Shown here one piece after another: positions 1 to 64,000 of a DNA stretch of 64,000 nt. The stretch lies in contig CALIUY010000002.1 in assembly GCA_938048455.1 (NCBI GenBank), forward strand, positions 62,001-126,000. The letters run 5' to 3'. The notes under the pieces were generated by a model. It was given only the letters and a program-made list of their open reading frames with translations, was not told where the DNA came from and ran no database searches. Both the position numbers and the translations under genes were made by a program. The DNA comes from an uncultured Desulfobacterales bacterium. Lineage in GTDB: Bacteria; Desulfobacterota; Desulfobacteria; Desulfobacterales; SpSt-501. The number at the start of each line of letters is the position of its first letter. Position 1 is the first letter of the stretch.

Positions 1-863
1 TCGCGCGGCCCGGCGATACGATCGCGGTGGAGTCGCCCACCCATTTCGCCGTCCTGCAGCTCTTGAAGGAACAGGGGATGCTTGCGGCCGAGGTGGTTGT
101 GGATCCACGAGAAGGGATCCTTCTCGCGGACCTCGAGCACTGCCTCGAAAAACATCCGGTGCGCGCCTGTTTTCTCATGCCGCACTTCCAGAACCCGACC
201 GGCGCGCTCATGCCGGCGCAAAAGAAAAAGCGGCTTCTCGAGATCCTTTCCCGCCGAGGGATCCCGGTCATCGTGGACGACATCAGCGCGCCGCTTCATT
301 TTACGGGAAACCGCCCGCTTCCGCTGACGGCTTGGGACCGGCAGGGGCTGGTGATCCAGTGCTCTTCCTTTTCCAAGACCCTCGCCCCGGGACTGCGGAT
401 CGGCTGGGTCGCCGCCCGCGGCGAGCGGCTGGAGAAGATCCGGCGGCTCAAAGCCGCGACCTCCATCTGCACCTCGAGCCTCGACCAGGCGATCGTGGCC
501 CGGTTTCTCGCCTCCGGAGCCTACGACCGGCACCTTCTGCGGTTGCGCGTCGCCGTCGGCCGGCAGCGGTTGTTGACGGCGGACCTCGTCCGCCGCCACT
601 TCCCGGAAGGGACCCGTTTCGCCCTGCCGCAGGGCGGAACCCTCCTTTGGATCGAATTGCCGCAAGGGATCGACGGACTCGAGCTCTACCGCCGCGCCTA
701 TGCGCGGAAGATCGCCATCGTTCCCGGAGCGATCTGCGCGAACTCCCCCCGATTTCGGAATTTCATCCTGCTCAGCTGCGCAGGACCCGTCGATCCCCGC
801 GTGTCCGCGGCGATCGTGACCCTGGGGGAGATCGCCCGCCGGGTGCAAGACCAAAGGTTTTGA
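1..863 (+). CDS. PLP-dependent aminotransferase domain of a MocR/GntR-type protein (5' partial)
   Basis: The reading frame is open to the left edge, so the N-terminus, and probably a GntR-type winged helix, lies outside the window. What is visible is a fold-type I aminotransferase domain: a PHFQNPTG motif, the aspartate of IVDDIS, and the PLP-lysine motif SSFSKTLAPGLRIGW. This arrangement is typical of MocR regulators and of 2-aminoadipate or kynurenine aminotransferases. The GTG at 27 is internal to the domain and is not taken as the start. The next gene runs toward it from the right and its stop codon begins 1 base after this stop. The substrate or effector cannot be told from the visible part. 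Confidence 0.85.
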   Translation, partial: ARPGDTIAVESPTHFAVLQLLKEQGMLAAEVVVDPREGILLADLEHCLEKHPVRACFLMPHFQNPTGALMPAQKKKRLLEILSRRGIPVIVDDISAPLHFTGNRPLPLTAWDRQGLVIQCSSFSKTLAPGLRIGWVAARGERLEKIRRLKAATSICTSSLDQAIVARFLASGAYDRHLLRLRVAVGRQRLLTADLVRRHFPEGTRFALPQGGTLLWIELPQGIDGLELYRRAYARKIAIVPGAICANSPRFRNFILLSCAGPVDPRVSAAIVTLGEIARRVQDQRF

Positions 864-1331
864 TCAGGTGCGTTTGCGGCCGCGGCGAGGGCTTTTCCGT
901 GCCGCGGGAGCCGCGGCGATCGCGTAGGTGGCCAGCGCCCGGGCGACGGCCCGGCCGGAGCCGTCGGAGACGGTCGCCTCGCCCACGGCGATTCGGCGTC
1001 CGCAGTGGAGGATCCGGGCGCGGGCGAGGAGATCCTCGCCGTCGACGGGGCGGAGAAAGTTGATCTTGAGCTCGATGGTCGCAATCGGGGCGCGGTTTTC
1101 GATCAGGCCGAGAAGCGCGATCGCGATCGCCGAATCGGCTGCGGCGAAGACGACCCCGCCGTGGACCACACCGTTGGCGTTCAGCAGCCCCGCATCGTAG
1201 GGGACGCGGATGGAGGCTTCGCCGGGGGAGGCTTCCTCGACCCGCATGCCGACGCGCTTCCAGAAGGGGACCTTCAGGCTCCGGTAGCGGGAGAGCCAGG
1301 AGGCGGCGCGACGATCGGCGGGGGCGCTCAT
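864..1331 (-). CDS. PaaI-type hotdog-fold thioesterase
   Basis: A 155-residue protein that likely hydrolyses acyl-CoA thioesters in the cytosol. The motif NGVVHGGVVFAAADSA is the PaaI/YigI-type hotdog signature, with the conserved HGG and the acidic residue of the long helix. The frame stays open upstream, but the ATG at 1329-1331 overlaps the stop of the MerR gene in an ATGA arrangement, which favours this start. The two genes should form one minus-strand transcript facing away from the beta-oxidation genes, so a role in clearing excess or dead-end acyl-CoA in that pathway is a reasonable inference. The C-terminus is basic (RKSPRRGRKRT). Confidence 0.82.
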   Translation of the reverse strand: MSAPADRRAASWLSRYRSLKVPFWKRVGMRVEEASPGEASIRVPYDAGLLNANGVVHGGVVFAAADSAIAIALLGLIENRAPIATIELKINFLRPVDGEDLLARARILHCGRRIAVGEATVSDGSGRAVARALATYAIAAAPAARKSPRRGRKRT

Positions 1332-2068
1332 CGGCGGGTTTCCTTCCGGGCGGCGCGGTCCGGTCTTGCGGCCGGACGGGCGCGGAGGCGTGCGAATTCC
1401 TCGCGCACGAGCTTGCGGTAGAGGTGGTAGAAGAAAAGGCTCATGATCTCGACGAACTGCGCGCCTTTCTCCGCGAGGTCGTCCGTGGGAAGCGCGGTGA
1501 GGCGCTTTTCGTAGTAGGCGCGGTGGGAAGTGCGAACGAAGCGCCGCAGGAAGTCGGCCACCCGTTTCAGCTCGCGGGGGTTGTAGCCGTCCTTGGGGCC
1601 GAAGCCGAGGCGGTCCATGTCCACGATCAGCCGCGCGAGGATCACATCGTCGGCGGAATAGGCGGGGCGGCCGCCGCGGGATTCCGCGGCAAGGACCCCC
1701 CAGTCTTCCATCACCTCGAGCCATTTGCGGCCCAAGCCGGTGGCCTCACAAAAGGCCCGGCGGCCGACGACCTCGCGGGAGAGCAGCCGGTCGAGGGGAC
1801 GGAAATAGCGGTTGTGGAATGCCGACACCGCCCGATCGGAGCGGGACTGGCGGCGGTTCTGCCGCAGGATCTTCTTGATCTCGGGAATGGGGAGGAAGAA
1901 CTCCTCGCGGAGCTCACGGATCCAGAGCACGCGCCGCAGGTGCGCCTCGGAGTAATCCGGCAGGCGTCCTTGGGCCCTCCGGGGGCGGGGCAGAAGCCCC
2001 TGCCGGATGTAAAAGTGAAGCGTCTCCTTGGGGACCCCTGTTTTTTCGACGAGCTCGCCGATCCGCAT
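1328..2068 (-). CDS. MerR-family transcriptional regulator
   Basis: A 246-residue protein. The N-terminus (MRIGELVEKTGVPKETLHFY) is the MerR winged-helix signature, followed by the usual wing and an acidic-basic dimer helix to about residue 75. The remaining 170 residues are longer than in metal-sensing MerR proteins and lack an obvious cysteine metal site. MerR regulators of fatty-acid or branched-chain acyl-CoA degradation are known in proteobacteria. Here the gene is divergent from a FadJ-like gene across a 228-bp gap that holds a perfect dyad, so control of those genes and of itself is likely. The effector is unknown. Confidence 0.85.
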   Translation of the reverse strand: MRIGELVEKTGVPKETLHFYIRQGLLPRPRRAQGRLPDYSEAHLRRVLWIRELREEFFLPIPEIKKILRQNRRQSRSDRAVSAFHNRYFRPLDRLLSREVVGRRAFCEATGLGRKWLEVMEDWGVLAAESRGGRPAYSADDVILARLIVDMDRLGFGPKDGYNPRELKRVADFLRRFVRTSHRAYYEKRLTALPTDDLAEKGAQFVEIMSLFFYHLYRKLVREEFARLRARPAARPDRAARKETRR

Positions 2069-2170
2069 CGATTTCGCCTTTCGGCGCCGTGGGGGAAGCC
2101 TTCCCCCGGCTTGCCGGAGCCTGTAACGTCACCGCGACGAAACGGCGATAAGCTGCCGCAGACGGAAGCG

Positions 2171-2219
2171 CTTGTCAATCGCCGGATCGTTGACAAGAGG
2201 CGCCCAAACGGCGTAGAGT
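2171..2219 (+). promoter_or_regulatory. Divergent promoter region with an inverted repeat (MerR operator candidate)
   Basis: CTTGTCAA at 2171-2178 and TTGACAAG at 2190-2197 form a perfect 8-bp dyad with an 11-bp spacer. The right arm contains TTGACA (2190-2195), which with TAGAGT at 2214-2219 and an 18-bp spacer makes a plausible sigma-70 promoter toward the beta-oxidation gene. The left arm gives TTGACA on the minus strand toward the MerR gene, although no good -10 is seen there at 17 bp. One regulator dimer bound here could affect both directions. Confidence 0.55.
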
Positions 2220-2296
2220 GTCCGCGTATCGTGCAATTCGCTACACGTTTATCGGCCGTCATCTCCGGGGAGTTCGCAAGGGAGGCGCGAGGGAAG

Positions 2297-4435
2297 ATGA
2301 GGACGGACTATCGATCCATCCAGGTGGAGGCCGCCGACGGGATTGCGGTGTTTCGCATCCACAACCCGCCGGTCAATCAGCTGTCCGAACACGTGGTGCG
2401 CGAGCTGGCCGAGGCTTTCGGGGAGGCCTTCCGCGACGGATCCGTACGCGCGGTGGTGATCACCGGAAGCGGCAAGAATTTCGTCGCCGGGGCCGACATC
2501 ACCCAGATCAAGGATATCCGCACGCGGCAGACCCTGCTCGAGCTTCTGCGTCAGAACAACCGGGTGCTGAACGCGATCGAAACCGGGCCCAAACCCGTGA
2601 TTGCGGCCATCAACGGGGCTTGCCTCGGCGGGGGCCTCGAGCTCGCCATGGCCTGTCACTACCGGGTGGCCGCCCCCGGAGTCGATCTCGGGCAGCCCGA
2701 GGTGCAGCTCGGGCTCATCCCCGGTGCCGGGGGAACCCAACGCCTGCCGCGGCTGATCGGGCTGCCGAACGCGCTCGAGATGATCACGACCGGAAAGCCG
2801 ATCCGCTCCGAGAAGGCGCTCGAGCGCCGGCTTGTCGACGAGATTGCTCCCCCCGAGCAGCTGCTCGCCGTTGCCCGCCGCGCCGCGAAAGGGTTTCTCG
2901 ATGGACGCCTGAGCCTCGGCCTGCGCGCGACCCGCGCCCGGCACGAGCGGCTGCCGAGCGCCGCCGAGAAGAGGGCGCTTCTCGATTTCGCCCGCCTCAT
3001 GACCGCCGCCAAGGCCAAGGGCTACCTCGCGCCGTTCAAGGCCCTCGACGCCTTCGAGCGCGGGCTGCACTTCGACATCGAAGCCGATCTCGAGATGGAG
3101 GCCGAACTCTTCGCCGATTGCCTCTTCTCGGATGTCGCCCGAAACCTGATCGGCATTTTCCTCAACACGCGTGCGGCCGGAAGACTTCCGCGCATCGAGG
3201 GCCTCCGGCCCGCCCCCGTCCGCAGCGTGGGTGTCCTGGGCGGCGGGGTGATGGGCTCGGGGATCGTCCACCTGCTGCTCGTCCACGAGGGGATGCAGGC
3301 GATCCTGTGGGACATCGACGAAAAGGCACTCGAGCGGGGCATGGCCGGGGTGCGCGCGACCTTCGACTACCACCTCAAGAACAAAAAGATCACGCCCGAA
3401 GCGCTCGAGGCTCTTTTCCGCGAACGGCTCACCTGCACCACGGAGCTCTCCCGCCTGAAGGAAGTCGATCTCGTCATCGAGGCGGTCGTCGAGGACATGG
3501 CCGTCAAGCAGAAGCTCTGGAAGGAACTCGAAGGCATCTGCCGGCCGCAGGCCGTGTTCGCGACCAACACCTCGGCGCTGCCGATCACCGAGATGGCTTC
3601 CGTGCTTGCCGACCCCGGCCGCATGATCGGGCTTCATTTCTTCAACCCGGCTCACCGCATGCAGCTTCTCGAGGTCATCTGCGCCGAAAAGACCACCAAC
3701 GAGACGCTCGCGACCAGCGTCGCCTTCGCCCGGGCGGTGCGCAAGATCCCGATCGTCGTGAACGACGGCCCCGGGTTTTACGTCTCCCGTCAGCTTTCGG
3801 CCTTCATGGGGGCCTCGGTTTTCCTCATGGCCGACGGAGTCGACCCGGCGGCGATCGAATCCGCGGTGGTCGATTTCGGGATGCCGATGGGGCCGGCCGC
3901 CCTTTCCGATCTGACCGGGATCGACATCAACTACCGCGTGAACCGCACCTTTGAGATGCGTCTTGGACCGCGCTGGAAGGTGCACCCCCTCACGGAGGCG
4001 ATCTATCAGACCGGCTGCTACGGGCGGAAGACCGGCTCAGGCTACATGGACTACAGCGGGCCTCAGCCGGTGCCCAACCCGAAAGTCACCGCCGTCCTTC
4101 AGGACTACCTGCAACGTCACGGGATCCCGCCGCGGCAAATGCCCGCCTCCGAAATCACGGACGTCCTGCTTGCGGCCGCGGTCAACGAGGCCGCCTACAT
4201 GATCGAGGAGGGGATCTGCGACCGGCCCCAGGACATGGACCTTGCCATGATCTACGGTACGGGCTTTCCTCCCTTTCGCGGCGGCATTCTGCGCTGCGCC
4301 GACCGGTGGGGCGCGCGGCCGATCCACGAGCTTCTGCTCGAACTCGAAAAGCGCTACGGCTCGCGATTCACCCCCGCCCGGCTGCTGGCCGACATGGCCC
4401 GGGAGGGGAGAACCTTTTACCCCGCGGGCGCGTGA
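2297..4435 (+). CDS. fadJ: Fused enoyl-CoA hydratase / 3-hydroxyacyl-CoA dehydrogenase (FadJ/FadB type)
   Basis: A 712-residue two-activity beta-oxidation enzyme. Residues 1 to about 190 are a crotonase domain with the oxyanion-hole region NFVAGADITQI and the catalytic glutamate region EVQLGLIPGAGGTQRLP. From about residue 310 there is an NAD-binding fold (VGVLGGGVMGSGIVH), the catalytic histidine in GLHFFNPAHRMQLLE, and two C-terminal 3HCDH domains. The length matches FadJ/FadB. The frame is open much further upstream, but that stretch is antisense to the MerR gene; the ATG at 2297 begins the recognisable domain. It acts with the thiolase 45 bp downstream to carry 2-enoyl-CoA to acyl-CoA plus acetyl-CoA. 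Confidence 0.93.
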   Translation: MRTDYRSIQVEAADGIAVFRIHNPPVNQLSEHVVRELAEAFGEAFRDGSVRAVVITGSGKNFVAGADITQIKDIRTRQTLLELLRQNNRVLNAIETGPKPVIAAINGACLGGGLELAMACHYRVAAPGVDLGQPEVQLGLIPGAGGTQRLPRLIGLPNALEMITTGKPIRSEKALERRLVDEIAPPEQLLAVARRAAKGFLDGRLSLGLRATRARHERLPSAAEKRALLDFARLMTAAKAKGYLAPFKALDAFERGLHFDIEADLEMEAELFADCLFSDVARNLIGIFLNTRAAGRLPRIEGLRPAPVRSVGVLGGGVMGSGIVHLLLVHEGMQAILWDIDEKALERGMAGVRATFDYHLKNKKITPEALEALFRERLTCTTELSRLKEVDLVIEAVVEDMAVKQKLWKELEGICRPQAVFATNTSALPITEMASVLADPGRMIGLHFFNPAHRMQLLEVICAEKTTNETLATSVAFARAVRKIPIVVNDGPGFYVSRQLSAFMGASVFLMADGVDPAAIESAVVDFGMPMGPAALSDLTGIDINYRVNRTFEMRLGPRWKVHPLTEAIYQTGCYGRKTGSGYMDYSGPQPVPNPKVTAVLQDYLQRHGIPPRQMPASEITDVLLAAAVNEAAYMIEEGICDRPQDMDLAMIYGTGFPPFRGGILRCADRWGARPIHELLLELEKRYGSRFTPARLLADMAREGRTFYPAGA

Positions 4436-4480
4436 ACCCCGCTCGGGCGGGAAACCGCTTTCCCCGGAAGGAGGCTTGGC

Positions 4481-5692
4481 ATGAAGGAAGTCGTCATCGC
4501 AGGGTATCTCCGCACCGCTCTGTCACGCTCCCGGCCGAACGAGCCGGCCCGGGACTGGTTTTGCCGCACACGTGCCGACGAGCTGCTGGCGAAACTGCTG
4601 CCGGAGATCATCCGGCGGACGGGCATCGAGCCCCGGGAGATCGACGATTTTCTCGTCGGCTGCGCGACCGCCGTCGGCGAGCAGTGGTCCTACGGGGGGC
4701 GTATTCCCCTCTTTTTGGCGAACCTGCCCGAGACCGTCCCGGCCAAATTCATCGACCAGCAGTGCGGCTCTTCCATGGCCGGGGTCCACGTCGGCTTCAT
4801 GGAAATCGCCCAGGACTTCGCCGATGTCGTTCTCTGTGCGGGCTACGAACACATGACCCGCGTCCCCATGGGCCTGACCAACGTGGAGCGCGGCCTGATC
4901 ACCCCCAACATGAGCCTGTTTCTCCAACCCGAATACCGGCACTGGGACATGATGACCTCGATGAACATGGGGCTCACGGCCGAAAAGCTCGCCCAGCAGG
5001 CCGGAATCCCGCGCGAGGAGATGGACCGCTGGGGGGCCCGCTCGCACGAGCTTGCCGCCCGCGCCCGCAAGGAGGGCTTTTTCCGTGAGGAGATTTTGCC
5101 CCTGGAGGCCGAGCAGGAGGACGGCTCTCAGCTCACCGTGGACACCGACCAGTCCATCCGCGAGGACACCACCCTCGAAAGCCTGCGCGAGCTGAAGCCC
5201 GTGTTCAAGAAGGACGGAGTGATCACCCCCGGGAACGCCTCGCCGTTGAACGCGGGCGCCTCGGCCATGATTCTCATGTCCAAGGAGACGGCCCGCAAGA
5301 AAGGGATCCGGCCGCTGGCGACCCTGCGCGCGATCGGCTTTGCGGGGGTGGATCCCACGATCATGGGCGCCGGGCCAGTGCCGGCGAGCCGCAAGGCTCT
5401 CGAAAAGGCGGGTCTCAAACCCTCGGAGATCGACTTCTGGGAAATCAACGAAGCCTTCGGCGTGGTGGTGCTGAACTGCATCCGGGAGCTCGGCATCGAC
5501 CCCGCGCGGGTAAACGTCATGGGCGGGGCGATCGCCATCGGCCATGCCCTCGGTGCCACCGGCATCCGCCTGGTCGGAACGTTGGCGCGGATTCTGCACG
5601 TGAAAGGCGCTCGTTTCGGCTGTGCCAACGCTTGTGTCGGCGGCGGCCAAGGGGTAGCCACGGTCATCGAAAAGGAAGACTACCCCTGGTAA
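4481..5692 (+). CDS. fadI: Acetyl-CoA acyltransferase (thiolase, FadA/FadI type)
   Basis: A 403-residue thiolase that cleaves 3-ketoacyl-CoA with CoA. The nucleophilic cysteine is in QQCGSSMAG (about C95), the GHALGATG histidine motif lies near residue 355, and the second cysteine is in CVGGGQG near the C-terminus. An AAGGAGG ribosome site precedes the ATG by 7 bases. The gene directly follows the fused hydratase/dehydrogenase, the usual order of a fadJI or fadBA pair. The substrate could be straight-chain, branched or dicarboxylic acyl-CoA; the sequence does not decide. Confidence 0.93.
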   Translation: MKEVVIAGYLRTALSRSRPNEPARDWFCRTRADELLAKLLPEIIRRTGIEPREIDDFLVGCATAVGEQWSYGGRIPLFLANLPETVPAKFIDQQCGSSMAGVHVGFMEIAQDFADVVLCAGYEHMTRVPMGLTNVERGLITPNMSLFLQPEYRHWDMMTSMNMGLTAEKLAQQAGIPREEMDRWGARSHELAARARKEGFFREEILPLEAEQEDGSQLTVDTDQSIREDTTLESLRELKPVFKKDGVITPGNASPLNAGASAMILMSKETARKKGIRPLATLRAIGFAGVDPTIMGAGPVPASRKALEKAGLKPSEIDFWEINEAFGVVVLNCIRELGIDPARVNVMGGAIAIGHALGATGIRLVGTLARILHVKGARFGCANACVGGGQGVATVIEKEDYPW

Positions 5693-5756
5693 GCCCGAAG
5701 GCGGATACGCGGGCGACACGAGGCGATGAATCCACCGGAGCAAGCGGATCCGGACG

Positions 5757-6881
5757 ATGTTTGCCTTTTTCCATGAAACCTTGAAGGATCCGCTATCCCG
5801 GCTGGCCGATCTCCGGCGCAACAGCGGTCGGCCGCTGATCGGGGTCACCCCCGCCTATTTCCCCCGGGAATGGATCCACGCCGCGGGGGGGCTCCCCGTG
5901 TCCTTCTGGGGTGCAGCGCTGCCCCTGTCGCGGGCGGACGCCCTGCTTCCGCCTTCCTGTTGCCCGGTTTCGCGCTCGATCCTCGAAATCGAGCTCGCCG
6001 GGCTGACCGCGGAGCTCTCCGGGTGGGTCTTCACTTCGCTTTGCGACACCCTGGTCAACCTGCGGGAGATTTTCCGGGGAGTCTCCCTCCGGCCCACCCT
6101 TGTTTTCCCGATCCCGCTGGCCAGCGACCCGGACTGCCGCCGTGCGCGTCTTGCAGCGCTGATTCCCGAGGTCTTCGAGAAACTCGCCCGGATGACGGGA
6201 AAGGCCGTTACGCCGGATGCGCTCGCCGCTGCCGGCCGGCTCTACGGCGACATCCGCATGCTGCAGCGCCGGCTTTACGAAACCCGAAGAAGCCGCCCGC
6301 GACTCATCGGCGCGCGCGACTTCTATGCAGCGATCCAGGCCGATTTTTTCCTCGATCCTGCGGAGTACCGTTTGCGCCTCGAAGCGCTGCTCGACGAGCT
6401 CGCAAACGCGGCGGAACAGAAGGAGCTTAGAGCGCCGCAAATCTTCTTGAGCGGGATGATCGCCCCGCCCGCGGACGTTTTGGTCCTTCTTGACCGCCTG
6501 GGGATGCCGGTGGTCGATGATGACTTCGCCAACGGCGGGCGCAGCGTCTCGCGGCCGGTTTTTTCTCCGGAGGATCCCGTGGGAAGCCTTGTCCAGACCC
6601 TTTTCGGCGGACGTCCCTGCCCCTGCCTGCACGTTCCCGGAATCGATCGGGCGGCGGTTTTCGCGGCGACGGTCCGAGAGTGCGGAGCCCACGGGGTGCT
6701 CTTTCTTCCGGTGCGCTGCTGCGAGCCCGATGCCTTCGAGCGGCCGGTCCTCAACGCCGCGCTGGCCGCGGAGGGGATCCCGGCGCTTACGCTGGAGATG
6801 GAGTTCGAATCCCTTCCGCAGGAATCGCTGCGGTCCCGGCTCGAAGCGTTCCGGGACCTCCTGGAGGAATCCGGCCGATGA
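5757..6881 (+). CDS. 2-hydroxyacyl-CoA dehydratase-type protein, HgdB/BcrB-like subunit
   Basis: A 374-residue member of the benzoyl-CoA reductase / 2-hydroxyglutaryl-CoA dehydratase D family. The opening GVTPAYFPREWIHAAGGLPV, the SCCPVSRS segment (about residues 63-70), FTSLCDTLVNLRE and the late VRCCEPDAFE supply the cysteines expected to hold a [4Fe-4S] cluster. In known enzymes this subunit pairs with an HgdA-like partner and needs an ATP-driven activator of the HgdC type. The partner overlaps the stop by ATGA; no activator gene is in the window. Dehydration of a 2-hydroxyacyl-CoA or reduction of an aryl-CoA are both possible. Confidence 0.85.
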   Translation: MFAFFHETLKDPLSRLADLRRNSGRPLIGVTPAYFPREWIHAAGGLPVSFWGAALPLSRADALLPPSCCPVSRSILEIELAGLTAELSGWVFTSLCDTLVNLREIFRGVSLRPTLVFPIPLASDPDCRRARLAALIPEVFEKLARMTGKAVTPDALAAAGRLYGDIRMLQRRLYETRRSRPRLIGARDFYAAIQADFFLDPAEYRLRLEALLDELANAAEQKELRAPQIFLSGMIAPPADVLVLLDRLGMPVVDDDFANGGRSVSRPVFSPEDPVGSLVQTLFGGRPCPCLHVPGIDRAAVFAATVRECGAHGVLFLPVRCCEPDAFERPVLNAALAAEGIPALTLEMEFESLPQESLRSRLEAFRDLLEESGR

Positions 6882-8083
6882 CCCGTCTTGCCAGCTTCAC
6901 GCGCATGAAGGAGCTGATGACGCTCCACTACCTCGAGGCGAAGACGACGAAGGAAAAACCGATCATCTGGCTGACGAGCGGCGCGCCGGTCGAATACGTC
7001 GTCGCCGCCGGTGCGCTGCCGGTCTACCCCGAGAACTACGCCGCGATGTGCGCGGCCGGACACCAAGCGCTCCGGCTGCTTGAAGCCGCCGAAGCGGAAG
7101 GGTATTCCCCCGATATCTGCTCCTACGCGCGCACGGACTTCGGTCAGGACCTTTTGCGCGGCGGGCCCGCGGGGGGGCTGCCCCCGCCTTGCGCGCTCGT
7201 CTGCGCGACCAACATTTGCCGCACCGTCGTCAAGTGGTTTGAAGCGGTCGCCCGGAAATACCGGGTGCCGCTTTTCGTCGTCGATCTGCCCTTTCTGCAC
7301 GACGGGCTCACGCGTGATGCCGTCGCCTACGCGCTCCGGCAGTTCGAGGCGCTCGCCGGTTTCCTGGCCGAGCGGACCGGCAGGCCCTTCGAGCGCGAGC
7401 GGCTGTTTGCCGCCGTCGCCCTAAGCCGCGAAACCACCGCCTTATGGCGCAAGACGCTCGATCTCTGTCGCCGACGGCCGGCGCCCATCACCGCCCTCGA
7501 CGCTTTCGTCCACATCGCGCCCATCGTGACCCTCCGGGGCACCGCCGCTTGCCGCGATTATTACGAAGCTCTCTTCCGCGAGATCGAAGGGCGCGTCGAA
7601 CGCGGGGAAGCCGCCGTCCCGCAAGAGCGCTACCGCGCTCTCTGGGACAACCTGCCGATCTGGGACCGGATGCGTTGGTTGGAGTCCTTTTTCGCGGAAC
7701 GCGGCTTGGCGATCGCCGCCGCGACCTATCCGAACAGCTGGGCGGGGATCGACGCCGCCGCTGCCGGGAGCAATGACCCCCTCGAAGCCCTTGCCGTATC
7801 CTATCTCCGTTTGTACATTCATTCCGGCTTCGCGCAACGGGCCGAAACCCTCGTGCGTCTGATCGAGGAGTTTTCGCTGACCGGATTCATCATGCACTCG
7901 AACCGCTCCTGCAAGCCTTACTCCGTCGGCATGTACGGGCTGCGGGAGGAGGTCTCCCGCCGAACGGGCGTTCCCGGGGTGGTGATCGAGGCCGACCACA
8001 ACGATCCGCGGCAGTTCACCGAGGCGCGCACGATCACCGCGCTCGAAGCCTTTATCGAGTCCATGGAGCCCCTCGCCGGATGA
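6878..8083 (+). CDS. 2-hydroxyacyl-CoA dehydratase-type protein, HgdA/BcrC-like subunit
   Basis: A 401-residue partner of the upstream subunit. It shares the family layout: WLTSGAPVEYVVAAGALPVYPENYAA near the start, cysteines in PDICSYARTDFG and CATNICRTVVKWFE (about residues 85-120), and HSNRSCKPYSVGMYG near residue 345. The ATG at 6878 overlaps the previous stop, which implies translational coupling and a 1:1 complex. The frame is open further upstream, but that part is antisense or out-of-frame reading of the previous gene. Placed after a thiolase and a FadJ-like enzyme, the pair may feed a 2-hydroxyacyl-CoA into beta-oxidation; this is inference. Confidence 0.85.
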   Translation: MTRLASFTRMKELMTLHYLEAKTTKEKPIIWLTSGAPVEYVVAAGALPVYPENYAAMCAAGHQALRLLEAAEAEGYSPDICSYARTDFGQDLLRGGPAGGLPPPCALVCATNICRTVVKWFEAVARKYRVPLFVVDLPFLHDGLTRDAVAYALRQFEALAGFLAERTGRPFERERLFAAVALSRETTALWRKTLDLCRRRPAPITALDAFVHIAPIVTLRGTAACRDYYEALFREIEGRVERGEAAVPQERYRALWDNLPIWDRMRWLESFFAERGLAIAAATYPNSWAGIDAAAAGSNDPLEALAVSYLRLYIHSGFAQRAETLVRLIEEFSLTGFIMHSNRSCKPYSVGMYGLREEVSRRTGVPGVVIEADHNDPRQFTEARTITALEAFIESMEPLAG

Positions 8084-8150
8084 CCCTCAACCCCCGTGAC
8101 CGGCGCTTGCGGAGGCCAGTACCGTAAACGCCCGCCGGGAGCCTGAGCCG

Positions 8151-9653
8151 ATGGCCGCCTTCTCCGATTACGAGCGTTTCGACGGCCTGGGGCTGGCCGA
8201 GCTCGTCCGCCGCAAGGAAGTCTCCCCGGCCGAGCTCCTCGAAGCCGCCCTCGAACGCATCGCCCGGATCAACCCCCGCATCAACGCCGTCGTGACCCTT
8301 ATGGAAGAGGCGGCGCGCCGCGCTCTGGCCTCTCTGCCCGAGGGGCCTTTCCGCGGGGTGCCTTTCTTGATCAAGGATCTTCTCTCGGTCTGCGAAGGGG
8401 CCCCGCTCACCTGCGGCTGCCGCGCGCTTCGCCGGTTCGTCCCCGACCACGACGGCGAGCTCGTGCGCCGTTGGCGCCGGGCGGGGTTGGTGATTGTGGG
8501 CAAGACGAACACCCCCGAGTTGGGTCTTGTCGCTTATACCGAGCCGGAGCTCTTCGGCCCCACACGCAACCCCTGGGATCCCGAGCGCACCCCCGGCGGG
8601 TCGAGCGGCGGCTCGGCGGCCGCGGTCGCCGCCGGGATCGTGCCTCTGGCCGGTGCCGGCGACGGCGGAGGATCGATCCGCATCCCGGCCGCCTATTGCG
8701 GGCTTTTCGGGTTGAAACCGAGCCGCGGCCGGACCCCGACCGGCCCGGACTTCGGGGAGATCTGGCAGGGGGCGGTCGTCGAGCACGTCATCACGCGCAG
8801 CGTGCGCGACAGTGCGGCGGCGCTCGATGCCGTCTGCGGTCCCGAATGCGGCGCACCCTATGTGATCGCCCCGCCCCGGCGACCCTATCTCGAAGAGGTC
8901 GGATGCGATCCCGGAAGGCTCCGGATCGCCTTCAGCACCCGCTCGCCGATCGGGCTTTCGGTTCATCCCGAACACGAAACGGCGGTGCTCGAGACGGCGA
9001 TCGTTCTCGCCAAGGCGGGCTGCGAGGTCGAAGAGCGGGAGCCGCCGCTCAACGCAATCGAGCTCGCCCGAAGCTATCTTACGCTCCTCTACGCCGAGGT
9101 CGCCTCCGATCTAGAAGAAATCGAAAGGCTGCTCGGCCGGAGGCTTTCGCGCGCGGATGTGGAGCGGCCGACCTGGATCCTGGGAAAGATCGGGCGGATC
9201 ACCCCTGCGGCGGACTTGTCCGCGGCCAAGCGGCTCTGGGGTCGCGCCGGCCGGGTCCTGGGGAAGTTTCACGAAACTTGGGATCTCTATCTCACGCCCA
9301 CCACCGCCCACCCTCCCGCGCGGATCGGCGAGCTTCGTCCCGGGCCGCGCGAGATGCTCGCGCTGCGTGCCGTGGACCGCCTGGGAGTGCTGGGACTGGT
9401 GCATCGCCTGGGGTTTTTGGAGGCCATCGCCTTTCGCAACCTGGAGCGTACGCCCTTCACGCAGCTCGCCAATTTCACGGGGCAGCCGGCGATGTCGGTT
9501 CCCCTGGCCTGGAGCCGGTCGGGGCTTCCCCTCGGAGTGCACTTCACCGCCGCGGTCGGCCGCGAAGATCTCCTTTTCCGCCTGGCCGGCCTACTCGAGG
9601 CCGAGCGCCCCTGGTTCGACCGGAGGCCGTCGCCGGCTGCTCTTTCGCGCTGA
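8151..9653 (+). CDS. Amidase signature family hydrolase
   Basis: A 500-residue amidase with the complete Ser-cisSer-Lys triad: the lysine in PFLIKDLLS (about K75), the cis-serine in [12 protein letters not shown] (about S151) and the nucleophile in [10 protein letters not shown] (about S175). The length is typical for amidases and GatA. It is probably not GatA, since no gatB or gatC is adjacent and the C-terminal half is unlike GatA. It hydrolyses a carboxamide to acid plus ammonia; the substrate is not evident. It begins 67 bp after the dehydratase genes on the same strand and may belong to the same transcript. Confidence 0.9.
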
Positions 9654-9671
9654 AAGGAGGAGGGTATCCCC

Positions 9672-10112
9672 ATGTACAGCCGGATTCTTGTCCCCCTCGA
9701 CGGATCCGCGCGGGCGGAGCGCATCCTGGCGCATGTCGAGGAGATCGCCGCCCGCTTCGGCTCGCGTGTCATTCTGCTCCACGTGGTCGAACCGATCGTC
9801 CCCGTGAGCAGCACCGAGGTCTACATTCCTTCGGAGGATCAACTCTCCGAGCGCTTGAGCCAAGCGAAGGAGTATCTCGAGGCGATCCAGGCCAAAATGA
9901 AGCTTCGCGGCATTCCGGCCGACATCCATCTCGTCAGCCGGGCGGTCGTGGACGGAATCTACGAGGCCGCCGAGGTCCTGAAGGCGGATTTGATCGCCAT
10001 GGCAAGCCACGGCCGGACCGGAGCGGCACGGGTGTTCTACGGCAGTGTCGCCGCAGGGGTCCTGAATCGGGTCGACCGGCCGCTTCTGATCATCCGCTCG
10101 CGATCCGCCTGA
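9672..10112 (+). CDS. Universal stress protein (UspA family)
   Basis: A 146-residue single USP domain. ILVPLDGSARAERIL at the start and the ATP-binding loop GRTGAARVFYGSVAAGVLNR near residues 118-137 match the ATP-binding G-2x-G-9x-G(S) type. An AAAGGAGGAG ribosome site precedes the ATG. The gene ends 12 bp from the convergent exporter gene. Its role in stress survival is general; no specific partner is indicated. Confidence 0.92.
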   Translation: MYSRILVPLDGSARAERILAHVEEIAARFGSRVILLHVVEPIVPVSSTEVYIPSEDQLSERLSQAKEYLEAIQAKMKLRGIPADIHLVSRAVVDGIYEAAEVLKADLIAMASHGRTGAARVFYGSVAAGVLNRVDRPLLIIRSRSA

Positions 10113-10124
10113 GAAAAGCGCGGT

Positions 10125-11267
10125 TCAGCGCGCGGCGGGCTTTTCGGGAAGCCTCAGGCATAGAAGCATCGTGAAGAGCGGGACGGCCGGAAGCCAGAAA
10201 AGCACGGTTTCCAGCCCGTAGAGGTCCGCCAGGCGGCCGATGACCGGCGTCAGAACGCCCCCGATTCCCAGGGCGAGGCCCATCATGAGGCTCGAAACCA
10301 TGGAGCGGCCCTGGGGAGCGAGGTTCTGGCCGAGCGTCACCCCGAGGGGAAGAGTCGCCATGGAAAAGAAGCCGGCGAGGAAGGCGCAAGGGTAGATCCA
10401 GTCCCCTCGCAGCCAGAGCGAGCCGAGAAGGGCCGGGGCCGTAAGGAAATGGCTGGCGAGGAAGATCGGACGGTGGCGGAAGCGGTCGGCGAGGCTTCCG
10501 GCGATCAGGCCGCTCAACGCTCCGGCCAGCGTGAACAGCGCGGCCACCAGCCCGATGGCGACGAGGGGATAGCCCTCGCGGGCGTAGAGCACGGGAAAAA
10601 AGGTGATGAAGGCCTGGCTGACGAAGGCACGCAGCACCATGACCACCCAGAGGTCGGCGACCGCTCGGCGGGAGGGGCCGAGCGCTACCCGCAGCGACTC
10701 GATAAAGCCCTTGCCAGCGAGTCCTTCGCCTTCGGGGTGCGGGACCATGCGAAAGAGGACGATCATGAGGGGAAGCCCGATCCCCATCGAATAAAGGGTT
10801 CCCGGCATCCCGAAGGTGGAGACCAGAAGTGTGATGAGCACCGGTCCGACGCCGAAGGCCATCGTCCCGCCGGCGTTGAAGATGGACATGCAGAAGCTGA
10901 AGTTCCGGCCGGCGTAAGTCGAGATCATGCCGGCGACCGGCGGGTGAAACAGCGACTGCCCGATCGAGCCCAGGGCGACGAAGAGGAGCAGGACCCCGAA
11001 GTTCGGCGCCACCCCGACGAGCGGGATAAAGACGAGCGAGAGCAGGGGACCGCCCAGGATAAAGAGGCGTGTGCGGTAGTGGTCGGCGTAGTAGCCCGCG
11101 ATCGGCTGTACGATGAACATGAGGAAACGGTTCAACCCCGCGATCACCCCGACCTGGGCGAGCGACAGGGCGAAGGCCTCGGCAAACGCGGGAAGCAGGG
11201 GGCTGACGAAAGAGGCGTAGAGATCGCCCGTAAAATGAACGAGCCAGAGGGCGAAAATCACGCGCAC
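10125..11267 (-). CDS. Major facilitator superfamily exporter, Fsr-like
   Basis: A 380-residue 12-helix membrane protein. The start FALWLVHFTGDLYASFVSPLLP resembles the first helix of the fosmidomycin-resistance (Fsr) subfamily, and the helix 2-3 loop carries the MFS motif GYYADHYRTR. It starts at a GTG at 11265-11267. It probably exports a small hydrophobic or phosphonate-like compound, but the substrate is not predictable. It is transcribed alone, convergent with the universal stress gene. Confidence 0.85.
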   Translation of the reverse strand: MRVIFALWLVHFTGDLYASFVSPLLPAFAEAFALSLAQVGVIAGLNRFLMFIVQPIAGYYADHYRTRLFILGGPLLSLVFIPLVGVAPNFGVLLLFVALGSIGQSLFHPPVAGMISTYAGRNFSFCMSIFNAGGTMAFGVGPVLITLLVSTFGMPGTLYSMGIGLPLMIVLFRMVPHPEGEGLAGKGFIESLRVALGPSRRAVADLWVVMVLRAFVSQAFITFFPVLYAREGYPLVAIGLVAALFTLAGALSGLIAGSLADRFRHRPIFLASHFLTAPALLGSLWLRGDWIYPCAFLAGFFSMATLPLGVTLGQNLAPQGRSMVSSLMMGLALGIGGVLTPVIGRLADLYGLETVLFWLPAVPLFTMLLCLRLPEKPAAR

Positions 11268-11321
11268 GTTGGTTTGCGGCGCGGGATCCGATGGCGGGGG
11301 GTTCGCTTTCAGAGGTCAACA

Positions 11322-11353
11322 AAAACGCTCCAGCCCGAAGACTGGAGCGTTTT
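11322..11353 (-). terminator. Intrinsic terminator of the tadA-purA-tRNA-Pro unit
   Basis: A perfect 12-bp stem (AAAACGCTCCAG at 11322-11333 against CTGGAGCGTTTT at 11342-11353) with an 8-base loop. Read on the minus strand the stem ends in a run of five T, so it should stop transcription coming from the tRNA-Pro gene. The plus-strand reading also has several T and could work both ways. Confidence 0.85.
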
Positions 11354-11363
11354 CCTTGTTTTG

Positions 11364-11440
11364 TGGTCGGGACGAGTGGATTTGAACCACCGACCCCAGC
11401 GTCCCGAACGCTGTGCTCTACCAGGCTGAGCCACGTCCCG
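11364..11440 (-). tRNA. tRNA-Pro (anticodon CGG)
   Basis: A 77-nt cloverleaf with CCA encoded. The acceptor CGGGACG pairs fully with CGTCCCG, followed by discriminator A and CCA. The D-stem is GCTC/GAGC, the anticodon stem CAGCG/CGCTG with loop TTCGGGA, and the T-arm GGTGG-TTCAAAT-CCACT. It reads CCG codons. It lies 37 bp downstream of purA on the same strand and just before a strong terminator, so it is probably cut from the purA transcript. Confidence 0.95.
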
Positions 11441-11477
11441 ACTGACGCGCCTTATGTAAGCGATTGGGCTCGCGATG

Positions 11478-12869
<1,392 letters not shown>

Positions 12870-13364
12870 TCAGGCGCGCCGGGAGCGGAAAAAGGCCTGC
12901 AACAGCGCGCGGCTGGGCTCTTCGAGCACCCCGGAGACGACCTCGATGCGGTGATTGAGCCGGGGATCGGCCGAGAGATCGCAAATCGACCCCGCACCTC
13001 CCCACCGGGGGTCGGCCGTCCCGTACACCAGGCGCCGGATGCGCGCGTGGACGAGAGCCCCCATGCACATGACGCAGGGTTCCACGCTAACATAGAGTGT
13101 GGTGTTTAACAAACGGTAATTGCCCAGGATCCGGGCTGCGTCGCGAAGGACAAGGATTTCGGCGTGCGCCGTCGGATCGCAGCGCTCGATCGTGCGGTTG
13201 CGGTCGCAGGCGAGAACACGGCCTTCTTCGCTGACGAGCAAGGCGCCCACGGGGACCTCTTCCGCCTCGGCCGCGCGGCGGGCTTCCTCGAGGGCGAGTT
13301 CCATGTAGGCGAGATGGTCCAACGAGAACCCCTTGCCGGAGGAAAATCCGGGGAGCGATTGCAA
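12870..13364 (-). CDS. tadA: tRNA-specific adenosine deaminase
   Basis: A 164-residue zinc deaminase that converts A34 to inosine in tRNA-Arg(ACG). Zinc ligands and proton shuttle are in TAHAEI (about H68, E70) and EPCVMCMGA (C97, C100). I place the start at a TTG (13362-13364) because an AAAGGAAA site lies 5-6 bases upstream; the internal ATG at 13302-13304 has no such site and would remove part of the first strand. The gene leads the purA operon. Its expected substrate, tRNA-Arg(ACG), is encoded 0.8 kb away on the other strand. Confidence 0.93.
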   Translation of the reverse strand: MQSLPGFSSGKGFSLDHLAYMELALEEARRAAEAEEVPVGALLVSEEGRVLACDRNRTIERCDPTAHAEILVLRDAARILGNYRLLNTTLYVSVEPCVMCMGALVHARIRRLVYGTADPRWGGAGSICDLSADPRLNHRIEVVSGVLEEPSRALLQAFFRSRRA

Positions 13365-13476
13365 ACCGCTTTCCTTTACCGCATACTGAAGTCGTTCTCA
13401 ATCGCCCGCCGGCGATTTCCCCCGCGGAAAGCTGCCCGGGCGGGCGGCGCCCGATACCCATCGAGGAGGTGAGGCC

Positions 13477-14133
13477 ATGAGCGGAAAATGGGGAGGGATC
13501 GTGGTCGATCTCCAGGGGGATTTCACCGCAGCGAAACATGGGACCCTTGCCGTCGCCGGGACCGATGAGGTCTACCTCGAAAGCGTCCGTGCCGCATGCC
13601 GCCGCCTTTTCGAACGCGGTATTCCTCTGTATGCCACCCAGGACTGGCACCCCGCCGACCATGTTTCCTTTTTCACGAACCATCCCGGGAAAAAACCTTT
13701 CGAGATGATCCAAATCGAGGGCCGGGATCAGGTCTTGTGGCCGCCGCATTGCGTCCAGGGCACGGCGAACGCCGAGATCCTTTTGGATCCCGGGCTTTGG
13801 CGCGCGGTCGTCAAAAAAGGGATGGACCGGCGCTTCGACAGCTACTCCGGGTTTCGCGACGACGGCGGCGCCGAGACGGGGCTCGAACGGGTCCTCAGAA
13901 AAGACGGCATCGAACATCTGGTGGTTTTCGGGCTGGCGACCGACTACTGCGTGAAGGCGACCGCCCTGGATGCCGTGAGGGCCGGATTCCGGGTGACTCT
14001 GATCGAGAACCTGTGCCGCGGCGTCGCCCCCGCATCCAGCGCCGCGGCGGTCGCGGAGATGAAAACGGCGGGGATCGAGGTCGCCGCGGATCTTCAGGCG
14101 GCTCTGAGCCGGAAATCCTCTGGCCGCAGTTGA
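13477..14133 (+). CDS. pncA: Nicotinamidase / isochorismatase-family hydrolase
   Basis: A 218-residue enzyme that deamidates nicotinamide to nicotinate for NAD salvage. The triad is D11 in VVDLQGDF, a lysine in VVKKGMD (about K113-114) and C158 in GLATDYCVKATA. The metal site is D56, H58 and H62 in TQDWHPADH. A GAGGAGGTGAGG ribosome site precedes the ATG. It is divergent from tadA, and the tRNA-Arg promoter overlaps its stop codon. The combination of PncA-type metal and catalytic motifs makes nicotinamidase more likely than a generic isochorismatase. Confidence 0.9.
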   Translation: MSGKWGGIVVDLQGDFTAAKHGTLAVAGTDEVYLESVRAACRRLFERGIPLYATQDWHPADHVSFFTNHPGKKPFEMIQIEGRDQVLWPPHCVQGTANAEILLDPGLWRAVVKKGMDRRFDSYSGFRDDGGAETGLERVLRKDGIEHLVVFGLATDYCVKATALDAVRAGFRVTLIENLCRGVAPASSAAAVAEMKTAGIEVAADLQAALSRKSSGRS

Positions 14134-14158
14134 CATCCGGAGCGCGTTCCATTAAAGA
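14130..14158 (+). promoter_or_regulatory. Sigma-70-type promoter for tRNA-Arg
   Basis: TTGACA at 14130-14135, a 17-bp spacer and TAAAGA at 14153-14158 place a start near 14165, about 10 bases before the tRNA. The -35 box overlaps the pncA stop codon. Confidence 0.7.
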
Positions 14159-14174
14159 GATTGCGTTTTTGCCT

Positions 14175-14252
14175 GCGCCCGTAGCTCAGCCCGGATAGAG
14201 CGCCGGACTACGAATCCGTAGGTCGCAAGTTCGAATCTTGCCGGGCGCACCA
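14175..14252 (+). tRNA. tRNA-Arg (anticodon ACG)
   Basis: A 78-nt cloverleaf with encoded CCA: acceptor GCGCCCG/CGGGCGC, D-stem GCTC/GAGC, anticodon loop CTACGAA, T-arm GCAAG-TTCGAAT-CTTGC. The first pair of the anticodon stem is a C-T mismatch. A34 is the target of TadA. Its 3' end is also the left edge of the iron and haem island: a decayed integrase C-terminus points at it from just downstream, as expected for an element integrated at a tRNA gene. Confidence 0.95.
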
Positions 14253-14253
14253 G

Positions 14254-14520
14254 TTAAATCAGGGGGTTACAGATTTCGGTCTGTGGCCCCTTTTGCGTTT
14301 GTGTGGGATTTGTGTGGGAATTTTCGGAGAAATTCCCGTCCAGCACCTCAATTGCTCTTCGTTCCGAGTCCCCGATGGAGTGCAGATGGAGCTCGGTGGG
14401 GATTCGATTCTCGTAGCCCCAAAGACGCTGAATCGATCTCACGGGCGATCATGCCTGCTTGCGCAGCGAGGCGTCGAGGTGCCTCAGGGCTTCACAGCGG
14501 AAACATTAATCGTCGAATAC
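14254..14520 (-). pseudogene. Tyrosine recombinase (integrase) C-terminal remnant, left end of island
   Basis: An open stretch of 62 codons on the minus strand ends with IQRLWGYENRIPTELHLHSIG and then SERRAIEVL, which follows the end of phage-type integrases (usual form IQRLLGHEN..TTEIYLHSIGD). The nucleophilic tyrosine position is a histidine here, and GHEN reads GYEN. Further upstream another frame reads CEALRHLDASLRKQA, matching the HxLRH box, with at least two frameshifts needed to join them. The gene is dead. Its 3' end faces tRNA-Arg(ACG), the usual arrangement of an island integrase next to its attachment site. Confidence 0.75.
14261..14294 (+). terminator. Terminator after tRNA-Arg / element end
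   Basis: The stem GGGGTTACAGA with TCTGTGGCCCC (two U-G pairs) and the loop TTTCGG is followed by TTTT. It serves as the tRNA terminator. The right arm (GTCTGTGGCCCC) recurs with one change at about 32560 next to the second integrase remnant, so it is part of the mobile element end rather than native tRNA flank. Confidence 0.7.
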
Positions 14521-14601
14521 CCGTATTTCCCATGCTCCGCCAAAGGTTTTCTATAGGCACATAAGCTGCAGCCACCAAACCATTTTCGTTTAGCTCTCAT
14601 A

Positions 14602-15120
14602 TCACCTCTTGCCGGATTTTGGTCTTTTGGCGAGCTTCAACTTACGAATACAGGCGGTGCATTCCCCACCGTGTTTGCGGTCCGACTGGCAGAAACGAAC
14701 GAATGATTCAAGCCACTCCGCCCCCGCGCGTGGACAGGTGCGAATGTATTCAATGAAACAGACCAGCCGCTTCAGGCTCTTGGAGTCGATCGCATGCTCC
14801 ATGCGGCAGGCGGTGGCCTCGGCGGTCGGCTCATCGATCTGCAGCACGTTCAACAGGAAATCCTTCAGCATCCGATGGCGGTAGGCCACCTCCTCGGCGA
14901 TTTTGCGCCCCGCTTCGGTCAGAGTAATGAAGCTGTAAGGCTGATAGTGGATCAGGCCCTTTTCCTCCAGGCTCTTCAGAGCCCCGGTCACCGATCCGCG
15001 CTGGACGCCGAGCCGGTCGGCGATGTCCTTGGCCCGCGCCACCTTTTGATCGGTCTCAAGCTCCAGGATCACCTCGAGATAACCCTGGTTGCTTTCGGTC
15101 AGGTCCAGAAATTCAACCAT
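14602..15120 (-). CDS. DtxR/MntR-family metal-dependent regulator
   Basis: A 172-residue regulator with an N-terminal winged helix (AKDIADRLGVQRGSVTGALKSLEEKGLI) and a metal-binding dimer domain (AYRHRMLKDFLLNVLQIDE, then CRMEHAID). No SH3-like third domain is present; instead the tail carries cysteines (RFCQSDRKHGGECTACIRK). I choose the ATG at 15118-15120 because an AAGGGGAG site lies just upstream, over one 10 codons earlier. It is divergent from feoAB, whose promoter carries a perfect palindrome, so it is most likely the Fe(II)-dependent repressor of this island. Manganese sensing is the alternative. Confidence 0.88.
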   Translation of the reverse strand: MVEFLDLTESNQGYLEVILELETDQKVARAKDIADRLGVQRGSVTGALKSLEEKGLIHYQPYSFITLTEAGRKIAEEVAYRHRMLKDFLLNVLQIDEPTAEATACRMEHAIDSKSLKRLVCFIEYIRTCPRAGAEWLESFVRFCQSDRKHGGECTACIRKLKLAKRPKSGKR

Positions 15121-15220
15121 CTCTCCCCTTCGCGTCGGCCGGATCGGCACGAATGCCTGTCATGTAACACGTCGAAAAAAGTCGGTCAAACCCTACCGGG
15201 CATGCAATGAAAAAAATTAT

Positions 15221-15252
15221 TTGACAAGCCACTTCTTATTAGGTATACCTAA
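15221..15252 (+). promoter_or_regulatory. feoA promoter with iron-box palindrome
   Basis: TTGACA (15221-15226), a 17-bp spacer and TATACC (15244-15249) form the promoter. A perfect 14-bp palindrome, TTAGGTATACCTAA (15239-15252), covers the -10 box. It shares the TTAGG...CCTAA arms of DtxR/IdeR-type operators, so repression by the neighbouring DtxR-family protein when Fe(II) is plentiful is the simple reading. Confidence 0.8.
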
Positions 15253-15293
15253 CATTACAATGATTGACAAATCATTCAAGAGGTCCTGAAGCC

Positions 15294-15530
15294 ATGACGC
15301 GACAGAATCTGAGAAAGCTCACGGAACGCCAATCCGCGGTGATTGCCGCCGTCAAGGCGGACGGCGAGCTCGGCCGCCGCATTCGCGACATGGGGCTTGT
15401 GCCCGGGACGGTGGTCACCGTCTGCGGCCGCGCCCCGCTCTACGATCCGGTGGCCCTGCGGGTCATGGGCTACACGCTCACGCTGCGCAACAACGAGGCG
15501 GACTACATCGAAGTGGTGGTGGAGGACTGA
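15294..15530 (+). CDS. feoA: Ferrous iron transport protein A
   Basis: A 78-residue SH3-like protein that assists FeoB at the inner membrane. [18 protein letters not shown] and [24 protein letters not shown] are the FeoA fold. The ATG at 15294 with an AGAGGT site is preferred over a TTG ten codons upstream that lies next to the promoter. It ends one base before feoB. Confidence 0.93.
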
Positions 15531-15531
15531 C

Positions 15532-17757
15532 ATGGAAGCAACCATCGCATTGGCCGGAAACCCAAACTCCGGCAAAAGCACCCTCTTCAACGCCTTGACG
15601 GGCGCCCGCCAGCGGGTCGGCAACTACCCGGGCGTCACGGTGGAGAAGAAAGAGGGCCGCTATGAGCTAAACGGCATCAAACTGAACATCGTCGATCTGC
15701 CCGGCACCTACTCGCTCACGGCCTACTCGCCGGAGGAGGTGGTCGCCCGCGACTTCCTGGTGGACCAGCGGCCGGCTCTGGTCGTGCACATCGTGGATGC
15801 CGCCAACCTGGGGCGGAACCTCTACTTGACGCTGCAGTTTTTAGAGCTCGGGGTTCCGGTCGTGATCGCCCTCAACATGATCGATGTGGCCGTGGAGCGG
15901 GGGATCCGGATCGACGCTGAAAAACTGGCGCACCTTCTACGGCTGCCGGTGGTGCCCACCGTCGCCCGCAGCGGCAAGGGCAAGGAGGCGCTCATGGAGG
16001 CGGTCGCGGCGGTCGTGCAATCGCGCGCACCGATCGATCCGCTTTTCATTTCCTACGGCAACGAGATCGATCCGGTTCTCTCCGAGCTCGGTCGGCGGAT
16101 CCAAGCTGCCGGGTTCCTGACCCAGCGCTTCCCGGCCCGCTGGACGGCGCTGAAATACTTAGAGGGCGACGAGCAGGTCCGCGCCCTGGGGGCCAAGGCC
16201 GACCCGCGGCTGCATGCCGAACTCGAGGCGGCCGTGGCCCGTCTGGCAGACCACCTACAGTCCACCGCCGACACCTACCCCGAGGCGGTGATCGCCGATC
16301 AGCGCTACGGGTTCATCAGCTTGATCCTCAAGCAGGGGGTGGTCACCCGCACGGGAGACCTGAACCGGCTTTTTCTCTCCGACAAGATCGACCAGGTGGT
16401 GACCCAGAGGTTTGTCGGGCCGCTTTTCATGGCCGCCGTCGTCTACGGGCTCTACCACTTCACCTTCGGAATCAGCAAAGCCCCCGTCGCCTGGGTCGAG
16501 GGGTTTTTCGGTGGGTTGAAGGGGCTGGCCGAGGCGCACCTGAGCGACGGGCCGCTCAAGTCGCTGATCGCCTCCGGCATCATCGACGGCGCCGGCGGGG
16601 TGCTGGGCTACACCCCGTTGATCATGTTCATGTTCTTCGGCATCTCGCTGCTCGAAGACTCGGGCTACCTCGCGCGGGTGGCCTACATGCTGGACCGGGT
16701 CTTCCGCGCCTTCGGCCTGCACGGCAGCTCGGTGATGGCCTTCGTCGTCTCGGGCGGAATCGCCGGCGGTTGTGCGGTGCCCGGGGTCATGGCGACCCGT
16801 ACGCTCAAGTCGCCGCGGGAAAGGCTGGCCACGCTTCTGACCGCCCCCTTCATGAATTGCGGGGCGAAACTGCCGGTGTTCGCGCTCCTTGTGGCCGCTT
16901 TTTTCGAAAGCCATGAGGCGCTCGTCATGCTGGCCATCACGGTCCTGGCCTGGGCCGGCGCGCTCCTCGTGGCGAAGCTTTTGCGTGTCACCGTGATCAA
17001 GGGGGCCGCCACTCCGTTTGTCATGGAGCTTCCACCCTACCGGCTGCCGACGCTGAAGGGTCTCTTGATCCACACCTGGGAGCGCACCTGGCAGTACATC
17101 AAGAAGGCCGGGACCGTGATTCTGGCGATCTCCATTTTGCTGTGGGCCATGATGAGTTTTCCGCAGCTGCCGGAAGTGGTGCAGGCGCAGTTCGAAGAGC
17201 GGCGCGCCGCCGTGCTCGCCGCGGCCCCGGCCGAAATCGCCGCCGAAATGGCAGCGGTCGAAAAGGAGGCCGGAGAGGGGGTCGAGCTGTCGGAGCAGGC
17301 CCAGGCTGTCAAGGAGCAGCTGCTAACCATCGAGGCCGAGAAAGCCGGCGCCGCCCTGGAGCACTCGATCGCCGGCCGCATCGGTCGGGCGCTCGAGGGC
17401 GTCAGCGCACTTGCCGGATTCGACTGGCGCACGAACATCGCCCTCGTGGGCGGCTTCGCCGCAAAGGAGGTGGTGGTCTCCACCCTCGGCACGGCCTACT
17501 CCTTGGGCGAGGTCGACCCGGAGGAGAGCGGCTCGCTCTCCGAGAAACTCGCAGCCGCACCCGGCTGGCGGCCGCTCACCGCACTCAGCCTGATCGTTTT
17601 CACCATGTTCTATGCGCCCTGCTTCGTCGCGGTCGTGTGCATCTCGCGCGAGGCCGGCACCTGGCGCTGGGGAGCCTTCTCGATGATCTTCAACACCCTG
17701 CTCGCGTTCACGCTCGCGGTCCTGATCTACCAGACGGGCTCGGCTTTGGGTTTCTGA
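15532..17757 (+). CDS. feoB: Ferrous iron transporter FeoB
   Basis: A 741-residue Fe(II) permease. The G-protein domain shows GNPNSGKST (about residues 8-16), the switch region [19 protein letters not shown] and NMID, followed by the helical GDI domain. Two Gate regions with [12 protein letters not shown] and [14 protein letters not shown] and a FeoB C-terminal region follow, with about 8-10 membrane helices. A charged alanine-glutamate stretch near residues 550-610 separates the last helices, as in other long FeoBs. It sits between feoA and a small Cys-rich protein under the iron-box promoter. Confidence 0.95.
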
Positions 17758-17766
17758 GGAGGAGCT

Positions 17767-17949
17767 GTGATCGAAACCGCCGTTGTCATCGGAATTGCTG
17801 TCGTTGCTGCCGCCTATATCGGAACCACCTTCTTGCGAAAGCTTAAGGCGGGCGCAGGCAAAGCCGGCGCCTGCGGGTGCACGGGCTGTGGGGGTCAAGG
17901 GGGCTGTGGCAGTACCTTAACCGAAGGTCGGAAGCCGCTGCAGGAATGA
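17767..17949 (+). CDS. FeoB-associated small Cys-rich membrane protein
   Basis: A 60-residue protein starting at GTG with a GGAGGAG site 9 bases after feoB. One N-terminal membrane helix (residues 3-22) is followed by a lysine stretch and a glycine-cysteine segment CGCTGCGGQGGCG with four cysteines. Position and layout match the FeoB-associated Cys-rich family, thought to help FeoB assembly or iron handling. Confidence 0.85.
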   Translation: MIETAVVIGIAVVAAAYIGTTFLRKLKAGAGKAGACGCTGCGGQGGCGSTLTEGRKPLQE

Positions 17950-17990
17950 TCGGCCTGCCCCAATAGGCCTTGGTGACTGAAGAAAGCAAC

Positions 17991-18290
17991 ATGGAAAAGG
18001 AATTTGCACAAGCAGATTTGCTCCGTGCCATCAGAGCCAGCATCAAGGAGCTTAAACAGGGAGTGGATATGCATTGCTGCCTGGTCGCCTTCCTCTTGGG
18101 GGATTCGATCGATTCCCGGAACCTGTCGTCGCTGCCCTGCCGATGTTCCCGAACCCCCCGGGAGGTGAAGCTGGTGAATGCGATCAAGGAGGCCATCGAG
18201 GTGCTGGAGCAGAGCAGAAAGGCGTTCAAATCCAAGACTCTCGAAACCCTGCGCCATCGATTGGCCGACGTTTTGGTCGAGGCGGAGTAG
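17991..18290 (+). CDS. Small protein of unknown function, paralogue 1
   Basis: A 99-residue predicted soluble, helical protein. The C-terminal part (AIKEAIEVLEQSRKAFKSKT, then LETLR) is nearly identical to the 95-residue protein at 21252-21539, while the middle differs and contains LPCRCS cysteines. I prefer the ATG at 17991; GTG and TTG codons further up also fit. A structured element with a terminator follows directly (18306-18396). Codons 37-62 are duplicated as a 78-bp fragment at 32462-32539. I recognise no family. Its position after feoB suggests a role tied to iron, but this is only context. Confidence 0.7.
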   Translation: MEKEFAQADLLRAIRASIKELKQGVDMHCCLVAFLLGDSIDSRNLSSLPCRCSRTPREVKLVNAIKEAIEVLEQSRKAFKSKTLETLRHRLADVLVEAE

Positions 18291-18305
18291 CATTCATCAC
18301 CAAGG

Positions 18306-18396
18306 AATGTCTTACGGGCTCCAGTCCGCTCGCGGGCGAGGAGCAAGTGAAGGCGTAACGCGAAAGGTACACCATCGGGTTGCGCCTTTTGCTTTT
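18306..18396 (+). ncRNA. Conserved RNA-like element with terminator, copy A
   Basis: AATGTCTTACGGGC (18306-18319), 26 variable bases that can form a GCTCC/GGAGC stem, then AGTGAAGGCGT (18346-18356) leading into a terminator stem (GGCGTAAC at 18352-18359 with GTTGCGCC at 18379-18386, then TTTT). Copy B at 21555-21642 keeps both boxes and nearly the same spacing (25 bases) but has a different terminator sequence. It could be a 3' end, an attenuator or riboswitch for the next gene, or a small RNA. Confidence 0.5.
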
Positions 18397-18493
18397 CTGG
18401 CAACGATGGACGCCTTCGACCAAAGTGCCGACCGGTTCAAGAGTTCCCGGCAGGCATTTGCGTCGGAGTCTCGTCGAAAGGAGAGTGAAGCCG

Positions 18494-19738
18494 ATGTGTC
18501 AATCCAGTTCGAAGGTGGATCAAGCCCGATCGGAAGGTGCGCTGCCGGCACCTCTTGCGGGGAATTCCCCGCTTAAGTTCTGGCAAATCGAGGCGAGCTT
18601 CAGGTGCCCTGTCATCGGCATCTGCCTGACGCCGGTCGAACAGAAGCACCTGCTGCGGAAAGCCGGGGTCTCAATTAAAAACAGGAGTCCGTACGAGATC
18701 CATGAACTGCTGGTTGCCAGTGCACAATCCGAAAATCAGGTATCGCAAAAAGTGGATCGCCTGCTGAATCATAAATACGGTCGGTGCGCTGCTGAACTCC
18801 ATCGGCTCGAGGAGAAGAAATTTATCGGTCGTTGGCACGCCGCTTTCCAAACGGGACACTACGTTCCGGAATTCTGGGCAGCGGTCAGCCGGCCGGATTT
18901 GTCGCGGGAGGCCGAAAAGGAAATTTTTCAGGCGATCCATATGTCCATGCATGCCAACACAGAAAGTGCCGCCCGCTCGAGACGCCAGTTGGGGCAGCTC
19001 AAAAACGATGCCGCCGAACGGGAGCGTCGCGTCAGGGGGCTGCAGCAAGGACGGAAAGCACTGCAAACGGAGGTTGAGGCTTTGAAACGCCGGCTGGCCC
19101 GGGCAAATGAGCGCCTGCTTTACACCGAAGAGGAGCGAAGCGGCCGGCCCGTCGCGCCGGACCTGATGAAACTTCGGCGACGCACCCAGGAACTGGAGCG
19201 TGAAAACCGGCGCTTGGCCGAAACCCTTGCCGGCCAGACCGCACAGCTGACAGCAAAGGACCGCAGACTGCAGCTCCTGACGGAAGAGGCGGCAAGACTT
19301 GCGAGGGAACTGGACGCCCAGAAACAGGCCGAGGCCTGGCTGCGGAACGAGGCCGAGGGGGCGCTGCGCTCCTTCTTCGAGATCAACCGCTGCGACGTTT
19401 CCTGCCCGGAGTTCAACCTTTGTCGCAAGCGCGTGCTGATCGTCGGCGGGATTTCCCGCATGGAAGCGCTCTACCGGCAGCTCATTGAAAGCAGCGGCGG
19501 GGTCTTCGAGTATCATGACGGCTATCTGAACGGCGGGGCCAAGCATCTGGAAAACCGTTTGAAGCGCTCCGACATCGTGATCTGTCCGGTCAATGGCAAC
19601 AGCCACGCAGCCTGTGCGCTGGTCAAGAACCTCGGCAAGAAGCACAACAAACCCGTTCACATGCTGGCCAATTTCAGTTTGAGCGCCGTCTCCAACGTGA
19701 TCGCCCGCTACGAGGCCGGGAAGTCCTCTGAGAATTGA
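18494..19738 (+). CDS. DUF2325-domain protein with long coiled coil
   Basis: A 414-residue protein. Residues 1 to about 150 are of unknown fold (cysteines in MCQSSS and FRCPVIGICLTP). Residues 155-290 are predicted coiled coil rich in arginine, glutamate and leucine. About 305-400 is a DUF2325-like domain, recognisable by RVLIVGGISRMEALYRQLI, YHDGYLNGG and SDIVICPVNGNSHAACALVK. A CDVSCPEFNLC cysteine cluster before it could bind metal. The ATG at 18494 has an AAGGAGAG site 8 bases upstream; the frame is open before it over the RNA-like element. DUF2325 proteins have no settled function. Confidence 0.8.
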   Translation: MCQSSSKVDQARSEGALPAPLAGNSPLKFWQIEASFRCPVIGICLTPVEQKHLLRKAGVSIKNRSPYEIHELLVASAQSENQVSQKVDRLLNHKYGRCAAELHRLEEKKFIGRWHAAFQTGHYVPEFWAAVSRPDLSREAEKEIFQAIHMSMHANTESAARSRRQLGQLKNDAAERERRVRGLQQGRKALQTEVEALKRRLARANERLLYTEEERSGRPVAPDLMKLRRRTQELERENRRLAETLAGQTAQLTAKDRRLQLLTEEAARLARELDAQKQAEAWLRNEAEGALRSFFEINRCDVSCPEFNLCRKRVLIVGGISRMEALYRQLIESSGGVFEYHDGYLNGGAKHLENRLKRSDIVICPVNGNSHAACALVKNLGKKHNKPVHMLANFSLSAVSNVIARYEAGKSSEN

Positions 19739-19854
19739 CGGCTCGGGATTTTACGTAAGCCATGGCATCCCCCCGGTGGCCCAAAGATCCTTGTTCGTTC
19801 ATCGATCGGCTTTTGTCGATCTTAATTTTGACCCCAACCGGAAGAAGGCAACAC

Positions 19855-21204
19855 ATGAAAAAAAGTCTATGGTTTCTGACCGCATTCATCTGGATAACGG
19901 CGTCTTATTCGCCGGGAATGGCTTCCGATCACAATTTGCCCCGGGAGATCCAGGCGCTCAAGGAGCGCATCGAGGGGCTGGAGCAGAAGCTGGAGGAGCA
20001 GGAGTCGCTCGCCAAGCGGCAGATTGCCAAAACCGAGACAAAAATCGACGAAAAAATCGAGGGGGCATTGGAGGAGCGCTTCGGCACGCTGGAGATCCAC
20101 GGCGGGGCGATTCTCTACTACCAGGAGAGCCGCACCGATGAGTTGAACGGCGAGAAGGCCGACAGCCCCAGCGGCGCCGGCTTCACGGCCGACCTTGAAC
20201 TCACCTGGAAGCCCGCCCTGCCGGTGGTGGAGGAGGGGGAGTTTTACGTGCGCATCCACGCCGGCAACGGCACGGGTGCCGACCGCACCGGCGGCGGCGG
20301 CATCAAGCCGGCCGACGTGCTTTTGGCCAACCTGAACACGATCGCCGACGACAACTCCGACGAGGGCGACGATAGCGGGCTGCGGCTGCTCGAAGCGCAC
20401 TACACCCACCATTTCTTCGACGAGAAGCTGAGCATCACCGGCGGCAAGGCCGAGCAGCTGGGGTTTCTGGACGACAACGCTTTTGCCAACGACGAGGGCA
20501 AGCAGTTCATCGGCAAGCCCTTCGTCAACAACTCGGTCTTGGACAGCGAAAACGAGTTCACCCCGCTGATCGGAGTTAAATTCACGCCGGTGGAGCTGCT
20601 CTCGCTCTCGCTGGTGGGCGCCTCCACCTCGCGGCCCCATGTGGAGGGCTCCCCGCTGGCGGACAGCTCCAAGAGCAAGTACGACAATCTCTTCAGCACC
20701 CCCTTCCTGGGCGCCCAGGCGACCCTCTCGCCCAAGTTCGGGGAGCTTGCGGGCAACTACCGGCTCTACGGCTGGTACGCGGGCTACGACCACTCCAAGC
20801 TCGACGCCGACCGCAATTTCATCGACGGTGAAACGGGCAAGGGCTGGGGCCTGGGCATCAGCGCCGACCAGCAGATCACGGATAAGATCGGGCTCTTCGG
20901 CCGCTTCGGCTGGAACAACAAGGATGTCTATGTGGTCAAATGGGAAGCCTCGGGGGGACTCAATCTGAAAGGAATGATCCCCGGCCGCGCGGAGGATGAG
21001 ATCGGCATCGGCTTTGCCGGCCTGGTACCCGACAGCCGTTTCACGGCCGACGATCCCGAATACCATCTGGAGGCCTACTACCGCATCGCGGTGAGCGAGA
21101 ATTTGGCCTTCACCCCGGACCTCCAGTACGTCTGGAACCCGGGCGGAGACAGCAAAAACGACGGGGTCTTCGCGGGCATGGTGCGCGCAGAGTTTTCCTT
21201 CTAA
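19855..21204 (+). CDS. Outer-membrane porin with N-terminal coiled coil, LbtU-like
   Basis: A 449-residue protein. A signal peptide (MKKSLWFLTAFIWITASYSPG, cut near residue 22-24) is followed by a coiled coil (about 25-80: ALKERIEGLEQKLEEQESLA) and a beta-barrel that ends in a phenylalanine (VRAEFSF). The layout matches LbtU-type siderophore porins and related carbohydrate-selective porins. In an iron island, uptake of an iron chelate is the likely role, but a general porin is possible. The start ATG at 19855 has a GAAGG site; the earlier open frame lacks a signal peptide. Confidence 0.75.
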   Translation: MKKSLWFLTAFIWITASYSPGMASDHNLPREIQALKERIEGLEQKLEEQESLAKRQIAKTETKIDEKIEGALEERFGTLEIHGGAILYYQESRTDELNGEKADSPSGAGFTADLELTWKPALPVVEEGEFYVRIHAGNGTGADRTGGGGIKPADVLLANLNTIADDNSDEGDDSGLRLLEAHYTHHFFDEKLSITGGKAEQLGFLDDNAFANDEGKQFIGKPFVNNSVLDSENEFTPLIGVKFTPVELLSLSLVGASTSRPHVEGSPLADSSKSKYDNLFSTPFLGAQATLSPKFGELAGNYRLYGWYAGYDHSKLDADRNFIDGETGKGWGLGISADQQITDKIGLFGRFGWNNKDVYVVKWEASGGLNLKGMIPGRAEDEIGIGFAGLVPDSRFTADDPEYHLEAYYRIAVSENLAFTPDLQYVWNPGGDSKNDGVFAGMVRAEFSF

Positions 21205-21251
21205 CAGACGCCCGACTCGCATCACGAAAAATTCGTTACAGTTCCGTACTT

Positions 21252-21539
21252 ATGAGCAGCGACAAAAAACAACCGATCGAAACGGTGACCCAAAGCATCA
21301 CCGCGCTGCAGAAAAGCATCGAGCGACACCGATGCCTGGTTGAGTCCCTTCTAACTCAAGAGGTGGACGAGGACCGGAATCGTGAGTTGTTGGCCGGTTG
21401 CCCGACCTACAACCGCGAGGCCAGACTGACAGCGGCTATAAAAGAAGCCATCGATGTTCTGGAAGAGAGCCGCAGGGCGTTTAAATCCAAGACGCTGGAA
21501 AGGCTGAGGAAAAGACTTCTCGAAGTATTGCTCGACTAA
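21252..21539 (+). CDS. Small protein of unknown function, paralogue 2
   Basis: A 95-residue helical protein, paralogue of 17991-18290. The shared core is AAIKEAIDVLEESRRAFKSK and TLERLRKRL; HRCLVESLL also parallels the HCCLVAFLL of the other copy. It is followed by copy B of the RNA-like element. The repeated order small gene then element then a different downstream gene suggests duplication of a module. Confidence 0.7.
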   Translation: MSSDKKQPIETVTQSITALQKSIERHRCLVESLLTQEVDEDRNRELLAGCPTYNREARLTAAIKEAIDVLEESRRAFKSKTLERLRKRLLEVLLD

Positions 21540-21554
21540 GATTGGCATTGATAG

Positions 21555-21642
21555 GGATGTCTTACGGGCCCGGAACTCAAAAGAAGGCCGGATCAGTGAA
21601 GGCGTCACTCGCAGCAGCAAGCGAACGAGTGACGCCTTTTTA
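21555..21642 (+). ncRNA. Conserved RNA-like element with terminator, copy B
   Basis: GGGATGTCTTACGGGC (21555-21570), a 25-base middle with a possible CCGG/CCGG stem, then AGTGAAGGCGT (21596-21606), leading into a perfect 11-bp terminator stem (21602-21612 with 21627-21637) and TTTTT. The two boxes match copy A, while the stems differ in sequence but keep pairing, which favours RNA structure over chance. Confidence 0.55.
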
Positions 21643-21708
21643 TTCGGTTGCCGGGTAGATTCCAACTCAGATGGACGGCATTTCTTGAATGGTAAAGGAG
21701 ACACACGC

Positions 21709-22209
21709 ATGGCCAAGCCGTTTGAAATAAAATTGAAGCGAGTCGGCAATAACCTGCATCTGCGCCCGAAAGGCGACTTGGATGGCAGTTCGGCGATGCA
21801 ACTGGTCAATGCACTCCACGAACACTACAACGGGGTCGGCCGGGTATACATCGACACGGATGCGTTGGGTTCGATTTTCCCTTTCGGTGTCCAGATATTT
21901 CAGAAGCAACTCAATCCCGCCCACCTGCCACTGAATCGGCTGCTTTTTGTCGGCAAAAAGGGGCTGGCGATCGCCCCTAAAGGAAGCAAGGTCATCGTCG
22001 CCAGCGAAAAGCATGTTTGCCGCTGCAACGGCAAATGCACCGAATGCAGGTGCTCCGCCAAATCAACCATTTTGCCGCTCAATAGCTGTCAGGAGCATTC
22101 GAGACCCATTATGAACGGTCTCGAAATTAAATTGAGATGTTCTGTAAAATCTCCCCTGCCCCTTTTTGCCAAAGAGGGAGGATTCCTCCCCTTGGAAAAG
22201 GGAGGTTAA
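21709..22209 (+). CDS. STAS-like small protein with Cys-rich tail
   Basis: A 166-residue protein with an AAAGGAGA site before the ATG at 21709. Residues 1-80 resemble a STAS or anti-anti-sigma fold (LRPKGDLDGSSAMQLVNAL, then VYIDTDALGSIFPFGVQIF). Residues about 103-114 hold a cysteine cluster (CRCNGKCTECRC) that could bind iron or zinc. The last 24 or so residues (from about 143) are read from a palindromic repeat and are probably not ancestral. Function is unknown; the context suggests metal-linked regulation. Confidence 0.6.
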   Translation: MAKPFEIKLKRVGNNLHLRPKGDLDGSSAMQLVNALHEHYNGVGRVYIDTDALGSIFPFGVQIFQKQLNPAHLPLNRLLFVGKKGLAIAPKGSKVIVASEKHVCRCNGKCTECRCSAKSTILPLNSCQEHSRPIMNGLEIKLRCSVKSPLPLFAKEGGFLPLEKGG

Positions 22210-22257
22210 GAGGGATTTCCGGAGAGTGTCTTGATTCGTATGAGACCATTAACCTTT
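22141..22257 (+). repeat. Palindromic intergenic repeat fused to the 3' end of a gene
   Basis: The sequence reads as a run of cytosine-rich then guanine-rich blocks (CTCCCC, GAGGGAGG, CCTCCCCTTGG, AAAAGGGAGG) of the kind scattered between genes in many genomes. A more diverged copy lies at about 32350-32456, with the shared ends GGAGAGTGTCTTGATTCG and GGAGAGCGCCATGATACG. It supplies the last codons of the STAS-like gene and the leader of the haem operon. Confidence 0.6.
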
Positions 22258-22278
22258 AGTATCGAAAGGAAAATCGTT

Positions 22279-23667
22279 GTGTCGGAGTTAGCTCAGAAGT
22301 TACTGCAGAACCTGTATTCACCAACTTTCGCCGGAGAAGATCCGCGCGCGTTTTTTGCACGGGAGGATGTCGACCCCCTTACGCATGCCTTCGAAAAGAA
22401 GATGGTGATCCACGCCGGCGTTGGCGGGCAGGTGTTGGCAAAGGAAGTCTACGGCCCGGTAATGGACGAGTTGCTCTCACAACCGCGCCAGGGTCCCTCA
22501 GCCGTATATATCCACGTGCCGTTTTGCGAAAGCCATTGTCTGTATTGCGGTTTTTACAGCCGACCGTTTCGTCAAACGGACAGTCAGATCTTTACCGATG
22601 CGCTGCTGAGGGAGATTGAGCTCTGGCGCGATCGACCGGCCGTCGGCAGCGGCCCCATCCACGCCGTCTATCTCGGCGGCGGCACGCCGACCGCCCTGGC
22701 GGCGAAGGACATCCAGCGCCTGCTCAAGGCCATCCACGCCGGCTTCCCTCTCGCCAACGATTGTGAAGTGACCGTTGAAGGACGCATCCACAATTTCGGC
22801 CCGGAGAAGCTGGACGCATGTCTGGAAGGCGGGGCTAATCGGTTTTCCATCGGTGTGCAGACGTTTCAAACCGAACTCAGACGATCCATGAATCGCCTGT
22901 CCGATCAGCAAACCGTGCTGGACACTCTCTTTCGGCTCAAGCGTTGCGATCGGGCGGTCGTCGTGATCGATCTCATCTACGGCTTCCCCCGGCAGTCGAT
23001 GGACCTCTGGATCAAAGACATTGAACTGTTTCTTTCCTTGGAAATCGACGGGGCGGACCTCTACCAACTGAATGTCTTCAAGAAAGGCCCTCTGGACCAG
23101 GCGGTCGCTGACGGAAAGCTCCCGCCGACGGCGGATCTGCCCCGACAGGCGCTCATGTTCGCCGAGGCGGTCGGGTGCCTGGAAAAGTCCCGCTGCCGTC
23201 GCTTGTCCATGAGCCACTGGGGCCGCTCGACAAGAGAACGCAATATCTACAACCACATGATGAAGGGGGCGGCCAGCTGCCTGGCATTTGGACCCGGCGC
23301 TGGCGGCAGTCTGGGCGGCCACGCCTATTTTGTGGAGAACGATTACATCCGATGGCTGGAAACCGTTAAAAAAGGGGAAAAACCGGTTTCCATGCTGGCC
23401 GCTCCGCACCGATTTCATCGCCTGTACAAGGCGCTTGCTGCCGGCTTCGACCTGGGCGGGGTCGACCTTGCGCGCCTGGACAATGAGTTCAACCAGCCGA
23501 TCACGGCGATGGCCGAGCCGTTGCTTCGCCAATGGCATCGATGCAGGCTGATCGATGTCAGGGACGGCTGGCTGGAGCTGACGCTGGCCGGTCAATTCTG
23601 GCACGCCAACCTCGCGCAGCTCATGATCGACTACCTGCACTTTAATCTGGAAAGGAAGATAGATTGA
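22279..23667 (+). CDS. hutW: HutW/ChuW-type anaerobic haem-degrading radical SAM enzyme
   Basis: A 462-residue coproporphyrinogen-dehydrogenase-like radical SAM protein. The cluster motif is VPFCESHCLYCGF (C-x3-C-x2-C), followed by YLGGGTPTAL and a typical HemN-like core; the C-terminal FWHANLAQLMIDYLHFN region is the HutW type. In anaerobes ChuW/HutW opens haem and frees iron without oxygen. The GTG at 22279 with an AAAGGAAA site is preferred over a TTG at 22231 inside the repeat. It leads an eleven-gene operon with receptor, importer, haem carrier and flavodoxin, which supports haem breakdown over haem synthesis. Confidence 0.85.
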   Translation: MSELAQKLLQNLYSPTFAGEDPRAFFAREDVDPLTHAFEKKMVIHAGVGGQVLAKEVYGPVMDELLSQPRQGPSAVYIHVPFCESHCLYCGFYSRPFRQTDSQIFTDALLREIELWRDRPAVGSGPIHAVYLGGGTPTALAAKDIQRLLKAIHAGFPLANDCEVTVEGRIHNFGPEKLDACLEGGANRFSIGVQTFQTELRRSMNRLSDQQTVLDTLFRLKRCDRAVVVIDLIYGFPRQSMDLWIKDIELFLSLEIDGADLYQLNVFKKGPLDQAVADGKLPPTADLPRQALMFAEAVGCLEKSRCRRLSMSHWGRSTRERNIYNHMMKGAASCLAFGPGAGGSLGGHAYFVENDYIRWLETVKKGEKPVSMLAAPHRFHRLYKALAAGFDLGGVDLARLDNEFNQPITAMAEPLLRQWHRCRLIDVRDGWLELTLAGQFWHANLAQLMIDYLHFNLERKID

Positions 23668-25778
23668 TGGCCTCCGCATTCTCTCGCTCTCGATCGATAG
23701 TCAAGAAAACGGTTTTGTTGGCGTTATTTACTTCGATGTTGGCGCCCTTGTTGAGTTGGGCTGATGATAAACCTGCCGGCGCAGCCATAAGAACCGGCGA
23801 GGTCGTCGTTACGGCGACACGCACCGAGCGTGAGCTTCAGGAAGTACCCGTTTCCATCTCCGTCGTTACGCAGGAGGAGATCCAGCGCTCCTCCGCCACC
23901 ACGGTTGCCGACGCCCTGCAGGACATACCGGGCGTCGAGGTGTTCGACCAGTCGATCGCGGGAGGCAAACGGGTTCAGATCCGCGGTGAGAGTGGCGCGC
24001 GTGTTCTCGTCCTCATCGACGGGCAGAAAATCTCCGAGCAGAAGTCCATGGACGGGGCGGCGCTTCTGATCGACCCCAACCGGATCGAGCAGGTCGAAGT
24101 GATCAAAGGGCCGGCCTCCGTGTTGTACGGTTCGGAGGCGATCGGCGGGGTGGTCAACATCATTACGAAAAAAGGCGGCGAGAGGCCGCTCCAGGCGGAG
24201 GCGAGCGCCACCTATGATACCTCGGCCACCGGTAGGGTCGGCTATGCCTCGGCCTTCGGCCGCTACGAAGGCTTGAGCTACCGGGTGTCTGGAAGCCTGA
24301 CCGATTACGGCAACCGCCGCACCCCGGATGGGACCCTGGACAATACCTCTTATGATATCCGGGATTTCAGCGCCTTTTTCGGTCACGACTGGAAAAAAAT
24401 CTCCATCGGGGCGACGGTGGAGGACTACAAGAGCGAAATCCAATCCCATACGCCGGAAGGGACTACGGGCAGCGTGTTGACCTATTTTCAGCTCGATCTG
24501 CCGCAATGGGAACGCCGCAAGGCCGGTGCCTTTTTCGAGGCCCGGGACATCAGCGACTTCTTCACCCGGGTGCGCGTCGACTGCTACTACCAGAACACCT
24601 TCAAGGAGTTTAAAAATGACATGATTCTCTCCATCCCCATGGGGCCTATGGGGAGGTTGATCCGAGACATGCGACAAAGGACCGAAAACGATCAGGACAC
24701 TTACGGTGGGCTCATCCAAACCGACTGGCGGCCTTTGCAAAACCATTACCTGATAATTGGGTACGAGCCCGGCTTCGACCGGCTGGATTCGACCCTGGAT
24801 GTAGTTACCGTGCAACGCTCCCCGCTGCCGCCGCCTTTCGGGACCACGACCACGACTGTGCAGAGTTTCGACTATAAGGCCGAGATGGACACCCACGCCG
24901 TTTATATCCAGGACGAATGGACCCTGCCGGCCGACTTCACCCTGACGCTTGGCGGCCGCCAGACCTGGGTGGATTCCAGCTTGACGGACACCAACAACCC
25001 CAATATCGAGAAAGACAGCAAAAAAGATTCTAAGCCGGTGTTCAGCGCAGGCCTCACTTACGCCGGGATCAGGCACTTGGTGCTGCGCAGTCTCTTCGCT
25101 CAGGGCTATCGGTTTCCCAACCTCCAGCAGCTTTTCATCGGCACGGTGCACGGTGGGGCCGACCCGACCTTTCCCAATCCGGATCTCGACCCGGAAACCT
25201 CCAACAACTATGAGCTGGGGCTGAGGTTTAAAAACCAGGTGCTTGCCATCGATATCGCCGGGTTCTTCTCCGATGCGAAAGACTACATCACCACCGAGCC
25301 GGTAGCAGGCGGCCGGCAATTCACCAACGTTGAAAAGGCGAAGACCTACGGCGTCGAGGCCACCGCAAGCTATACCTTTTCCGATTGGGGATTGACGCCC
25401 TACGCGAGCGGTACGTGGCTCAGACGCAAGTTTGAAAGCGAGGACTTCACCACCTGGAACACCGGGCACCCCGAGTGGATGGGGCGGCTGGGCCTCCGGT
25501 ACCAGCAGGATTTTTGGACCAGCCGATTGCGTTTATTTGCGGATCTCTACGCTCGGGCGGCCGTCAGCGCCGAGGAGGAGTTCTCCGACGGCACCCGCGA
25601 GAAATACAAGTCCTGGGAGACGTTCAACCTGACGCTCGGCGGCGAGTTCGGCCAGAAACGCCGGCATTTCGCAGCGGTGAGTTTGAACAACCTCTTCGAC
25701 CAGGAGTACACGAGGGCCCAGTCGACCCTCGTGGAGCAGGGGTTCCATGCGGTTTTGAAGGTCGGCACCTCTTTCTAA
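23667..25778 (+). CDS. TonB-dependent outer-membrane receptor
   Basis: A 703-residue receptor. A signal peptide (about 1-31, cut after LLSWA) is followed by a TonB-box-like segment (GEVVVTATRTE), a plug domain (about 45-160, ending VLYGSEAIGGVVNIITKK) and a 22-strand barrel ending in phenylalanine (VLKVGTSF). The extracellular motif YRFPNLQQLF and PNPDLDPETSNNYELG correspond to the FRAP/NPNL region of haem receptors but also occur in other TonB receptors. The ATG overlaps the hutW stop (TGATG). Haem or haemoprotein is the best ligand guess from the operon. Confidence 0.88.
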   Translation: MASAFSRSRSIVKKTVLLALFTSMLAPLLSWADDKPAGAAIRTGEVVVTATRTERELQEVPVSISVVTQEEIQRSSATTVADALQDIPGVEVFDQSIAGGKRVQIRGESGARVLVLIDGQKISEQKSMDGAALLIDPNRIEQVEVIKGPASVLYGSEAIGGVVNIITKKGGERPLQAEASATYDTSATGRVGYASAFGRYEGLSYRVSGSLTDYGNRRTPDGTLDNTSYDIRDFSAFFGHDWKKISIGATVEDYKSEIQSHTPEGTTGSVLTYFQLDLPQWERRKAGAFFEARDISDFFTRVRVDCYYQNTFKEFKNDMILSIPMGPMGRLIRDMRQRTENDQDTYGGLIQTDWRPLQNHYLIIGYEPGFDRLDSTLDVVTVQRSPLPPPFGTTTTTVQSFDYKAEMDTHAVYIQDEWTLPADFTLTLGGRQTWVDSSLTDTNNPNIEKDSKKDSKPVFSAGLTYAGIRHLVLRSLFAQGYRFPNLQQLFIGTVHGGADPTFPNPDLDPETSNNYELGLRFKNQVLAIDIAGFFSDAKDYITTEPVAGGRQFTNVEKAKTYGVEATASYTFSDWGLTPYASGTWLRRKFESEDFTTWNTGHPEWMGRLGLRYQQDFWTSRLRLFADLYARAAVSAEEEFSDGTREKYKSWETFNLTLGGEFGQKRRHFAAVSLNNLFDQEYTRAQSTLVEQGFHAVLKVGTSF

Positions 25779-25797
25779 ACGAAAGGAACATAGAGAG

Positions 25798-26433
25798 ATG
25801 GATCTCTCGTTGGATAACCCGGATCACCCTGAGCGGGTGGCCTATTCCCATGCCTCGGTCGAAGGGGGCGTTCTTTCGACTCGTCTGAACAGCCGCTTGC
25901 GCCATGGCTACTGGGAAGTGCGGGATTTGGTGACGATCGGGGTTTTGGCGGCGATGACCAAAGTGGCCAGCCTGTTGGTCGCCCTCGTCGGCGGCGGCAT
26001 GAACCCTCTTACCCTGGTATTCAAGAATCTCGTCTTTACATCGCTGCTGGTGGTCCTGCTGTTTAAAGTGCCCAAGTCCGGCTCTTTGATTCTGTTCATG
26101 GTGATCAACATCCTGGTCACCATGCTGCTCATGGGCAGCGGTTTTTTTCTGATGCCGTCAATGCTTCTGGCCGGGATTATTGCCGAAGGAGTGATACTCG
26201 CGCTCGGCGGCTATCAGCGGACGTTCGGCATCATCATTGGGGCCGCCGTTTACGACGTCCTGTTCAAAACCGGCTCGCTTGCCATCTCCTGGGTCCTGAT
26301 CCGCGAGCAGCCTCAGCTGCTGTGGATATCCGCGATCATGGTCGCCATCGGCTATATCGGATCTTTGGCCGGATTGGTGACCGGGTTTCTCTTCGTCAAG
26401 GAGCTTCGCCATGCTGGTATTATTCGGGAATGA
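25798..26433 (+). CDS. ECF transporter S component (MptD/Trep_Strep-like)
   Basis: A 211-residue membrane protein with about six helices beginning near residue 40 (VRDLVTIGVLAAMTKVASLL) after a hydrophilic N-terminus. Length and pattern fit the substrate-binding S component of an ECF importer of the MptD/Trep_Strep group. GAAAGGAA precedes the ATG. It overlaps the T component by 23 bases and is flanked by the receptor and ATPase genes, so in this operon it is the likely inner-membrane binder of haem or a haem product. Related ECF systems have been proposed for haem in lactic acid bacteria. Confidence 0.8.
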   Translation: MDLSLDNPDHPERVAYSHASVEGGVLSTRLNSRLRHGYWEVRDLVTIGVLAAMTKVASLLVALVGGGMNPLTLVFKNLVFTSLLVVLLFKVPKSGSLILFMVINILVTMLLMGSGFFLMPSMLLAGIIAEGVILALGGYQRTFGIIIGAAVYDVLFKTGSLAISWVLIREQPQLLWISAIMVAIGYIGSLAGLVTGFLFVKELRHAGIIRE

Positions 26434-27187
26434 TCCGGCGCCGCAACCGACCTGGATTCGACGCCTGGACGTGCGAACGAAGATGGCGATCAGCGCCTTG
26501 GCCTCGACGGCGGTAATGGCTCTCAACCAGCCCTGGTCGTTGAGCTTGCTGGTTGTCGCCAGTACGCTTTATGCACTATCGCTTCGTCGGCTCAAGCTGG
26601 TCCTGGTCTGCTACCTCGCCGTCCTTTTTCTTGGCGCCACGGCCCTCCTGTTCATTCACGGCCTGCACTGGGTTTGGCCCAGGGCCTCCGCAACAAGGAT
26701 TCAGGACTTGATCGTTCCGTTTTTGCGAACGGGGGTAATGGTCAACGTCATGCTGGCACTGGCGCTTTCATCCAACATTCAGTCGATCCTGACCGGACTC
26801 AAGAGCCTGCGGCTGCCGTTTTGCATCTTTATTCCGGCCGTCGTCATGATCCGGTTCATTCCCAATTTTATCGAAGATGTGCGCCAAATCGCCGAGACGG
26901 TGCGCATACGAGGCTATCGCTTCACGCCGTGGCTGCTGGGGAGCCGGCCGCTGTTGGCGGTACGACTGCTTTTCGCCCCGCTCTTGTTCCGGGCGTTGAG
27001 AACTTCGGATGAGCTCGGGATGGCGGCCGAGTTGAAGGGAATCGGCTATTCAAGAATCCTTTCGCCGTATAAGTCGGTGCATTTCGGTAAATTGGACGTG
27101 GGCGTTGGCCTGACGGCGCTGCTTTTGGTCGCTGCCGCGCTCGCCGTCCAGTTATTGTTTCCTGCGTCGCCAGGGGTACGGATCTGA
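26411..27187 (+). CDS. ecfT: ECF transporter T component
   Basis: A 258-residue EcfT/CbiQ-family coupling protein with membrane helices in residues 25-110 and 235-255 and two coupling helices carrying the Ala-Arg-Gly-like motifs ETVRIRGYR and AAELKGIGYS. It links the S component to the ATPases. Its start lies inside the S gene and its stop overlaps the ATPase start (TGATG), so the three subunits are translationally coupled. Confidence 0.87.
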   Translation: MLVLFGNDPAPQPTWIRRLDVRTKMAISALASTAVMALNQPWSLSLLVVASTLYALSLRRLKLVLVCYLAVLFLGATALLFIHGLHWVWPRASATRIQDLIVPFLRTGVMVNVMLALALSSNIQSILTGLKSLRLPFCIFIPAVVMIRFIPNFIEDVRQIAETVRIRGYRFTPWLLGSRPLLAVRLLFAPLLFRALRTSDELGMAAELKGIGYSRILSPYKSVHFGKLDVGVGLTALLLVAAALAVQLLFPASPGVRI

Positions 27188-28602
27188 TGATTGCGCTCGA
27201 CCATATACACTATGCGTATCCGTTTCAAACCTGCAAGGCGCTTGACGATGTATGCCTTCGAATCCGGCCGGGCGAGGCCGTTTTATGCACCGGCCGCAGC
27301 GGCAGCGGCAAGTCCACGCTGGCCCGGCTGATCAACGGGTTGTGCCCGCATGTCTTCAGAGGCGACCTGCGTGGCAGGGTCACGGTCGCCGGGCAGGACA
27401 ATTTAGCCCGCCGAATCAGTGAAATCGCGCATGATGTCGGCACGCTGTTCCAGGACCCCGAGCACCAGTTTTTCGCTCTGGCCGTTGAAGATGAAATGGC
27501 ATTTGCGCATGAATGGCGGAACCGGACACCCGCCGAAATCCAAAGGCGAATCGAGGAGGCCGCAGACTCATTGGGCGTTCGACCTCTGTTCGGCTCCGTT
27601 CTCCATGCCCTGTCCGAGGGAGAAAAGCAGAAAGTCGCCCTCGCATCGATCATGTCCCTGAAGCCCAAGGTATTGGTCCTGGACGAACCGACGGCCAACC
27701 TCGACCCGGAAGCCACTATGGATCTCGGTCGCCACATTCTCCGCTTCAAGAAAGAGGGAATGGCAATCCTGGTCGTCGACCACCGCCTCTATTGGCTGCG
27801 GGACATCGTCGATCGGGTGATTGTCATGGACCGGGGTCGGATTGCCCTGGAGGGCGGTTTCACGATGCTGTCCGACCATTCGTTGCGCGCGCACTACGGG
27901 TTGCGCCTCGATTCCGTATCCGACCCGAGACCGGGTCTCACGGAATCTTTTCTCCATGATGGGTTTCTGCAGGTGGAGGGACTGCATTTTTCCTACCGCA
28001 GGGGCCGGGATCTGTTCAACGGCGCCTCCTTCCAACTCCCCCGGGGCGTCACCGGCATCATCGGGAATAATGGTGCGGGTAAAACCACCCTGGCCCGGGT
28101 CCTGACCGGTCTGAATTCCAAACGAGCCGGGAAAATCCGTCTTGATGGAAAGCCGGTGTCGCCCCATGAACTGCTGCGCCGGTCAAGCCTCGTGTTGCAA
28201 AACACCGACCACCAGCTGCATATGAAGACCGTCGTCGCGGAGATGGAGCTGTCCGCCGCACGGGTTTCAACCCGCCTACGGGAGACGCTGGTTGCCGGGT
28301 ATTTGCGCGATCTTGACCTGGCCCATCTGGTCAAGCGCCACCCCCAGTCGCTGTCTGGCGGTGAGAAACAGCGCCTGGCCATCGCCTGCGGCTTGGCCAA
28401 GCAGCCGGACGTTTTGGTCCTGGACGAGCCGACCAGCGGCCTTGACGGCCGCAACTTGCAGCGCATTGCGGCCGCGATCCGAATGACCGCTGACCGGGGC
28501 GCCTGCGTTCTGCTCATTAGCCACGATCTCGAGTTGATCGCAAGCGTCTGCGACTGCGCGTTGCGCGTTCCGATTAAGACCAGCCCCCCAACCCCTATTT
28601 GA
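27187..28602 (+). CDS. ECF transporter ATPase, fused A-A' domains
   Basis: A 471-residue protein with two ABC domains in one chain. Domain 1 has GRSGSGKSTL (about residue 38) and LSEGEKQKVALA; domain 2 has GNNGAGKTTL (about 295) and LSGGEKQRLAIA. Each is followed by a Walker B (VLVLDEPTANLDPE, VLVLDEPTSGLDG). In domain 1 the signature glycine position reads LSEGE rather than LSGGE. It powers the S and T components and gives a dedicated (group I) ECF importer. Confidence 0.9.
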   Translation: MIALDHIHYAYPFQTCKALDDVCLRIRPGEAVLCTGRSGSGKSTLARLINGLCPHVFRGDLRGRVTVAGQDNLARRISEIAHDVGTLFQDPEHQFFALAVEDEMAFAHEWRNRTPAEIQRRIEEAADSLGVRPLFGSVLHALSEGEKQKVALASIMSLKPKVLVLDEPTANLDPEATMDLGRHILRFKKEGMAILVVDHRLYWLRDIVDRVIVMDRGRIALEGGFTMLSDHSLRAHYGLRLDSVSDPRPGLTESFLHDGFLQVEGLHFSYRRGRDLFNGASFQLPRGVTGIIGNNGAGKTTLARVLTGLNSKRAGKIRLDGKPVSPHELLRRSSLVLQNTDHQLHMKTVVAEMELSAARVSTRLRETLVAGYLRDLDLAHLVKRHPQSLSGGEKQRLAIACGLAKQPDVLVLDEPTSGLDGRNLQRIAAAIRMTADRGACVLLISHDLELIASVCDCALRVPIKTSPPTPI

Positions 28603-28613
28603 GGAGAGAAGAT

Positions 28614-29147
28614 ATGTTCGCCGAACAGCTGCCTGATGCAATCCGCCAACGTATCCTTTTGACGGCTAGGGAAGATCCGGGCTTCATGCTGCACGAGATG
28701 GCCTCTCAACTGGGAGTTAACGAAGGCGCAATCGCAGCCGCGCTGCCGGAGGATATGTGTACGGTCGTCGCAGGGGGGTTGTTTGAGGAAATCTGGGAGG
28801 CCATGACGACCTGGGAGAAGATGACCCTCGTCGTTCCCAACCCGGGGGGAATTTTCGAATTCGAGGGCCGACTCCCAAATGGCCGTCACGGGCACGGGTT
28901 TTTTAACATCGGTGAGGCGGGCCATTCGATCGGCGGCCACCTTCGGTCGGAGCACATCATGGCGATCGCCTTTCTTTCCAAGCCGTTCATGGGCATGGAG
29001 AGCCACTCCGTCAGGTTCTACGACACGGACGGCAGTTTGGTCATGGCAGTTTACGCCGGTCGGGAAGGCCGCGCAGTCATTCCGGCCGTGCGCGAGTCGT
29101 TTAAAGCCTTGCGCCGAAAGGCCGCACAACAGGAGGGTTGCAAATGA
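28614..29147 (+). CDS. hutX: HutX/ChuX-like haem utilisation protein
   Basis: A 177-residue cytosolic protein. PEDMCTVVAGGLFEEIWEAM and WEKMTLVVPNPGGIFEFEG, then GHGFFNIG, match the ChuX/HutX family, which binds haem and passes it to degrading enzymes. The N-terminal 50 residues form a helix-turn-helix-like segment (LHEMASQLGVNEGAIAAALP) also seen in family members. A GAGGAGAG site precedes the ATG at 28614; the stop overlaps the flavodoxin start (ATGA). Confidence 0.85.
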   Translation: MFAEQLPDAIRQRILLTAREDPGFMLHEMASQLGVNEGAIAAALPEDMCTVVAGGLFEEIWEAMTTWEKMTLVVPNPGGIFEFEGRLPNGRHGHGFFNIGEAGHSIGGHLRSEHIMAIAFLSKPFMGMESHSVRFYDTDGSLVMAVYAGREGRAVIPAVRESFKALRRKAAQQEGCK

Positions 29148-29671
29148 GATCTCTGATCGTGTTTTCGTCGCTCACCGGGAACACCGCCAAGGTCGCCCGT
29201 GCGATTTATGACGTCCTGCCCGAGCCGCGCGAGATCCACACCGTGGAGTCCGTTCCTTCGCCCGACGGGTTCGACTTCATTGCGGTCGGTTTCTGGGTGG
29301 ACAAAGGCATGCCCGACACCCGTTCGCGAAACTATCTGAAAACTCTCAAGGGAAAGCGTGTCGGGTTGTTCGGGACGCTGGGGGCCGATCCCGGCTCCGA
29401 TCACGCCAGGCGGTGCCTCGAAAACGCGCTGCAACTGGCTGAGGGCAACACCGTTCTGGGAACTTTTCTCTGCCAGGGCCGCATCGACCCGAAGGTGGTC
29501 GAGACCATGCGCCGAATGGCGCCCGAGGCCCACCCGATGACCCCCGAACGAATGGAACGCATCCGGGCCGCCGAAACCCACCCGGATCGCGAAGATCTTG
29601 AAAACGCCCAGGCAGCGTTTCGTCGGATGATAGCAGCGGTTGTTTCGGAGGATGCCCTATGCGCGCGATGA
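29144..29671 (+). CDS. Flavodoxin-family protein of the haem locus
   Basis: A 175-residue flavodoxin-like protein with the FMN phosphate loop SSLTGNTAKVARAI near the start and FIAVGFWVDKGMPD, LFGTLGADPGSDHA later, as in BilS/ChuY-neighbour flavodoxins. It likely gives electrons to the HutW-like enzyme or to a tetrapyrrole reductase. I choose ATG 29144 (AGGAGGG 6 bases upstream) over a TTG two codons earlier. It overlaps the next gene by 13 bases. Confidence 0.85.
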   Translation: MRSLIVFSSLTGNTAKVARAIYDVLPEPREIHTVESVPSPDGFDFIAVGFWVDKGMPDTRSRNYLKTLKGKRVGLFGTLGADPGSDHARRCLENALQLAEGNTVLGTFLCQGRIDPKVVETMRRMAPEAHPMTPERMERIRAAETHPDREDLENAQAAFRRMIAAVVSEDALCAR

Positions 29672-30129
29672 CGCCGGATGAAATTCAAGCTGTAATCGGC
29701 AGCACCAAGTGGGCGACTATCTGCACCGTGTCGCCGGAGGGGATGCCATACGCCATTGAAGCGACTCCTTTTTCCTACCACAGCCATTTGTGCTTCATGG
29801 TCAATCCGCGCGGTTCGACCTGGCGCAACCTGCAGTCCAACCCCAATGTGCTGCTGAAGTTTACCCGGGCTGCCGACAATCTGAGCTGGTGGGCAGGCGT
29901 GTCGTGCTTCGGAACCGGCTGCTTCGACTCGGACCCGGAGGCGATCCGCAGTGGTTTTGTCCTCTTGGGCGGCATCATGCAAGCCGACTACGCCGCCGCA
30001 GGCGAAAGGTTTTCCCTGAACCCCAAACGTTCTCCCATGCTTCGAGTAACGGTTGCCGCCGCCACCGGCCGCTGCAGTGCACAGCATGGACAGCCGTTGA
30101 TCCTGGAACCGTCGGCAAAACAAGGATAA
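29659..30129 (+). CDS. PPOX-fold (pyridoxamine 5'-phosphate oxidase-like) protein
   Basis: A 156-residue split-barrel flavoprotein-type protein. WATICTVSPEGMPYAIEATP and HLCFMVNPRGSTWRNLQSNP with VLLKFTRA fit the FMN-binding split barrel. Haem loci often contain a related HutZ/HugZ protein, which degrades or binds haem, but this one is shorter and could be a flavin reductase. An GGAGGATG site inside the flavodoxin gene precedes the ATG. Confidence 0.78.
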   Translation: MRAMTPDEIQAVIGSTKWATICTVSPEGMPYAIEATPFSYHSHLCFMVNPRGSTWRNLQSNPNVLLKFTRAADNLSWWAGVSCFGTGCFDSDPEAIRSGFVLLGGIMQADYAAAGERFSLNPKRSPMLRVTVAAATGRCSAQHGQPLILEPSAKQG

Positions 30130-30132
30130 CCA

Positions 30133-30813
30133 ATGGATTGGCATATTTTGAACAAAGTGGGGCCGGCAGGAGCGGCTCTGGTTTTTCTTTCATGCCTGGG
30201 CCTTTACCTGGCGCTTCGCAACGGTGTCTACTTATTCATGGTCAGCCGCGACTTCCGGCACACCCTGCCGGACATCGAAGAGCTTCCGCATTATGCACAG
30301 TCGCTTTGCGAGAAGACTGACAACCCCCTGGTGGGGATCATCGCCGGCGTGGTTCAAACCCATGCCACCCATTCCAAGGACATCCGGTCGGAGGTGGACT
30401 ACTTGTTTTACCGGAACTTTGCCTCGGTGACCCGCGGTTTGACCTATTTGCGGTTGATTTCGATAATCGCACCGCTGCTCGGGCTGTTGGGGACTGTGCT
30501 CGGGATGGTCCGAGTGTTCGCGACCCTCGCCTCCCGCTCTGCGGCCGATTCCGCTTTGTTGGCCGAAGGGATTTGGGAGGCGCTCTTGACCACGATCATG
30601 GGGCTTTGCGTGGCCATCCCCACCCTGATCGCCTATTACCACCTCAGCCTCAAAATGAAAGGATTTCGAATCGAAGCGGTCGAGCACAGCTACCGCGCGG
30701 TGGAAGGGCTTGGCCTGACCTGCCCGAAGCCGTCCGTCGCCCCGCCGGATCAGAAGTTGAACAGCCCGCGCATCGTAGCACCCGTGTCCGCTTCGCGCCG
30801 GAGGTCCTCATGA
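30133..30813 (+). CDS. exbB: ExbB/TolQ-type proton channel subunit
   Basis: A 226-residue inner-membrane protein with three helices (about 14-36, 108-135, 145-172). LRLISIIAPLLGLLGTVLGM and WEALLTTIMGLCVAIPTLIAYY are the MotA/TolQ/ExbB core. It uses the proton gradient with ExbD to energise TonB. It begins 3 bases after the PPOX gene and overlaps exbD. Confidence 0.92.
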   Translation: MDWHILNKVGPAGAALVFLSCLGLYLALRNGVYLFMVSRDFRHTLPDIEELPHYAQSLCEKTDNPLVGIIAGVVQTHATHSKDIRSEVDYLFYRNFASVTRGLTYLRLISIIAPLLGLLGTVLGMVRVFATLASRSAADSALLAEGIWEALLTTIMGLCVAIPTLIAYYHLSLKMKGFRIEAVEHSYRAVEGLGLTCPKPSVAPPDQKLNSPRIVAPVSASRRRSS

Positions 30814-31214
30814 TGGAGATGCACGAACCCGATGAGGCCTTTGAGGCTGGCATCGATTTAACCCCCCTGATCGACGTGGTTTTCATGCTGCTGATTTTCT
30901 TCATCATGGCGACCACATTTTCCAAGCCGGTTCTTGACCTGGTCCTGCCGGCGGCACAGTCGGCCGAACCTCAATCCGGCGGCAAGCGGGAGATGGTGAT
31001 CGGCATCAATTCCGAGGGGCAGGTGTTTCATGAGGGAACGATGATCCTATTAACGAATCTGCCGGAGCTGTTCGAGAGGCATCCGGAGCTGCCGCTGAAC
31101 GTTCAGGTGGATGAAGGGGCCCCTTTCAAAGCCTTTATGGAGGTTTTGGATCAGGCCAAGATAAAGGGGAGAGGGCAGATTGCCATTGCAACCCGGCCAC
31201 GCGAGCAGCCATAG
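30810..31214 (+). CDS. exbD: ExbD/TolR-type subunit
   Basis: A 134-residue protein with one N-terminal helix carrying the proton-relay aspartate (IDLTPLIDVVFMLLIFFIMA) and a periplasmic domain. The ATG at 30810 overlaps the exbB stop by ATGA. The frame extends upstream only as antisense or out-of-frame reading. It overlaps the tonB start by 35 bases. Confidence 0.92.
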   Translation: MMEMHEPDEAFEAGIDLTPLIDVVFMLLIFFIMATTFSKPVLDLVLPAAQSAEPQSGGKREMVIGINSEGQVFHEGTMILLTNLPELFERHPELPLNVQVDEGAPFKAFMEVLDQAKIKGRGQIAIATRPREQP

Positions 31215-32088
31215 CCTGCTGCACTGTCAAAGCCGACGAGCGGCCTTGGCGGCAACGATGCTGCTGCTGTTGATGGCGACCCTGTCGGTTTACCATTTGG
31301 GTAGCCGCCTCCAGCCCGGCAGGATAAGCCCGGCCAACAGGCCCCTCGTGGTGAGCATCAGGCCGGCGGGCGTGCAGGTCCTTGAAAAACTAATGGACCC
31401 CGGGCCAGCTTCGCCCCTTTCTGAACCGTTTTCCACAACCGTCTCGGATGGGATTACCGCATCTATCCCGGAGGTGAAACTACCCCCTCCGCAGCTGCGT
31501 AGTCCCTCACCTAAGCGCCCCCTCGAGGCCAAACAGCCAGCCCCCGGCTCCAAGAATCCGCTACCCGCTGTGGCTCAAACCGCTGAAGCCCTATCGCCCG
31601 ATTCCACGGCCAAAGAGTCAACGGCGGACAAACCTGTGCCGCCGGCCGATTTCGCCGCCGCCGCGGCGGGCGGGCCCCCCTCGGCCACGAACGAATCAAG
31701 CCGTGCCGCGAAACCATCGGGCCATCCGATTGCTTCGCAGCCAAATAGTTCTGTCTCCCAAGCGGCAGCGGAGGGCAATCAGACTGAAAAAGCCGTGGTC
31801 GATCAGATCATTGCCGCTTTGGTAGCAGTAGTCGAGCAACACAAGCGATACCCCCAGGCGGCTAAGCGAGCCGGATACGAAGGCACCGTTACGATCAGCG
31901 TTCGGATAGACCGCCACGGATTCATCCGCGGATACGAGCTGACCTGTGGCAGCGGGCGGTCCGTGCTGGATGATTCCGCTTTAATGATTTTTCGCCGCAT
32001 CGGAGATATTCGGATTGCTGCGGTGTCAATCGATCGCGATCTAACGCTGGTTGTTCCGGTACGCTACGCACTGAATCCAGGGGCATAA
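31180..32088 (+). CDS. tonB: TonB-family energy transducer
   Basis: A 302-residue protein with an N-terminal helix (about 20-40, RRAALAATMLLLLMATLSVY), a proline-rich periplasmic spacer (90-190) and a C-terminal TonB domain (about 210-300: KRYPQAAKRAGYEGTVTISV, IDRHGFIRGYEL). The start is probably the TTG at 31180 after GGGGAGAGG. It completes an ExbBD-TonB set dedicated to the receptor in the same operon. A terminator follows 56 bases on. Confidence 0.88.
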   Translation: MPLQPGHASSHSLLHCQSRRAALAATMLLLLMATLSVYHLGSRLQPGRISPANRPLVVSIRPAGVQVLEKLMDPGPASPLSEPFSTTVSDGITASIPEVKLPPPQLRSPSPKRPLEAKQPAPGSKNPLPAVAQTAEALSPDSTAKESTADKPVPPADFAAAAAGGPPSATNESSRAAKPSGHPIASQPNSSVSQAAAEGNQTEKAVVDQIIAALVAVVEQHKRYPQAAKRAGYEGTVTISVRIDRHGFIRGYELTCGSGRSVLDDSALMIFRRIGDIRIAAVSIDRDLTLVVPVRYALNPGA

Positions 32089-32144
32089 CCTCATACACAC
32101 ATCCCATGGTCTCGCCGCTGCACGGCCTATTGATGGTTCCCAAT

Positions 32145-32184
32145 ACAACGGAGCCTTGACGCTCAAGGCCCCGTTGTTTCTTTC
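32145..32184 (+). terminator. Terminator of the haem operon
   Basis: ACAACGGAGCCTTGA pairs with TCAAGGCCCCGTTGT (32163-32177) with one mismatch and a 3-base loop, followed by a T-rich tail (TTCTTTC). It closes the operon that begins at hutW. Confidence 0.8.
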
Positions 32185-32461
32185 AAGACGGTGGCGTCAT
32201 GACGCCGCCGGATGAGGTTAAGAAAGATCTGGCCGTGACGGCATAGAACTGCGATTTTGCCCGTATCCCTGAAACTGTCCCACAAGGCATCATTGGGGGA
32301 GGCATTCCTCAGGATACCAGTGAGTTTCAGCCATGAACGAACTTTTCCTGCAGATCGCCGCCCATGTCAACTTTGCCAACGAGCGAGAATCCTTCCCTTC
32401 AAAAATAAGGAGAGTTGGGAGGAATTTTAGGAGAGCGCCATGATACGTGTAAGACCATTTA
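32185..32461. other. Decayed intergenic DNA with a truncated reading frame
   Basis: No intact gene is seen. A short plus-strand frame starts at an ATG at 32333 (MNELFLQIAAHVNFANE) and runs into the diverged palindromic repeat at about 32350-32456, ending at 32443; it looks like a gene cut short by the repeat. On the minus strand about 57 codons are open (ending near 32155), without a recognised family. Confidence 0.5.
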
Positions 32462-32539
32462 GGGGATTCGATCGATTCCCGAAACCTGTCGTCGCTGCCC
32501 TACCGATGTTCCCGAACCACCCGGGAGGTGAAGCTGGTG
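32462..32539 (+). repeat. 78-bp direct repeat copied from the small-protein gene
   Basis: This block matches 18099-18176, inside the small-protein gene at 17991, at 75 of 78 positions (changes at the three sites GGAACC/GAAACC, CTGCCG/CTACCG and ACCCCC/ACCACC). It is in the same orientation and is joined to the repeat on its left and an integrase tail on its right, so it is a scar of recombination rather than a gene. Confidence 0.85.
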
Positions 32540-32544
32540 TTGGC

Positions 32545-32815
32545 TGGGTTGGAAAACCAGTCTGTAGCCCCTTTCCTTATTGGTATGGGATTGGCGTGAG
32601 AATTCATAACGAAATTCCTTTTCAGCCTCTCGATTGCCCATCGCTTAAAGTTTCCGACAGCGTGCCCGTACAGCCCCGTTTTGGTCTGGCTCCCTTGACT
32701 CCTGAGGGGTGGGGTGGCTTCCACCGGCACGCCTGACTGCTCGCGCGGCGATGCTCGCAGTGCCGCAGGCCGAAAAACCGAAAATACCGCCCGATTACCT
32801 TCCGGCATAGCACTC
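32545..32815 (-). pseudogene. Tyrosine recombinase C-terminal remnant, right end of island
   Basis: On the minus strand the tail HAVGNFKRWAIERL followed by HANPIPIRKGAT parallels the left remnant (HSIGDSERRAIEVL, HTNPTQTQKGPQ), with the nucleotide match extending over about 110 bases, including GTCTGTAGCCCC at the end. Another frame reads FFGLRHCEHRRAS (HxLRH box), and KTGLYGHAVG keeps a tyrosine at the nucleophile position. Frameshifts separate these parts, so it is a pseudogene. It has the same orientation as the left remnant. Confidence 0.7.
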
Positions 32816-33015
32816 CCGTCCTTCGAACTCGGCACGGTTAAAGATCCAAGGCGGACTCCCTGCCGCTCTTCTTTTTAGTGTCTCGCAGAACTTGGATCGC
32901 CCTTATTGTCAGAAGCCCTTGGCTGCCGAAGCTCCCCTCCATTCGTTGGCAACGTCTTGATCTTCAACCAGAACGCAGAAAAGCATCATGCCATACGGAT
33001 GCGGAGGAGGAGAAG

Positions 33016-33470
33016 ATAAAAAAGTACGCGGCAGAGTTTGTGGGTACGTTTTCTCTCGTTTTATGCGGTTGCGGCAGTGCGGTGTCGGCCGCGGCATTCC
33101 CGAGCATCGGCATCGGCCTGCGGGGTGTGTCTCTCGCCTTCGGCTTGACCGTACCGACGATGGCTTTTGCTATCGGCCACATCTCCGGCTGCCATCTCAA
33201 TCCGGCCGTATCGTTCGGTTTCTGGGCCGACGGCCGCTTTCCGGCAAAGCAAGTGGCTCCCGCAATCATTTCGCTGATTTTGGATGCGGTTGCTGCGGCG
33301 GGCGTTTTTATCGGATTGCCAGCGGCAAGACGGGCTGCGAGCTTGCCGCAGGGTTCGCCTCGAACGGCTTTGGGGCGCATTCCCCGGGCGGATACAGTTG
33401 GTCTGCGGCGTTGGTCATCGAAATCGTCATGACCCTGATCTTCCTCTCCGGGCACCACGACCCGGAGCGA
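33016..33470 (+). pseudogene. aqpZ: Aquaporin Z-like channel, decayed
   Basis: Residues follow Aqp[21 protein letters not shown], then [20 protein letters not shown] with the first NPA motif. A frameshift at a T-run near 33305 moves the frame, and the other frame continues as [39 protein letters not shown]. Homology stops before the second NPA motif, so half the channel is gone. The expected start codon reads ATA (33016-33018) behind a perfect GGAGGAGGAGAAG site. It cannot make a working channel. Confidence 0.82.
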
Positions 33471-33479
33471 GGAAATTTC

Positions 33480-34013
33480 CCTGCCCGAAGATTCCCTCTT
33501 GGAAGCCGAACTTCAGGAGATCTCGAGAGCGGAGCCGCTCTCGAGATCGCTTACGAGGATCTGGCCTTGCAGGTTGGCCGCCGCTCCATCCTCCGCCGAT
33601 GGCGACGGCAGCGCGTGGCGAATGAGGGCGACGCTTTGTAGGCCAACGCCCCACCGGGGCAGCCTTTGGGGCGTATTCCGCAGGCTTGACCTTTTGCTTT
33701 TGCCGGGGGCGGCCGATGGAATCCATCGCCGCCGGCCGTTCCCGTTTCTGCCCCCGCCGCAGTTCAACACCCCCCACGGCTTGGGGAAGCCTCTCGTTCT
33801 CGTCCGTACACCGGGGCTGCGTTTCGGCAGGAGCCGTGGCTTGTCATCGCGCGCCGCGGTTTGCGGAACGATCTCGGGGCTTGAGCCTCCTTTGTTTGAA
33901 AAAGGTTCCGCGGTCTGGGAATAGCGAAGAATAACCGGATTGTTCAGGTTCCCGCTCCCGAGACCGGTTCGTCTGGCTAACCCAATTCTAGCGGAAATCA
34001 CACCGAAGTTACC
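33480..34013. other. Region without a recognisable gene
   Basis: No frame shows a family I know. At 33519-33548 there is a near-perfect palindrome, GATCTCGAGAGCGG followed by AG and CCGCTCTCGAGATC (14-bp arms), the strongest hairpin in the region. The DNA looks like decayed sequence between the aquaporin fragment and the arsenic-phosphate locus. Confidence 0.5.
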
Positions 34014-34041
34014 TTGACTTAGACATTTCGCCAAATATAAT
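34014..34041 (+). promoter_or_regulatory. Strong sigma-70-type promoter of the ArsR-ArsC/pst operon
   Basis: TTGACT (34014-34019), a 16-bp spacer and TATAAT (34036-34041) lie 30 bp before the ATG at 34072. It is close to consensus, which suggests strong expression unless repressed; the winged helix of the first gene is a candidate repressor. Confidence 0.8.
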
Positions 34042-34071
34042 AGCGTCAACTTTCGAAGCGGGGTTTTCGGA

Positions 34072-35058
34072 ATGGACGTCGACAAACCGCAGGTCGTCCC
34101 AACGCCCAACCTGCCCGGGGCCGTTCAGCGGGTCGAAGAGGTGGCCAAAGCGCTGTCCGACCAGATCCGCATCCGCATCTTGGCGAGCGTCGCCGAGGAT
34201 CCCCTCAATTTGCAGCAGCTGACCCAGATGTTCGGCTTGGCCCCTTCCACGATGTCAAAGCATCTCCGTCTGCTCGAGGAGGCGAACCTGATTTCGGTCC
34301 AGCGAGTCGGCAAATGGCGTTACTTTCATGCCGCGAACCACACCAAGGATCCGATCGCCGGCGGCGCGCTCCGTTGGATGGCCTCTGTCGCCGCCGAAGA
34401 TCCGCTGTTGGAATCCGATGCGGCTCGGCGGGCGGTGGCGTTGACCCTCAAGCCGGCGCCGCCTCCCAAAGGCGAGCGCCAAAACGTCCTGTTTCTTTGT
34501 ACCGCCAACGCTTGCCGCAGCCAGATGGCGGAAGGGATATTGCGTCACTACGCCGGACATCGCTTTGAGGTCTACAGCGCCGGCGTCTTTCCCCGCCCCA
34601 TCCCGCCCCTGACCGCGGAGGTGATGCGGGAAATCGGTATCGACATCGGCGATCAAAAACCGAAAAGCGTTATGACCCTGATCGGGCGCAAACACTTCGA
34701 CTATCTCATCACCGTATGCCCCCTCGCTGAAAGCCAGGTGCCCGTGTTTCCAGGCGTTACCCGAAGATTGCACTGGCCGATGGAGGATCCGCTCCAGGCG
34801 ACCGGCACCAAGCGGGCTCGGCGGGCGCTGTTTCGACGGGTCCGGGACGAGTTGGTGGAAAAAATCCGCGACTGGATCGAAGGGTCTCCGGACCGAGACG
34901 CTGCGGAGAGAAACACGTTCAGCCGTGGCTCGAAAAAAGCTTCCTCCGCGCCTGCTCGGGCAATAAACGCACGAACGCGTTCGACTTCCTCCCGCAAGCC
35001 GGCGAGACGAACCTCAAACCGCAAAAAGGAGAAGAACCATGAAGCACAAGCTGTGTAA
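34072..35058 (+). CDS. ArsR-type regulator fused to arsenate reductase (LMW phosphatase fold)
   Basis: A 328-residue fusion. Residues 18-105 form an ArsR winged helix (LSDQIRIRILASVAEDPLNL, GLAPSTMSKHLRLLEE). It has no cysteine in the recognition helix where As(III)-sensing ArsR proteins have CVC. Residues 137-275 are an ArsC/low-molecular-weight phosphatase domain with the CX5R loop C143-TANAC-R149 and the late acid site. The tail after about residue 275 is serine and arginine rich, overlaps pstS by 20 bases and may be read-through. It opens the pst operon, so it may report on arsenate or phosphate. Confidence 0.85.
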   Translation: MDVDKPQVVPTPNLPGAVQRVEEVAKALSDQIRIRILASVAEDPLNLQQLTQMFGLAPSTMSKHLRLLEEANLISVQRVGKWRYFHAANHTKDPIAGGALRWMASVAAEDPLLESDAARRAVALTLKPAPPPKGERQNVLFLCTANACRSQMAEGILRHYAGHRFEVYSAGVFPRPIPPLTAEVMREIGIDIGDQKPKSVMTLIGRKHFDYLITVCPLAESQVPVFPGVTRRLHWPMEDPLQATGTKRARRALFRRVRDELVEKIRDWIEGSPDRDAAERNTFSRGSKKASSAPARAINARTRSTSSRKPARRTSNRKKEKNHEAQAV

Positions 35059-36034
35059 GGCAATGGCCGTCCTCATCCCCCTCCTGGCCCTCTGGGTGAC
35101 CGGGACCGTTTCCGCCCAGGTGGCCATCGACCCGGCGCTTCCCGATTACAAGCCGGTCGGGGGGGTATCCGGAAACCTCAAGAGCATCGGCTCCGACACC
35201 ATGAACAACCTCATGACCTTGTGGGCCGAGGGCTTCCTGAAAATGTACCCGAACGTGCAGATCGAGATCGAAGGCAAGGGTTCCTCCACCGCGCCGCCGG
35301 CGTTGGTCAGCGGCACCTCTCATTTCGGCCCGATGAGCCGTGAGATGAAGAGCGCCGAGATCGATGCCTTCGAGAAACAATTTGGCTACAAGCCCACGGG
35401 ACTGGCCACCTCGATCGACATGCTTGCGGTCTACGTCCACAAGGACAACCCCATCAAGGGGATGTCGCTGCCGCAGGTGGATGCGGTTTTCTCCAAAAAC
35501 CGCAAAGGCGGGCATCCCGAAAACATCACCCGTTGGGGCCAGCTCGGCTTGAGCGGCGATTGGGCCAACCGTGCGATCAGCCTCTACGGACGCAACTCGG
35601 CATCCGGCACCTATGGCTACTTCAAGGAGCATGCGCTGTTTAAAGGCGACTACAAGGACGAGGTCAAAGAACAGCCCGGCTCTTCCTCCGTCGTTCAAGG
35701 GGTGGCGAGCGACAAGTACGCTATCGGCTACAGCGGGATCGGCTACAAAACCGCAGATGTGAGGGCGGTGCCGCTTTCCGAAAAAACCGGTCAGAAATTT
35801 GTCGAGGCCGTTCCGGAAAACGCCTACACCGGCGAGTATCCGCTGGCGCGGATGCTCTACGTTTACGTGAATCACAAACCCGGCACCCAGCTCGACCCGC
35901 TGCGCCGGGAGTTCATCCGGTACATTTTCAGCAAACAGGGCCAGGCGGACGTGGTCAAAGACGGCTACTATCCTTTGCCGGCTGCGATCTGCCGCGAGGC
36001 GTTGAAATCGGTCGGAATCCAGCCGAATTTCTAA
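35039..36034 (+). CDS. pstS: Phosphate-binding protein PstS
   Basis: A 331-residue periplasmic binding protein with a signal peptide (cut near AQVAID, residue 26). SIGSDTMNNLMTLWAEGFLKMYP, GKGSSTAPPALVSGTSHFGPM and YGRNSASGTYGYF are the phosphate ligand loops of the PstS family. An AAAAGGAGAAG site precedes the ATG. It feeds PstCAB; in an arsenic locus it may have to discriminate phosphate from arsenate. Confidence 0.92.
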   Translation: MKHKLCKAMAVLIPLLALWVTGTVSAQVAIDPALPDYKPVGGVSGNLKSIGSDTMNNLMTLWAEGFLKMYPNVQIEIEGKGSSTAPPALVSGTSHFGPMSREMKSAEIDAFEKQFGYKPTGLATSIDMLAVYVHKDNPIKGMSLPQVDAVFSKNRKGGHPENITRWGQLGLSGDWANRAISLYGRNSASGTYGYFKEHALFKGDYKDEVKEQPGSSSVVQGVASDKYAIGYSGIGYKTADVRAVPLSEKTGQKFVEAVPENAYTGEYPLARMLYVYVNHKPGTQLDPLRREFIRYIFSKQGQADVVKDGYYPLPAAICREALKSVGIQPNF

Positions 36035-36122
36035 TTCGACCCGGCCGTTGCCCCAAACCTCCGGGCACCGCCTTCCACCGACCTTTGCCGTGAAGGCGGT
36101 GCCCCAAGCCACGGATACGCTT

Positions 36123-38756
36123 ATGCCGCTCTCTGCCGATCAGCGCCCGAAAGCGATCTCCGGAAGGACGCGTCAACGGAAGACCCTTCCCTCGGTAAAA
36201 TTGTGGAACCGTGTCGCCGGAACCCTGATCACCTTGGGCGGTTTGGGAACCATTGCGGCCGTCATTCTGGTTTGCATCTTTTTGGTTTCCGTCGTCATTC
36301 CCCTTTTTCAGCCGCCGGACATCGAGGCCCTTCGCAAAGTGACCTTGGCGGAGAGATCCACGGTAACGCAACACTTGGGGCTGAACGAGTACACCACGAT
36401 GGGGTGGATCGTCGATCCCGAAGGAACGATCCGCTTGTTTCGACTGGATAACGGCGAAGAGCTTCACCGGCTGCGCCCGCTCGGCGATCGTCGGCCCTCC
36501 GCCGCCGCTTTTTCCATTCGGGACGGGGTCGTGGCCTTCGGGTTCGACGATGGAAGCGTTCAGTACGGGACGGTGGACTTCGCCACCCGGTTTTTGGAAG
36601 CCGACAAGGTCCCCGAGGCCATACGCGGCATCGGTGTCGGAAAAGCCGTTCCGTTCGAAAACGGAATGCTCGAGCGTACCCCCGAGAATCAATACCGACT
36701 CCAGACCCTCTCCATCGACTTGAAGGATCCGGTGCGCTTGGAGGATGGAGTTGCGGTCCGCTTGATCGACGTCTCGATGAAATCCTCCGGGCCGGTCATT
36801 GCGGCCCTGACCGACAGCCGCACCTTTCATATCGACGAGGTCTCCACGCGGAAAAACATCCTGACCGGCAAGGTCACCGTCGAGCTGTCCGGCGGGAAGA
36901 TGAAATTGGATGTGCCGCAAGACGATCCGGAGCCCTCCCACTTGATTCTGACCGGCCTCGGCGACAACGCCTTCATCGCCTGGGCGAGCGGACGGCTGGT
37001 CCGTCTGGATACCCGCAATCCGGCCGAACCTTTCGTCATCGAGGAGATCGATCTGGTCGAGGAGCCCGGACACACCCTGACGGCGCTGACGACCCTCATC
37101 GGCAAGACCTCACTGGTATCCGGCGACAGCGCCGGACGGGTGCGCATCTGGTTCCGCATCAAACCCGAAGGCGGCACGGACACCGCCGACGGCGCCAAAA
37201 CGGTCTTGGCCCACGAACTGCCGGGAGGAACCGGAAAAGTCACCGCGTTGAAAGCTTCCGCGCGGACGCGGATTCTTGCCGCCGGCTTCGACGACGGAAA
37301 TGCCCGCTTGTTCCATGCGACGAGCAATCGGCGGCTGGGCGAGGTCGTCTTCCCGGAATCATCGAAAAGCGAGCCCATCCGGCAAGTGGCCCTCTCGCCG
37401 AAGGATGACGTGCTGGCCGCCATCGCCGGCAGCGACATCGCGCTCTGGACCTTGCGGATCCCGCACCCGGAGTCCTCTCCGGCGGCGATTTTCCTGCCGG
37501 TTTGGTACGAGGGCTACGATCAGCCTCAGCATGTCTGGCAATCCTCGAGCGGGACGGACGACTTCGAACCCAAGTACGGCCTGCTGCCGCTGATCTTCGG
37601 CACGATCAAGGCGACGTTTTACTCGATGCTTTTTGGCGTTCCTCTGGCGCTGCTGGCGGCGATCTACGCGAGCGAATTGATGAACGTCAACCTGAAAGGA
37701 CGGGTCAAAACCACGATCGAGATGATGGCCAGCCTCCCCAGCGTGGTGCTCGGTTTTTTGGCGGCCATCATCGTCGCCCCCTTCGTCGAAACCATCGTCC
37801 CCGAGGTGCTCTGCGTTTTCGCCACGGTGCCGTTTTCCGTGCTGCTCGGAGGATACCTTTGGCAACTGCTGCCGGCGCAGTCGCTTCCGCGCTGGGATCG
37901 GCTGCGTGCCTTGGGCATCACCGCCGCCGTCGCTTTCGGGGTGGCGCTGGCCTTCGCGATCGGCCCGGTCGTCGAAAAGCATCTCTTCGCGGGCGACATC
38001 AAAGCCTGGCTTTCCGCCCATGCCGGAAGCGGCGCCGGCGGGTGGATGTTTCTGCTTTTGCCCTCGATGAGCCTTCTGGCGGCCGTTCTGCTGACCCGCC
38101 GCATCAATCCGGCGCTGGCGCGACGTTATACCGGCTGGTCCTCCACGCAAGTGGCGGCGGCGGAGTTGGTGAAATACTTGGCGTCCGTCGCGGCGGTGCT
38201 GGCGGTCGCCCTCGGCATCGCCCACCTTCTCGCCGAAGGTCCCTTCGACCTGTGGCGGCTGGATCCCCGCGGCAGCTTCGTCGACACCTACGTCCAGCGC
38301 AACTCCCTGATCGTCGGTTTCATCATGGGGTTTGCCATCATTCCCATCATCTTCACCATCTCCGAGGATGCGCTGTCCGCGGTTCCGGAACATTTGCGCA
38401 GCGCTTCGCTCGCCGCCGGGGCGACACCCTGGCAGACTGCTTTGCGGATCGTCATTCCCACGGCCGCCAGCGGTCTTTTTTCCGCCGTCATGATCGGCTT
38501 CGGCCGGGCGGTGGGGGAAACCATGATCGTCCTTATGGCCGCGGGCAACACCCCTTTGATGGACTGGAACATCTTTAACGGGTTTCGCACCCTTTCCGCG
38601 AATATCGCCGTGGAGCTGCCCGAGGCCGTCAAGGATTCGACCCACTTCCGCATGTTGTTTTTGGCGGCGCTGGCCTTGTTCGTGATGACCTTCGTGTTGA
38701 ACACCGCCGCGGAAACCGTACGGCAACGTTTCCGTAAGAGGGCCTTCGAGCTATGA
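36123..38756 (+). CDS. pstC: Phosphate permease PstC with large periplasmic insertion
   Basis: An 877-residue protein, much longer than the usual 300-320 residue PstC. Helix 1 (residues 40-65) is followed by about 400 residues with repeated beta-strand patterns (RLFRLDNGEELHRLRPLGDR, GDSAGRVRIWFRIKPEGG, DDGNARLFHATSNRRLG) that look like a beta-propeller. The permease domain follows from about residue 485 with the EAA loop (IPEHLRSASLAAGATPWQTA type). Long PstC forms occur in proteobacteria such as Pseudomonas. I choose the ATG at 36123; the TTG at 36048 is less likely. The stop overlaps pstA (ATGA). Confidence 0.87.
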   Translation: MPLSADQRPKAISGRTRQRKTLPSVKLWNRVAGTLITLGGLGTIAAVILVCIFLVSVVIPLFQPPDIEALRKVTLAERSTVTQHLGLNEYTTMGWIVDPEGTIRLFRLDNGEELHRLRPLGDRRPSAAAFSIRDGVVAFGFDDGSVQYGTVDFATRFLEADKVPEAIRGIGVGKAVPFENGMLERTPENQYRLQTLSIDLKDPVRLEDGVAVRLIDVSMKSSGPVIAALTDSRTFHIDEVSTRKNILTGKVTVELSGGKMKLDVPQDDPEPSHLILTGLGDNAFIAWASGRLVRLDTRNPAEPFVIEEIDLVEEPGHTLTALTTLIGKTSLVSGDSAGRVRIWFRIKPEGGTDTADGAKTVLAHELPGGTGKVTALKASARTRILAAGFDDGNARLFHATSNRRLGEVVFPESSKSEPIRQVALSPKDDVLAAIAGSDIALWTLRIPHPESSPAAIFLPVWYEGYDQPQHVWQSSSGTDDFEPKYGLLPLIFGTIKATFYSMLFGVPLALLAAIYASELMNVNLKGRVKTTIEMMASLPSVVLGFLAAIIVAPFVETIVPEVLCVFATVPFSVLLGGYLWQLLPAQSLPRWDRLRALGITAAVAFGVALAFAIGPVVEKHLFAGDIKAWLSAHAGSGAGGWMFLLLPSMSLLAAVLLTRRINPALARRYTGWSSTQVAAAELVKYLASVAAVLAVALGIAHLLAEGPFDLWRLDPRGSFVDTYVQRNSLIVGFIMGFAIIPIIFTISEDALSAVPEHLRSASLAAGATPWQTALRIVIPTAASGLFSAVMIGFGRAVGETMIVLMAAGNTPLMDWNIFNGFRTLSANIAVELPEAVKDSTHFRMLFLAALALFVMTFVLNTAAETVRQRFRKRAFEL

Positions 38757-40558
38757 ACCGGAAACTGACCTCAAGCCCTTCCCAAGGGTCGCTCGGAGCC
38801 GGCGCCGCGGCCACCGCCGAGCCCTCGATTCAACCCTCCACGCCTGCGGTTCGGCGTCGACCGAAAGGCATCAGTCTGCTCGCGCGCGGAACCGCCCCGG
38901 TCTGGCTGACGGGCGGAGCGATGAGCGTCTGCCTCATGATGATCGGCGGCCTTCTGGCGTTCATCTTTTTCCAAGGAGTCCTGACCTTCTGGCCGGTGCC
39001 GATTGTCAAGATCACTACCGTCGGCGGCGCGACCTTCTTGGGTGAAGTCACCCGGGACGATACCTATCGGCCGGAGCCGACCGTTTTGGAGAAGCTTCCG
39101 GAGGCGGTTCAGGCAGAGGTCCGTCGAATGCTCGCCGAATCGGAAGGGGTGTCCCACCGGCGTCTGCTCCGAACCGGAAACTACGAGCTGACCAACGAGC
39201 ATTTTACTTGGGTCAGCGATTTCGAAATCGCCTCCGGCGGGGAGACCCTGCCGCCCTGGGCGCTCGTTTTCGAGCGCCAGGCCTGGGGGCGTTTCTATGG
39301 AGAGCCCAAGGCCTTCTGGATCGACTCCGTTCCTGTGGCGACCGCGCCGGAGGAAATCTGGAGCTACTTTGAGCGCTACCATCCGGAATCCCGGCACCGT
39401 TGGTCCCAGGCGAAAAATTTGGAAAAACATGCGATCGGGGAAATCAACTACCGCCTCGAGCAATCGCGTCTGAAGCTGCGCGAGGTTGAACTGCGGTTTG
39501 GCAAAGACTCGGACCGGTGGCGCGAACAACAGCGGATCCATGCCGCCGCGGAGACCGAGCTGCAGAAAGAATTCGAAAGCATCCAGCAGACCATCCAGAA
39601 GCTTCGCCAGGAAAATTCCCGCTTCAAGATCCAAGTGGTGACGGCCGACGGCCGGGAAAAGAGCCTGGCGATCGACGAGATCGTACGCGGCTATCCGGCC
39701 AACCGGATCGGCACGCTGGAAAAATGGCGGATTTATCTGTCACGCTGGTGGGAATTTCTTTATGACGATCCCCGCGAGGCGAACAGCGAAGGAGGGGTCT
39801 TCCCGGCCATTTTCGGAACCGTGGTCATGACGCTCCTGATGTCCCTCGCCGTGGTCCCCTTCGGGGTCTTGGCGGCGCTTTATCTTCGGGAATACGCCAA
39901 ATCCGGCCCGCTGGTCAGCTCCGTGCGCATCGCCATCAACAATCTCGCCGGCGTGCCGAGCATTGTTTTCGGCGTTTTCGGTCTGGGTTTCTTTTCCTAC
40001 ATCATCGGCGCGCGCATCGATGACCTCTTTTTCCCGGCCAAACTGCCGAGCCCGACTTTCGGTACCGGCGGCATTCTCTGGGCCTCACTCACCCTGGCAC
40101 TGCTGACGCTGCCGGTCGTCATCGTGGCGACCGAAGAAGCCCTGGCGGCGGTGCCGAGCTCCATGCGGGAAGGATCCTACGCCTGTGGAGCCAGCAAATG
40201 GCAGACGATTCGGCGGATCGTGCTGCCCCGGGCGATGCCGGGGGTGATGACGGGGATGATCCTGGCCATGGCCCGCGGGGCCGGCGAGGTGGCTCCGCTC
40301 ATGCTGGTCGGGGCGGTCAAGCTGGCCCCCGAGCTTCCGATCGACTCTATCTTTCCCTATGTCCATTTGGAGAGAAGCTTCATGCACCTGGGTTTTCATA
40401 TCTATGATCTGGGCTTTCAGAGTCAGAACAGCGAGGCGGCCAAGCCCATGGTGCTGACGACCACGCTGTTGCTGATCGTGATCATTTTCTTTCTGAATGC
40501 CCTCGGCGTTTATTTGCGGTCCCGATTGCGCCGGAAATTCGCATCGTCGGTTTTTTGA
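38753..40558 (+). CDS. pstA: Phosphate permease PstA with periplasmic coiled-coil insertion
   Basis: A 601-residue permease, about twice the usual length. Helix 1 lies at about residues 50-80 ([20 protein letters not shown]). A 270-residue insertion follows, with a coiled coil ([40 protein letters not shown]). The permease core begins near residue 340, and the EAA loop reads [20 protein letters not shown]. The length pairs with the long PstC, so the two insertions may meet outside the membrane. Confidence 0.9.
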
Positions 40559-40572
40559 GGAGGTTCCCTTCC

Positions 40573-41460
40573 ATGAAGATCGGGCTGAATGGGCTGATCG
40601 GTGAATCCCCGGCGAAGGTGGATCGTTCCGTGGGCTCAAGCCGCCTGGCGGCGATCGCCGCCGGCGAGCGATTTCCCACGGAGACCCACCCCCAGCTCCA
40701 AGAAGAGCCGGCCGTGCTGGAGATGCGAAATTTTTCCTTCTTCTACGGCGAGGCCCAGGCGTTGTTCGACATCTCGATGAAGATCCCCAAGGGAAAGATC
40801 ACCGCGCTGATCGGCCCTTCCGGGTGCGGCAAATCCACCTTGTTGCGCTCGGTCAACCGGATCAACGATCTGATCAGCGGAACGCGCATTCAAGGAGACA
40901 TCCTGTTGTCGGGAGATTCGATTTACAGTCCTTCGGTCGATGTGATCGAATTGCGCAAACGCATGGGAATGGTCTTTCAAAAACCCAATCCCTTCCCCCT
41001 GAGCATCTACGAAAATGTAGTCTATCCCCTGCGGATCGACGGGGAACGGGACAAACGAACGCTTGACGCCGTCTGCGAGCGCAGCCTCAAGGCCGCCGCC
41101 TTATGGAACGAGGTCAAAGACCGCCTCCAGGAAAGCGCTTTGGGGCTCTCCGGCGGGCAGCAGCAGCGATTGTGCCTGGCACGGGCGATCGCCGCGGAGC
41201 CGGAGGTTTTGCTGATGGATGAGCCCTGCTCGGCGCTGGATCCGATCGCCACGAACAAAATCGAGGACCTGATTCAATCGCTGAAGGGTGACTATACGAT
41301 TCTGATCGTCACTCACAACATGCAGCAGGCTTCACGCACGAGCGATTATACCGCGTTCATGTATCTGGGGCACCTGGTGGAGTACGGTCCCACAGAAACC
41401 ATTTTTCAAAAACCGCACCTCTCGGAAACCTTGGATTACGTCACCGGCCGATTCGGGTGA
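40573..41460 (+). CDS. pstB: Phosphate ABC transporter ATPase PstB
   Basis: A 295-residue ATPase with [11 protein letters not shown] (about residue 88), [16 protein letters not shown] and [20 protein letters not shown], the last being typical of PstB. The N-terminal 45 residues are an extra extension. A GAGGAGG site 10 bases upstream fixes the ATG at 40573. It completes PstSCAB. Confidence 0.95.
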
Positions 41461-41513
41461 TGAAACCCCGATCGGCGACTCATCCACCGCCACAGCGAAA
41501 GGAGAACGGATCC

Positions 41514-41831
41514 ATGAAGATGCAACACCCCCTGGCCGTCATTCTGGTTGTCGGATTCCTCGCTCTCGCCTTCGGCTGCTCCCACACCGCGGGCTCTTCC
41601 CCTGCCGGCGCGAAAACCGCGGCTGCAACGTCCTATGACAAACCCGGCTTTGTGACCGCGATGCAGGACGGACGGCTGTGGGTCTTCCGGGAAGGCGCGA
41701 AAGAAATCGAGGAGTTCCGAAAGCACGGAGAGCTGGTGAAACAGGTCATCCGACCCGGGGCGGGGCCGAACGGCATCACGCTCAAAGCGCCGGACATCGA
41801 GACGATCAACGATTACCTCAAAGCCAAATGA
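41514..41831 (+). CDS. Small lipoprotein of unknown function in the pst-ars locus
   Basis: A 105-residue protein with a lipoprotein signal peptide (lipobox LAFGC, lipidated cysteine about C22) and a short mature domain (GRLWVFREGAKEIEEFRKHG, then RPGAGPNGITLKAPDIETIN). I recognise no family. It lies between pstB and the PhoU-ArsC fusion, so it may assist PstS or the long permease domains outside the membrane. GAAAGGAG precedes the ATG. Confidence 0.7.
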   Translation: MKMQHPLAVILVVGFLALAFGCSHTAGSSPAGAKTAAATSYDKPGFVTAMQDGRLWVFREGAKEIEEFRKHGELVKQVIRPGAGPNGITLKAPDIETINDYLKAK

Positions 41832-41843
41832 GGAGGGTGGGGC

Positions 41844-41899
41844 GTGCCGGGGCAGGGATGGAAGAAACGAATCGTCATGTGCCTCTCCGGCACCTTTTT
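41844..41899 (+). terminator. Possible attenuator between the lipoprotein and phoU-arsC
   Basis: GTGCCGGGG (41844-41852) can pair with CTCCGGCAC (41885-41893) across a loop of about 32 bases, followed by CTTTTT. It could end part of the pst transcript before the regulatory fusion gene. The long loop makes this uncertain. Confidence 0.4.
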
Positions 41900-41935
41900 C
41901 CACGAAACACCGTGATCATCCATAAGGGATAGAAC

Positions 41936-43048
41936 ATGCTGCCACGGCGATACCGCTCGGAAATCGAAAACGTTCACACCATGCTCCATGAGCTCTCGGA
42001 AATCGTTCAGGAGAATGTTCGACGGGCTCTGCAAGCCGTCGTTCAGGCCGATCACCAGGCCGCCCGGGAAGTCCTTCGGCAGGAAAACGAGATCAACCGT
42101 CTGGAGGTCCGCCTGGAAGAGGCTTGCCTGAAGGTGATGACGCTCCACCAGCCTTTCGCCGATGAAATGCGGTTCCTGGTGGCCTCCACCAAAGTGAACC
42201 GGGATCTGGAACGGGTTGGAGACCTGGCGGCGGCGGTCGCCAAGCGGGTGCATGAACTGGAGCCGATCGCCCTGGCGGCTTTTCTCGCTCCCCTCCGGGC
42301 GCTGACGGACGACATCCAGAAAAACCTCGCCGAGGCTTTGCGAGCGTTCTTTTATCGCGATCATCGTCAGGCCACCCAAATCTGGTTGGCCGACGATCGG
42401 GTGGATGTGCAGGTCGCCGCCATTGCCGCCGGACTGCGCAACGCCATCTTAAAAGAATCGGGACAGGCCCGCTGTTATTTCGCCTTGCTGGCGATCGTTC
42501 AATACCTGGAACGATTGGCCGACCACGCCGCCAACATCGCCAAACACGTCATCTATCTGGTGCTCGGGGAAATCGTGCGGCACCGCATGCGGGAGTACCG
42601 CGAGCCCGCCGAGGGAACCCTCCAGCGGGTTCTGGTCGTATGTGTGCACAACAGCGCGCGCAGTCAAATGGCGGCCGCTTGGATCAACCATCTTTACGGG
42701 AATCGGATCCGGGCCGAGAGCGCCGGCCTGCAGCCGGGGACCCTCCACCCGCTGGCGGTCGAAGTGATGCGGGAGGTGGGGATCGACATCTCGGGCAACG
42801 TTCCGCGGGATGTATTCGATATCTCCCGCTCCGGCCATCCCTTTGCCTACGTCATTCGGATATGCGACGGGGTGAGCGCCGAGAAGTGTCCGCCTTTTCT
42901 CGGCGTGAAGCAGGAGCTGAATTGGGATGTGCCCGATCCGGCAGCGTTCTCCGGAGAGAAGGAAGTCCTTCTCGAGCGATTTCGAGAGATTCGTGACGAC
43001 ATTCGACGGCGGATCGAACGCTGGGTCGCGGATGCATTCCCCCAATGA
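41936..43048 (+). CDS. PhoU domain fused to an arsenate reductase (ArsC) domain
   Basis: A 370-residue fusion. Residues 1-215 are a PhoU protein, with two three-helix halves and metal-site motifs RDLERVGDLAAAVAKRV (about 89-105) and YLERLADHAANIAKHV (about 190-205). Residues 230-368 are an ArsC/LMW phosphatase domain with the CX5R loop C236-VHNSA-R242 and a late acid (WDVPDPAAF). PhoU curbs Pst and the phosphate sensor kinase, so joining it to an arsenate reductase ties arsenate reduction to control of the transporter. The domain edges are intact and I see no frameshift. I do not recall this fusion as a standard type. Confidence 0.9.
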   Translation: MLPRRYRSEIENVHTMLHELSEIVQENVRRALQAVVQADHQAAREVLRQENEINRLEVRLEEACLKVMTLHQPFADEMRFLVASTKVNRDLERVGDLAAAVAKRVHELEPIALAAFLAPLRALTDDIQKNLAEALRAFFYRDHRQATQIWLADDRVDVQVAAIAAGLRNAILKESGQARCYFALLAIVQYLERLADHAANIAKHVIYLVLGEIVRHRMREYREPAEGTLQRVLVVCVHNSARSQMAAAWINHLYGNRIRAESAGLQPGTLHPLAVEVMREVGIDISGNVPRDVFDISRSGHPFAYVIRICDGVSAEKCPPFLGVKQELNWDVPDPAAFSGEKEVLLERFREIRDDIRRRIERWVADAFPQ

Positions 43049-43081
43049 CGTGCAAGCCCGCCGCACGCCGGCGGGGCGAGA

Positions 43082-43564
43082 ATGAAGAGAGTGCCCATGG
43101 CTTCTTGCACCGTTCTTGTCATTTGCCGCCACAACAGCGGCCGTAGCCAGATCGCCGAAGCCTATCTCCGGAAGTTCGGCGGGGATCAAATCCATGTCGA
43201 AAGCGCCGGCTTCGAACCGGCTAAGGAGGTCAATCCGCTGGTCGTCGAGGTCATGAAGGAAGAAGGGATCGATCTGTCCGGCAAAAAACCCCAGAGCGTC
43301 TTTGAGTTGTACAAGCAGGGACGGCTCTTCGACCATGTGATCACCGTCTGCAGCGACAGCGAAAGCGACTGCCCGATCTTTCCCGGGATCACCCGGCGCT
43401 GGCACCTGCCGTTCCCGGATCCTGCGGCCGTCGAAGGCACGCACGCGGAAAAGCTGGCCAAGGTCCGCCAAATCCGCGATGCGATCAAAGCGGCGATCCT
43501 CAATCCGCCGGAAGGGGCGTTCGATTACCGACGATTCCTTGGATCGCCGGAAACCACCCCGTAG
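43082..43564 (+). CDS. arsC: Arsenate reductase, thioredoxin-coupled (LMW phosphatase fold)
   Basis: A 160-residue enzyme with CX5R loop C15-RHNSG-R21 and a late acid site (PFPDPAAVEG). Known members reduce As(V) to As(III) through a cysteine cascade using thioredoxin, or act as phosphatases; a cysteine lies near residue 98 (DSDC). It follows the PhoU-ArsC fusion by 33 bp and precedes arsR-acr3, so the product As(III) has an exporter. It starts at the ATG at 43082, or at 43097. Confidence 0.85.
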   Translation: MKRVPMASCTVLVICRHNSGRSQIAEAYLRKFGGDQIHVESAGFEPAKEVNPLVVEVMKEEGIDLSGKKPQSVFELYKQGRLFDHVITVCSDSESDCPIFPGITRRWHLPFPDPAAVEGTHAEKLAKVRQIRDAIKAAILNPPEGAFDYRRFLGSPETTP

Positions 43565-43857
43565 ACCTTTTTCCCCAAGCGCCCGTGTGCTGCGGCATTC
43601 TTGCCGTATTCTTCAACATCGCCGAGAGAATCGCCGCGCGACCGACGCGCTGTTCCGCAAGCCGGCGGCCTGAAGCCAACGACCCGCGTTCCCGTGAGCC
43701 TTCCCGGCGGCGAATCTTCCCTCCGCTTTCGCGGACGGTCCACCTCCTAAGCCCGCTCGTGGAGCAGCCGTCCTCAGGAAAAGGGCGGAAAGGTTCCGTC
43801 TGACGACTTTTTCCCTCTGCTTCCAGACTCCGAGAATCCACATGATCCTTAATTGGG
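43565..43857. other. Gap without a recognisable gene
   Basis: No frame on either strand shows a family signature between arsC and the arsR promoter. Confidence 0.5.
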
Positions 43858-43915
43858 TTGACAGGGCGGCAAGGCCAAGGTAAATATTCATGTATTAGCG
43901 CAGGTACACATATTT
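43858..43915 (+). promoter_or_regulatory. arsR-acr3 promoter and ArsR operator candidate
   Basis: TTGACA (43858-43863), a 17-bp spacer and TAAATA (43881-43886) form a good promoter. An imperfect dyad, AAATATTCATGTA (43882-43894) with TACACATATTT (43905-43915), covers the -10 and start region, where ArsR repressors usually bind. Confidence 0.75.
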
Positions 43916-43935
43916 ATTTCCTCGAAGATCCCCCT

Positions 43936-44427
43936 ATGCGGAACGAATCCGCGCTATTCAAGATGTTGTCAGACACAACGCGCTTGAGGATTTATACCTA
44001 TCTTCTGGTTCATGGGGAGACCTGCGTGTGTGATCTGGCAGCCTCGCTCAACGAAGCGGCCTTCAAAATTTCTCGACACCTCGGCGTATTGCGGACTTTC
44101 GGAATCGTAGAGGTCAGACGCGAAGGAACGTGGATGTTTTACAAACCCGTAAAGCCCCGCTCCCTTTTTGAACAATTGCTTCAAGAGCTCCTGCGAACGG
44201 CGCTGGCGGGTCAGCCGAGGCCGGCCCGGAGTTCGGCATATCTTCGCGATCATTCTTGTGCCGCGCGGAAAACGAAAAGAAGAAAGGATCCTGTTCATGG
44301 AAAAAACCACAAAGCCCGATCCTCACATGCACCTCCAGAGGGAAATGCCCAAGCGTCTCAATGTGTTCGAACGCTTCCTGTCGTTGTGGGTCCTGATCTG
44401 CATGGTCGTGGGGGTCGCCGTCGGTAA
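43936..44427 (+). CDS. arsR: ArsR-type As(III)-sensing repressor
   Basis: A 163-residue protein; the winged helix occupies residues 1-85 (ALFKMLSDTTRLRIYTYLL, KISRHLGVLRTFGIVEVRRE). The motif ETCVCDL in the recognition-helix region is the classical As(III)/Sb(III) site. The usual size is about 110 residues; the basic tail overlaps acr3 by about 130 bases and may be an artefact of an open frame after mutation of the true stop. It should repress its own promoter and acr3 until As(III) binds. Confidence 0.88.
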   Translation: MRNESALFKMLSDTTRLRIYTYLLVHGETCVCDLAASLNEAAFKISRHLGVLRTFGIVEVRREGTWMFYKPVKPRSLFEQLLQELLRTALAGQPRPARSSAYLRDHSCAARKTKRRKDPVHGKNHKARSSHAPPEGNAQASQCVRTLPVVVGPDLHGRGGRRR

Positions 44428-45409
44428 ATTGATGCCCGACTTGGTGGCCGCCTTGAGTCGAATGGAATTCGGCGAAGGATCGCAGATCCATGTTCCCATC
44501 GCCGTTCTCATCTGGTTGATGATCTTTCCGATGATGTTAAAGATCGATTTCGGGGCGCTGGGAGGAATCGCGCGCAAACCCAAGGGACTTTTGATCACCC
44601 TTTTCGTGAACTGGCTGGTGAAACCCTTCAGTATGGCCTTGCTCGCCTGGATCTTTTTTCACCATCTCTTCTCGACCTGGATCGACCCGGAAACGGCCAA
44701 AAGCTATACCGCAGGCGTCATCATCCTTGCCGCCGCCCCTTGCACCGCCATGGTCTTCGTCTGGTCCTATCTGACGGACGGCGATCCGGCCTATACGCTG
44801 GTTCAGATCGCCGTAAACGATCTGCTCATGCTCTTTCTGTTCGCACCGATCGTCATGCTCCTTCTCGGCGTGGCCGACGTGGTCGTGCCGTCCAAGACGC
44901 TGATCGTTTCCGTTTTGGTGTTCATCGTCATCCCGCTGTCCGCCGGTTACCTGACGCGGAGCGCCTTGCTCAAATCTCGCGGCAAAGAGTGGTTCGAAAA
45001 CCGTTTTCTTCCCCGGTTTCACCCGGTCACGGTGATCGCCCTGCTTTTGACGCTGGTGCTGATTTTCGCCTTCCAGGCGGAAAGCCTGCTGATGAAATGG
45101 TTCGCCGTCATCCTGATCGCCATTCCGATCCTGATCCAGGTCTATTTCAACTCCAGCCTGACTTACACGCTCATGCGGATCTTCAAGGTGCCGCACAACG
45201 TGGCCTCGCCGGGGGCGCTCATCGGTGCGAGCAATTTTTTCGAATTGGCCGTCGCCGTGGCGATCACGCTGTTCGGTCCGAGCTCCGGTGCGGCGCTGGC
45301 TTGTGTCGTAGGGGTTTTGGTGGAAGTTCCGGTGATGTTGTCGGTATGCAATATCTGCAACCGCTCGCGGACGTGGTACAATCGGGCGTTGCCGGCGGCA
45401 TCCGCTTGA
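44297..45409 (+). CDS. acr3: Arsenite efflux permease Acr3
   Basis: A 370-residue ten-helix exporter. The conserved cysteine of the fourth helix is in AAAPCTAMVFVWSYL, and NDLLMLFLFAPI and PGALIGASNFFELAVA are typical ACR3 segments. An AGAAAGGA site precedes the ATG at 44297 inside the arsR frame. It exports As(III) made by the ArsC domains upstream. Confidence 0.93.
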   Translation: MEKTTKPDPHMHLQREMPKRLNVFERFLSLWVLICMVVGVAVGKLMPDLVAALSRMEFGEGSQIHVPIAVLIWLMIFPMMLKIDFGALGGIARKPKGLLITLFVNWLVKPFSMALLAWIFFHHLFSTWIDPETAKSYTAGVIILAAAPCTAMVFVWSYLTDGDPAYTLVQIAVNDLLMLFLFAPIVMLLLGVADVVVPSKTLIVSVLVFIVIPLSAGYLTRSALLKSRGKEWFENRFLPRFHPVTVIALLLTLVLIFAFQAESLLMKWFAVILIAIPILIQVYFNSSLTYTLMRIFKVPHNVASPGALIGASNFFELAVAVAITLFGPSSGAALACVVGVLVEVPVMLSVCNICNRSRTWYNRALPAASA

Positions 45410-45575
45410 AACGTCCTATTGAAACGTCCTACGAAACGCACTTGCAGTTCGGCTGGGAAAATGACCCGGTCGGTTTGGCGCCGCCGCGTAGACCGGAAAT
45501 CACCAAGGAGCGGTCGGGTCTTAGGGCTTCGAACAGGCTTCGACGGAAAGATTTCCTGATTTGAGGAGATTCGCC

Positions 45576-47411
45576 ATGAAAGGATGGATCGGAAAATTGC
45601 TTCGCGTGAACCTGAGCGAGCGCAGCTTCCGAAGCGAACCTTACGATGAGGCTTTTGCTCAAAAATGGATCGGGGGTCGCGGCATGGCCCTGAAAATTCT
45701 CTGGGATGAGCTGAAACCGGGGATCGACCCGCTCGGTCCCGAGAACAAGTTCATCGTGGCGCTGGGCCCCATATCCGGAGTCCCCGCCCCGAACACCGGC
45801 AAGGCGGTCGTCGCCGCCAAGTCGCCCCTCACCGGCGGATACGGCGACGGCAATTTGGGAACCCGGGTGACCGCACAACTGAGAAAAGCGGGCTATGATT
45901 TGCTGGTCGTGGAGGGCCGTGCGGAAGCCCCCACCATCTTGGCGATCGAAGACGACCGGGTGGAATTTCACCCCGCGGATTCCCTCTGGGGCCGAGGAAC
46001 CTACGACGCCGAAGAGGCGCTTCAGCGAGCTTACGGCAAATCCGCCGGAATCCTCCTTATCGGTCAGGCGGGCGAGAATCAGGTGCGCTATGCCGTTGTG
46101 CGAAGCTTGCAGGGCCGTGCCGGCGGCCGCCCCGGAATGGGGGCGGTGATGGGCTCCAAACAGCTGAAGGCCATCGTCGTCAAAGGCAGCAGCGAAATAC
46201 CGCTTTCGTTCCATGAGGACTACCGGGCCACAACCCGTGCGGATCTGAAAAAAGTTCATCAACTGGACCGACAGTCGGGCTGGTCGCGGCAAGGAACGGC
46301 AGGCGTGCTGGCCTGGTGTAACGAGGTGGCCGCCCTTCCGGTGCGGAATTTCCGGAAGACCTCTCACCCCGACGCCTGGCGCATCGACGGGGAGCGCGTG
46401 GATGCCGCACGAGTCGCCACCTACGGCTGTCCCTTTTGCGTCTTTCCGTGCGGCATCGCCGTGCACGACCGCGAGGGCCGCGAGTCCGAGCTGGATTATG
46501 AAAACATCGGCCTGCTCGGCAGCAACCTGGAGATCTTTGAGCTGGACCAGGTCGCCTCCCTCAATTACCTGTGCGACGATTACGGGCTGGACACCATCTC
46601 TGCGGGCAGTGTTCTTGCATTCTATGCCGATGCCATCGAGCATGGAGCCGCCGAGGGGTCCTTTCGTTTCGGCGACGCCGAGGCCGCCAAAGCCCTGCTC
46701 GGACTGATCGCCCGCCGGCAAGGCGTGGGAAATCTTTTGGCCGATGGGGTCATGCGGATGGGGCGGGCGTTCGGCAAGGGATCCGAAGCTTATGCCATGC
46801 ATGTCAAAGGCCTGGAAATATCGGCTTACAATTGCAAATTCATTCCCGGCATGGCCCTGGCATACGGTACGAGTCCGATCGGGGCGCACCACAAGGAGGC
46901 CTGGGTCATCACCTATGAGTTGAAAGAGACCCCTCGAGATTCCTACGGAATCGAAAAGGCACGAAAGGTCATCGAGCTGCAACGTATTCGCGGCGGTCTG
47001 TTCGAATTCATCGTCTCCTGCCGATTCCCTTGGGTTGAACTGGGCTGGGATCTCGATCATTATGCCGGCTATTTCCGCATGGCGACGGGGTTGAACTGGT
47101 CCTTGGATGATCTCTACCGTGTCGGGGATCGGATCTACGCTCTCATGAAAGCGTTCTGGGCGCGAGAGTTTCCGAACTGGAGCCGGAAGATGGACTATCC
47201 GCCGCCCGCCTGGTTCGACCCGACCTATGCCGACCGGGAAGGCATCATCGCCGGGAAGGTTCTGGAGGTCGAACAATACGACCGTCTCCTCAGCCTCTAC
47301 TATCACCTTCGCGGCTGGGACGAGCGCGGCATTCCCACGCGTCGGACATTCAAAGACCTGGAGCTGGGGGAGGAAATGAAAGCTTTGGAACCGTGGGTGC
47401 GGTTGGAATGA
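45576..47411 (+). CDS. aor: Aldehyde ferredoxin oxidoreductase family protein
   Basis: A 611-residue tungsten- or molybdenum-pterin enzyme. The N-terminal domain (KLLRVNLSERSF, FIVALGPISGVPAPNTGK) binds the two pterins. The [4Fe-4S] motif C285-PF-C288-VFP-C292 is followed by LCDDYGLDTISAG. It oxidises an aldehyde to an acid with ferredoxin, or runs in reverse. The GAGGAG site 5 bases upstream fixes the ATG at 45576. It lies 166 bp after acr3 and is followed by a MoaD/ThiS-like protein, a common pairing. Its link to arsenic is by position only. Confidence 0.92.
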   Translation: MKGWIGKLLRVNLSERSFRSEPYDEAFAQKWIGGRGMALKILWDELKPGIDPLGPENKFIVALGPISGVPAPNTGKAVVAAKSPLTGGYGDGNLGTRVTAQLRKAGYDLLVVEGRAEAPTILAIEDDRVEFHPADSLWGRGTYDAEEALQRAYGKSAGILLIGQAGENQVRYAVVRSLQGRAGGRPGMGAVMGSKQLKAIVVKGSSEIPLSFHEDYRATTRADLKKVHQLDRQSGWSRQGTAGVLAWCNEVAALPVRNFRKTSHPDAWRIDGERVDAARVATYGCPFCVFPCGIAVHDREGRESELDYENIGLLGSNLEIFELDQVASLNYLCDDYGLDTISAGSVLAFYADAIEHGAAEGSFRFGDAEAAKALLGLIARRQGVGNLLADGVMRMGRAFGKGSEAYAMHVKGLEISAYNCKFIPGMALAYGTSPIGAHHKEAWVITYELKETPRDSYGIEKARKVIELQRIRGGLFEFIVSCRFPWVELGWDLDHYAGYFRMATGLNWSLDDLYRVGDRIYALMKAFWAREFPNWSRKMDYPPPAWFDPTYADREGIIAGKVLEVEQYDRLLSLYYHLRGWDERGIPTRRTFKDLELGEEMKALEPWVRLE

Positions 47412-47433
47412 TTGCAGGACAGAAAATTTCGGC

Positions 47434-47661
47434 ATGCAGGTGACGGTCAGGGTTGTCGGACATCTGGTGTACAAGACCGGCTTCGGGGAGAAGATTCTCG
47501 AACTTCCCTCCGGCATAACCGTATCGGAACTGATCCGCCGAATCGGGCTGGATGAAAACGTCCCAGGGATGGTAACGCGTAACGGCGCTTGCCTTCTGCC
47601 CGGGGACGAATTGAATCCCGGCGACCGCATTGTCATCGCTCCTGCGTATTCCGGCGGATAA
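47434..47661 (+). CDS. MoaD/ThiS-like sulfur carrier
   Basis: A 75-residue ubiquitin-fold protein ending in a diglycine (PAYSGG), the thiocarboxylate end of MoaD/ThiS carriers. ILELPSGITVSELIRRIGLD and PGDELNPGDRIVIAP fit the fold. It begins 22 bp after the AOR gene. In AOR operons such carriers supply sulfur for the pterin dithiolene. Confidence 0.88.
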   Translation: MQVTVRVVGHLVYKTGFGEKILELPSGITVSELIRRIGLDENVPGMVTRNGACLLPGDELNPGDRIVIAPAYSGG

Positions 47662-47863
47662 TGCCCAATCGGTATCGCGGCGTTTTCTTAATTCGTCGAC
47701 TCGGGGAAACTCGAAATCCGCATGCCGGGGACCTTACAATCCCGGGGCCTGGACGGAGAGTCGATTCCCGCGGAGGGCCGGTCCGCTCGAGCGGTCCAAA
47801 AGGGGGAGCTCCGACGAAAATCGGACGGATCGAAGGGCGGCTGATCAAGGCGGGGGGCGGATC

Positions 47864-48643
47864 ATGCTGGGTGCAATCGCAGGCGATATGATCGGGGCTC
47901 CCTACGAGGGGCAACCCACGAAGAGAAAAAATTTCCCGCTGTTTACTGCGTTTTCGCACTTCACGGACGATACCGTGTTGACCGTGGCCACGGCCGATTG
48001 CCTGCTCCATGGAGGCGGTTACGCGGAAGCCTACCGGCGCTTCGCCCGGGCCCATCCGCACTGCAGCTACGGTCAGAGGTTCCGTCGCTGGGCCTTCGGT
48101 GAAGACCGAGGGCCCTATTACAGCATGGGCAACGGATCGGCCATGCGCGTCTCGCCGGTCGGCTTCGCCTGCGACTCCGTGGAGGAGGTTCTTGAAGAGG
48201 CGAAGCGCAGCGCCGAAGTGACGCACAACCACCCCGAGGGGATCAAGGGCGCGCAGGCTGTGGCTCTGGCGGTTTTTCTCGCCCGGCGTGGCGCCGACAA
48301 GGAGACCATCCGCCAAGAGATCGTCGGCCGCTTTGCCTATCCCTTGCACCAAAGCTTGGCGATGATCCGCGATGATTACGGGCCGGCCTGGTCCTGTCCC
48401 GGAAGCGTCCCGGAGGCGATCCTGAGCTTTCTTGAAGCCGGAAGCCTCGAGGAGGCGATCCGCAACGCGGTCTCCCTCGGAGGGGATGCCGATACCCAGG
48501 CCTGCATCGCCGGAGGAATCGCCGAGGCCTTCTTCGGCGGGATCCCGGCCGAGATCGAATCCGAGGTGCGAAAAAGGCTGCCGGAGGATTTCCTTGCGAT
48601 CCTTGATGCCTTTTACCAACGCGTCATCCGCAAATCGCCCTGA
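47864..48643 (+). CDS. ADP-ribosylglycohydrolase (DraG family)
   Basis: A 259-residue all-helical hydrolase. Metal motifs are HFTDDTVLTVATADCLL (about residues 27-45) and GGDADTQACIAGGIAEAFFG near residue 205. Related enzymes remove ADP-ribose from proteins or from free substrates. The GGGGGGCGG site suits the ATG at 47864. The 202-bp gap before it holds the 12-bp palindrome CCGCTCGAGCGG at 47783-47794. The target is unknown. Confidence 0.88.
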   Translation: MLGAIAGDMIGAPYEGQPTKRKNFPLFTAFSHFTDDTVLTVATADCLLHGGGYAEAYRRFARAHPHCSYGQRFRRWAFGEDRGPYYSMGNGSAMRVSPVGFACDSVEEVLEEAKRSAEVTHNHPEGIKGAQAVALAVFLARRGADKETIRQEIVGRFAYPLHQSLAMIRDDYGPAWSCPGSVPEAILSFLEAGSLEEAIRNAVSLGGDADTQACIAGGIAEAFFGGIPAEIESEVRKRLPEDFLAILDAFYQRVIRKSP

Positions 48644-48900
48644 CCGATTTTGAAGACCGCCGCCAGGCGGAAGAGCGAAAAAACCGGCTGAAGAAGCGAA
48701 CCGTCCCGACGGAGGAAGAGGGGGGCTTCGACAAGGAGGCCGCTTTTCCGCAGCGGAGAGCGGGCTTCTCCGCCCCGGTTGACAAATGCCGGAGCCTTCG
48801 GTATCGGGGCGGGTCAGCGGTTCGGTGAAGCCTCTGTCCAGGATCCTTCAGGAACGGCGCCCGGCCGGTCAGGCGGGCAGGCCGAGGAAAGGAGCGCAGC

Positions 48901-50124
48901 ATGAAGAACAAGAGCTTGACGCCGGTGCTGGTTCTCCTGGTGATGGTTTTCTCCGCCGGAATCGGCCTTGCGGCCGACAAACCGGTCAAGATCGGCTTCG
49001 CTTACATCATGTCCGGACCTTTTGCCACCTACGGGCAGTTCGCCAAACAGGGGGCGGAGCTCGCCATCGACGAGCTGAACGCGAAAGGCGGCATTCTGGG
49101 AAGGAAGGTGGAGTCCTTCTTCGAGGACACCGCCGGAAAACCCGATGTCGGCATCCGCGTGATTCGCAAGCACGTGTTCGAAAACGGGGCGGACGTGGTC
49201 ATGGGCCTCGACTCGAGCGGGGTGGCCGCGGCGGTCGCCCCGGTCATGATGGAGTTGAAGACCCCGCTTCTCGTTACGCATGCCGCGACTCCGGATGTGA
49301 CCGGCTCGAAATGCAACCGCTACACTTTCCGCGTTTCGCTCAACATCAATCAGAACATCGCCATGGCCTCGGCCATCGCCGCCGACATGAAATCCAAGAT
49401 CTGGACCACGGCGGGTCCGGATTACTCCTTCGGGCATCAGTCCTGGGAATACTTCCAGCAATACCTCGCCCGCAAAAAGCCCGACGCCGTTTTCCTGCCG
49501 CAAGCGGAGGTGGCCTTCTCGCCCGCGGCGACGACCGATTTTTCCTCTTACATCACGAAAATCATGAACTCCAAAGCGGAGGGGGTTCTGATCTCCCTCT
49601 GGGGCGGAAACCTGATCGACTTCGTCCGTCAGGCGGCGGACATGGGCTTCTTTGACGGAAAACGCGATATTCTCATGACCCTGGGAGCGGCGACGGAGGT
49701 GCTCTACGCGCTCAAAGACAAGATGCCGACGGGCATCTGGGTCGGAACGCGCTACTGGTTTCTGGCCAACGACACTCCCGTCAACCAGGCTTTCGTAGAG
49801 GCCTTTTCCAAGCGCTACAACGTCTACCCCTCTTACAACGCCCACGGGGCCTATGCCGCCGTGAAAGCCTATGCCGCCGCGGCCGAGAAGGTGAAGTCCG
49901 TAGAGAAGGAAAAAATCGTCGAAGGGCTGCGGGGGCTCTCGCTTGAGCTTCCGGTCGGCAAGATCACGATCCGCCCCGAAGACCACCAGGCCATAACCGA
50001 CGGCGCCTGGGGGGTGACGGCGGCCGATCCGAATTATCCCATCCGCATCCTCAAACCCATCCGCAAGTTCAGCGGAGCCGAGATCACGCCGCCCGTCGCC
50101 GAGACCGGTTGCAAAATGAACTGA
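48901..50124 (+). CDS. livK: Liv-type substrate-binding protein
   Basis: A 407-residue periplasmic binding protein with a signal peptide (cut near residue 25, GLAAD). PVKIGFAYIMSGPFATYGQF and GAELAIDELNAKGGILGRKV belong to the branched-chain amino acid / amide-binding group. It leads the transporter genes livHMGF. The true ligand could be a branched-chain amino acid, an amide or an aromatic acid. Confidence 0.9.
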   Translation: MKNKSLTPVLVLLVMVFSAGIGLAADKPVKIGFAYIMSGPFATYGQFAKQGAELAIDELNAKGGILGRKVESFFEDTAGKPDVGIRVIRKHVFENGADVVMGLDSSGVAAAVAPVMMELKTPLLVTHAATPDVTGSKCNRYTFRVSLNINQNIAMASAIAADMKSKIWTTAGPDYSFGHQSWEYFQQYLARKKPDAVFLPQAEVAFSPAATTDFSSYITKIMNSKAEGVLISLWGGNLIDFVRQAADMGFFDGKRDILMTLGAATEVLYALKDKMPTGIWVGTRYWFLANDTPVNQAFVEAFSKRYNVYPSYNAHGAYAAVKAYAAAAEKVKSVEKEKIVEGLRGLSLELPVGKITIRPEDHQAITDGAWGVTAADPNYPIRILKPIRKFSGAEITPPVAETGCKMN

Positions 50125-50146
50125 ACTCCCGCGCGTCCCGTTCGAT

Positions 50147-50188
50147 CCACCGGGGGGGGCGCGAGCCTCGGCTCGGGCCCCCCGGTGG
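50147..50188 (+). other. Strong stem-loop between livK and livH
   Basis: CCACCGGGGGG pairs with CCCCCCGGTGG, with an inner GCGAGCC/GGCTCG stem and a small loop. No T-run follows, so it is more likely an RNA stability or partial-stop element that raises the binding protein above the permeases than a full terminator. Confidence 0.65.
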
Positions 50189-50216
50189 AAGACGGTTGCG
50201 CGACCGAGACGGTCCT

Positions 50217-51077
50217 GTGGAAGCGTTCTTCGCCAATTTGCTGAACGGGCTTTCCTGGGGGATGCTTTTGTTTCTCATCTCCATGGGGCTGACGACCGTT
50301 TTCGGGGTCATGGGGGTGCTCAATTTCGCCCACGGCTCGCTGTTCATGCTGGGGGCCTACCTCTGCCTGCAGTTTGTCCGCTGGACGGGATCGTTCTGGA
50401 TCGGCCTGATCCTGGGGCCGCCGCTGGTCGCCGCGCTTTCGGTCCTGATCGAACGGTTTCTCCTGCGACCTCTCTACGGCCGGGATGTCAGCCTGCAGCT
50501 GCTTCTCACCTTCGGCCTCATGCTCTTTCTCGACGACGGCGTGCGTCTGATCTGGGGCGCGGCCTATCACGTGGTCAACCCGCCCGAGGTGCTCTCCGGA
50601 TCGGTGGCGCTCTTTTCCCGGAGTTACCCCCTCTACCGCCTGTTTCTCGTGATCCTCGGGCCCATCGTCGGCATCGGTTTGTGGGCCTTTTTCACCTACA
50701 CGCTCTGGGGGAAACTGCTGCGCGCCGCCGCCACGGACCGTCAAATGGCCGAGATCGTCGGCGTCCGCGTGCCGGTCCTCTTCACGGCGGTCTTCGCCTT
50801 CGGGGCTTGGCTTGCGGCCGTCGGCGGAGCGCTCGCCGCGCCGCACCAGAGTGTGGGGCCCGCCATGGGGGAGCGGATCATCATCGAGAGCTTCATCGTC
50901 GTCGTGATCGGCGGCATGGGAAGCTTTCCCGGCGCTTTCGTGGGTGCCCTCGTCCTGGGGTTGCTCCATTCCTTCGGCACGACCTTCTTCCCTCAGCTGC
51001 AGATGGCCTTGCCGTACATCCTCCTGGCGGTGATTCTGCTTATCCGGCCGCGCGGCCTTTTCGGAGCGGAGAGTTGA
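50217..51077 (+). CDS. livH: Liv-type permease LivH
   Basis: A 286-residue inner-membrane permease with about eight helices; LNGLSWGMLLFLISMGLTTV at the start and VVVIGGMGSFPGAFVGALVL late are LivH features. I start it at the GTG at 50217, where the domain begins; the frame before it crosses the stem-loop. It ends one base before livM. Confidence 0.9.
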   Translation: MEAFFANLLNGLSWGMLLFLISMGLTTVFGVMGVLNFAHGSLFMLGAYLCLQFVRWTGSFWIGLILGPPLVAALSVLIERFLLRPLYGRDVSLQLLLTFGLMLFLDDGVRLIWGAAYHVVNPPEVLSGSVALFSRSYPLYRLFLVILGPIVGIGLWAFFTYTLWGKLLRAAATDRQMAEIVGVRVPVLFTAVFAFGAWLAAVGGALAAPHQSVGPAMGERIIIESFIVVVIGGMGSFPGAFVGALVLGLLHSFGTTFFPQLQMALPYILLAVILLIRPRGLFGAES

Positions 51078-51078
51078 G

Positions 51079-52044
51079 ATGAGGATCCGGCGCGCCGGCA
51101 GTCTGTGGATCGTCGCTTCGACCGCATTTCTCGCGGCCGCCCCGTTTTTTCTCAGCACCTATTGGATCCTGATCCTGACCGAGATCCTGACGATGAGCCT
51201 GTTTGCCATGAGCTTCAACCTGCTCTTCGGATACACGGGGCTCCTTTCCTTCGGGCAGGCGGGAATCTTCGGGGCCGGCGGCTATCTCGCGGTCTTGAGC
51301 CTGCTCCACGGGCCCTCCTCGCTCTGGGGCGCTTTTGCGGCGGCGCTTGCCGGTTCGGCCTTGATTTCTCTGGTGATCGGCTGGTTTTGCGTGCGGCGCG
51401 ACGAGATCTACTTCGCCATTTTGACCCTCGGCTTCGGCATGATGCTTTTCACCGTCGCGCACAACTGGCGAAGCCTTACGGGGGGAAGCGACGGGCTGGG
51501 AGGCTTCACGCTGCCGCCGCTCGACCTTTTCGTTTGGCGGGGCTCGCTCGCCGACCCGCGCCATTTTTACTTTCTCGTCCTCGCCGTCGCCCTGATCGGG
51601 GCGATCCTTCTCTACCGCATGGTGAATTCGCCTTTCGGCTTGATGCTGCGCTCGATCCGCGAAAACACCCAGCGGCTTTCTTTCGTGGGGGCCGACGTGC
51701 GGGCCGTGCGCCTGTGCGCGTTCGTGGTCGCGGGAACGCTCGCCGGCATCGCCGGTGTCCTGTTCGCCTTTTTCAACCGCATCGCCTCGCCCGAAATGCT
51801 CCACTGGGCCTTCTCGGGCAAGGCCGTGCTGATGACCATCCTGGGCGGCTCCGGGGTGCTCCTCGGACCGGCCGTGGGCGCCGCCATCTTCTTCGTTCTC
51901 GAGCATGTGATCACCGCGTATACGACCAACTGGATGGTTTTCCTCGGGGCGATCCTGATCGTTCTGGTGCTTGCTTTCCCGCGCGGTGTGCTGGGAAGTC
52001 TTCTCGATCTCGTCCAAAGATACCGCGGCAGGCCCCGTTCATGA
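51079..52044 (+). CDS. livM: Liv-type permease LivM
   Basis: A 321-residue permease with about nine helices; FNLLFGYTGLLSFGQAGIFG and MTILGGSGVLLGPAVGAAIF are LivM signatures. Its stop overlaps livG (ATGA). Confidence 0.9.
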   Translation: MRIRRAGSLWIVASTAFLAAAPFFLSTYWILILTEILTMSLFAMSFNLLFGYTGLLSFGQAGIFGAGGYLAVLSLLHGPSSLWGAFAAALAGSALISLVIGWFCVRRDEIYFAILTLGFGMMLFTVAHNWRSLTGGSDGLGGFTLPPLDLFVWRGSLADPRHFYFLVLAVALIGAILLYRMVNSPFGLMLRSIRENTQRLSFVGADVRAVRLCAFVVAGTLAGIAGVLFAFFNRIASPEMLHWAFSGKAVLMTILGGSGVLLGPAVGAAIFFVLEHVITAYTTNWMVFLGAILIVLVLAFPRGVLGSLLDLVQRYRGRPRS

Positions 52045-52814
52045 GCACGCCGATCCTTTTGCAGGTCGAGTCGCTGAGCCGCAGTTTCGGCAAGTTTCAG
52101 GCGCTGAGCGACGTCTCCCTCGAGATCCCCCGCGGCAGGCTCTGCGCGCTCATCGGGCCGAACGGGGCGGGAAAGACCACGTTTTACAACGTCGTTTCCG
52201 GAAGGTACCGCCCCACCCGCGGCCGGGTTTTTTTCGAAGGCCGCGACATCACCGGGGTTCCCCCGCACAAGCTGGTGAAACTCGGGCTGCTCCGCTCGTT
52301 TCAGATCACGAACATCTTCCCCGCGCTCACGGTGCTCGAAAACGTGCTCGCCCCGCTGGCCGTGATGCACGGGATGAGTTTCGCTTTCTGGCGGTCGCTT
52401 TCCTCGCAGCAGAAACTCGTCGAGGAGGCCCTGACGATTCTCGAGCGGCTCGGTCTTGCCGGCCAGTCGCACCGGGAAGTCTCCACTCTCGCCTACGGCG
52501 ACAAGCGGCTGATCGAAATCGCCATCGTGCTCGCCTGCCGGCCCCGGCTCGTCCTGCTCGATGAGCCGACCGCCGGGATGAACCCGGAGGAAACCGAACG
52601 CATGATCCGGCTGATCCACGAGCTTGCCGCGCACTCCGAGATCACCTTCTTTGTGACCGAGCACGACATGAAGGTCGTTTTTTCCGTCGCCCAGACGATT
52701 TTCGTCCTGAACCAAGGCCGACTGCTGGCCCAAGGAACTCCGGAGGAGATCCGGGCGAACCCGGCGGTGCGCCAGGCCTATCTCGGGGGGAGCCTCGATG
52801 CTGAGCGTGCGTGA
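52041..52814 (+). CDS. livG: Liv-type ATPase LivG
   Basis: A 257-residue ATPase with GPNGAGKTTFYNVVSG, RSFQITNIFPALTVLENV (the LivG Q-loop region) and LLDEPTAGMNPEE. The signature motif reads LAYGDKR rather than LSGGQ, as is usual for LivG. It overlaps livF by 17 bases. Confidence 0.92.
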   Translation: MSTPILLQVESLSRSFGKFQALSDVSLEIPRGRLCALIGPNGAGKTTFYNVVSGRYRPTRGRVFFEGRDITGVPPHKLVKLGLLRSFQITNIFPALTVLENVLAPLAVMHGMSFAFWRSLSSQQKLVEEALTILERLGLAGQSHREVSTLAYGDKRLIEIAIVLACRPRLVLLDEPTAGMNPEETERMIRLIHELAAHSEITFFVTEHDMKVVFSVAQTIFVLNQGRLLAQGTPEEIRANPAVRQAYLGGSLDAERA

Positions 52815-53496
52815 GCTGCATGCGTATTACGGAGACAGCCACGTCCTCCAGGGAGTCTCCCTTGAGGTGGGATCGGGTGAAATCGTCTGCCTGCTGGGAC
52901 GAAACGGAGCCGGGAAATCGACCACCCTCAAAGGCATTCTCGGGGTCGTTCCGCCGCGCTCCGGAGGCGTTTTTTTTAACGGCGTCGAGATCACCGGGCG
53001 GCCGGTCTACGAGTCGGTGCGGCTCGGGCTTGCGCTCGTGCCCGAAGACCGTCGGATCTTCGCCGGCCTGAGCGTTCAAGAAAACCTCGAGGTTGCGGCC
53101 CTCCCGGCGCGACCGGGGCAGAAGGCCTGGACCCTCGAGCGGATCTACGATACCTTTCCGCTTCTTTCCCGCCTGAAGCACCGCAAAGGCGGAAACCTCT
53201 CGGGCGGCGAGCAGCAGATGCTCGCCATCGCCCGGGCCCTGGTCGGAAATCCCCTCCTCCTGCTCTTGGACGAGCCCTGCGAGGGGCTGGCCCCCGTCAT
53301 CGTGGAGGAGCTCGGCCGGGTCATCGCCGACATCAAGCAGGAGATCCCGATTCTTCTCTCCGAGCAGAACGCCCGCTTCGCGCTCACCCTGTCGGACCGC
53401 GGCTATGTCATCGACAAAGGCGTGATCCGCTTCGAGGGCACCCGCCGTGAACTTCTCGAAAACCGAGAAGTCCAATCCCGCTATCTCTCCGTATAA
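52798..53496 (+). CDS. livF: Liv-type ATPase LivF
   Basis: A 232-residue ATPase with GRNGAGKSTTLKGI, LVPEDRRIFAGLSVQENLEV, LSGGEQQMLAIARAL and LLDEPCEGLAPVIVEEL, the LivF form. It ends the livKHMGF set and converges on the M20 gene. Confidence 0.92.
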   Translation: MLSVRELHAYYGDSHVLQGVSLEVGSGEIVCLLGRNGAGKSTTLKGILGVVPPRSGGVFFNGVEITGRPVYESVRLGLALVPEDRRIFAGLSVQENLEVAALPARPGQKAWTLERIYDTFPLLSRLKHRKGGNLSGGEQQMLAIARALVGNPLLLLLDEPCEGLAPVIVEELGRVIADIKQEIPILLSEQNARFALTLSDRGYVIDKGVIRFEGTRRELLENREVQSRYLSV

Positions 53497-53552
53497 AGCA
53501 TCTTTTCGAGCAAACCGACCGATGTCCGTGCGGCGAGTACGGAGGCAGGTGT

Positions 53553-54725
53553 TCAGGTTCCCTGAAGAAGGGTGCCGATCCGCTCGCACAGCGCGATCGC
53601 TTTTACGAGGAGCGCGTCGGGAAAATCATAGGACGGGCTGTGGAGAGGAGGCTGAGAGAGACCCGCGCCGATCGCGAACATCGCTCCCCGAAAGCGCGCC
53701 GTGAAGTGACCGAAGTCCTCCGACCAGCGGAAGGGCTCTTGCGGCTCGACGAGTTCGAAGCCGAGATCTTCCGCTCCCCGGCGGACGAAAGAAACGGCTT
53801 CGGGGTCGTTCACCAAAGCGGGGAAGGGTTCATGAACCGAGATCGCCGTTTCCAGGTTTCGGCTTCGGGCGGAGGTTTCGACCCGCTCCCGGAGGGCGGC
53901 GACAAGAAGAGCGAGCGGTTGGTCGCCCGCCGCCCGCAGGGTGAGAAGGATTTCGGCCTCTCCGGGGGTGATGCCGAAGCCGGAATTGCCCAGCCGAACG
54001 TGGGTTACGGTGACGAGCGAGAAGAAAGCGAAGGCGGAGGGCAGCCGGGGAAGCTCCCCGATCAAATGCGCCGTGAGTTCCCCCGGCGAGCGGGCCTCTT
54101 CGGGATGGGCCGCATGCGAGGAAGATCCCCGCAGCAGGATCCGCACCCCCACGGAGGCGCAGGCGAAGACTCCGGAGCGCACCAGCACCCTTCCGAAGGG
54201 GAAGCCGGGCAAATTGTGCAGGGCGAAGCACGCATCCGGCCGTAAATCCGTCGTCGCGAGATCCGCGAGCATACGTTCGGCGCCTTCGCCCGTTTCTTCG
54301 GCCGGCTGAAAGAGAAGCAGGCTTCGTCCGGTCGCCGAGCGTCGCCGTGCGAGCCGCACGGCCAAGCCGGCGAGGATCGCCATGTGCCCGTCGTGGCCGC
54401 AGGCGTGGGAAAGCCCCGGGATCTGGGAGGCGTAGGGGACGCCGCTCGACTCGGTCACCGAAACGGCGTCGAGCTCGGCACGGAAGGCCACCGTGAGGCC
54501 GGGCTTTTCTCCGTCGTAGACCGCGGCCAAGCCTCCGCCGCCGATCCGGCAGATGAGCCGATCCGGCGGGTGGGCCGCCAGAAACGCGGTGAGAGTTTGC
54601 ACGGTGGCGCGCTCGTCGCCGGCTGGCTCCGGACGGGCGTGAAGGCGGTGGCGCAGGGAAATGACCGCCGCCAGCTCTTCCGCGGAAAGCGTTTCCTCCA
54701 AGCGGGTGTTGAAGGGTTCAGGCAT
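53553..54725 (-). CDS. M20-family metal-dependent amidohydrolase
   Basis: A 390-residue zinc or manganese hydrolase of the N-acyl-amino-acid / indoleacetyl-amino-acid type (M20D). Metal motifs are CGHDGHMAILAGLA (about residues 108-121), FQPAEETGEGA, the histidine in ALHNLPG, and a dimer domain after residue 190. It removes an acyl group from an N-acyl amino acid or hydrolyses a related amide. It overlaps the TRAP permease gene by 8 bases on the same strand, so the TRAP substrate may be what it hydrolyses. Confidence 0.88.
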   Translation of the reverse strand: MPEPFNTRLEETLSAEELAAVISLRHRLHARPEPAGDERATVQTLTAFLAAHPPDRLICRIGGGGLAAVYDGEKPGLTVAFRAELDAVSVTESSGVPYASQIPGLSHACGHDGHMAILAGLAVRLARRRSATGRSLLLFQPAEETGEGAERMLADLATTDLRPDACFALHNLPGFPFGRVLVRSGVFACASVGVRILLRGSSSHAAHPEEARSPGELTAHLIGELPRLPSAFAFFSLVTVTHVRLGNSGFGITPGEAEILLTLRAAGDQPLALLVAALRERVETSARSRNLETAISVHEPFPALVNDPEAVSFVRRGAEDLGFELVEPQEPFRWSEDFGHFTARFRGAMFAIGAGLSQPPLHSPSYDFPDALLVKAIALCERIGTLLQGT

Positions 54726-55998
54726 ATCCCAGAAGCCGCGGGATCCAGAGTACGAGCGTCGGCGCGTAGGTGACGAGGAGCAGAATGCCGATTTCGAGCG
54801 CCAGAAACGGCAATACGGCGCGTGTCACTTGGGGCAGCGGCAGCCCCGTCACGCCGCAGACGACAAAGAGGCAGACCCCGAGCGGCGGAGTGAGAAGCCC
54901 GACGACGATGTTGAAGACCATGACAAAGCCGAAATGCAGAGGATGAATGCCGACCCCCTGGGCCACGGCGAGAAGCGTGGGGGCGAGGATGATGATCGCC
55001 GCCCCGCCTTCGAGGAACATTCCGACGAACAGCAGAAACAGGTTGAGGAGAAGGAGGATCAGATAGGGGTTTTCGGTCAGGCCGAGCAGCATCGTGGCGA
55101 TGCGGTTGGGGATCTGCTCGGCGGTCAGCACCCAGGCGAAGACGTTCGCCATGGCGATGATCAGGAGCAAGACCGCGGTCGTGACCGCCCCCTCGACGAA
55201 AACCTGTTTGATGCTTGGCCAGTCGAGTTCCCGGTAGACGAAAAGACCGAGAAAGAGGGCGTAGAAAAGGGCGACGGCGGCGGCCTCGGTGGGGGTGAAC
55301 ACCCCCCCCAAGATCCCCCCCAAGATGATCAGCGGGGCGATGAGCGCCGGCCCGGCTTTCTGGAATTGCCCCCAGAGAAAGGCGGCGGTGAAGGGCTCCT
55401 CGACGCGCGGGTAGCCGCGGCGGACGGCCATGAGATAGGAGAGCCCCATCATGGAAAAGCCGATCAAAAGGCCGGGAATGATCCCGGCCGCGAACAGGGC
55501 TCCGATCGAAAGGCCGGTGGTCACCCCCATGATCACCATGAAGATCGAGGGCGGAATGATCGGCCCCATGGTGCTCGAGGCCGCGGTCACCGCGGCCGAG
55601 AAGGCCTGGTCATAGCCGGCCCGAACCATGCCCGGGACGAGGACGGTGCCGATGGCCGAGGCGTCGGCCACGGCCGAACCCGAGATCCCCCCGAGAAACA
55701 TGGAGGCGACGATGTTCGTGTGGGCGAGGCCGCCGCGGATGCGGCCGACGAGGGCATTGGCAAAGCCGACGAGCCGGATCGTCGTTCCGCCGCGGTTCAT
55801 GAGTTCGCCGGCGAGCACGAAGAGCGGAACGGCCATCAGGGGAAAGGAATCGATCCCGGTGAACATCCGCTGGGCGATGAGGCTCAACGGCACATCGAGC
55901 ACCCAGAGCGCGGCGAGCGCGGTCAGGCCCAGGCAGAAAGCGACCGGAAACCCCAGGGCGAGGCTGACGAGAAACACGCCCGCGATCAGGGGGATCAT
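54718..55998 (-). CDS. dctM: TRAP transporter large permease (DctM)
   Basis: A 426-residue membrane protein with about twelve helices. FPLMAVPLFVLAGELMNRGG and HTNIVASMFLGGISGSAVAD are DctM signatures. It moves an acid substrate with sodium together with the small permease DctQ, whose stop overlaps the start of this gene. Confidence 0.93.
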   Translation of the reverse strand: MIPLIAGVFLVSLALGFPVAFCLGLTALAALWVLDVPLSLIAQRMFTGIDSFPLMAVPLFVLAGELMNRGGTTIRLVGFANALVGRIRGGLAHTNIVASMFLGGISGSAVADASAIGTVLVPGMVRAGYDQAFSAAVTAASSTMGPIIPPSIFMVIMGVTTGLSIGALFAAGIIPGLLIGFSMMGLSYLMAVRRGYPRVEEPFTAAFLWGQFQKAGPALIAPLIILGGILGGVFTPTEAAAVALFYALFLGLFVYRELDWPSIKQVFVEGAVTTAVLLLIIAMANVFAWVLTAEQIPNRIATMLLGLTENPYLILLLLNLFLLFVGMFLEGGAAIIILAPTLLAVAQGVGIHPLHFGFVMVFNIVVGLLTPPLGVCLFVVCGVTGLPLPQVTRAVLPFLALEIGILLLVTYAPTLVLWIPRLLGYA

Positions 55999-56510
55999 AA
56001 GGCTTCCCTTGGGGCCGGTCGGGGCTTCGCCGGCGAGAGCAGCTTGAGGAAACCCGCGAGAAGCTCGACGATCATGAGTGCTGCACCCACGGGGATCGCG
56101 AGATAGGGGTAGAGCATGGGGATCATCATCGCCGGGGATTTCTGCGCTGCGTTGAAGAAGGCGAGGTTCACCCCTTCGCGGGCGATGAGGGCGAGAAAGG
56201 CGATGAGAACGAGGTGAAGCCCGATCGCCGTCGCCCGCCGCAGGACCGGAGGGAAACGTTCGACCAGGCTGTTCACCCCGATGTGACGACCCCGCCGCAG
56301 GGCGACGAAGGAGCCCACCAGCCCCATCCAGATCATGAGATAGCGGGCGAGCTCTTCCGACCAGGGAAACGGCACATAGATCACGAACCGGAAGAACACC
56401 TGCAGGATCACCACGACGGACATGGCGATCCCCAGCAGGATGAGCAGCCGCTCGGCGATGCGGCTCAACGAATCGCTGGCCCGGTCGAGGACCCGGGAGA
56501 GTTTCTCCAT
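55995..56510 (-). CDS. dctQ: TRAP transporter small permease (DctQ)
   Basis: A 171-residue four-helix protein with the DctQ pattern PFPWSEELARYLMIWMGLVG and SFVALRRGRHIGVNSL. It overlaps dctM by four bases (ATGA) and lies 25 bp after dctP. Confidence 0.92.
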   Translation of the reverse strand: MEKLSRVLDRASDSLSRIAERLLILLGIAMSVVVILQVFFRFVIYVPFPWSEELARYLMIWMGLVGSFVALRRGRHIGVNSLVERFPPVLRRATAIGLHLVLIAFLALIAREGVNLAFFNAAQKSPAMMIPMLYPYLAIPVGAALMIVELLAGFLKLLSPAKPRPAPREAL

Positions 56511-56535
56511 CCCGAGAGGGGGCCTCCGCCCCGAT

Positions 56536-57621
56536 TCATTTCTTGATCTGGGCGTACTTCTCGTTCGCCATGCGGATGAAGTCTTTCACGATCTGCTCCG
56601 CACGGTCGCCGACCTCTTTTTCGGCCTGGGCCGCGGCGGCGAGGATGCCGTCGGTCCATTCGTCGCCCGCCTTTTTGCGGATGAAGGTCAACCCCGCGGG
56701 TTGGGCGATCTGCCGGAACTGATGGAGCTCGGCGGCGGTCGGCTGGTGGATCTGCATTCCCTGGGCTTTGAGTTTTTCGATCCCCTCGATGTTCGCCTCT
56801 TGGGAGAAGCCGTTGTGCGTGTGGGCGAGCACGACGGCTGCCTCGGAGACGATCCGGCGCTGCTCGGCGTTCAGCTTCTTCTGGAAGAAATTCTCGTTCA
56901 TGAAGACAAAGAGCGGGTTGTACAGATGGCCGTCGAGGATCACGTACTTTTGCACTTCATAGAATTTCATGTCGTGGATGAGTACGATGGGCAGCTCCAT
57001 GCCGTCCACGACCTTCTGCTGCAGCGCCATGTAGAGCTCGCCGAAGGCGATGGGGGTGGGGTCGGCGCCGAGCGCCTTGACCATCTCCATGTGGGCCGGG
57101 TTTTCCATGGTGCGGATTTTCAGGCCCTTCATGTCGGCGGCGCTTTTCATCGGCCGGTTGGCGGTGAAGTGGCGGTAGCCGTTTTCGGTGATCGCCAGCA
57201 CGCGGACGCCCGTTTTCGCAAGAAAGGCCTCGCCGAAGCGGCGGCCGAAGTCGCCGTCGAAGACCTTCCAGGCCGCAGGCGCGTTGGAAAAAAGGAAGGG
57301 GATGTCGAAGACGACGGCCGCGTCGAAGAAGCCCGGAACCGGACCGCTCGAGAGGGTCGCCATTTCGATCGTGCCCATGCGCACCCCTTCCAGAGCTTCG
57401 CGCTCGTTGCCGAGTTTCGAGGCATGGAAGGCCTTGACTTCGATTTCCCCCCGGCTCTGGGTTTCGACCAGGTGGCGGAAAATCTCGACCGCCTTGACGG
57501 TGCGGTTGGTGGGCACATCGGGTCCGGCGTTGGCGACCTTGATGGTGATCTTGGCCCAGGCCGGGGTGCCGAGGAGAAGAAGAACGAAGAAAGACAAAAC
57601 GATGGGCTTGCAGGCTTTCAT
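56536..57621 (-). CDS. dctP: TRAP transporter substrate-binding protein (DctP)
   Basis: A 361-residue binding protein with a signal peptide (MKACKPIVLSFFVLLLLG, cut after AWA near residue 23). GLKIRTMENPAHMEMVKALG and FGELYMALQQKVVDGMELP contain the conserved arginine region that binds a carboxylate. AAGGAGTG precedes the ATG at 57621; the longer frame has no signal peptide at its start. It leads dctPQM and the M20 hydrolase. Confidence 0.92.
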   Translation of the reverse strand: MKACKPIVLSFFVLLLLGTPAWAKITIKVANAGPDVPTNRTVKAVEIFRHLVETQSRGEIEVKAFHASKLGNEREALEGVRMGTIEMATLSSGPVPGFFDAAVVFDIPFLFSNAPAAWKVFDGDFGRRFGEAFLAKTGVRVLAITENGYRHFTANRPMKSAADMKGLKIRTMENPAHMEMVKALGADPTPIAFGELYMALQQKVVDGMELPIVLIHDMKFYEVQKYVILDGHLYNPLFVFMNENFFQKKLNAEQRRIVSEAAVVLAHTHNGFSQEANIEGIEKLKAQGMQIHQPTAAELHQFRQIAQPAGLTFIRKKAGDEWTDGILAAAAQAEKEVGDRAEQIVKDFIRMANEKYAQIKK

Positions 57622-57781
57622 CTTGTCGCACTCCTTGTTGAGCTCGGGCTCTCGGAGGCCGTCACCCCCTGCCGCCCATCCGCCTCCGGAGGCCGCGGGG
57701 TTTTTCTGTGCGGCGGGGCTTCCCGAAGGTGCCCTATACGGAAGATTCCGAAGGGCTGTCAAGGGAAGAAGCCGGCCGCCG

Positions 57782-58597
57782 TCAATCGAGCACGCGCCAG
57801 CGCCTCATGCGGCTTGAGCCGTAGAGGTTGGGGGTCTGGGGATACTGCTGCGAGGGCAGCAGGCGCCGGATCGCCTTGTACCAGCCTTGGTAGGTGGCCC
57901 GCGCCGGCAGCGTCTTCAAGGTCTGCAGGGCGACGAAGCTGAAGGCGCCGTTCGGACGGCCGGAAAACCAGGCGTCGTAGCTGTACTCGGTGTCCTGGCA
58001 GCCGGCCAGAAGCAGCGCCGCGTAACGTCCCGGCGGGCTCGAGCGTCGTAACCCGCGGCCGATGCCGAGCCGGGCCGCCTCGCGCTTCGAAAGAAACACC
58101 GCCGGCGGCAGGAAGCGGACGAGCCGCCGGGGGGCGAACTTCCCGGATACCGTCGGCGGGGTGAGGATGGGCGCGAAGCGGGTGACCGTCCCGGAATGGC
58201 AGGAGTCGGAGATCATGACGAGCTTCACGCCCGGCGGCCGGGCGCTGAAAAGGTCGAAGAGCTCGTCATCCGTAATCGGCCCCCGGCTGGCGATGTCGTA
58301 AGGACAGAGGCACTCGTCGGTGCCGTCGGGCTCGTCGCCGTCCTCGTCGGGGACGAAAGAGCCGTGTCCGGAGTACTGCACGACGAGAGAGTCGCCGGTG
58401 CGCGATTCCGCCAGCAGCCGTCCGATCGCCCGGCGGATCCCATCCCCCGTCGCCTTGCGGTCAAACAGGGTCTCGACGACGTAGCCGCGCGCGTTGAGCG
58501 CGGCCGCCCAGTCGTTCGCGTCGTTTACACAGCCCGCGAGATCACTTGCGGTGCCCGGGTAGTCATTGATGCCGATGCAAAGCGCTTTTCTGGCCAT
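57782..58597 (-). CDS. Caspase-like peptidase (orthocaspase, C14 family)
   Basis: A 271-residue protein that is a single p20-like caspase domain. It starts MARKALCIGINDYPG, the catalytic histidine is in VVQYSGHGSFVPDEDGDEPDG (H78) and the cysteine in ISDSCHSGTVTR (C133). The acidic loop after the histidine resembles metacaspases, which cut after arginine or lysine and need calcium. No signal peptide or extra domain is seen. It lies alone between the TRAP genes and a GatZ-like gene on the same strand, and its target is unknown. Confidence 0.87.
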   Translation of the reverse strand: MARKALCIGINDYPGTASDLAGCVNDANDWAAALNARGYVVETLFDRKATGDGIRRAIGRLLAESRTGDSLVVQYSGHGSFVPDEDGDEPDGTDECLCPYDIASRGPITDDELFDLFSARPPGVKLVMISDSCHSGTVTRFAPILTPPTVSGKFAPRRLVRFLPPAVFLSKREAARLGIGRGLRRSSPPGRYAALLLAGCQDTEYSYDAWFSGRPNGAFSFVALQTLKTLPARATYQGWYKAIRRLLPSQQYPQTPNLYGSSRMRRWRVLD

Positions 58598-58629
58598 GGG
58601 AAGCTCCTTTCATGGATGGGGAAGGCGCT

Positions 58630-59922
58630 TCAACGGCACGCTTCCCGGTAAGGGCGAAGAGCCGCCTGAATGCGGCGGCGGACCCAAACGGCGGCCGTGA
58701 GCGGCACCGGAGGCGGACCGGGTTGATCCACCGCGCCGGCGGGGAGAAGGACATCCCATTCTTCGAGGATCGCCGGCGAGAGGTTGGCGAAGAGCCGGGC
58801 GAGGGCGGCTTCGACCTCGGGACGTGTCCAGTAGTAGCGGATCCGGTCCAAGCGGCTGGAAAGCAGCGCCGTGTGGATTTCCTCTTTCGAGCCGCGATAG
58901 TAATCCCGCCAATGCTCGGGATGCTCTTCCATGACGCGCCGGAGAACCTCGCGCAGGCCGGAGAGGATCAGGCCCGGGCGACGACGGGCAAGCTCGATTT
59001 CCAGGTCTTCGAGGCGGAAGACCGCCTCGCGAAAGGCGTCGGTCAGGCAGGGGCCGACCTTGAGGATCGTGAAATGGTCTTCGACCAGGCGGGTGAGGCT
59101 TTCCGGCGACTGGTAATCCGTGGAATGGACTTCGTAGGTCATGATTCCGGGGAGCGCGGCATGAAAAGCCGACAGCGCCGCCGCTTCGGCGGGGAGATAG
59201 GGCACGGCCCCCTCGTGCCCGAACTCCACTCCCGGCTGAACGACGACGGCGAGGATCCGCTCCCAGGCGTTTTCGATTCCTTGCCGACGGAGCTCCTCCT
59301 TGACCAGGCTGAGGAATTCGGCTACTTGCTCCGGCCGGGTGACCGCAATCCGCCGGGGGACGTCCGGCCGTCCCCCCGGCGGCGGCACATCGGACCCGAT
59401 GACATAAAGGGGCGGCCTTGATCCCTCGGCCAGGCGAGCGGCCTCCTCCTCGGCCACGCGGCAGAGCAGCGCCGTGCGTTGCGCCGCAGTTCTCGGATCC
59501 GGTCCCTCGGACGGATCGCCGCGGCAGGGGGCGGAGGCGTCGAGGTGGAGTTTTCGGAAGCCGGCGGCGACGCACTGCCGGGCGAGTTCGGCGGCGCGGC
59601 CAAGGGCCTCGTCGGGAGGTTTTTCCCGCCAGACGTAGGGGCCGAGATGATCGGCTCCGAGGAGGAGGTTTTCCCGGCCCAGCCCCAGTCCCTCGGCCAG
59701 GGCGGCAAGCCGCGAGGAAAAATCGCTCGGGGTCATGCCGCTGTAGCCGCCCTGCGGGTTGACCTGGGCGGCTGTGGCCTCGATCAGAAGCGGAATCCCT
59801 TCCTCGCGCGCCAGACACACCGCGGCCGCCAGGACCTCGGGGTGGGAGGAACAGACGGAAAAGACTCCGCGCCGACGGCCGCAGAGATGATCGGCTCTCA
59901 GGTTCCGCAGAAAAGACGGCAT
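58630..59922 (-). CDS. GatZ/KbaZ-type tagatose-bisphosphate aldolase subunit
   Basis: A 430-residue protein of the class II tagatose-1,6-bisphosphate aldolase non-catalytic family. GVFSVCSSHPEVLAAAV, LLIEATAAQVNPQGGYSGMT, LLGADHLGPYVW and KLHLDASAPC are the family segments. In GatYZ it stabilises a separate catalytic subunit, which is not in the window; some relatives may act alone. With the nearby LarA and PdxA-like genes a role in acid-sugar breakdown is likely. Confidence 0.86.
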   Translation of the reverse strand: MPSFLRNLRADHLCGRRRGVFSVCSSHPEVLAAAVCLAREEGIPLLIEATAAQVNPQGGYSGMTPSDFSSRLAALAEGLGLGRENLLLGADHLGPYVWREKPPDEALGRAAELARQCVAAGFRKLHLDASAPCRGDPSEGPDPRTAAQRTALLCRVAEEEAARLAEGSRPPLYVIGSDVPPPGGRPDVPRRIAVTRPEQVAEFLSLVKEELRRQGIENAWERILAVVVQPGVEFGHEGAVPYLPAEAAALSAFHAALPGIMTYEVHSTDYQSPESLTRLVEDHFTILKVGPCLTDAFREAVFRLEDLEIELARRRPGLILSGLREVLRRVMEEHPEHWRDYYRGSKEEIHTALLSSRLDRIRYYWTRPEVEAALARLFANLSPAILEEWDVLLPAGAVDQPGPPPVPLTAAVWVRRRIQAALRPYREACR

Positions 59923-60028
59923 CCTCCCCCGCCCTCGAAAAAGGCCCTGGCCGGAGTTAGCTTAAAACGGTTCCCGCGGCCGGTCAACGGCCGAAACCCC
60001 CGGAAGGCCGCCGGGCAAGGATTTGAGC

Positions 60029-61300
60029 ATGGCACGCGTGACGATCCCTTTCGGAGGAAAACCGCTCTCGTTCGCCGTACCCGACCGCAACCTCGCTGCG
60101 GTGTTGCACCCCAACCCCTCGACTCCGGTGGAAGACCTCGAGGCGGCGATCGAAGCCGCGCTCTCGCGGCCGATCGGCCAGCCGCCCCTCGAGGAATGGA
60201 TCCGGCCGACGGACCGCGTGCTGATCGTGAGCGACGACAACACGCGTCTCACCCCCGTCGACCGCATGATCCCGCCGCTTCTTTCCCGCTTGAACCGGGC
60301 GGGGGTTCCCGACCGCCGGATCTCTTGCATTCTGGCGCTCGGCACCCATCGTTATATGACCGGCGAGGAAATCCGGGCCAAGGTGGGAGACGAGGTTCTC
60401 GGCCGCATCCGCGTCTTCAATCACGAATGGAAAAACAAGGCGGAGCTCCTCGACCTCGGGCGATCCCGTGCCGGGACTCCGCTCCAGGTGAACCGCGCCG
60501 TCACCGAAGCGGACGTCGTGATCGGCCTCGGGGCCATCGTCCCGCACCACATCCCGGGCTACTCGGGGAGCTCGAAGATCATCCAGCCCGGAATCTGCGG
60601 TCCGAAGACCACGGCCGAGACGCACATGCTCTCCTGCGAGGGCGGGGGGGACTCGTTTCTGGGGATCGAGGACAACCCCGTGCGCCGCGACATGGATGAC
60701 ATGGCCGACCGCGTGGGGATGAAGACCATCCTCAATGTGGTCATGGACAGCGAGGGACGGGTGACCGGGGTCTTCTTCGGCGCCATGCGCGAGGCCTTCC
60801 GCGCGGGGGTGGTCGCCGCCCGGCGGATCTACGGGGTTTCCTACCGCGAACCCCCCGACATCGTGATCGCCAACTCCTATCCCTGCGAGCTCGACTTCTG
60901 GCAGTCGCACAAGGCCCAGTATCCGGCCCAGCGTATGGTGAAGGCGGGAGGAACGATCATCCTTTGCACGCCCGCGCCGGAGGGGGTGAGCCCCGTGCAC
61001 ACCGATCTTCTCGAATACACCTTTTGGCCTTCCTCGGAGATCAAGGCCGCCTACCGCGAAGGCCGCCTGAAAAACGGCGTCGCCTGCGCCCTCGCCGTGG
61101 CCTGGGCGCTGGTGCGGGAAAAGGCCTCGGTGATCACCTTTTCGCCGGGGATCCCCGAAGAGCACAAGAAACGGCTCGGCCACACCCACGCCCCGGACCT
61201 GGACTGGGCGGTCGCCGAAGCCCTCAGGCGGCAGGGACCCGAAGCGCGCATCGCCGTGCTCACCCACGCGCCGGATCTGCTGCCCCTTCCGGCGGCGTGA
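60029..61300 (+). CDS. larA: LarA-family (nickel-pincer) racemase/epimerase
   Basis: A 423-residue LarA homologue. All cofactor and catalytic positions of lactate racemase are present: H107 in GTHRYMT, H173-174 in VPHHIPGYSG, K183 in SSKIIQPG and H199 in AETHM. Such enzymes racemise or epimerise 2-hydroxy acids and need the nickel-pincer cofactor made by LarB, LarC and LarE, not seen here. Given the TRAP and PdxA-type genes nearby, a larger hydroxy acid than lactate is plausible. I prefer the ATG at 60029 over a TTG at 60023. It is divergent from the GatZ gene. Confidence 0.88.
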   Translation: MARVTIPFGGKPLSFAVPDRNLAAVLHPNPSTPVEDLEAAIEAALSRPIGQPPLEEWIRPTDRVLIVSDDNTRLTPVDRMIPPLLSRLNRAGVPDRRISCILALGTHRYMTGEEIRAKVGDEVLGRIRVFNHEWKNKAELLDLGRSRAGTPLQVNRAVTEADVVIGLGAIVPHHIPGYSGSSKIIQPGICGPKTTAETHMLSCEGGGDSFLGIEDNPVRRDMDDMADRVGMKTILNVVMDSEGRVTGVFFGAMREAFRAGVVAARRIYGVSYREPPDIVIANSYPCELDFWQSHKAQYPAQRMVKAGGTIILCTPAPEGVSPVHTDLLEYTFWPSSEIKAAYREGRLKNGVACALAVAWALVREKASVITFSPGIPEEHKKRLGHTHAPDLDWAVAEALRRQGPEARIAVLTHAPDLLPLPAA

Positions 61301-61358
61301 GGCGGCGCGGCAAATCCGGGATGCCCGCCCGAGGGCTCCCGCAGCGGAAAGGAACATC

Positions 61359-62396
61359 ATGGAGCGGCTTCCGATCATCGGCATCAGCATGGGGGATCCG
61401 GGGGGGATCGGCCCCGAGATCTGCGCCAAGGCGCTTGCCCGAAAGGAAATCTATGAACTCTGCCGCCCGCTCGTCGTGGGCGATGCCCGCGTGATCGAAA
61501 ACGCGGTCCGCTTCAGTCGGCTCGAACTCCGGACCGCCTCCTGCCGGCGAGTCGCCGAAGCAAGGTTTTCCTTCGGTGCGATCGATGTCTTGGATCTCGA
61601 AAATCTCCCCCTCGAAAAGCTCCGTCACAAGGAGGTGACGGCCGAGCAGGGAAAGGCCTCCTTCGCGTATGTGGCCAAGCTGATCGAGCTCGCCTTGGCG
61701 GGCGAAATCGACGCCACCGTGACCGGGCCGATCAACAAGGCGGCGATCCATGCCGCGGGCTATTCCTACGCCGGGCATACCGAGATTTACGCCGATCTGA
61801 CCGGGACGCGGAATTACTCCATGATGCTCGCCGAGGGCGACTTCCGTGTGGCCCACGTTTCCACCCACGTCTCGCTGCGCGAGGCCTGCGAGCGGGTGAA
61901 GCGGGGACGGGTGCTCGAGGTGATCCGCCTCGCCTCCGAGGCGCTCCGGCGCTTGGGAATCGAAAAGCCGCGAATCGCGGTTGCCGGCTTGAACCCCCAC
62001 TGCGGCGAGGGCGGGATCTTCGGGCGCGAGGACGACGAGGAGATCGCCCCGGCCGTAGCCGACGCCCGCGCCGAGGGCATCGACGCCGAAGGGCCGCTGC
62101 CGGCGGACACGGTTTTCTCCAAAATGCGCGGCGGGCTCTACGATCTCGTCGTCGTCATGTATCACGATCAGGGGCATATCCCCGCCAAACTGGTGGGGTT
62201 TCAGTTCGACGCCCGAACCGGCGCCTGGGGTCAAATGGCCGGGGTGAACGTGACTCTGGGGCTACCGATCATCCGTGTTTCGGTGGATCACGGGACGGCC
62301 TTCGGCAAAGCGGGAGAGGGGCGGGCGAATCCGCAATCGATGATCGAGGCGATCCGCCTCGCCGCCCGGCTCGCCGGCGCCCGCCCGCGGACCTGA
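61359..62396 (+). CDS. PdxA-family 4-phospho-hydroxyacid dehydrogenase (PdxA2-like)
   Basis: A 345-residue NAD-dependent dehydrogenase. It starts IIGISMGDPGGIGPEICAKA, has the divalent-metal histidines in YSYAGHTEIYADL (about H147) and in VVMYHDQGHIPAKLV, and HGTAFGKAGEG near the end. PdxA makes an intermediate of vitamin B6; PdxA2 proteins oxidise 4-phospho-D-threonate or erythronate in acid-sugar breakdown. Its place after a LarA gene and near a TRAP transporter and GatZ favours PdxA2. The partner kinase (DUF1537) is not in the window. Confidence 0.87.
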   Translation: MERLPIIGISMGDPGGIGPEICAKALARKEIYELCRPLVVGDARVIENAVRFSRLELRTASCRRVAEARFSFGAIDVLDLENLPLEKLRHKEVTAEQGKASFAYVAKLIELALAGEIDATVTGPINKAAIHAAGYSYAGHTEIYADLTGTRNYSMMLAEGDFRVAHVSTHVSLREACERVKRGRVLEVIRLASEALRRLGIEKPRIAVAGLNPHCGEGGIFGREDDEEIAPAVADARAEGIDAEGPLPADTVFSKMRGGLYDLVVVMYHDQGHIPAKLVGFQFDARTGAWGQMAGVNVTLGLPIIRVSVDHGTAFGKAGEGRANPQSMIEAIRLAARLAGARPRT

Positions 62397-62400
62397 AGCG

Positions 62401-62437
62401 AAAGCCCCAACCCGGGTCTTCGCCCTGGGGGCTTTTA
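62401..62437 (+). terminator. Terminator after the PdxA-family gene
   Basis: AAAGCCCC (62401-62408) pairs with GGGGCTTT (62428-62435), ending in TTTT. It overlaps the last codon of the convergent gene and can act in both directions. Confidence 0.75.
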
Positions 62438-63139
62438 TCCGACCAGGCGCACGAACTCGACGTACTTGACCCAGACGTTTCCGTAGTGGTCCGCGGCGAC
62501 GAGACGAAGGGGGTGTCCGTGGGGCTCGGGGAGGGGAAGGCCGTCGACCGCCCAGGCGAGCATCAGACGGTCCGAGGCGATCTCCTCGAGCGGGAAGCGC
62601 TCGACCCGGCCGCCGTATGGATCGGGGCGGGTGGCGATGTCGACGAATCGCGCTCCCGGGGATCGTCCGGCACGTTCCAGCAGCTCCACCAGCCGCACCC
62701 CCTTCCACCGGGCAAGAAAAGAAAAGGTTCCCGGGCAGACGAGCAGCGCGCGGCGTTCGACGAAGGGCAGAGCGGTCAGCTCTTCGTAGGACAGACGAAT
62801 CGGCCGCTCGACGAGGCCCTCGACGGTGAGGGCGAAATCCTTGGCTGCAAACGGGCGGACCCTCTGACCCATCACCCCCCGCAGCTCGGGCGGTGTGATC
62901 TCGAGGTGGCGGATGTCGAGATGGGCCGGATTCTCCTCGAGCAAAGTTTCGGCGCGGGTCCCGGGGGGAAGGAGCCGCCGCGGGGCGGAAGCGGCCAAGG
63001 TTTCCCTCGCGGGGCGAAACACGGACGGCAGGCCCGCCAGGGCGAGCAGTCGGACAAGAAAACGTCGGCGGCCCGGCATCCCCGGGTCCGGGGAAGAGGC
63101 GATGTCCGGTGTCGCCGGAGGCCGCTTGGACTTCCGCAT
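62435..63139 (-). CDS. Sulfite-oxidase-fold molybdopterin protein, Tat-exported
   Basis: A 234-residue protein with a twin-arginine start (RRRFLVRLLALAG, about residues 24-36) and a sulfite-oxidase/MsrP molybdopterin domain. The molybdenum cysteine is likely C135 in ALLVCPGTFS, and FARWKGVRLVELLERAG-type and DHYGNVWVKYVEFVRLVG segments fit. It is exported folded to the periplasm. MsrP-like methionine sulfoxide reduction is one option, but no MsrQ gene is next to it. Confidence 0.85.
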   Translation of the reverse strand: MRKSKRPPATPDIASSPDPGMPGRRRFLVRLLALAGLPSVFRPARETLAASAPRRLLPPGTRAETLLEENPAHLDIRHLEITPPELRGVMGQRVRPFAAKDFALTVEGLVERPIRLSYEELTALPFVERRALLVCPGTFSFLARWKGVRLVELLERAGRSPGARFVDIATRPDPYGGRVERFPLEEIASDRLMLAWAVDGLPLPEPHGHPLRLVAADHYGNVWVKYVEFVRLVG

Positions 63140-63192
63140 GGCCCGGAAGTTTAGCAGAACGGCCTTTCGTTTCCAAGACGGCGGAGGCTGAC

Positions 63193-63759
63193 GTGTTGGC
63201 GGACCGCATTCGCTGGAACGAGAAGTACCGCAAGCAGGACTGCCCCCGAAAGGTCGCGGAGATCGTCCGTCGCTTTGCGGCCCTCGCTCCGGGTCGGCGC
63301 GCTCTGGACGTAGCCGCCGGCAACGGGAGAAACGCCCTCTTTCTCGCCCGCCGGGGGTTCACGGTCGACGCCGTGGATATCTCCGAGGTGGGGCTTTCCC
63401 GCTTCGCGGGGAAAAACGCGCGGGTCCGCCCGGTTTGCGTCGATCTCGATGAGTTCGACATCCCCCGGGAGCGATATGACCTGATCGTGAACATTCTCTA
63501 CGTGAACCGCAGGCTCTTTCCGGGTTTGCGCGAGGGACTGCGGCCGGGCGGGGTGCTCATCTTCGAAAGCCTGCTTGCGCCCTCCGATCCCAGCGCCGCG
63601 GCCGAACGCCGCCGGGATTATTACTTAAGGGAAAACGAGTTGCTGCACAGTTTTCTATCGCTCCAGGTCCTTTCTTACCGCGAACTCGAGAGCGAAGGCG
63701 AGGGGGAAGAATCTCGGAGATTGGCTTCCCTCGTCGCCCGACGGAGGAGCGGCGGCTGA
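63193..63759 (+). CDS. Class I SAM-dependent methyltransferase (TehB-like)
   Basis: A 188-residue methyltransferase. RRALDVAAGNGRNALFLARR (motif I) and VDAVDISEVGLSRF (post I) are clear, and the start WNEKYR is TehB-like. The GTG at 63193 follows a GGAGG site; the frame runs further up but overlaps the divergent gene. The substrate could be tellurite, selenite or a small metabolite. Confidence 0.85.
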   Translation: MLADRIRWNEKYRKQDCPRKVAEIVRRFAALAPGRRALDVAAGNGRNALFLARRGFTVDAVDISEVGLSRFAGKNARVRPVCVDLDEFDIPRERYDLIVNILYVNRRLFPGLREGLRPGGVLIFESLLAPSDPSAAAERRRDYYLRENELLHSFLSLQVLSYRELESEGEGEESRRLASLVARRRSGG

Positions 63760-63761
63760 CG

Positions 63762-64000
63762 ATGGGACAAAGCGCGCTGGGGGTTCTGTTCTTTCTTCTG
63801 CTGGCCTGGGGGCTGGGCGAGAAACGCCGCCGGGTCGATCCGTGGCTTGTGGCCAAGGGGATGCTCCTCACCCTTCTCGGCGGAGTGCTGCTGCTGAAGG
63901 TGCCGCTTGCGCGCGAGGGGTTCTCGCTCCTCAACCGCCTGGTCGCCTCCCTGCAGGAGGCCTCGCTCGCCGGCACCGCTTTCGTCTTCGGCTATCTGGG
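63762..64000 (+). CDS. Concentrative nucleoside transporter, N-terminus (3' partial)
   Basis: The first 79 codons only, running off the window. MGQSALGVLFFLLLAWGLGEKRRR-type start, LLKVPLAREGFSLLNRLV and EASLAGTAFVFGYLG match the N-terminal part of NupC/CNT sodium- or proton-nucleoside symporters. It follows the methyltransferase by 2 bases, so the two are likely one transcript. Confidence 0.82.
   Translation, partial: MGQSALGVLFFLLLAWGLGEKRRRVDPWLVAKGMLLTLLGGVLLLKVPLAREGFSLLNRLVASLQEASLAGTAFVFGYL

What the first reader, a model, noticed from the sequence alone, without database searches (positions are those of the whole stretch)
22279..32088. Eleven-gene anaerobic haem operon that uses an ECF importer instead of a HutBCD-type ABC importer
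One unbroken, mostly overlapping series encodes a HutW-like haem-opening radical SAM enzyme, a TonB receptor, ECF S-T-AA', a HutX-like carrier, a flavodoxin, a PPOX-fold protein and ExbB-ExbD-TonB. Known Gram-negative haem systems pass haem through HutBCD-type ABC importers; here the only importer is an ECF set. This proposes a complete path from the outer membrane to ring opening with an ECF transporter for haem or a haem product in a diderm.
Basis: partly seen in the sequence, partly recalled or inferred. Interest (0 to 1): 0.72.

Follow-up and report, generated by a model that had tools for sequence, protein, structure and literature searches.

The report
ECF-based anaerobic haem import operon
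A widespread gene set in oxygen-avoiding, two-membrane bacteria appears to carry haem in through a vitamin-type (ECF) pump and then cut it open without oxygen to get iron, a combination we did not find described.

Summary
Observation confirmed, interpretation largely supported. Eleven co-directional ORFs (22279-32088; 8 of 10 junctions overlap) encode HutW (TIGR04107, 500 bits), a TonB receptor, ECF S-T-AA', HutX, a HmuF/FldH-like flavodoxin, a PNPOx-fold protein and ExbB-ExbD-TonB. It is not a one-off: a scan for the S component found 60 loci; of the 41 with 4 kb on both sides, 41 carry T and AA', 40 HutW, 36 flavodoxin, 33 the receptor, 32 HutX (Desulfobacterota, Sutterellaceae, Deferribacterota, Planctomycetota/Kiritimatiellota and others). 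In 395 genomes of the window's phylum, all 9 with a strong S are among the 18 with HutW. Fur-like boxes, a His/Met in the receptor's FRAP-NPNL-like segment and HutX-flavodoxin fusions point to haem iron. Four of 36 operon-bearing genomes have no FecCD permease; the window genome's two FecCD systems look cobamide-type. The S belongs loosely to Trep_Strep, of unknown substrate. Haem ECF transporters are known in Gram-positives; new here are a diderm TonB-to-ECF route without a periplasmic binding protein, its coupling to anaerobic ring opening, and its breadth. Haem as the S substrate remains inferred.

The parts
22279..23667 (+). hutW: radical SAM anaerobilin synthase (start may be 22240 or 22231)
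   Evidence: TIGR04107 500 bits, cut-off 400; CxxxCxxC at residues 83-90
23664..25778 (+). TonB-dependent receptor, probably for haem; His495 (from Met 23667) in a FRAP-NPNL-like segment
   Evidence: PF07715 and PF00593; TIGR01785 best but below cut-off; H or M at that column in all 43 aligned rows
25798..26433 (+). ECF S component (substrate-binding membrane protein)
   Evidence: PF09605 46.3 bits; AF2 pLDDT 86.5, six helices; Z 12.7 to S component 5edl
26411..27187 (+). ECF T component
   Evidence: PF02361 62.1 bits
27187..28602 (+). fused ECF A-A' ATPases
   Evidence: two PF00005 domains, two Walker A, two LSxGE, two Walker B
28599..29147 (+). hutX: cytosolic haem carrier (start 28599 TTG or 28614 ATG)
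   Evidence: TIGR04108 157 bits, cut-off 110; ChuX/HutX-type structures 2ovi, 5exv
29138..29671 (+). flavodoxin of the HmuF/FldH kind (haem carrier and anaerobilin reductase)
   Evidence: PF12641 177 bits; only PDB hit 8g64 (haem-bound FldH), haem ligand His134 aligned to His130 (from Met 29144)
29659..30129 (+). PNPOx split-barrel protein, role open (flavin or haem/bilin binding)
   Evidence: PF01243 35.7 bits; AF2 pLDDT 92.9; matches HutZ and many other split barrels
30133..30813 (+). ExbB
   Evidence: PF01618 88.7 bits
30810..31214 (+). ExbD
   Evidence: PF02472 76.3 bits
31180..32088 (+). TonB
   Evidence: PF03544 46.2 bits
32145..32184 (+). terminator-like hairpin with T-rich tail
   Evidence: -21.1 kcal/mol, z -5.9, 0 of 200 shuffles as stable
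21252..21539 (+). small ORF (95 aa), possible first gene of the unit
   Evidence: relative beside hutW in Desulfocicer vacuolatum L042, E 4e-20; no family
21685..22209 (+). small ORF (174 aa), possible second gene of the unit
   Evidence: relatives in L042 (E 1e-28) and near the HutW-like gene of L167 (E 2e-11); no family

Best explanation
This is a dedicated anaerobic haem-iron system of a diderm bacterium. ExbB-ExbD-TonB drive a haem receptor in the outer membrane; in the periplasm the haem is bound directly by the membrane-embedded S component, with no periplasmic binding protein, and moved into the cytosol by the ECF module T-AA'. HutX and the flavodoxin take the haem over and hand it to HutW, which opens the ring with SAM and low-potential electrons and frees Fe2+; the flavodoxin then reduces the anaerobilin. 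Shown here: gene content, families, S fold, conserved linkage of S to HutW, iron-type regulation sites in many relatives. Inferred: that S binds haem, the hand-over steps, and all activities.
For: HutW, HutX and S-T-AA' in one overlapping unit. S-anchored scan: 60 loci, of which the 41 with 4 kb on both sides carry T 41, AA' 41, HutW 40, flavodoxin 36, TonB receptor 33, HutX 32, ExbB/ExbD/TonB 26 each. 54 of 54 HutW proteins from these loci and near relatives (pre-selected by my own profile) match TIGR04107 at E <= 1e-100. Phylum sample: all 9 genomes with strong S (146 bits or more) are among the 18 with HutW over cut-off, of 395 (hypergeometric 8e-14, without correction for kinship; 6 genera). 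S and HutW keep together in loci without TonB receptor or HutX (L084, L085, L087, L094) and in a second paralogous set (L199). HutX-flavodoxin fusion in 7 Deferribacterota loci. His/Met at the receptor column, 15 H and 28 M of 43 rows, 41 of them distinct. Fur-like boxes of 14/19 or better in 20 of 47 upstream regions against 1.5 expected. No FecCD at all in 4 of 36 operon-bearing genomes; both FecCD systems of the window genome look cobamide-type.
Against: No direct evidence of substrate. S has no well-conserved membrane His: its only conserved His (H205, 46 of 53) is near the C-terminal end, while LhaS shows His-like haem ligation. TIGR01785 is below cut-off for the receptor. The window's own upstream region has no Fur-like box (11/19, shuffle mean 10.9). 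32 of 36 operon genomes do have some FecCD-family match. HutW also occurs without this S in 9 of the 18 over-cut-off genomes. Desulfocicer vacuolatum has S-T-AA' about 9 kb from a hutW on the other strand.
Confidence: 0.8

Rival explanations
1. The ECF set moves a different tetrapyrrole: a metal-free or other metalloporphyrin, a bilin, or a corrinoid, which is then processed by the same cytosolic proteins.
For: S has no conserved membrane His for iron ligation. S-type proteins for corrinoids are known (BtuM passages). A weak S relative stands beside a CobN-type chelatase (L106; PF02514 530 bits).
Against: The constant partner is HutW, an equivalog for haem degradation. HutX, a haem carrier, is in 32 of 41 loci. 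Fur-like boxes point to iron. The window genome has two other, cobamide-type systems.
Confidence: 0.1
2. The ECF set imports an unrelated cofactor or metal ion, and haem enters through a non-dedicated permease such as a dipeptide transporter.
For: Trep_Strep has no known substrate. T is of the CbiQ family used for Co/Ni. A review passage notes that C. jejuni mutants without chuBCD still use haem.
Against: S-HutW linkage holds in 40 of 41 well-covered loci in several phyla and in loci with few other partners. S matches no CbiM/NikM family by Pfam.
Confidence: 0.08
3. The locus serves removal or recycling of the cell's own haem rather than nutrition, the transporter being for something released by it.
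For: HutW without local S, with a flavodoxin beside it, exists in the phylum (e.g. L158, L160, L161).
Against: A TonB receptor with its own ExbB-ExbD-TonB makes sense for uptake; iron-type regulation in relatives; DtxR repressor and FeoB upstream in the window.
Confidence: 0.04

Closest known systems
hmuTRUVWF of Fusobacterium nucleatum (HmuW, HmuF; PMC10404700, passages read)
   Same: TonB receptor, anaerobilin synthase and FldH-type flavodoxin in one operon; the haem ligand His134 of FldH is conserved here
   Different: there haem crosses the inner membrane by HmuT plus HmuUV; here by an ECF set without a binding protein
hutWXZ / hutBCD of Vibrio cholerae and chu of E. coli O157:H7 (review passages PMC12670364; hutBCD from the finding and recall)
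   Same: HutW and HutX; a PNPOx-fold protein stands beside them as HutZ does
   Different: importer is ECF; the PNPOx protein matches no NCBIfam model at E <= 0.1
LhaSTA of Staphylococcus lugdunensis, and haem ECF transporters of streptococci and Lactobacillus sakei (PMC7299338, passages read)
   Same: ECF-type haem import; LhaSTA is iron-regulated
   Different: monoderm hosts; the passage says their S components share little sequence with one another; relation to the present S not tested
BtuM of Thiobacillus denitrificans (PMC6072759, passages read)
   Same: S-component protein of a Gram-negative that takes a tetrapyrrole after a TonB receptor, without a binding protein
   Different: solitary S without ECF module; substrate cobalamin
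Trep_Strep / MptD putative S components (PF09605, TIGR02185)
   Same: S matches PF09605 over its cut-off
   Different: below the cut-off of TIGR02185 (41.7 against 76.45); forms its own subfamily with GGGMNP and RE motifs

Membership tests
ChuW/HutW/HmuW anaerobilin synthase | score over the equivalog cut-off and above HemW/HemN | tested here: met
   TIGR04107 500 (cut-off 400); HemW 138.6, HemN 118.2
ChuW/HutW/HmuW anaerobilin synthase | radical SAM CxxxCxxC cluster motif | tested here: met
   CESHCLYC at 83-90; the three Cys invariant in 54 rows
ChuW/HutW/HmuW anaerobilin synthase | opens haem to anaerobilin without oxygen | not testable with these tools
   needs biochemistry
Group I ECF transporter | S, T and two ABC ATPase domains encoded together | tested here: met
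   T and AA' in 41 of 41 well-covered loci
Group I ECF transporter | S-component fold of six helices | tested here: met
   AF2 pLDDT 86.5; Z 12.7 to 5edl (rmsd 4.0, 168 aligned), 10-12 to ThiT and RibU; Foldseek first rank 5edl, E 2.4e-3
Group I ECF transporter | ATP-driven uptake | not testable with these tools
   needs biochemistry
Haem ECF transporter (LhaSTA kind) | S binds haem | not testable with these tools
   inferred from genomic context only
Haem ECF transporter (LhaSTA kind) | sequence kinship of S with LhaS | not tested
   no LhaS sequence at hand; paper says known haem S components differ widely
HmuTUV/HutBCD haem ABC importer | binding protein plus FecCD permease in the locus | tested here: not met
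   no such match in the 11 ORFs
TonB-dependent haem receptor | TIGR01785 over cut-off | tested here: not met
   237.1 against 316.85, though best of all models
TonB-dependent haem receptor | FRAP/NPNL segment with haem-ligating His | tested here: inconclusive
   YRFP...GTVHGG...NPDL in the window; column is H in 15 and M in 28 of 43 rows; motif from review passage
HutX cytosolic haem carrier | TIGR04108 over cut-off | tested here: met
   157.4 against 110
HmuF/FldH haem flavodoxin | haem ligand His134 in the cap | tested here: met
   aligned to His130 in the window protein; H in 34 of 50 rows, gap in 13, other in 3
BilS flavodoxin | NF045594 over cut-off | tested here: not met
   110.9 against 155
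HutZ haem oxygenase | sequence family match | tested here: not met
   no NCBIfam match at E <= 0.1; shared fold only

The most novel reading that the evidence does not exclude
A new S-component subfamily is the haem importer of anaerobic diderms in at least five phyla, taking haem from TonB receptors without any periplasmic binding protein and tied to anaerobilin synthase; a second, apparently unrelated S in locus L165 would show that ECF import was coupled to HutW more than once.
Probability: 0.72. Interest if true: 0.75.

Novelty: new variant of a known kind. Interest (0 to 1): 0.68.

Why it matters
Haem crossing of the inner membrane in Gram-negatives is described as HmuTUV-type ABC transport with a periplasmic binding protein. 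If S binds haem, a second route exists across many anaerobes, including gut genera (Sutterella, Parasutterella, Bilophila, Mailhella, Mucispirillum) and sulphate reducers. It would also give relatives of Trep_Strep a first substrate, explain haem-iron use where HmuUV is absent, and pose a clear question: how a lipophilic, reactive ring is handed from a TonB receptor to a toppling membrane protein without a carrier.

Tried and rejected
Tried and led nowhere: (a) PDB sequence search with the S alignment gave no match at E <= 1; the fold comparison was needed. (b) tblastn of S against 72,556 plasmid records: no match. (c) A search for MntR-type boxes upstream of the operons gave no excess (11.7 against 11.9 matches on average). 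(d) The sigma-70 promoter scan was at chance level: 4 found, 4.5 expected. (e) The second S candidate P0001 was sought in 46 genomes of its class; only its own genome has it. (f) Of loci with HutW but no S, 12 neighbour proteins from L157-L161 (and 3 from L165) were scanned by Pfam; none is a FecCD permease or binding protein, so how those genomes import haem, if they do, stays open; the rest of their neighbours were not scanned. (g) FecCD neighbourhoods in seven further genomes were listed but not classified.

Considered and rejected: HutW as HemN/HemW (scores); the PNPOx protein as HutZ (fold shared with many flavin proteins, no family match); the whole set as a cobalt/nickel ECF system (S matches no CbiM/NikM family); chance neighbourhood (recurrence).

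Rows dropped before counts: 19 of 60 loci with under 4 kb on one side of S, or no S ORF called (L096), were left out of the 41-locus count; over all 60 the counts are HutW 50, T 56, AA' 55, TonB receptor 44, HutX 38, flavodoxin 47, PNPOx 5. Nine of the ten loci without HutW in that count are cut near S on one side at least; the tenth is L042. S alignment A2 holds the window and 53 of the 61 S rows listed (left out: L037, L049, L054, L068, L070, L082, L083, L095). Receptor rows were kept only above 700 bits on my profile. Duplicates between sets by equal contig length: L028 = L039, L031 = L054, L168 = L050, L174 = L073; the 43 receptor rows therefore hold 41 distinct ones and the 50 flavodoxin rows 49.

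Full report
Observation. The window holds eleven + strand ORFs at 22279-32088 with gaps of -1, 19, -23, -1, -4, -10, -13, 3, -4 and -35 bases. By family models they are HutW (TIGR04107, 500 bits, cut-off 400), a TonB-dependent receptor, an ECF S component (PF09605 Trep_Strep, 46.3 bits), T (CbiQ, 62 bits), a fused AA' with two complete sets of ATP-binding motifs, HutX (TIGR04108, 157 bits), a PF12641 flavodoxin, a PNPOx-fold protein, ExbB, ExbD and TonB. There is no binding protein and no FecCD permease among them. A stable hairpin followed by a T-rich run closes the unit. Two small ORFs just upstream (21252-21539, 21685-22209) have relatives near hutW or feoB in other genomes and may belong to the unit; a DtxR-type repressor (14605-15150) and FeoB (15343-17754) lie further upstream.

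Recurrence. Among 58 genomes (the window's and 57 relatives), 5 have HutW over cut-off, the window's included. Of the four others, three (L028, L030, L031) carry the same operon in the same or a variant order; the fourth (L029) has HutW with a flavodoxin but no S. A single scan of 84,980 species genomes with an alignment of four S components gave 60 loci. Neighbour ORFs were scored with profiles built from the window proteins and their hits. Among the 41 loci with at least 4 kb on both sides of S, T and AA' are present in 41, HutW in 40, flavodoxin in 36, TonB receptor in 33, HutX in 32, ExbB, ExbD and TonB in 26 each, PNPOx in 2. The commonest order, hutW - receptor - S - T - AA' - hutX - flavodoxin - exbB - exbD - tonB, is the window's order without the PNPOx gene. 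The one well-covered locus without HutW nearby, Desulfocicer vacuolatum, has part of a hutW at the edge of the fetched stretch, about 9 kb away on the other strand. The loci come from Desulfobacterota (Desulfobacula, Desulfoluna, Desulfovibrio, Bilophila, Mailhella and others), Sutterellaceae, Deferribacterota (Mucispirillum), SAR324 and Planctomycetota/Kiritimatiellota/Verrucomicrobiota, many of them metagenome-assembled. The last group keeps HutW-S-T-AA' without a TonB receptor or HutX in the locus.

Linkage statistics. In a sample of 395 genomes of the window's phylum, S was found in 11: nine strongly (146 bits or more), two weakly (42 and 21 bits). HutW over cut-off was found in 18 of the same 395. 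All nine strong-S genomes are among those 18; the hypergeometric chance is 8e-14 if genomes were independent, which they are not (six genera). The two weak ones are not among the 18. The converse does not hold: half of the HutW genomes have no such S. One of them (G212, locus L165) has a full TonB-HutW-flavodoxin operon with T and AA' but a different S-like protein (P0001) that matches no Pfam family and only weakly resembles the S profile (probability 19.8). If real, ECF import was joined to HutW with two different S proteins.

The S component. AlphaFold2 with 54 sequences gave a confident six-helix model (pLDDT 86.5) that aligns best with solved S components: Z 12.7 to 5edl, 10-12 to ThiT and RibU (helical bundles can reach about 13 without kinship, so the Foldseek first rank, the run of S components at the head of the list and the T-AA' neighbours count more). 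Eleven columns are invariant in 54 sequences, among them G65, G66, M68, N69, P70, R169 and E170. No His is conserved in the membrane part; H205 near the C-terminus is conserved in 46 of 53. M68 is my candidate for an iron ligand, an inference. Canonical Trep_Strep proteins of one genome (L176, L198; 110 and 88 bits on PF09605) are not hit by the S profile at E <= 10, so the HutW-linked S proteins form their own subfamily. In a quick tree the window's S sits with Desulfobacterota S proteins on a long branch (support 89).

Haem and iron signs in the partners. The receptor has FRAP/NPNL-like motifs; the column that carries His in the window (His495) is H in 15 and M in 28 of 43 rows (41 distinct) and nothing else. 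Both residues can ligate haem (general knowledge); the motif and its His are described in a review passage (PMC6449446). The flavodoxin's only PDB hit is 8g64, haem-bound FldH, with its haem ligand His134 aligned to a His here. In seven Deferribacterota loci HutX and the flavodoxin are one protein. Fur-like 19-base boxes with 14 or more matches stand before 20 of 47 operons, against 1.5 expected and at most 5 in 100 random sets; the window itself has none (11 of 19). A family of repressor-like proteins, one member of which is a DtxR-FeoA fusion by Pfam, lies near the operon in 12 rows (11 distinct) of 64 loci (62 distinct) compared.

Is there another haem importer? FecCD permeases were sought in 36 genomes that carry the operon (of the 60 loci): 32 have a match, 31 over cut-off; four have none (the Bilophila, one Mailhella, one Aphodousia and one Kiritimatiellae genome), and two more have only a weak or partial match. 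Completeness of these genomes was not given, so absence is suggestive only. The window's genome (96.5% complete) has two FecCD systems. One lies beside a CbiR cobamide-remodelling gene (270 bits, cut-off 105) and its permease and binding protein score best or second best on BtuC and BtuF models; the other has a receptor and binding protein whose best models are the B12 receptor and BtuF (BtuF/BtuC and receptor scores are below their cut-offs). Neither looks like a haem system. Non-dedicated routes such as dipeptide permeases were not tested.

Literature. Haem ECF transporters are known in Gram-positives: LhaSTA (PMC7299338, passages), which also mentions those of streptococci and L. sakei and their low mutual similarity. 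HutW-flavodoxin operons with HmuTUV are known in Fusobacterium and others (PMC10404700, passages). A TonB receptor followed by an S-type protein is known for cobalamin (BtuM, PMC6072759, passages). Eight searches of the open-access library listed no paper whose title or abstract tells of an ECF haem importer in a diderm or of its coupling to HutW; subscription papers are largely absent from that library, so this is not proof of novelty.

Verdict. The feature is real, conserved and functionally coherent. I put 0.8 on the ECF set importing haem for HutW. It is a new variant that combines two known kinds, with broad distribution and a clear test. Interest 0.68.

Noticed in passing
L165:10559-11128 (G212:C128): HutW operon with T, AA' and a P-type ATPase but a different S-like protein (P0001), apparently unrelated to the main S subfamily; a second possible haem S type.
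   Followed up: partly
L106:1489-3533 (G162:C3): A distant S relative with T and A genes stands directly beside a CobN-type chelatase (PF02514, 530 bits): another possible tetrapyrrole ECF system.
   Followed up: partly
L199 (G482:C68): A second, diverged HutW-like gene next to a paralogous S and T in a genome that also has the main set.
   Followed up: partly
L052, L062-L065, L068, L069: HutX and flavodoxin fused in one protein in Deferribacterota (Mucispirillum and kin).
   Followed up: yes
L028:1556-3367, L043:14913-16664: A half-size ABC exporter (ABC_membrane plus ABC_tran) lies after the flavodoxin in some loci; it might export the opened tetrapyrrole.
   Followed up: no
window 14000-50000: Mostly lower G+C (0.57-0.65) than the flanks (0.63-0.68), beginning near a tRNA-Arg at 14175-14252; holds DtxR, FeoB, the haem operon and arsenate-type genes; no HutW over cut-off in six same-genus genomes. 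Possibly an acquired region.
   Followed up: partly
window 21252-21539 and 21685-22209: Two small ORFs without any family match that recur near hutW or feoB in Desulfocicer vacuolatum; the second also in L167.
   Followed up: partly
L035:5121-9105 (G000:C5): BtuFCD-like system followed by an ORF with a CbiR cobamide-remodelling domain behind a NifH/ParA-like start, in the window's own genome.
   Followed up: no

Follow-up and report, generated by a model that had tools for sequence, protein, structure and literature searches.

Arsenate gains entry to cells as a mimic of phosphate, and it is an open question how cells maintain phosphate uptake in its presence. Known fusions of the arsenate reductase ArsC join it to an exit pump or to a repressor, whereas a gene in the 64,000-nucleotide stretch of DNA analysed here (the window), from an uncultured Desulfobacterales bacterium, joins it to PhoU, the brake of the entry pump. 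What does an ArsC fold do on a regulator of phosphate import? The fusion could allow arsenate to be disarmed at the point where the phosphate pump leaks it into the cell, and with one protein, detoxification at the entry point or arsenate-gated uptake can be tested directly.

Integrity and fold of the fusion protein

The phoU-arsC gene (41936..43048, + strand, ATG start) is a single open frame of 370 amino acids, and the ORF check of the window found no internal stop. In the encoded protein, a complete PhoU (residues 5-214) is connected by a short, flexible linker to a complete thioredoxin-type ArsC fold (residues 230-365). The PhoU half matched PF01895 in two stretches (115.5 bits) and exceeded the cut-off of TIGR02135 phoU_full (157 bits, cut-off 130; residues 5-214). 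Both E(D)xxxD metal-site motifs could be aligned, namely DLERVGD (D90-D96, residues 90-96; 42203..42223, + strand) and ERLADH (E192-H197, residues 192-197; 42509..42526, + strand). The ArsC half matched PF01451 LMWPc (59 bits, residues 232-363). The initial annotation, which had described a full PhoU half with both metal-site motifs and a full CX5R ArsC half in the same frame, was therefore right about the composition of the protein. The top NCBIfam model of the ArsC half, arsC_pI258 (TIGR02691), scored 80 bits, below its cut-off of 174, which we count against a reductase function; the stand-alone ArsC beside the fusion likewise stays below it (107 bits vs 174), so that this cut-off is of little use for the ArsC branch of the window.

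An AlphaFold2 model of the fusion (mean pLDDT 92.4) contains two confident domains, joined by a weakly predicted stretch at about residues 211-229. With a pTM of 0.68 and no confident interdomain contact, the relative position of the domains is undefined. The PhoU half has the six-helix fold and, in Foldseek comparisons, resembles P. aeruginosa PhoU (4q25, TM 0.93), and the ArsC half resembles Deinococcus indicus ArsC2 (8p5n, TM 0.91). Between the window genome and a congener with the same fusion (G002), dN/dS was 0.14 for PhoU and 0.07 for ArsC, which is thus the more constrained half, and highest (0.23) for the linker (residues 215-229; 42578..42622, + strand), where model confidence is low (about 60). 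A codon-like substitution pattern spans both halves, and purifying selection acts on both.

Catalytic residues of the ArsC half

The oxyanion loop CVHNSAR (C236-R242; 42641..42661), the redox cysteine pair C310 and C318 (CDGVSAEKC; 42863..42889) and D334-P335, which carries the general-acid Asp of the LMWPc/ArsC fold (42935..42940), were located by alignment, all on the + strand. C236, R242, C310 and C318 align with Cys15, Arg21, Cys87 and Cys94 of D. indicus ArsC2, whose structures support a three-cysteine relay (PMC10483234). The closest solved protein to the ArsC half is a triple-cysteine arsenate reductase. None of the five residues (C236, R242, C310, C318 and D334) varies among the three fusions of the window's group. 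The redox cysteines are spaced by seven residues in the fusion vs six in the aligned D. indicus enzyme, which counts against a reductase. Judged by these residues, catalysis in the ArsC half looks intact.

Genomic context of phoU-arsC

The fusion had been placed inside a pst operon, and this setting was found, with pstSCAB upstream; beyond what had been claimed, ars genes, among them an upstream arsR-arsC fusion, flank it on both sides, and a second pst operon is present elsewhere in the genome. On the + strand, the order is arsR-arsC, pstS, pstC, pstA, pstB, a small putative lipoprotein gene, phoU-arsC, arsC, arsR and acr3. In the first gene, an arsR-arsC fusion (34072..35058), the ArsC half has its second redox Cys replaced by Val (VCPLAESQV), and the ArsR half is without a CVC motif. 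This gene is followed by pstS (35039..36034), which is of the P. aeruginosa PstS type (4omb, 413 bits), long forms of pstC (36048..38756, 902 aa) and pstA (38753..40558, 601 aa), and pstB (40555..41460; TIGR00972, 396 bits; likelier start ATG at 40573). The long pstC and pstA (36048-40558) hold large regions without a Pfam match. The closeness of pstS to P. aeruginosa PstS suggests that the pst operon of the window was transferred; no step in G+C was seen at the island. The genes overlap or lie almost end to end from arsR-arsC through pstB. The lipoprotein gene (41457..41831) has no family match and is kept in G002 (70%). Thus, phoU-arsC is the second gene after pstB, and phoR is not adjacent. 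It is separated by gaps of about 105 bases on its 5' side, in which a weak terminator-like hairpin is not above chance, and of 34 bases on its 3' side.

Downstream lie the stand-alone arsC (43082..43564), which belongs to a separate ArsC lineage and is 44% identical to the fused half, arsR with the motif ETCVCDL (43936..44427), and the arsenite exporter gene acr3 (44297..45409; TIGR00832, 376 bits, above cut-off). About 130 bases are shared by the arsR frame and the beginning of acr3, and the end of the ArsR reading resembles out-of-frame acr3 sequence, which may reflect a frameshift or an unusually long tail. Directly upstream of arsR-arsC, a sigma-70-like site (TTGACT-16-TATAAT, 34014..34041, 11/12 matches) is the sole + strand match in 33400-46000, with total matches not above chance. 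No clear operator-like inverted repeat for ArsR was found upstream of arsR-arsC. An aquaporin (MIP) gene directly upstream of the cluster (32878-33641) looks broken: PF00230 fits its first half, and the second half seems to run on in another frame. Aquaporins are present in some ars clusters. A gene of the aldehyde ferredoxin oxidoreductase family adjoins the cluster (45561-47411), and another lies near the fusion of G239, a genome of another family of the order (locus L030, 11247-13127, - strand); the two are just 23% alike.

The window genome harbors another pst operon, on contig 16, beside a response regulator and a PAS/HAMP histidine kinase (a phoB/phoR-like pair), and its stand-alone phoU lies 37 kb beyond that operon. 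The locus in the window is thus an arsenic island in the sense that ars and pst genes are clustered while a second pst operon lies elsewhere in the genome.

Distribution and origin of the fusion

The same in-frame fusion was detected in G002 (80% identity, residues 1-369) and in G239 (59% identity, residues 3-365). The union of PhoU and ArsC within a pst operon is thus conserved, and a missed stop between the domains, which the initial annotation had wanted checked, was not found, the frame being the same in three assemblies. The gene order of G002 equals that of the window from arsR-arsC to arsC to the extent that its contig covers the cluster, with pstB unresolved in the gene call. In G239, arsC and arsR-arsC are followed by pstSCAB and the fusion. 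In addition, ArrA/ArrB-like genes (1329 and 333 bits, both below cut-offs) with a TorD-like chaperone gene (locus L094, 4159-9226, - strand) lie about 10 kb from this pst operon. ArrA-like genes also occur in G001, G002 and G006 and were not found in the window genome. The pst types beside the fusion differ between the two lineages, with a P. aeruginosa-type pstS and long pstC and pstA in the window vs shorter, distant genes in G239. Both lineages share an arsenic context (arsR-arsC, arsC, arsR and acr3 in the window; arsR-arsC, arsC and arrAB-like genes in G239). Since a further congener, G004, has arsC-arsR-acr3 without pst genes and without the fusion, the part of the cluster made up of pst and the fusion is accessory.

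The three fusions are grouped in a single, strongly supported clade by the trees of both halves (PhoU 99/100; ArsC 98/99 and 100/99), and hence a single fusion event was passed on as a unit, by inheritance or transfer. The two genes are not always separate in related genomes: the picture is mixed, with fused genes in some and adjacent separate genes in others. Four other genomes of the order (G081, G089, G158 and G028) carry pstSCAB-phoU-arsC as separate genes, and G024 has the order pstS-arsC-pstC. The four operons indicate that a functional pairing of phoU and arsC exists without fusion. Their adjacent arsC genes fall into ArsC branches other than that of the fused half, and therefore these operons are not its direct ancestor. 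An origin of the fused arsC as a duplicate of its neighbour was considered as well and is not supported, as the two lie in different branches and the 44% identity between them is exceeded by the 51-57% that stand-alone ArsC proteins from further families of the phylum reach.

Searching 389 genomes of the order with the window's fusion returned its type in three, plus two other fusions, and no further case of this type was found in 395 genomes across the phylum. These frequencies, and those given below for the second group, are those of genome samples, and the genome-level search was bounded by the phylum; the class-level sample mostly overlapped that of the order. Among plasmids, a match to one of the two halves was obtained in 915 records, none of which covers 80% of the fusion query, and the only fusion returned by a scan of public genome contigs was the G002 record. 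A different fusion, in G288, follows pstB, has 27% identity to that of the window and possesses the catalytic set; no ars genes lie on its 8.7-kb contig.

Related fusions with a mostly non-catalytic ArsC fold

Starting from G164, we found a second group of eight fusions (group 2; G164, G131, G095, G253, G216, G446, G557 and G406), whose members come from the order and from two further families of the phylum. The group 2 query gave five in 291 genomes of the order and three in 198 genomes across the phylum. Seven of the loci are L078 6899-8077, L079 6660-7760, L081 6795-7895, L090 7142-8263 and, on the - strand, L080 5952-7052, L088 7658-8767 and L089 8248-9732. Where the contig shows it, the fusion is the first gene of a fusion-pstS-pstC-pstA-pstB operon, often with a second pstB; in G164, it lies at the contig end, where pst genes are not visible. 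No ars genes were matched near group 2 fusions. Where the window's protein has its loop cysteine, the eight members carry D, D, C, S, G, D, S and S, and hence the nucleophile is lost in seven of them. The redox pair is lost in all eight, G557 and G406 have also lost the arginine of the loop, and the match to the fold is mostly retained, with G406 below the reach of the LMWPc model. With these losses, a standard reductase is excluded for the group 2 domain, which has nonetheless been kept. Group 2 thus shares domain order and pst operon with the window's fusion and differs from it in the mostly lost catalytic residues, the lack of nearby ars genes and the frequent presence of two pstB genes. 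In the best trees, group 2 stands apart from the window's group, although AU tests do not reject one clade of fusions (p 0.09 for ArsC, 0.16 for PhoU).

Discussion

We propose that the protein of the window works as an arsenate reductase and is anchored at the Pst importer of an arsenic island. From the sequence data, this is the best reading of the locus, and we give it a probability of roughly one half. PhoU binds PstB, as known from E. coli and Salmonella, and also PhoR (PMC4423584, PMC9239213), and by analogy the PhoU half would dock on PstB of the dedicated, arsenic-linked importer. The ArsC half, on its flexible tether, could then carry out thioredoxin-coupled reduction of arsenate that enters together with phosphate, at the inner face of the importer, and the resulting arsenite would be exported by ACR3. 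As the operon starts with arsR-arsC, arsenic probably induces pst, phoU-arsC and arsC together, and the cell may swap in the Pst system of the island when arsenate competes with phosphate. An arsenate reductase is also suggested by the contrast between the groups, in which the catalytic residues are kept amid ars genes and lost without them, although this contrast rests on few lineages and the catalytic fusion of G288, without ars genes on its short contig, is not a neat fit. Several observations count against this function. Pst systems are strongly selective for phosphate, and therefore little arsenate may enter through them. In Halomonas GFAJ-1, deletion of either pst operon left arsenic resistance unchanged (PMC5930303). 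Catalytic cysteines have been lost in related fusions elsewhere, and the fused ArsC copy may be redundant, given stand-alone arsC and arsR-arsC in the same cluster.

An error of assembly or frame that joined two genes can be discarded: the window assembly is fragmented (64 contigs), but independent copies in G002 and G239 have the same frame, one of them on a 1.4 Mb contig, and codon-like substitutions run across both halves. It is also very improbable that the LMWPc half acts as a protein phosphatase on the Pst/Pho machinery instead of on arsenate. PF01451 does include LMW phosphatases specific for tyrosine or arginine, which share the CX5R loop. However, the closest solved relatives of the ArsC half are arsenate reductases (E 1e-25 vs 2e-4 for YwlE), the redox cysteine pair is present, and arsenic genes surround the fusion. 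Moreover, tyrosine phosphatases have an aromatic pair after the DP motif, whereas the fusion has AA (DPAA).

A serious alternative, if on balance a doubtful one, is that the fusion only ensures co-expression, so that an ordinary active ArsC and an ordinary PhoU are made in fixed stoichiometry and nothing is gained, as by channelling, from closeness at the transporter. Since phoU and arsC are already adjacent in the pst operons of four genomes, little was needed to fuse them, and the short, variable linker with its low model confidence would agree with such an origin. However, the arsC genes of those operons belong to other branches, and two families retain the fusion at 59% identity, with constraint on both halves. 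Both points speak against co-expression alone. Alternatively, the ArsC half might be a sensor that binds arsenate or phosphate, or reports thiol redox, and gates PstB through PhoU, closing the importer upon arsenate entry. The retention of the domain at the head of pst operons in group 2, despite the near-complete loss of its catalytic cysteines, speaks for it, but for the protein of the window we regard a sensor as unlikely, because a pure sensor would not need catalytic residues that are all invariant in its group, and because no confident contact was predicted between the domains. Of the two proposals in the initial annotation, arsenate reduction at the transporter is thus the better supported by the full catalytic set and the arsenic island, and the oxyanion sensor fits the decayed group 2 better, for which it is a reasonable explanation. 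Group 2 therefore provides a natural comparison for telling an enzyme from a sensor, and it may help with the unsettled question of what PhoU senses. It is tempting to speculate, if with considerable doubt, that PhoU with an ArsC fold might be a recurring Pst control module in the phylum, an oxyanion reader on the brake that is an active reductase under arsenate threat and decayed elsewhere.

No description of a PhoU-ArsC fusion, or of one of the group 2 type, was found in the literature searched, which covered few subscription papers; a domain database may list the architecture. The closest parallels to the locus as a whole are arsenic islands with pst1, in which ars genes and pstSCAB(phoU) are clustered and another pst operon is located outside the cluster, as in the window genome (PMC3834237; GFAJ-1, PMC5930303; A. 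tumefaciens 5A, PMC7965956). The two pst operons of the window genome match the pst1/pst2 pattern of islands that are themselves defined by the aio genes (aioBA arsenite oxidase) (PMC3834237). In A. tumefaciens 5A, ArsR1 controls pst1 and phoU1 (PMC7965956). For the published islands accessible to us, no fusion of PhoU to ArsC is described, in contrast to the window. With the thioredoxin-coupled ArsC proteins of B. subtilis (1jl3), S. aureus pI258 and D. indicus (ArsC2, 8p5n/8p6m), the ArsC half shares the fold and the Cys/Arg/Cys/Cys/Asp set, but these proteins stand alone, whereas the ArsC of the window is the C-terminal half of a larger protein. Fusions of ArsC to a regulator are known as ArsR-ArsC or ArsRC (PMC6514093, PMC6205960; Chen et al., 2022, cited in PMC9479143), and one example heads the cluster of the window. 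ArsR, however, is a DNA-binding repressor, whereas PhoU acts on PstB and PhoR. An ArsN-ArsC fusion is also known (PMC6514093, PMC6205960). In the ACR3-ArsC fusion of Mycobacterium and the aquaglyceroporin-ArsC fusion of Salinispora (Wu et al., 2010, as cited in PMC6514093, PMC6205960), ArsC is tethered within one chain to an arsenic-handling transport system and reduction is coupled to transport, in which they resemble the proposed role of the window's protein. These fusions couple ArsC to the exit of arsenic by arsenite export, whereas its partner in the window, PhoU, is no channel but a regulator of the entry route.
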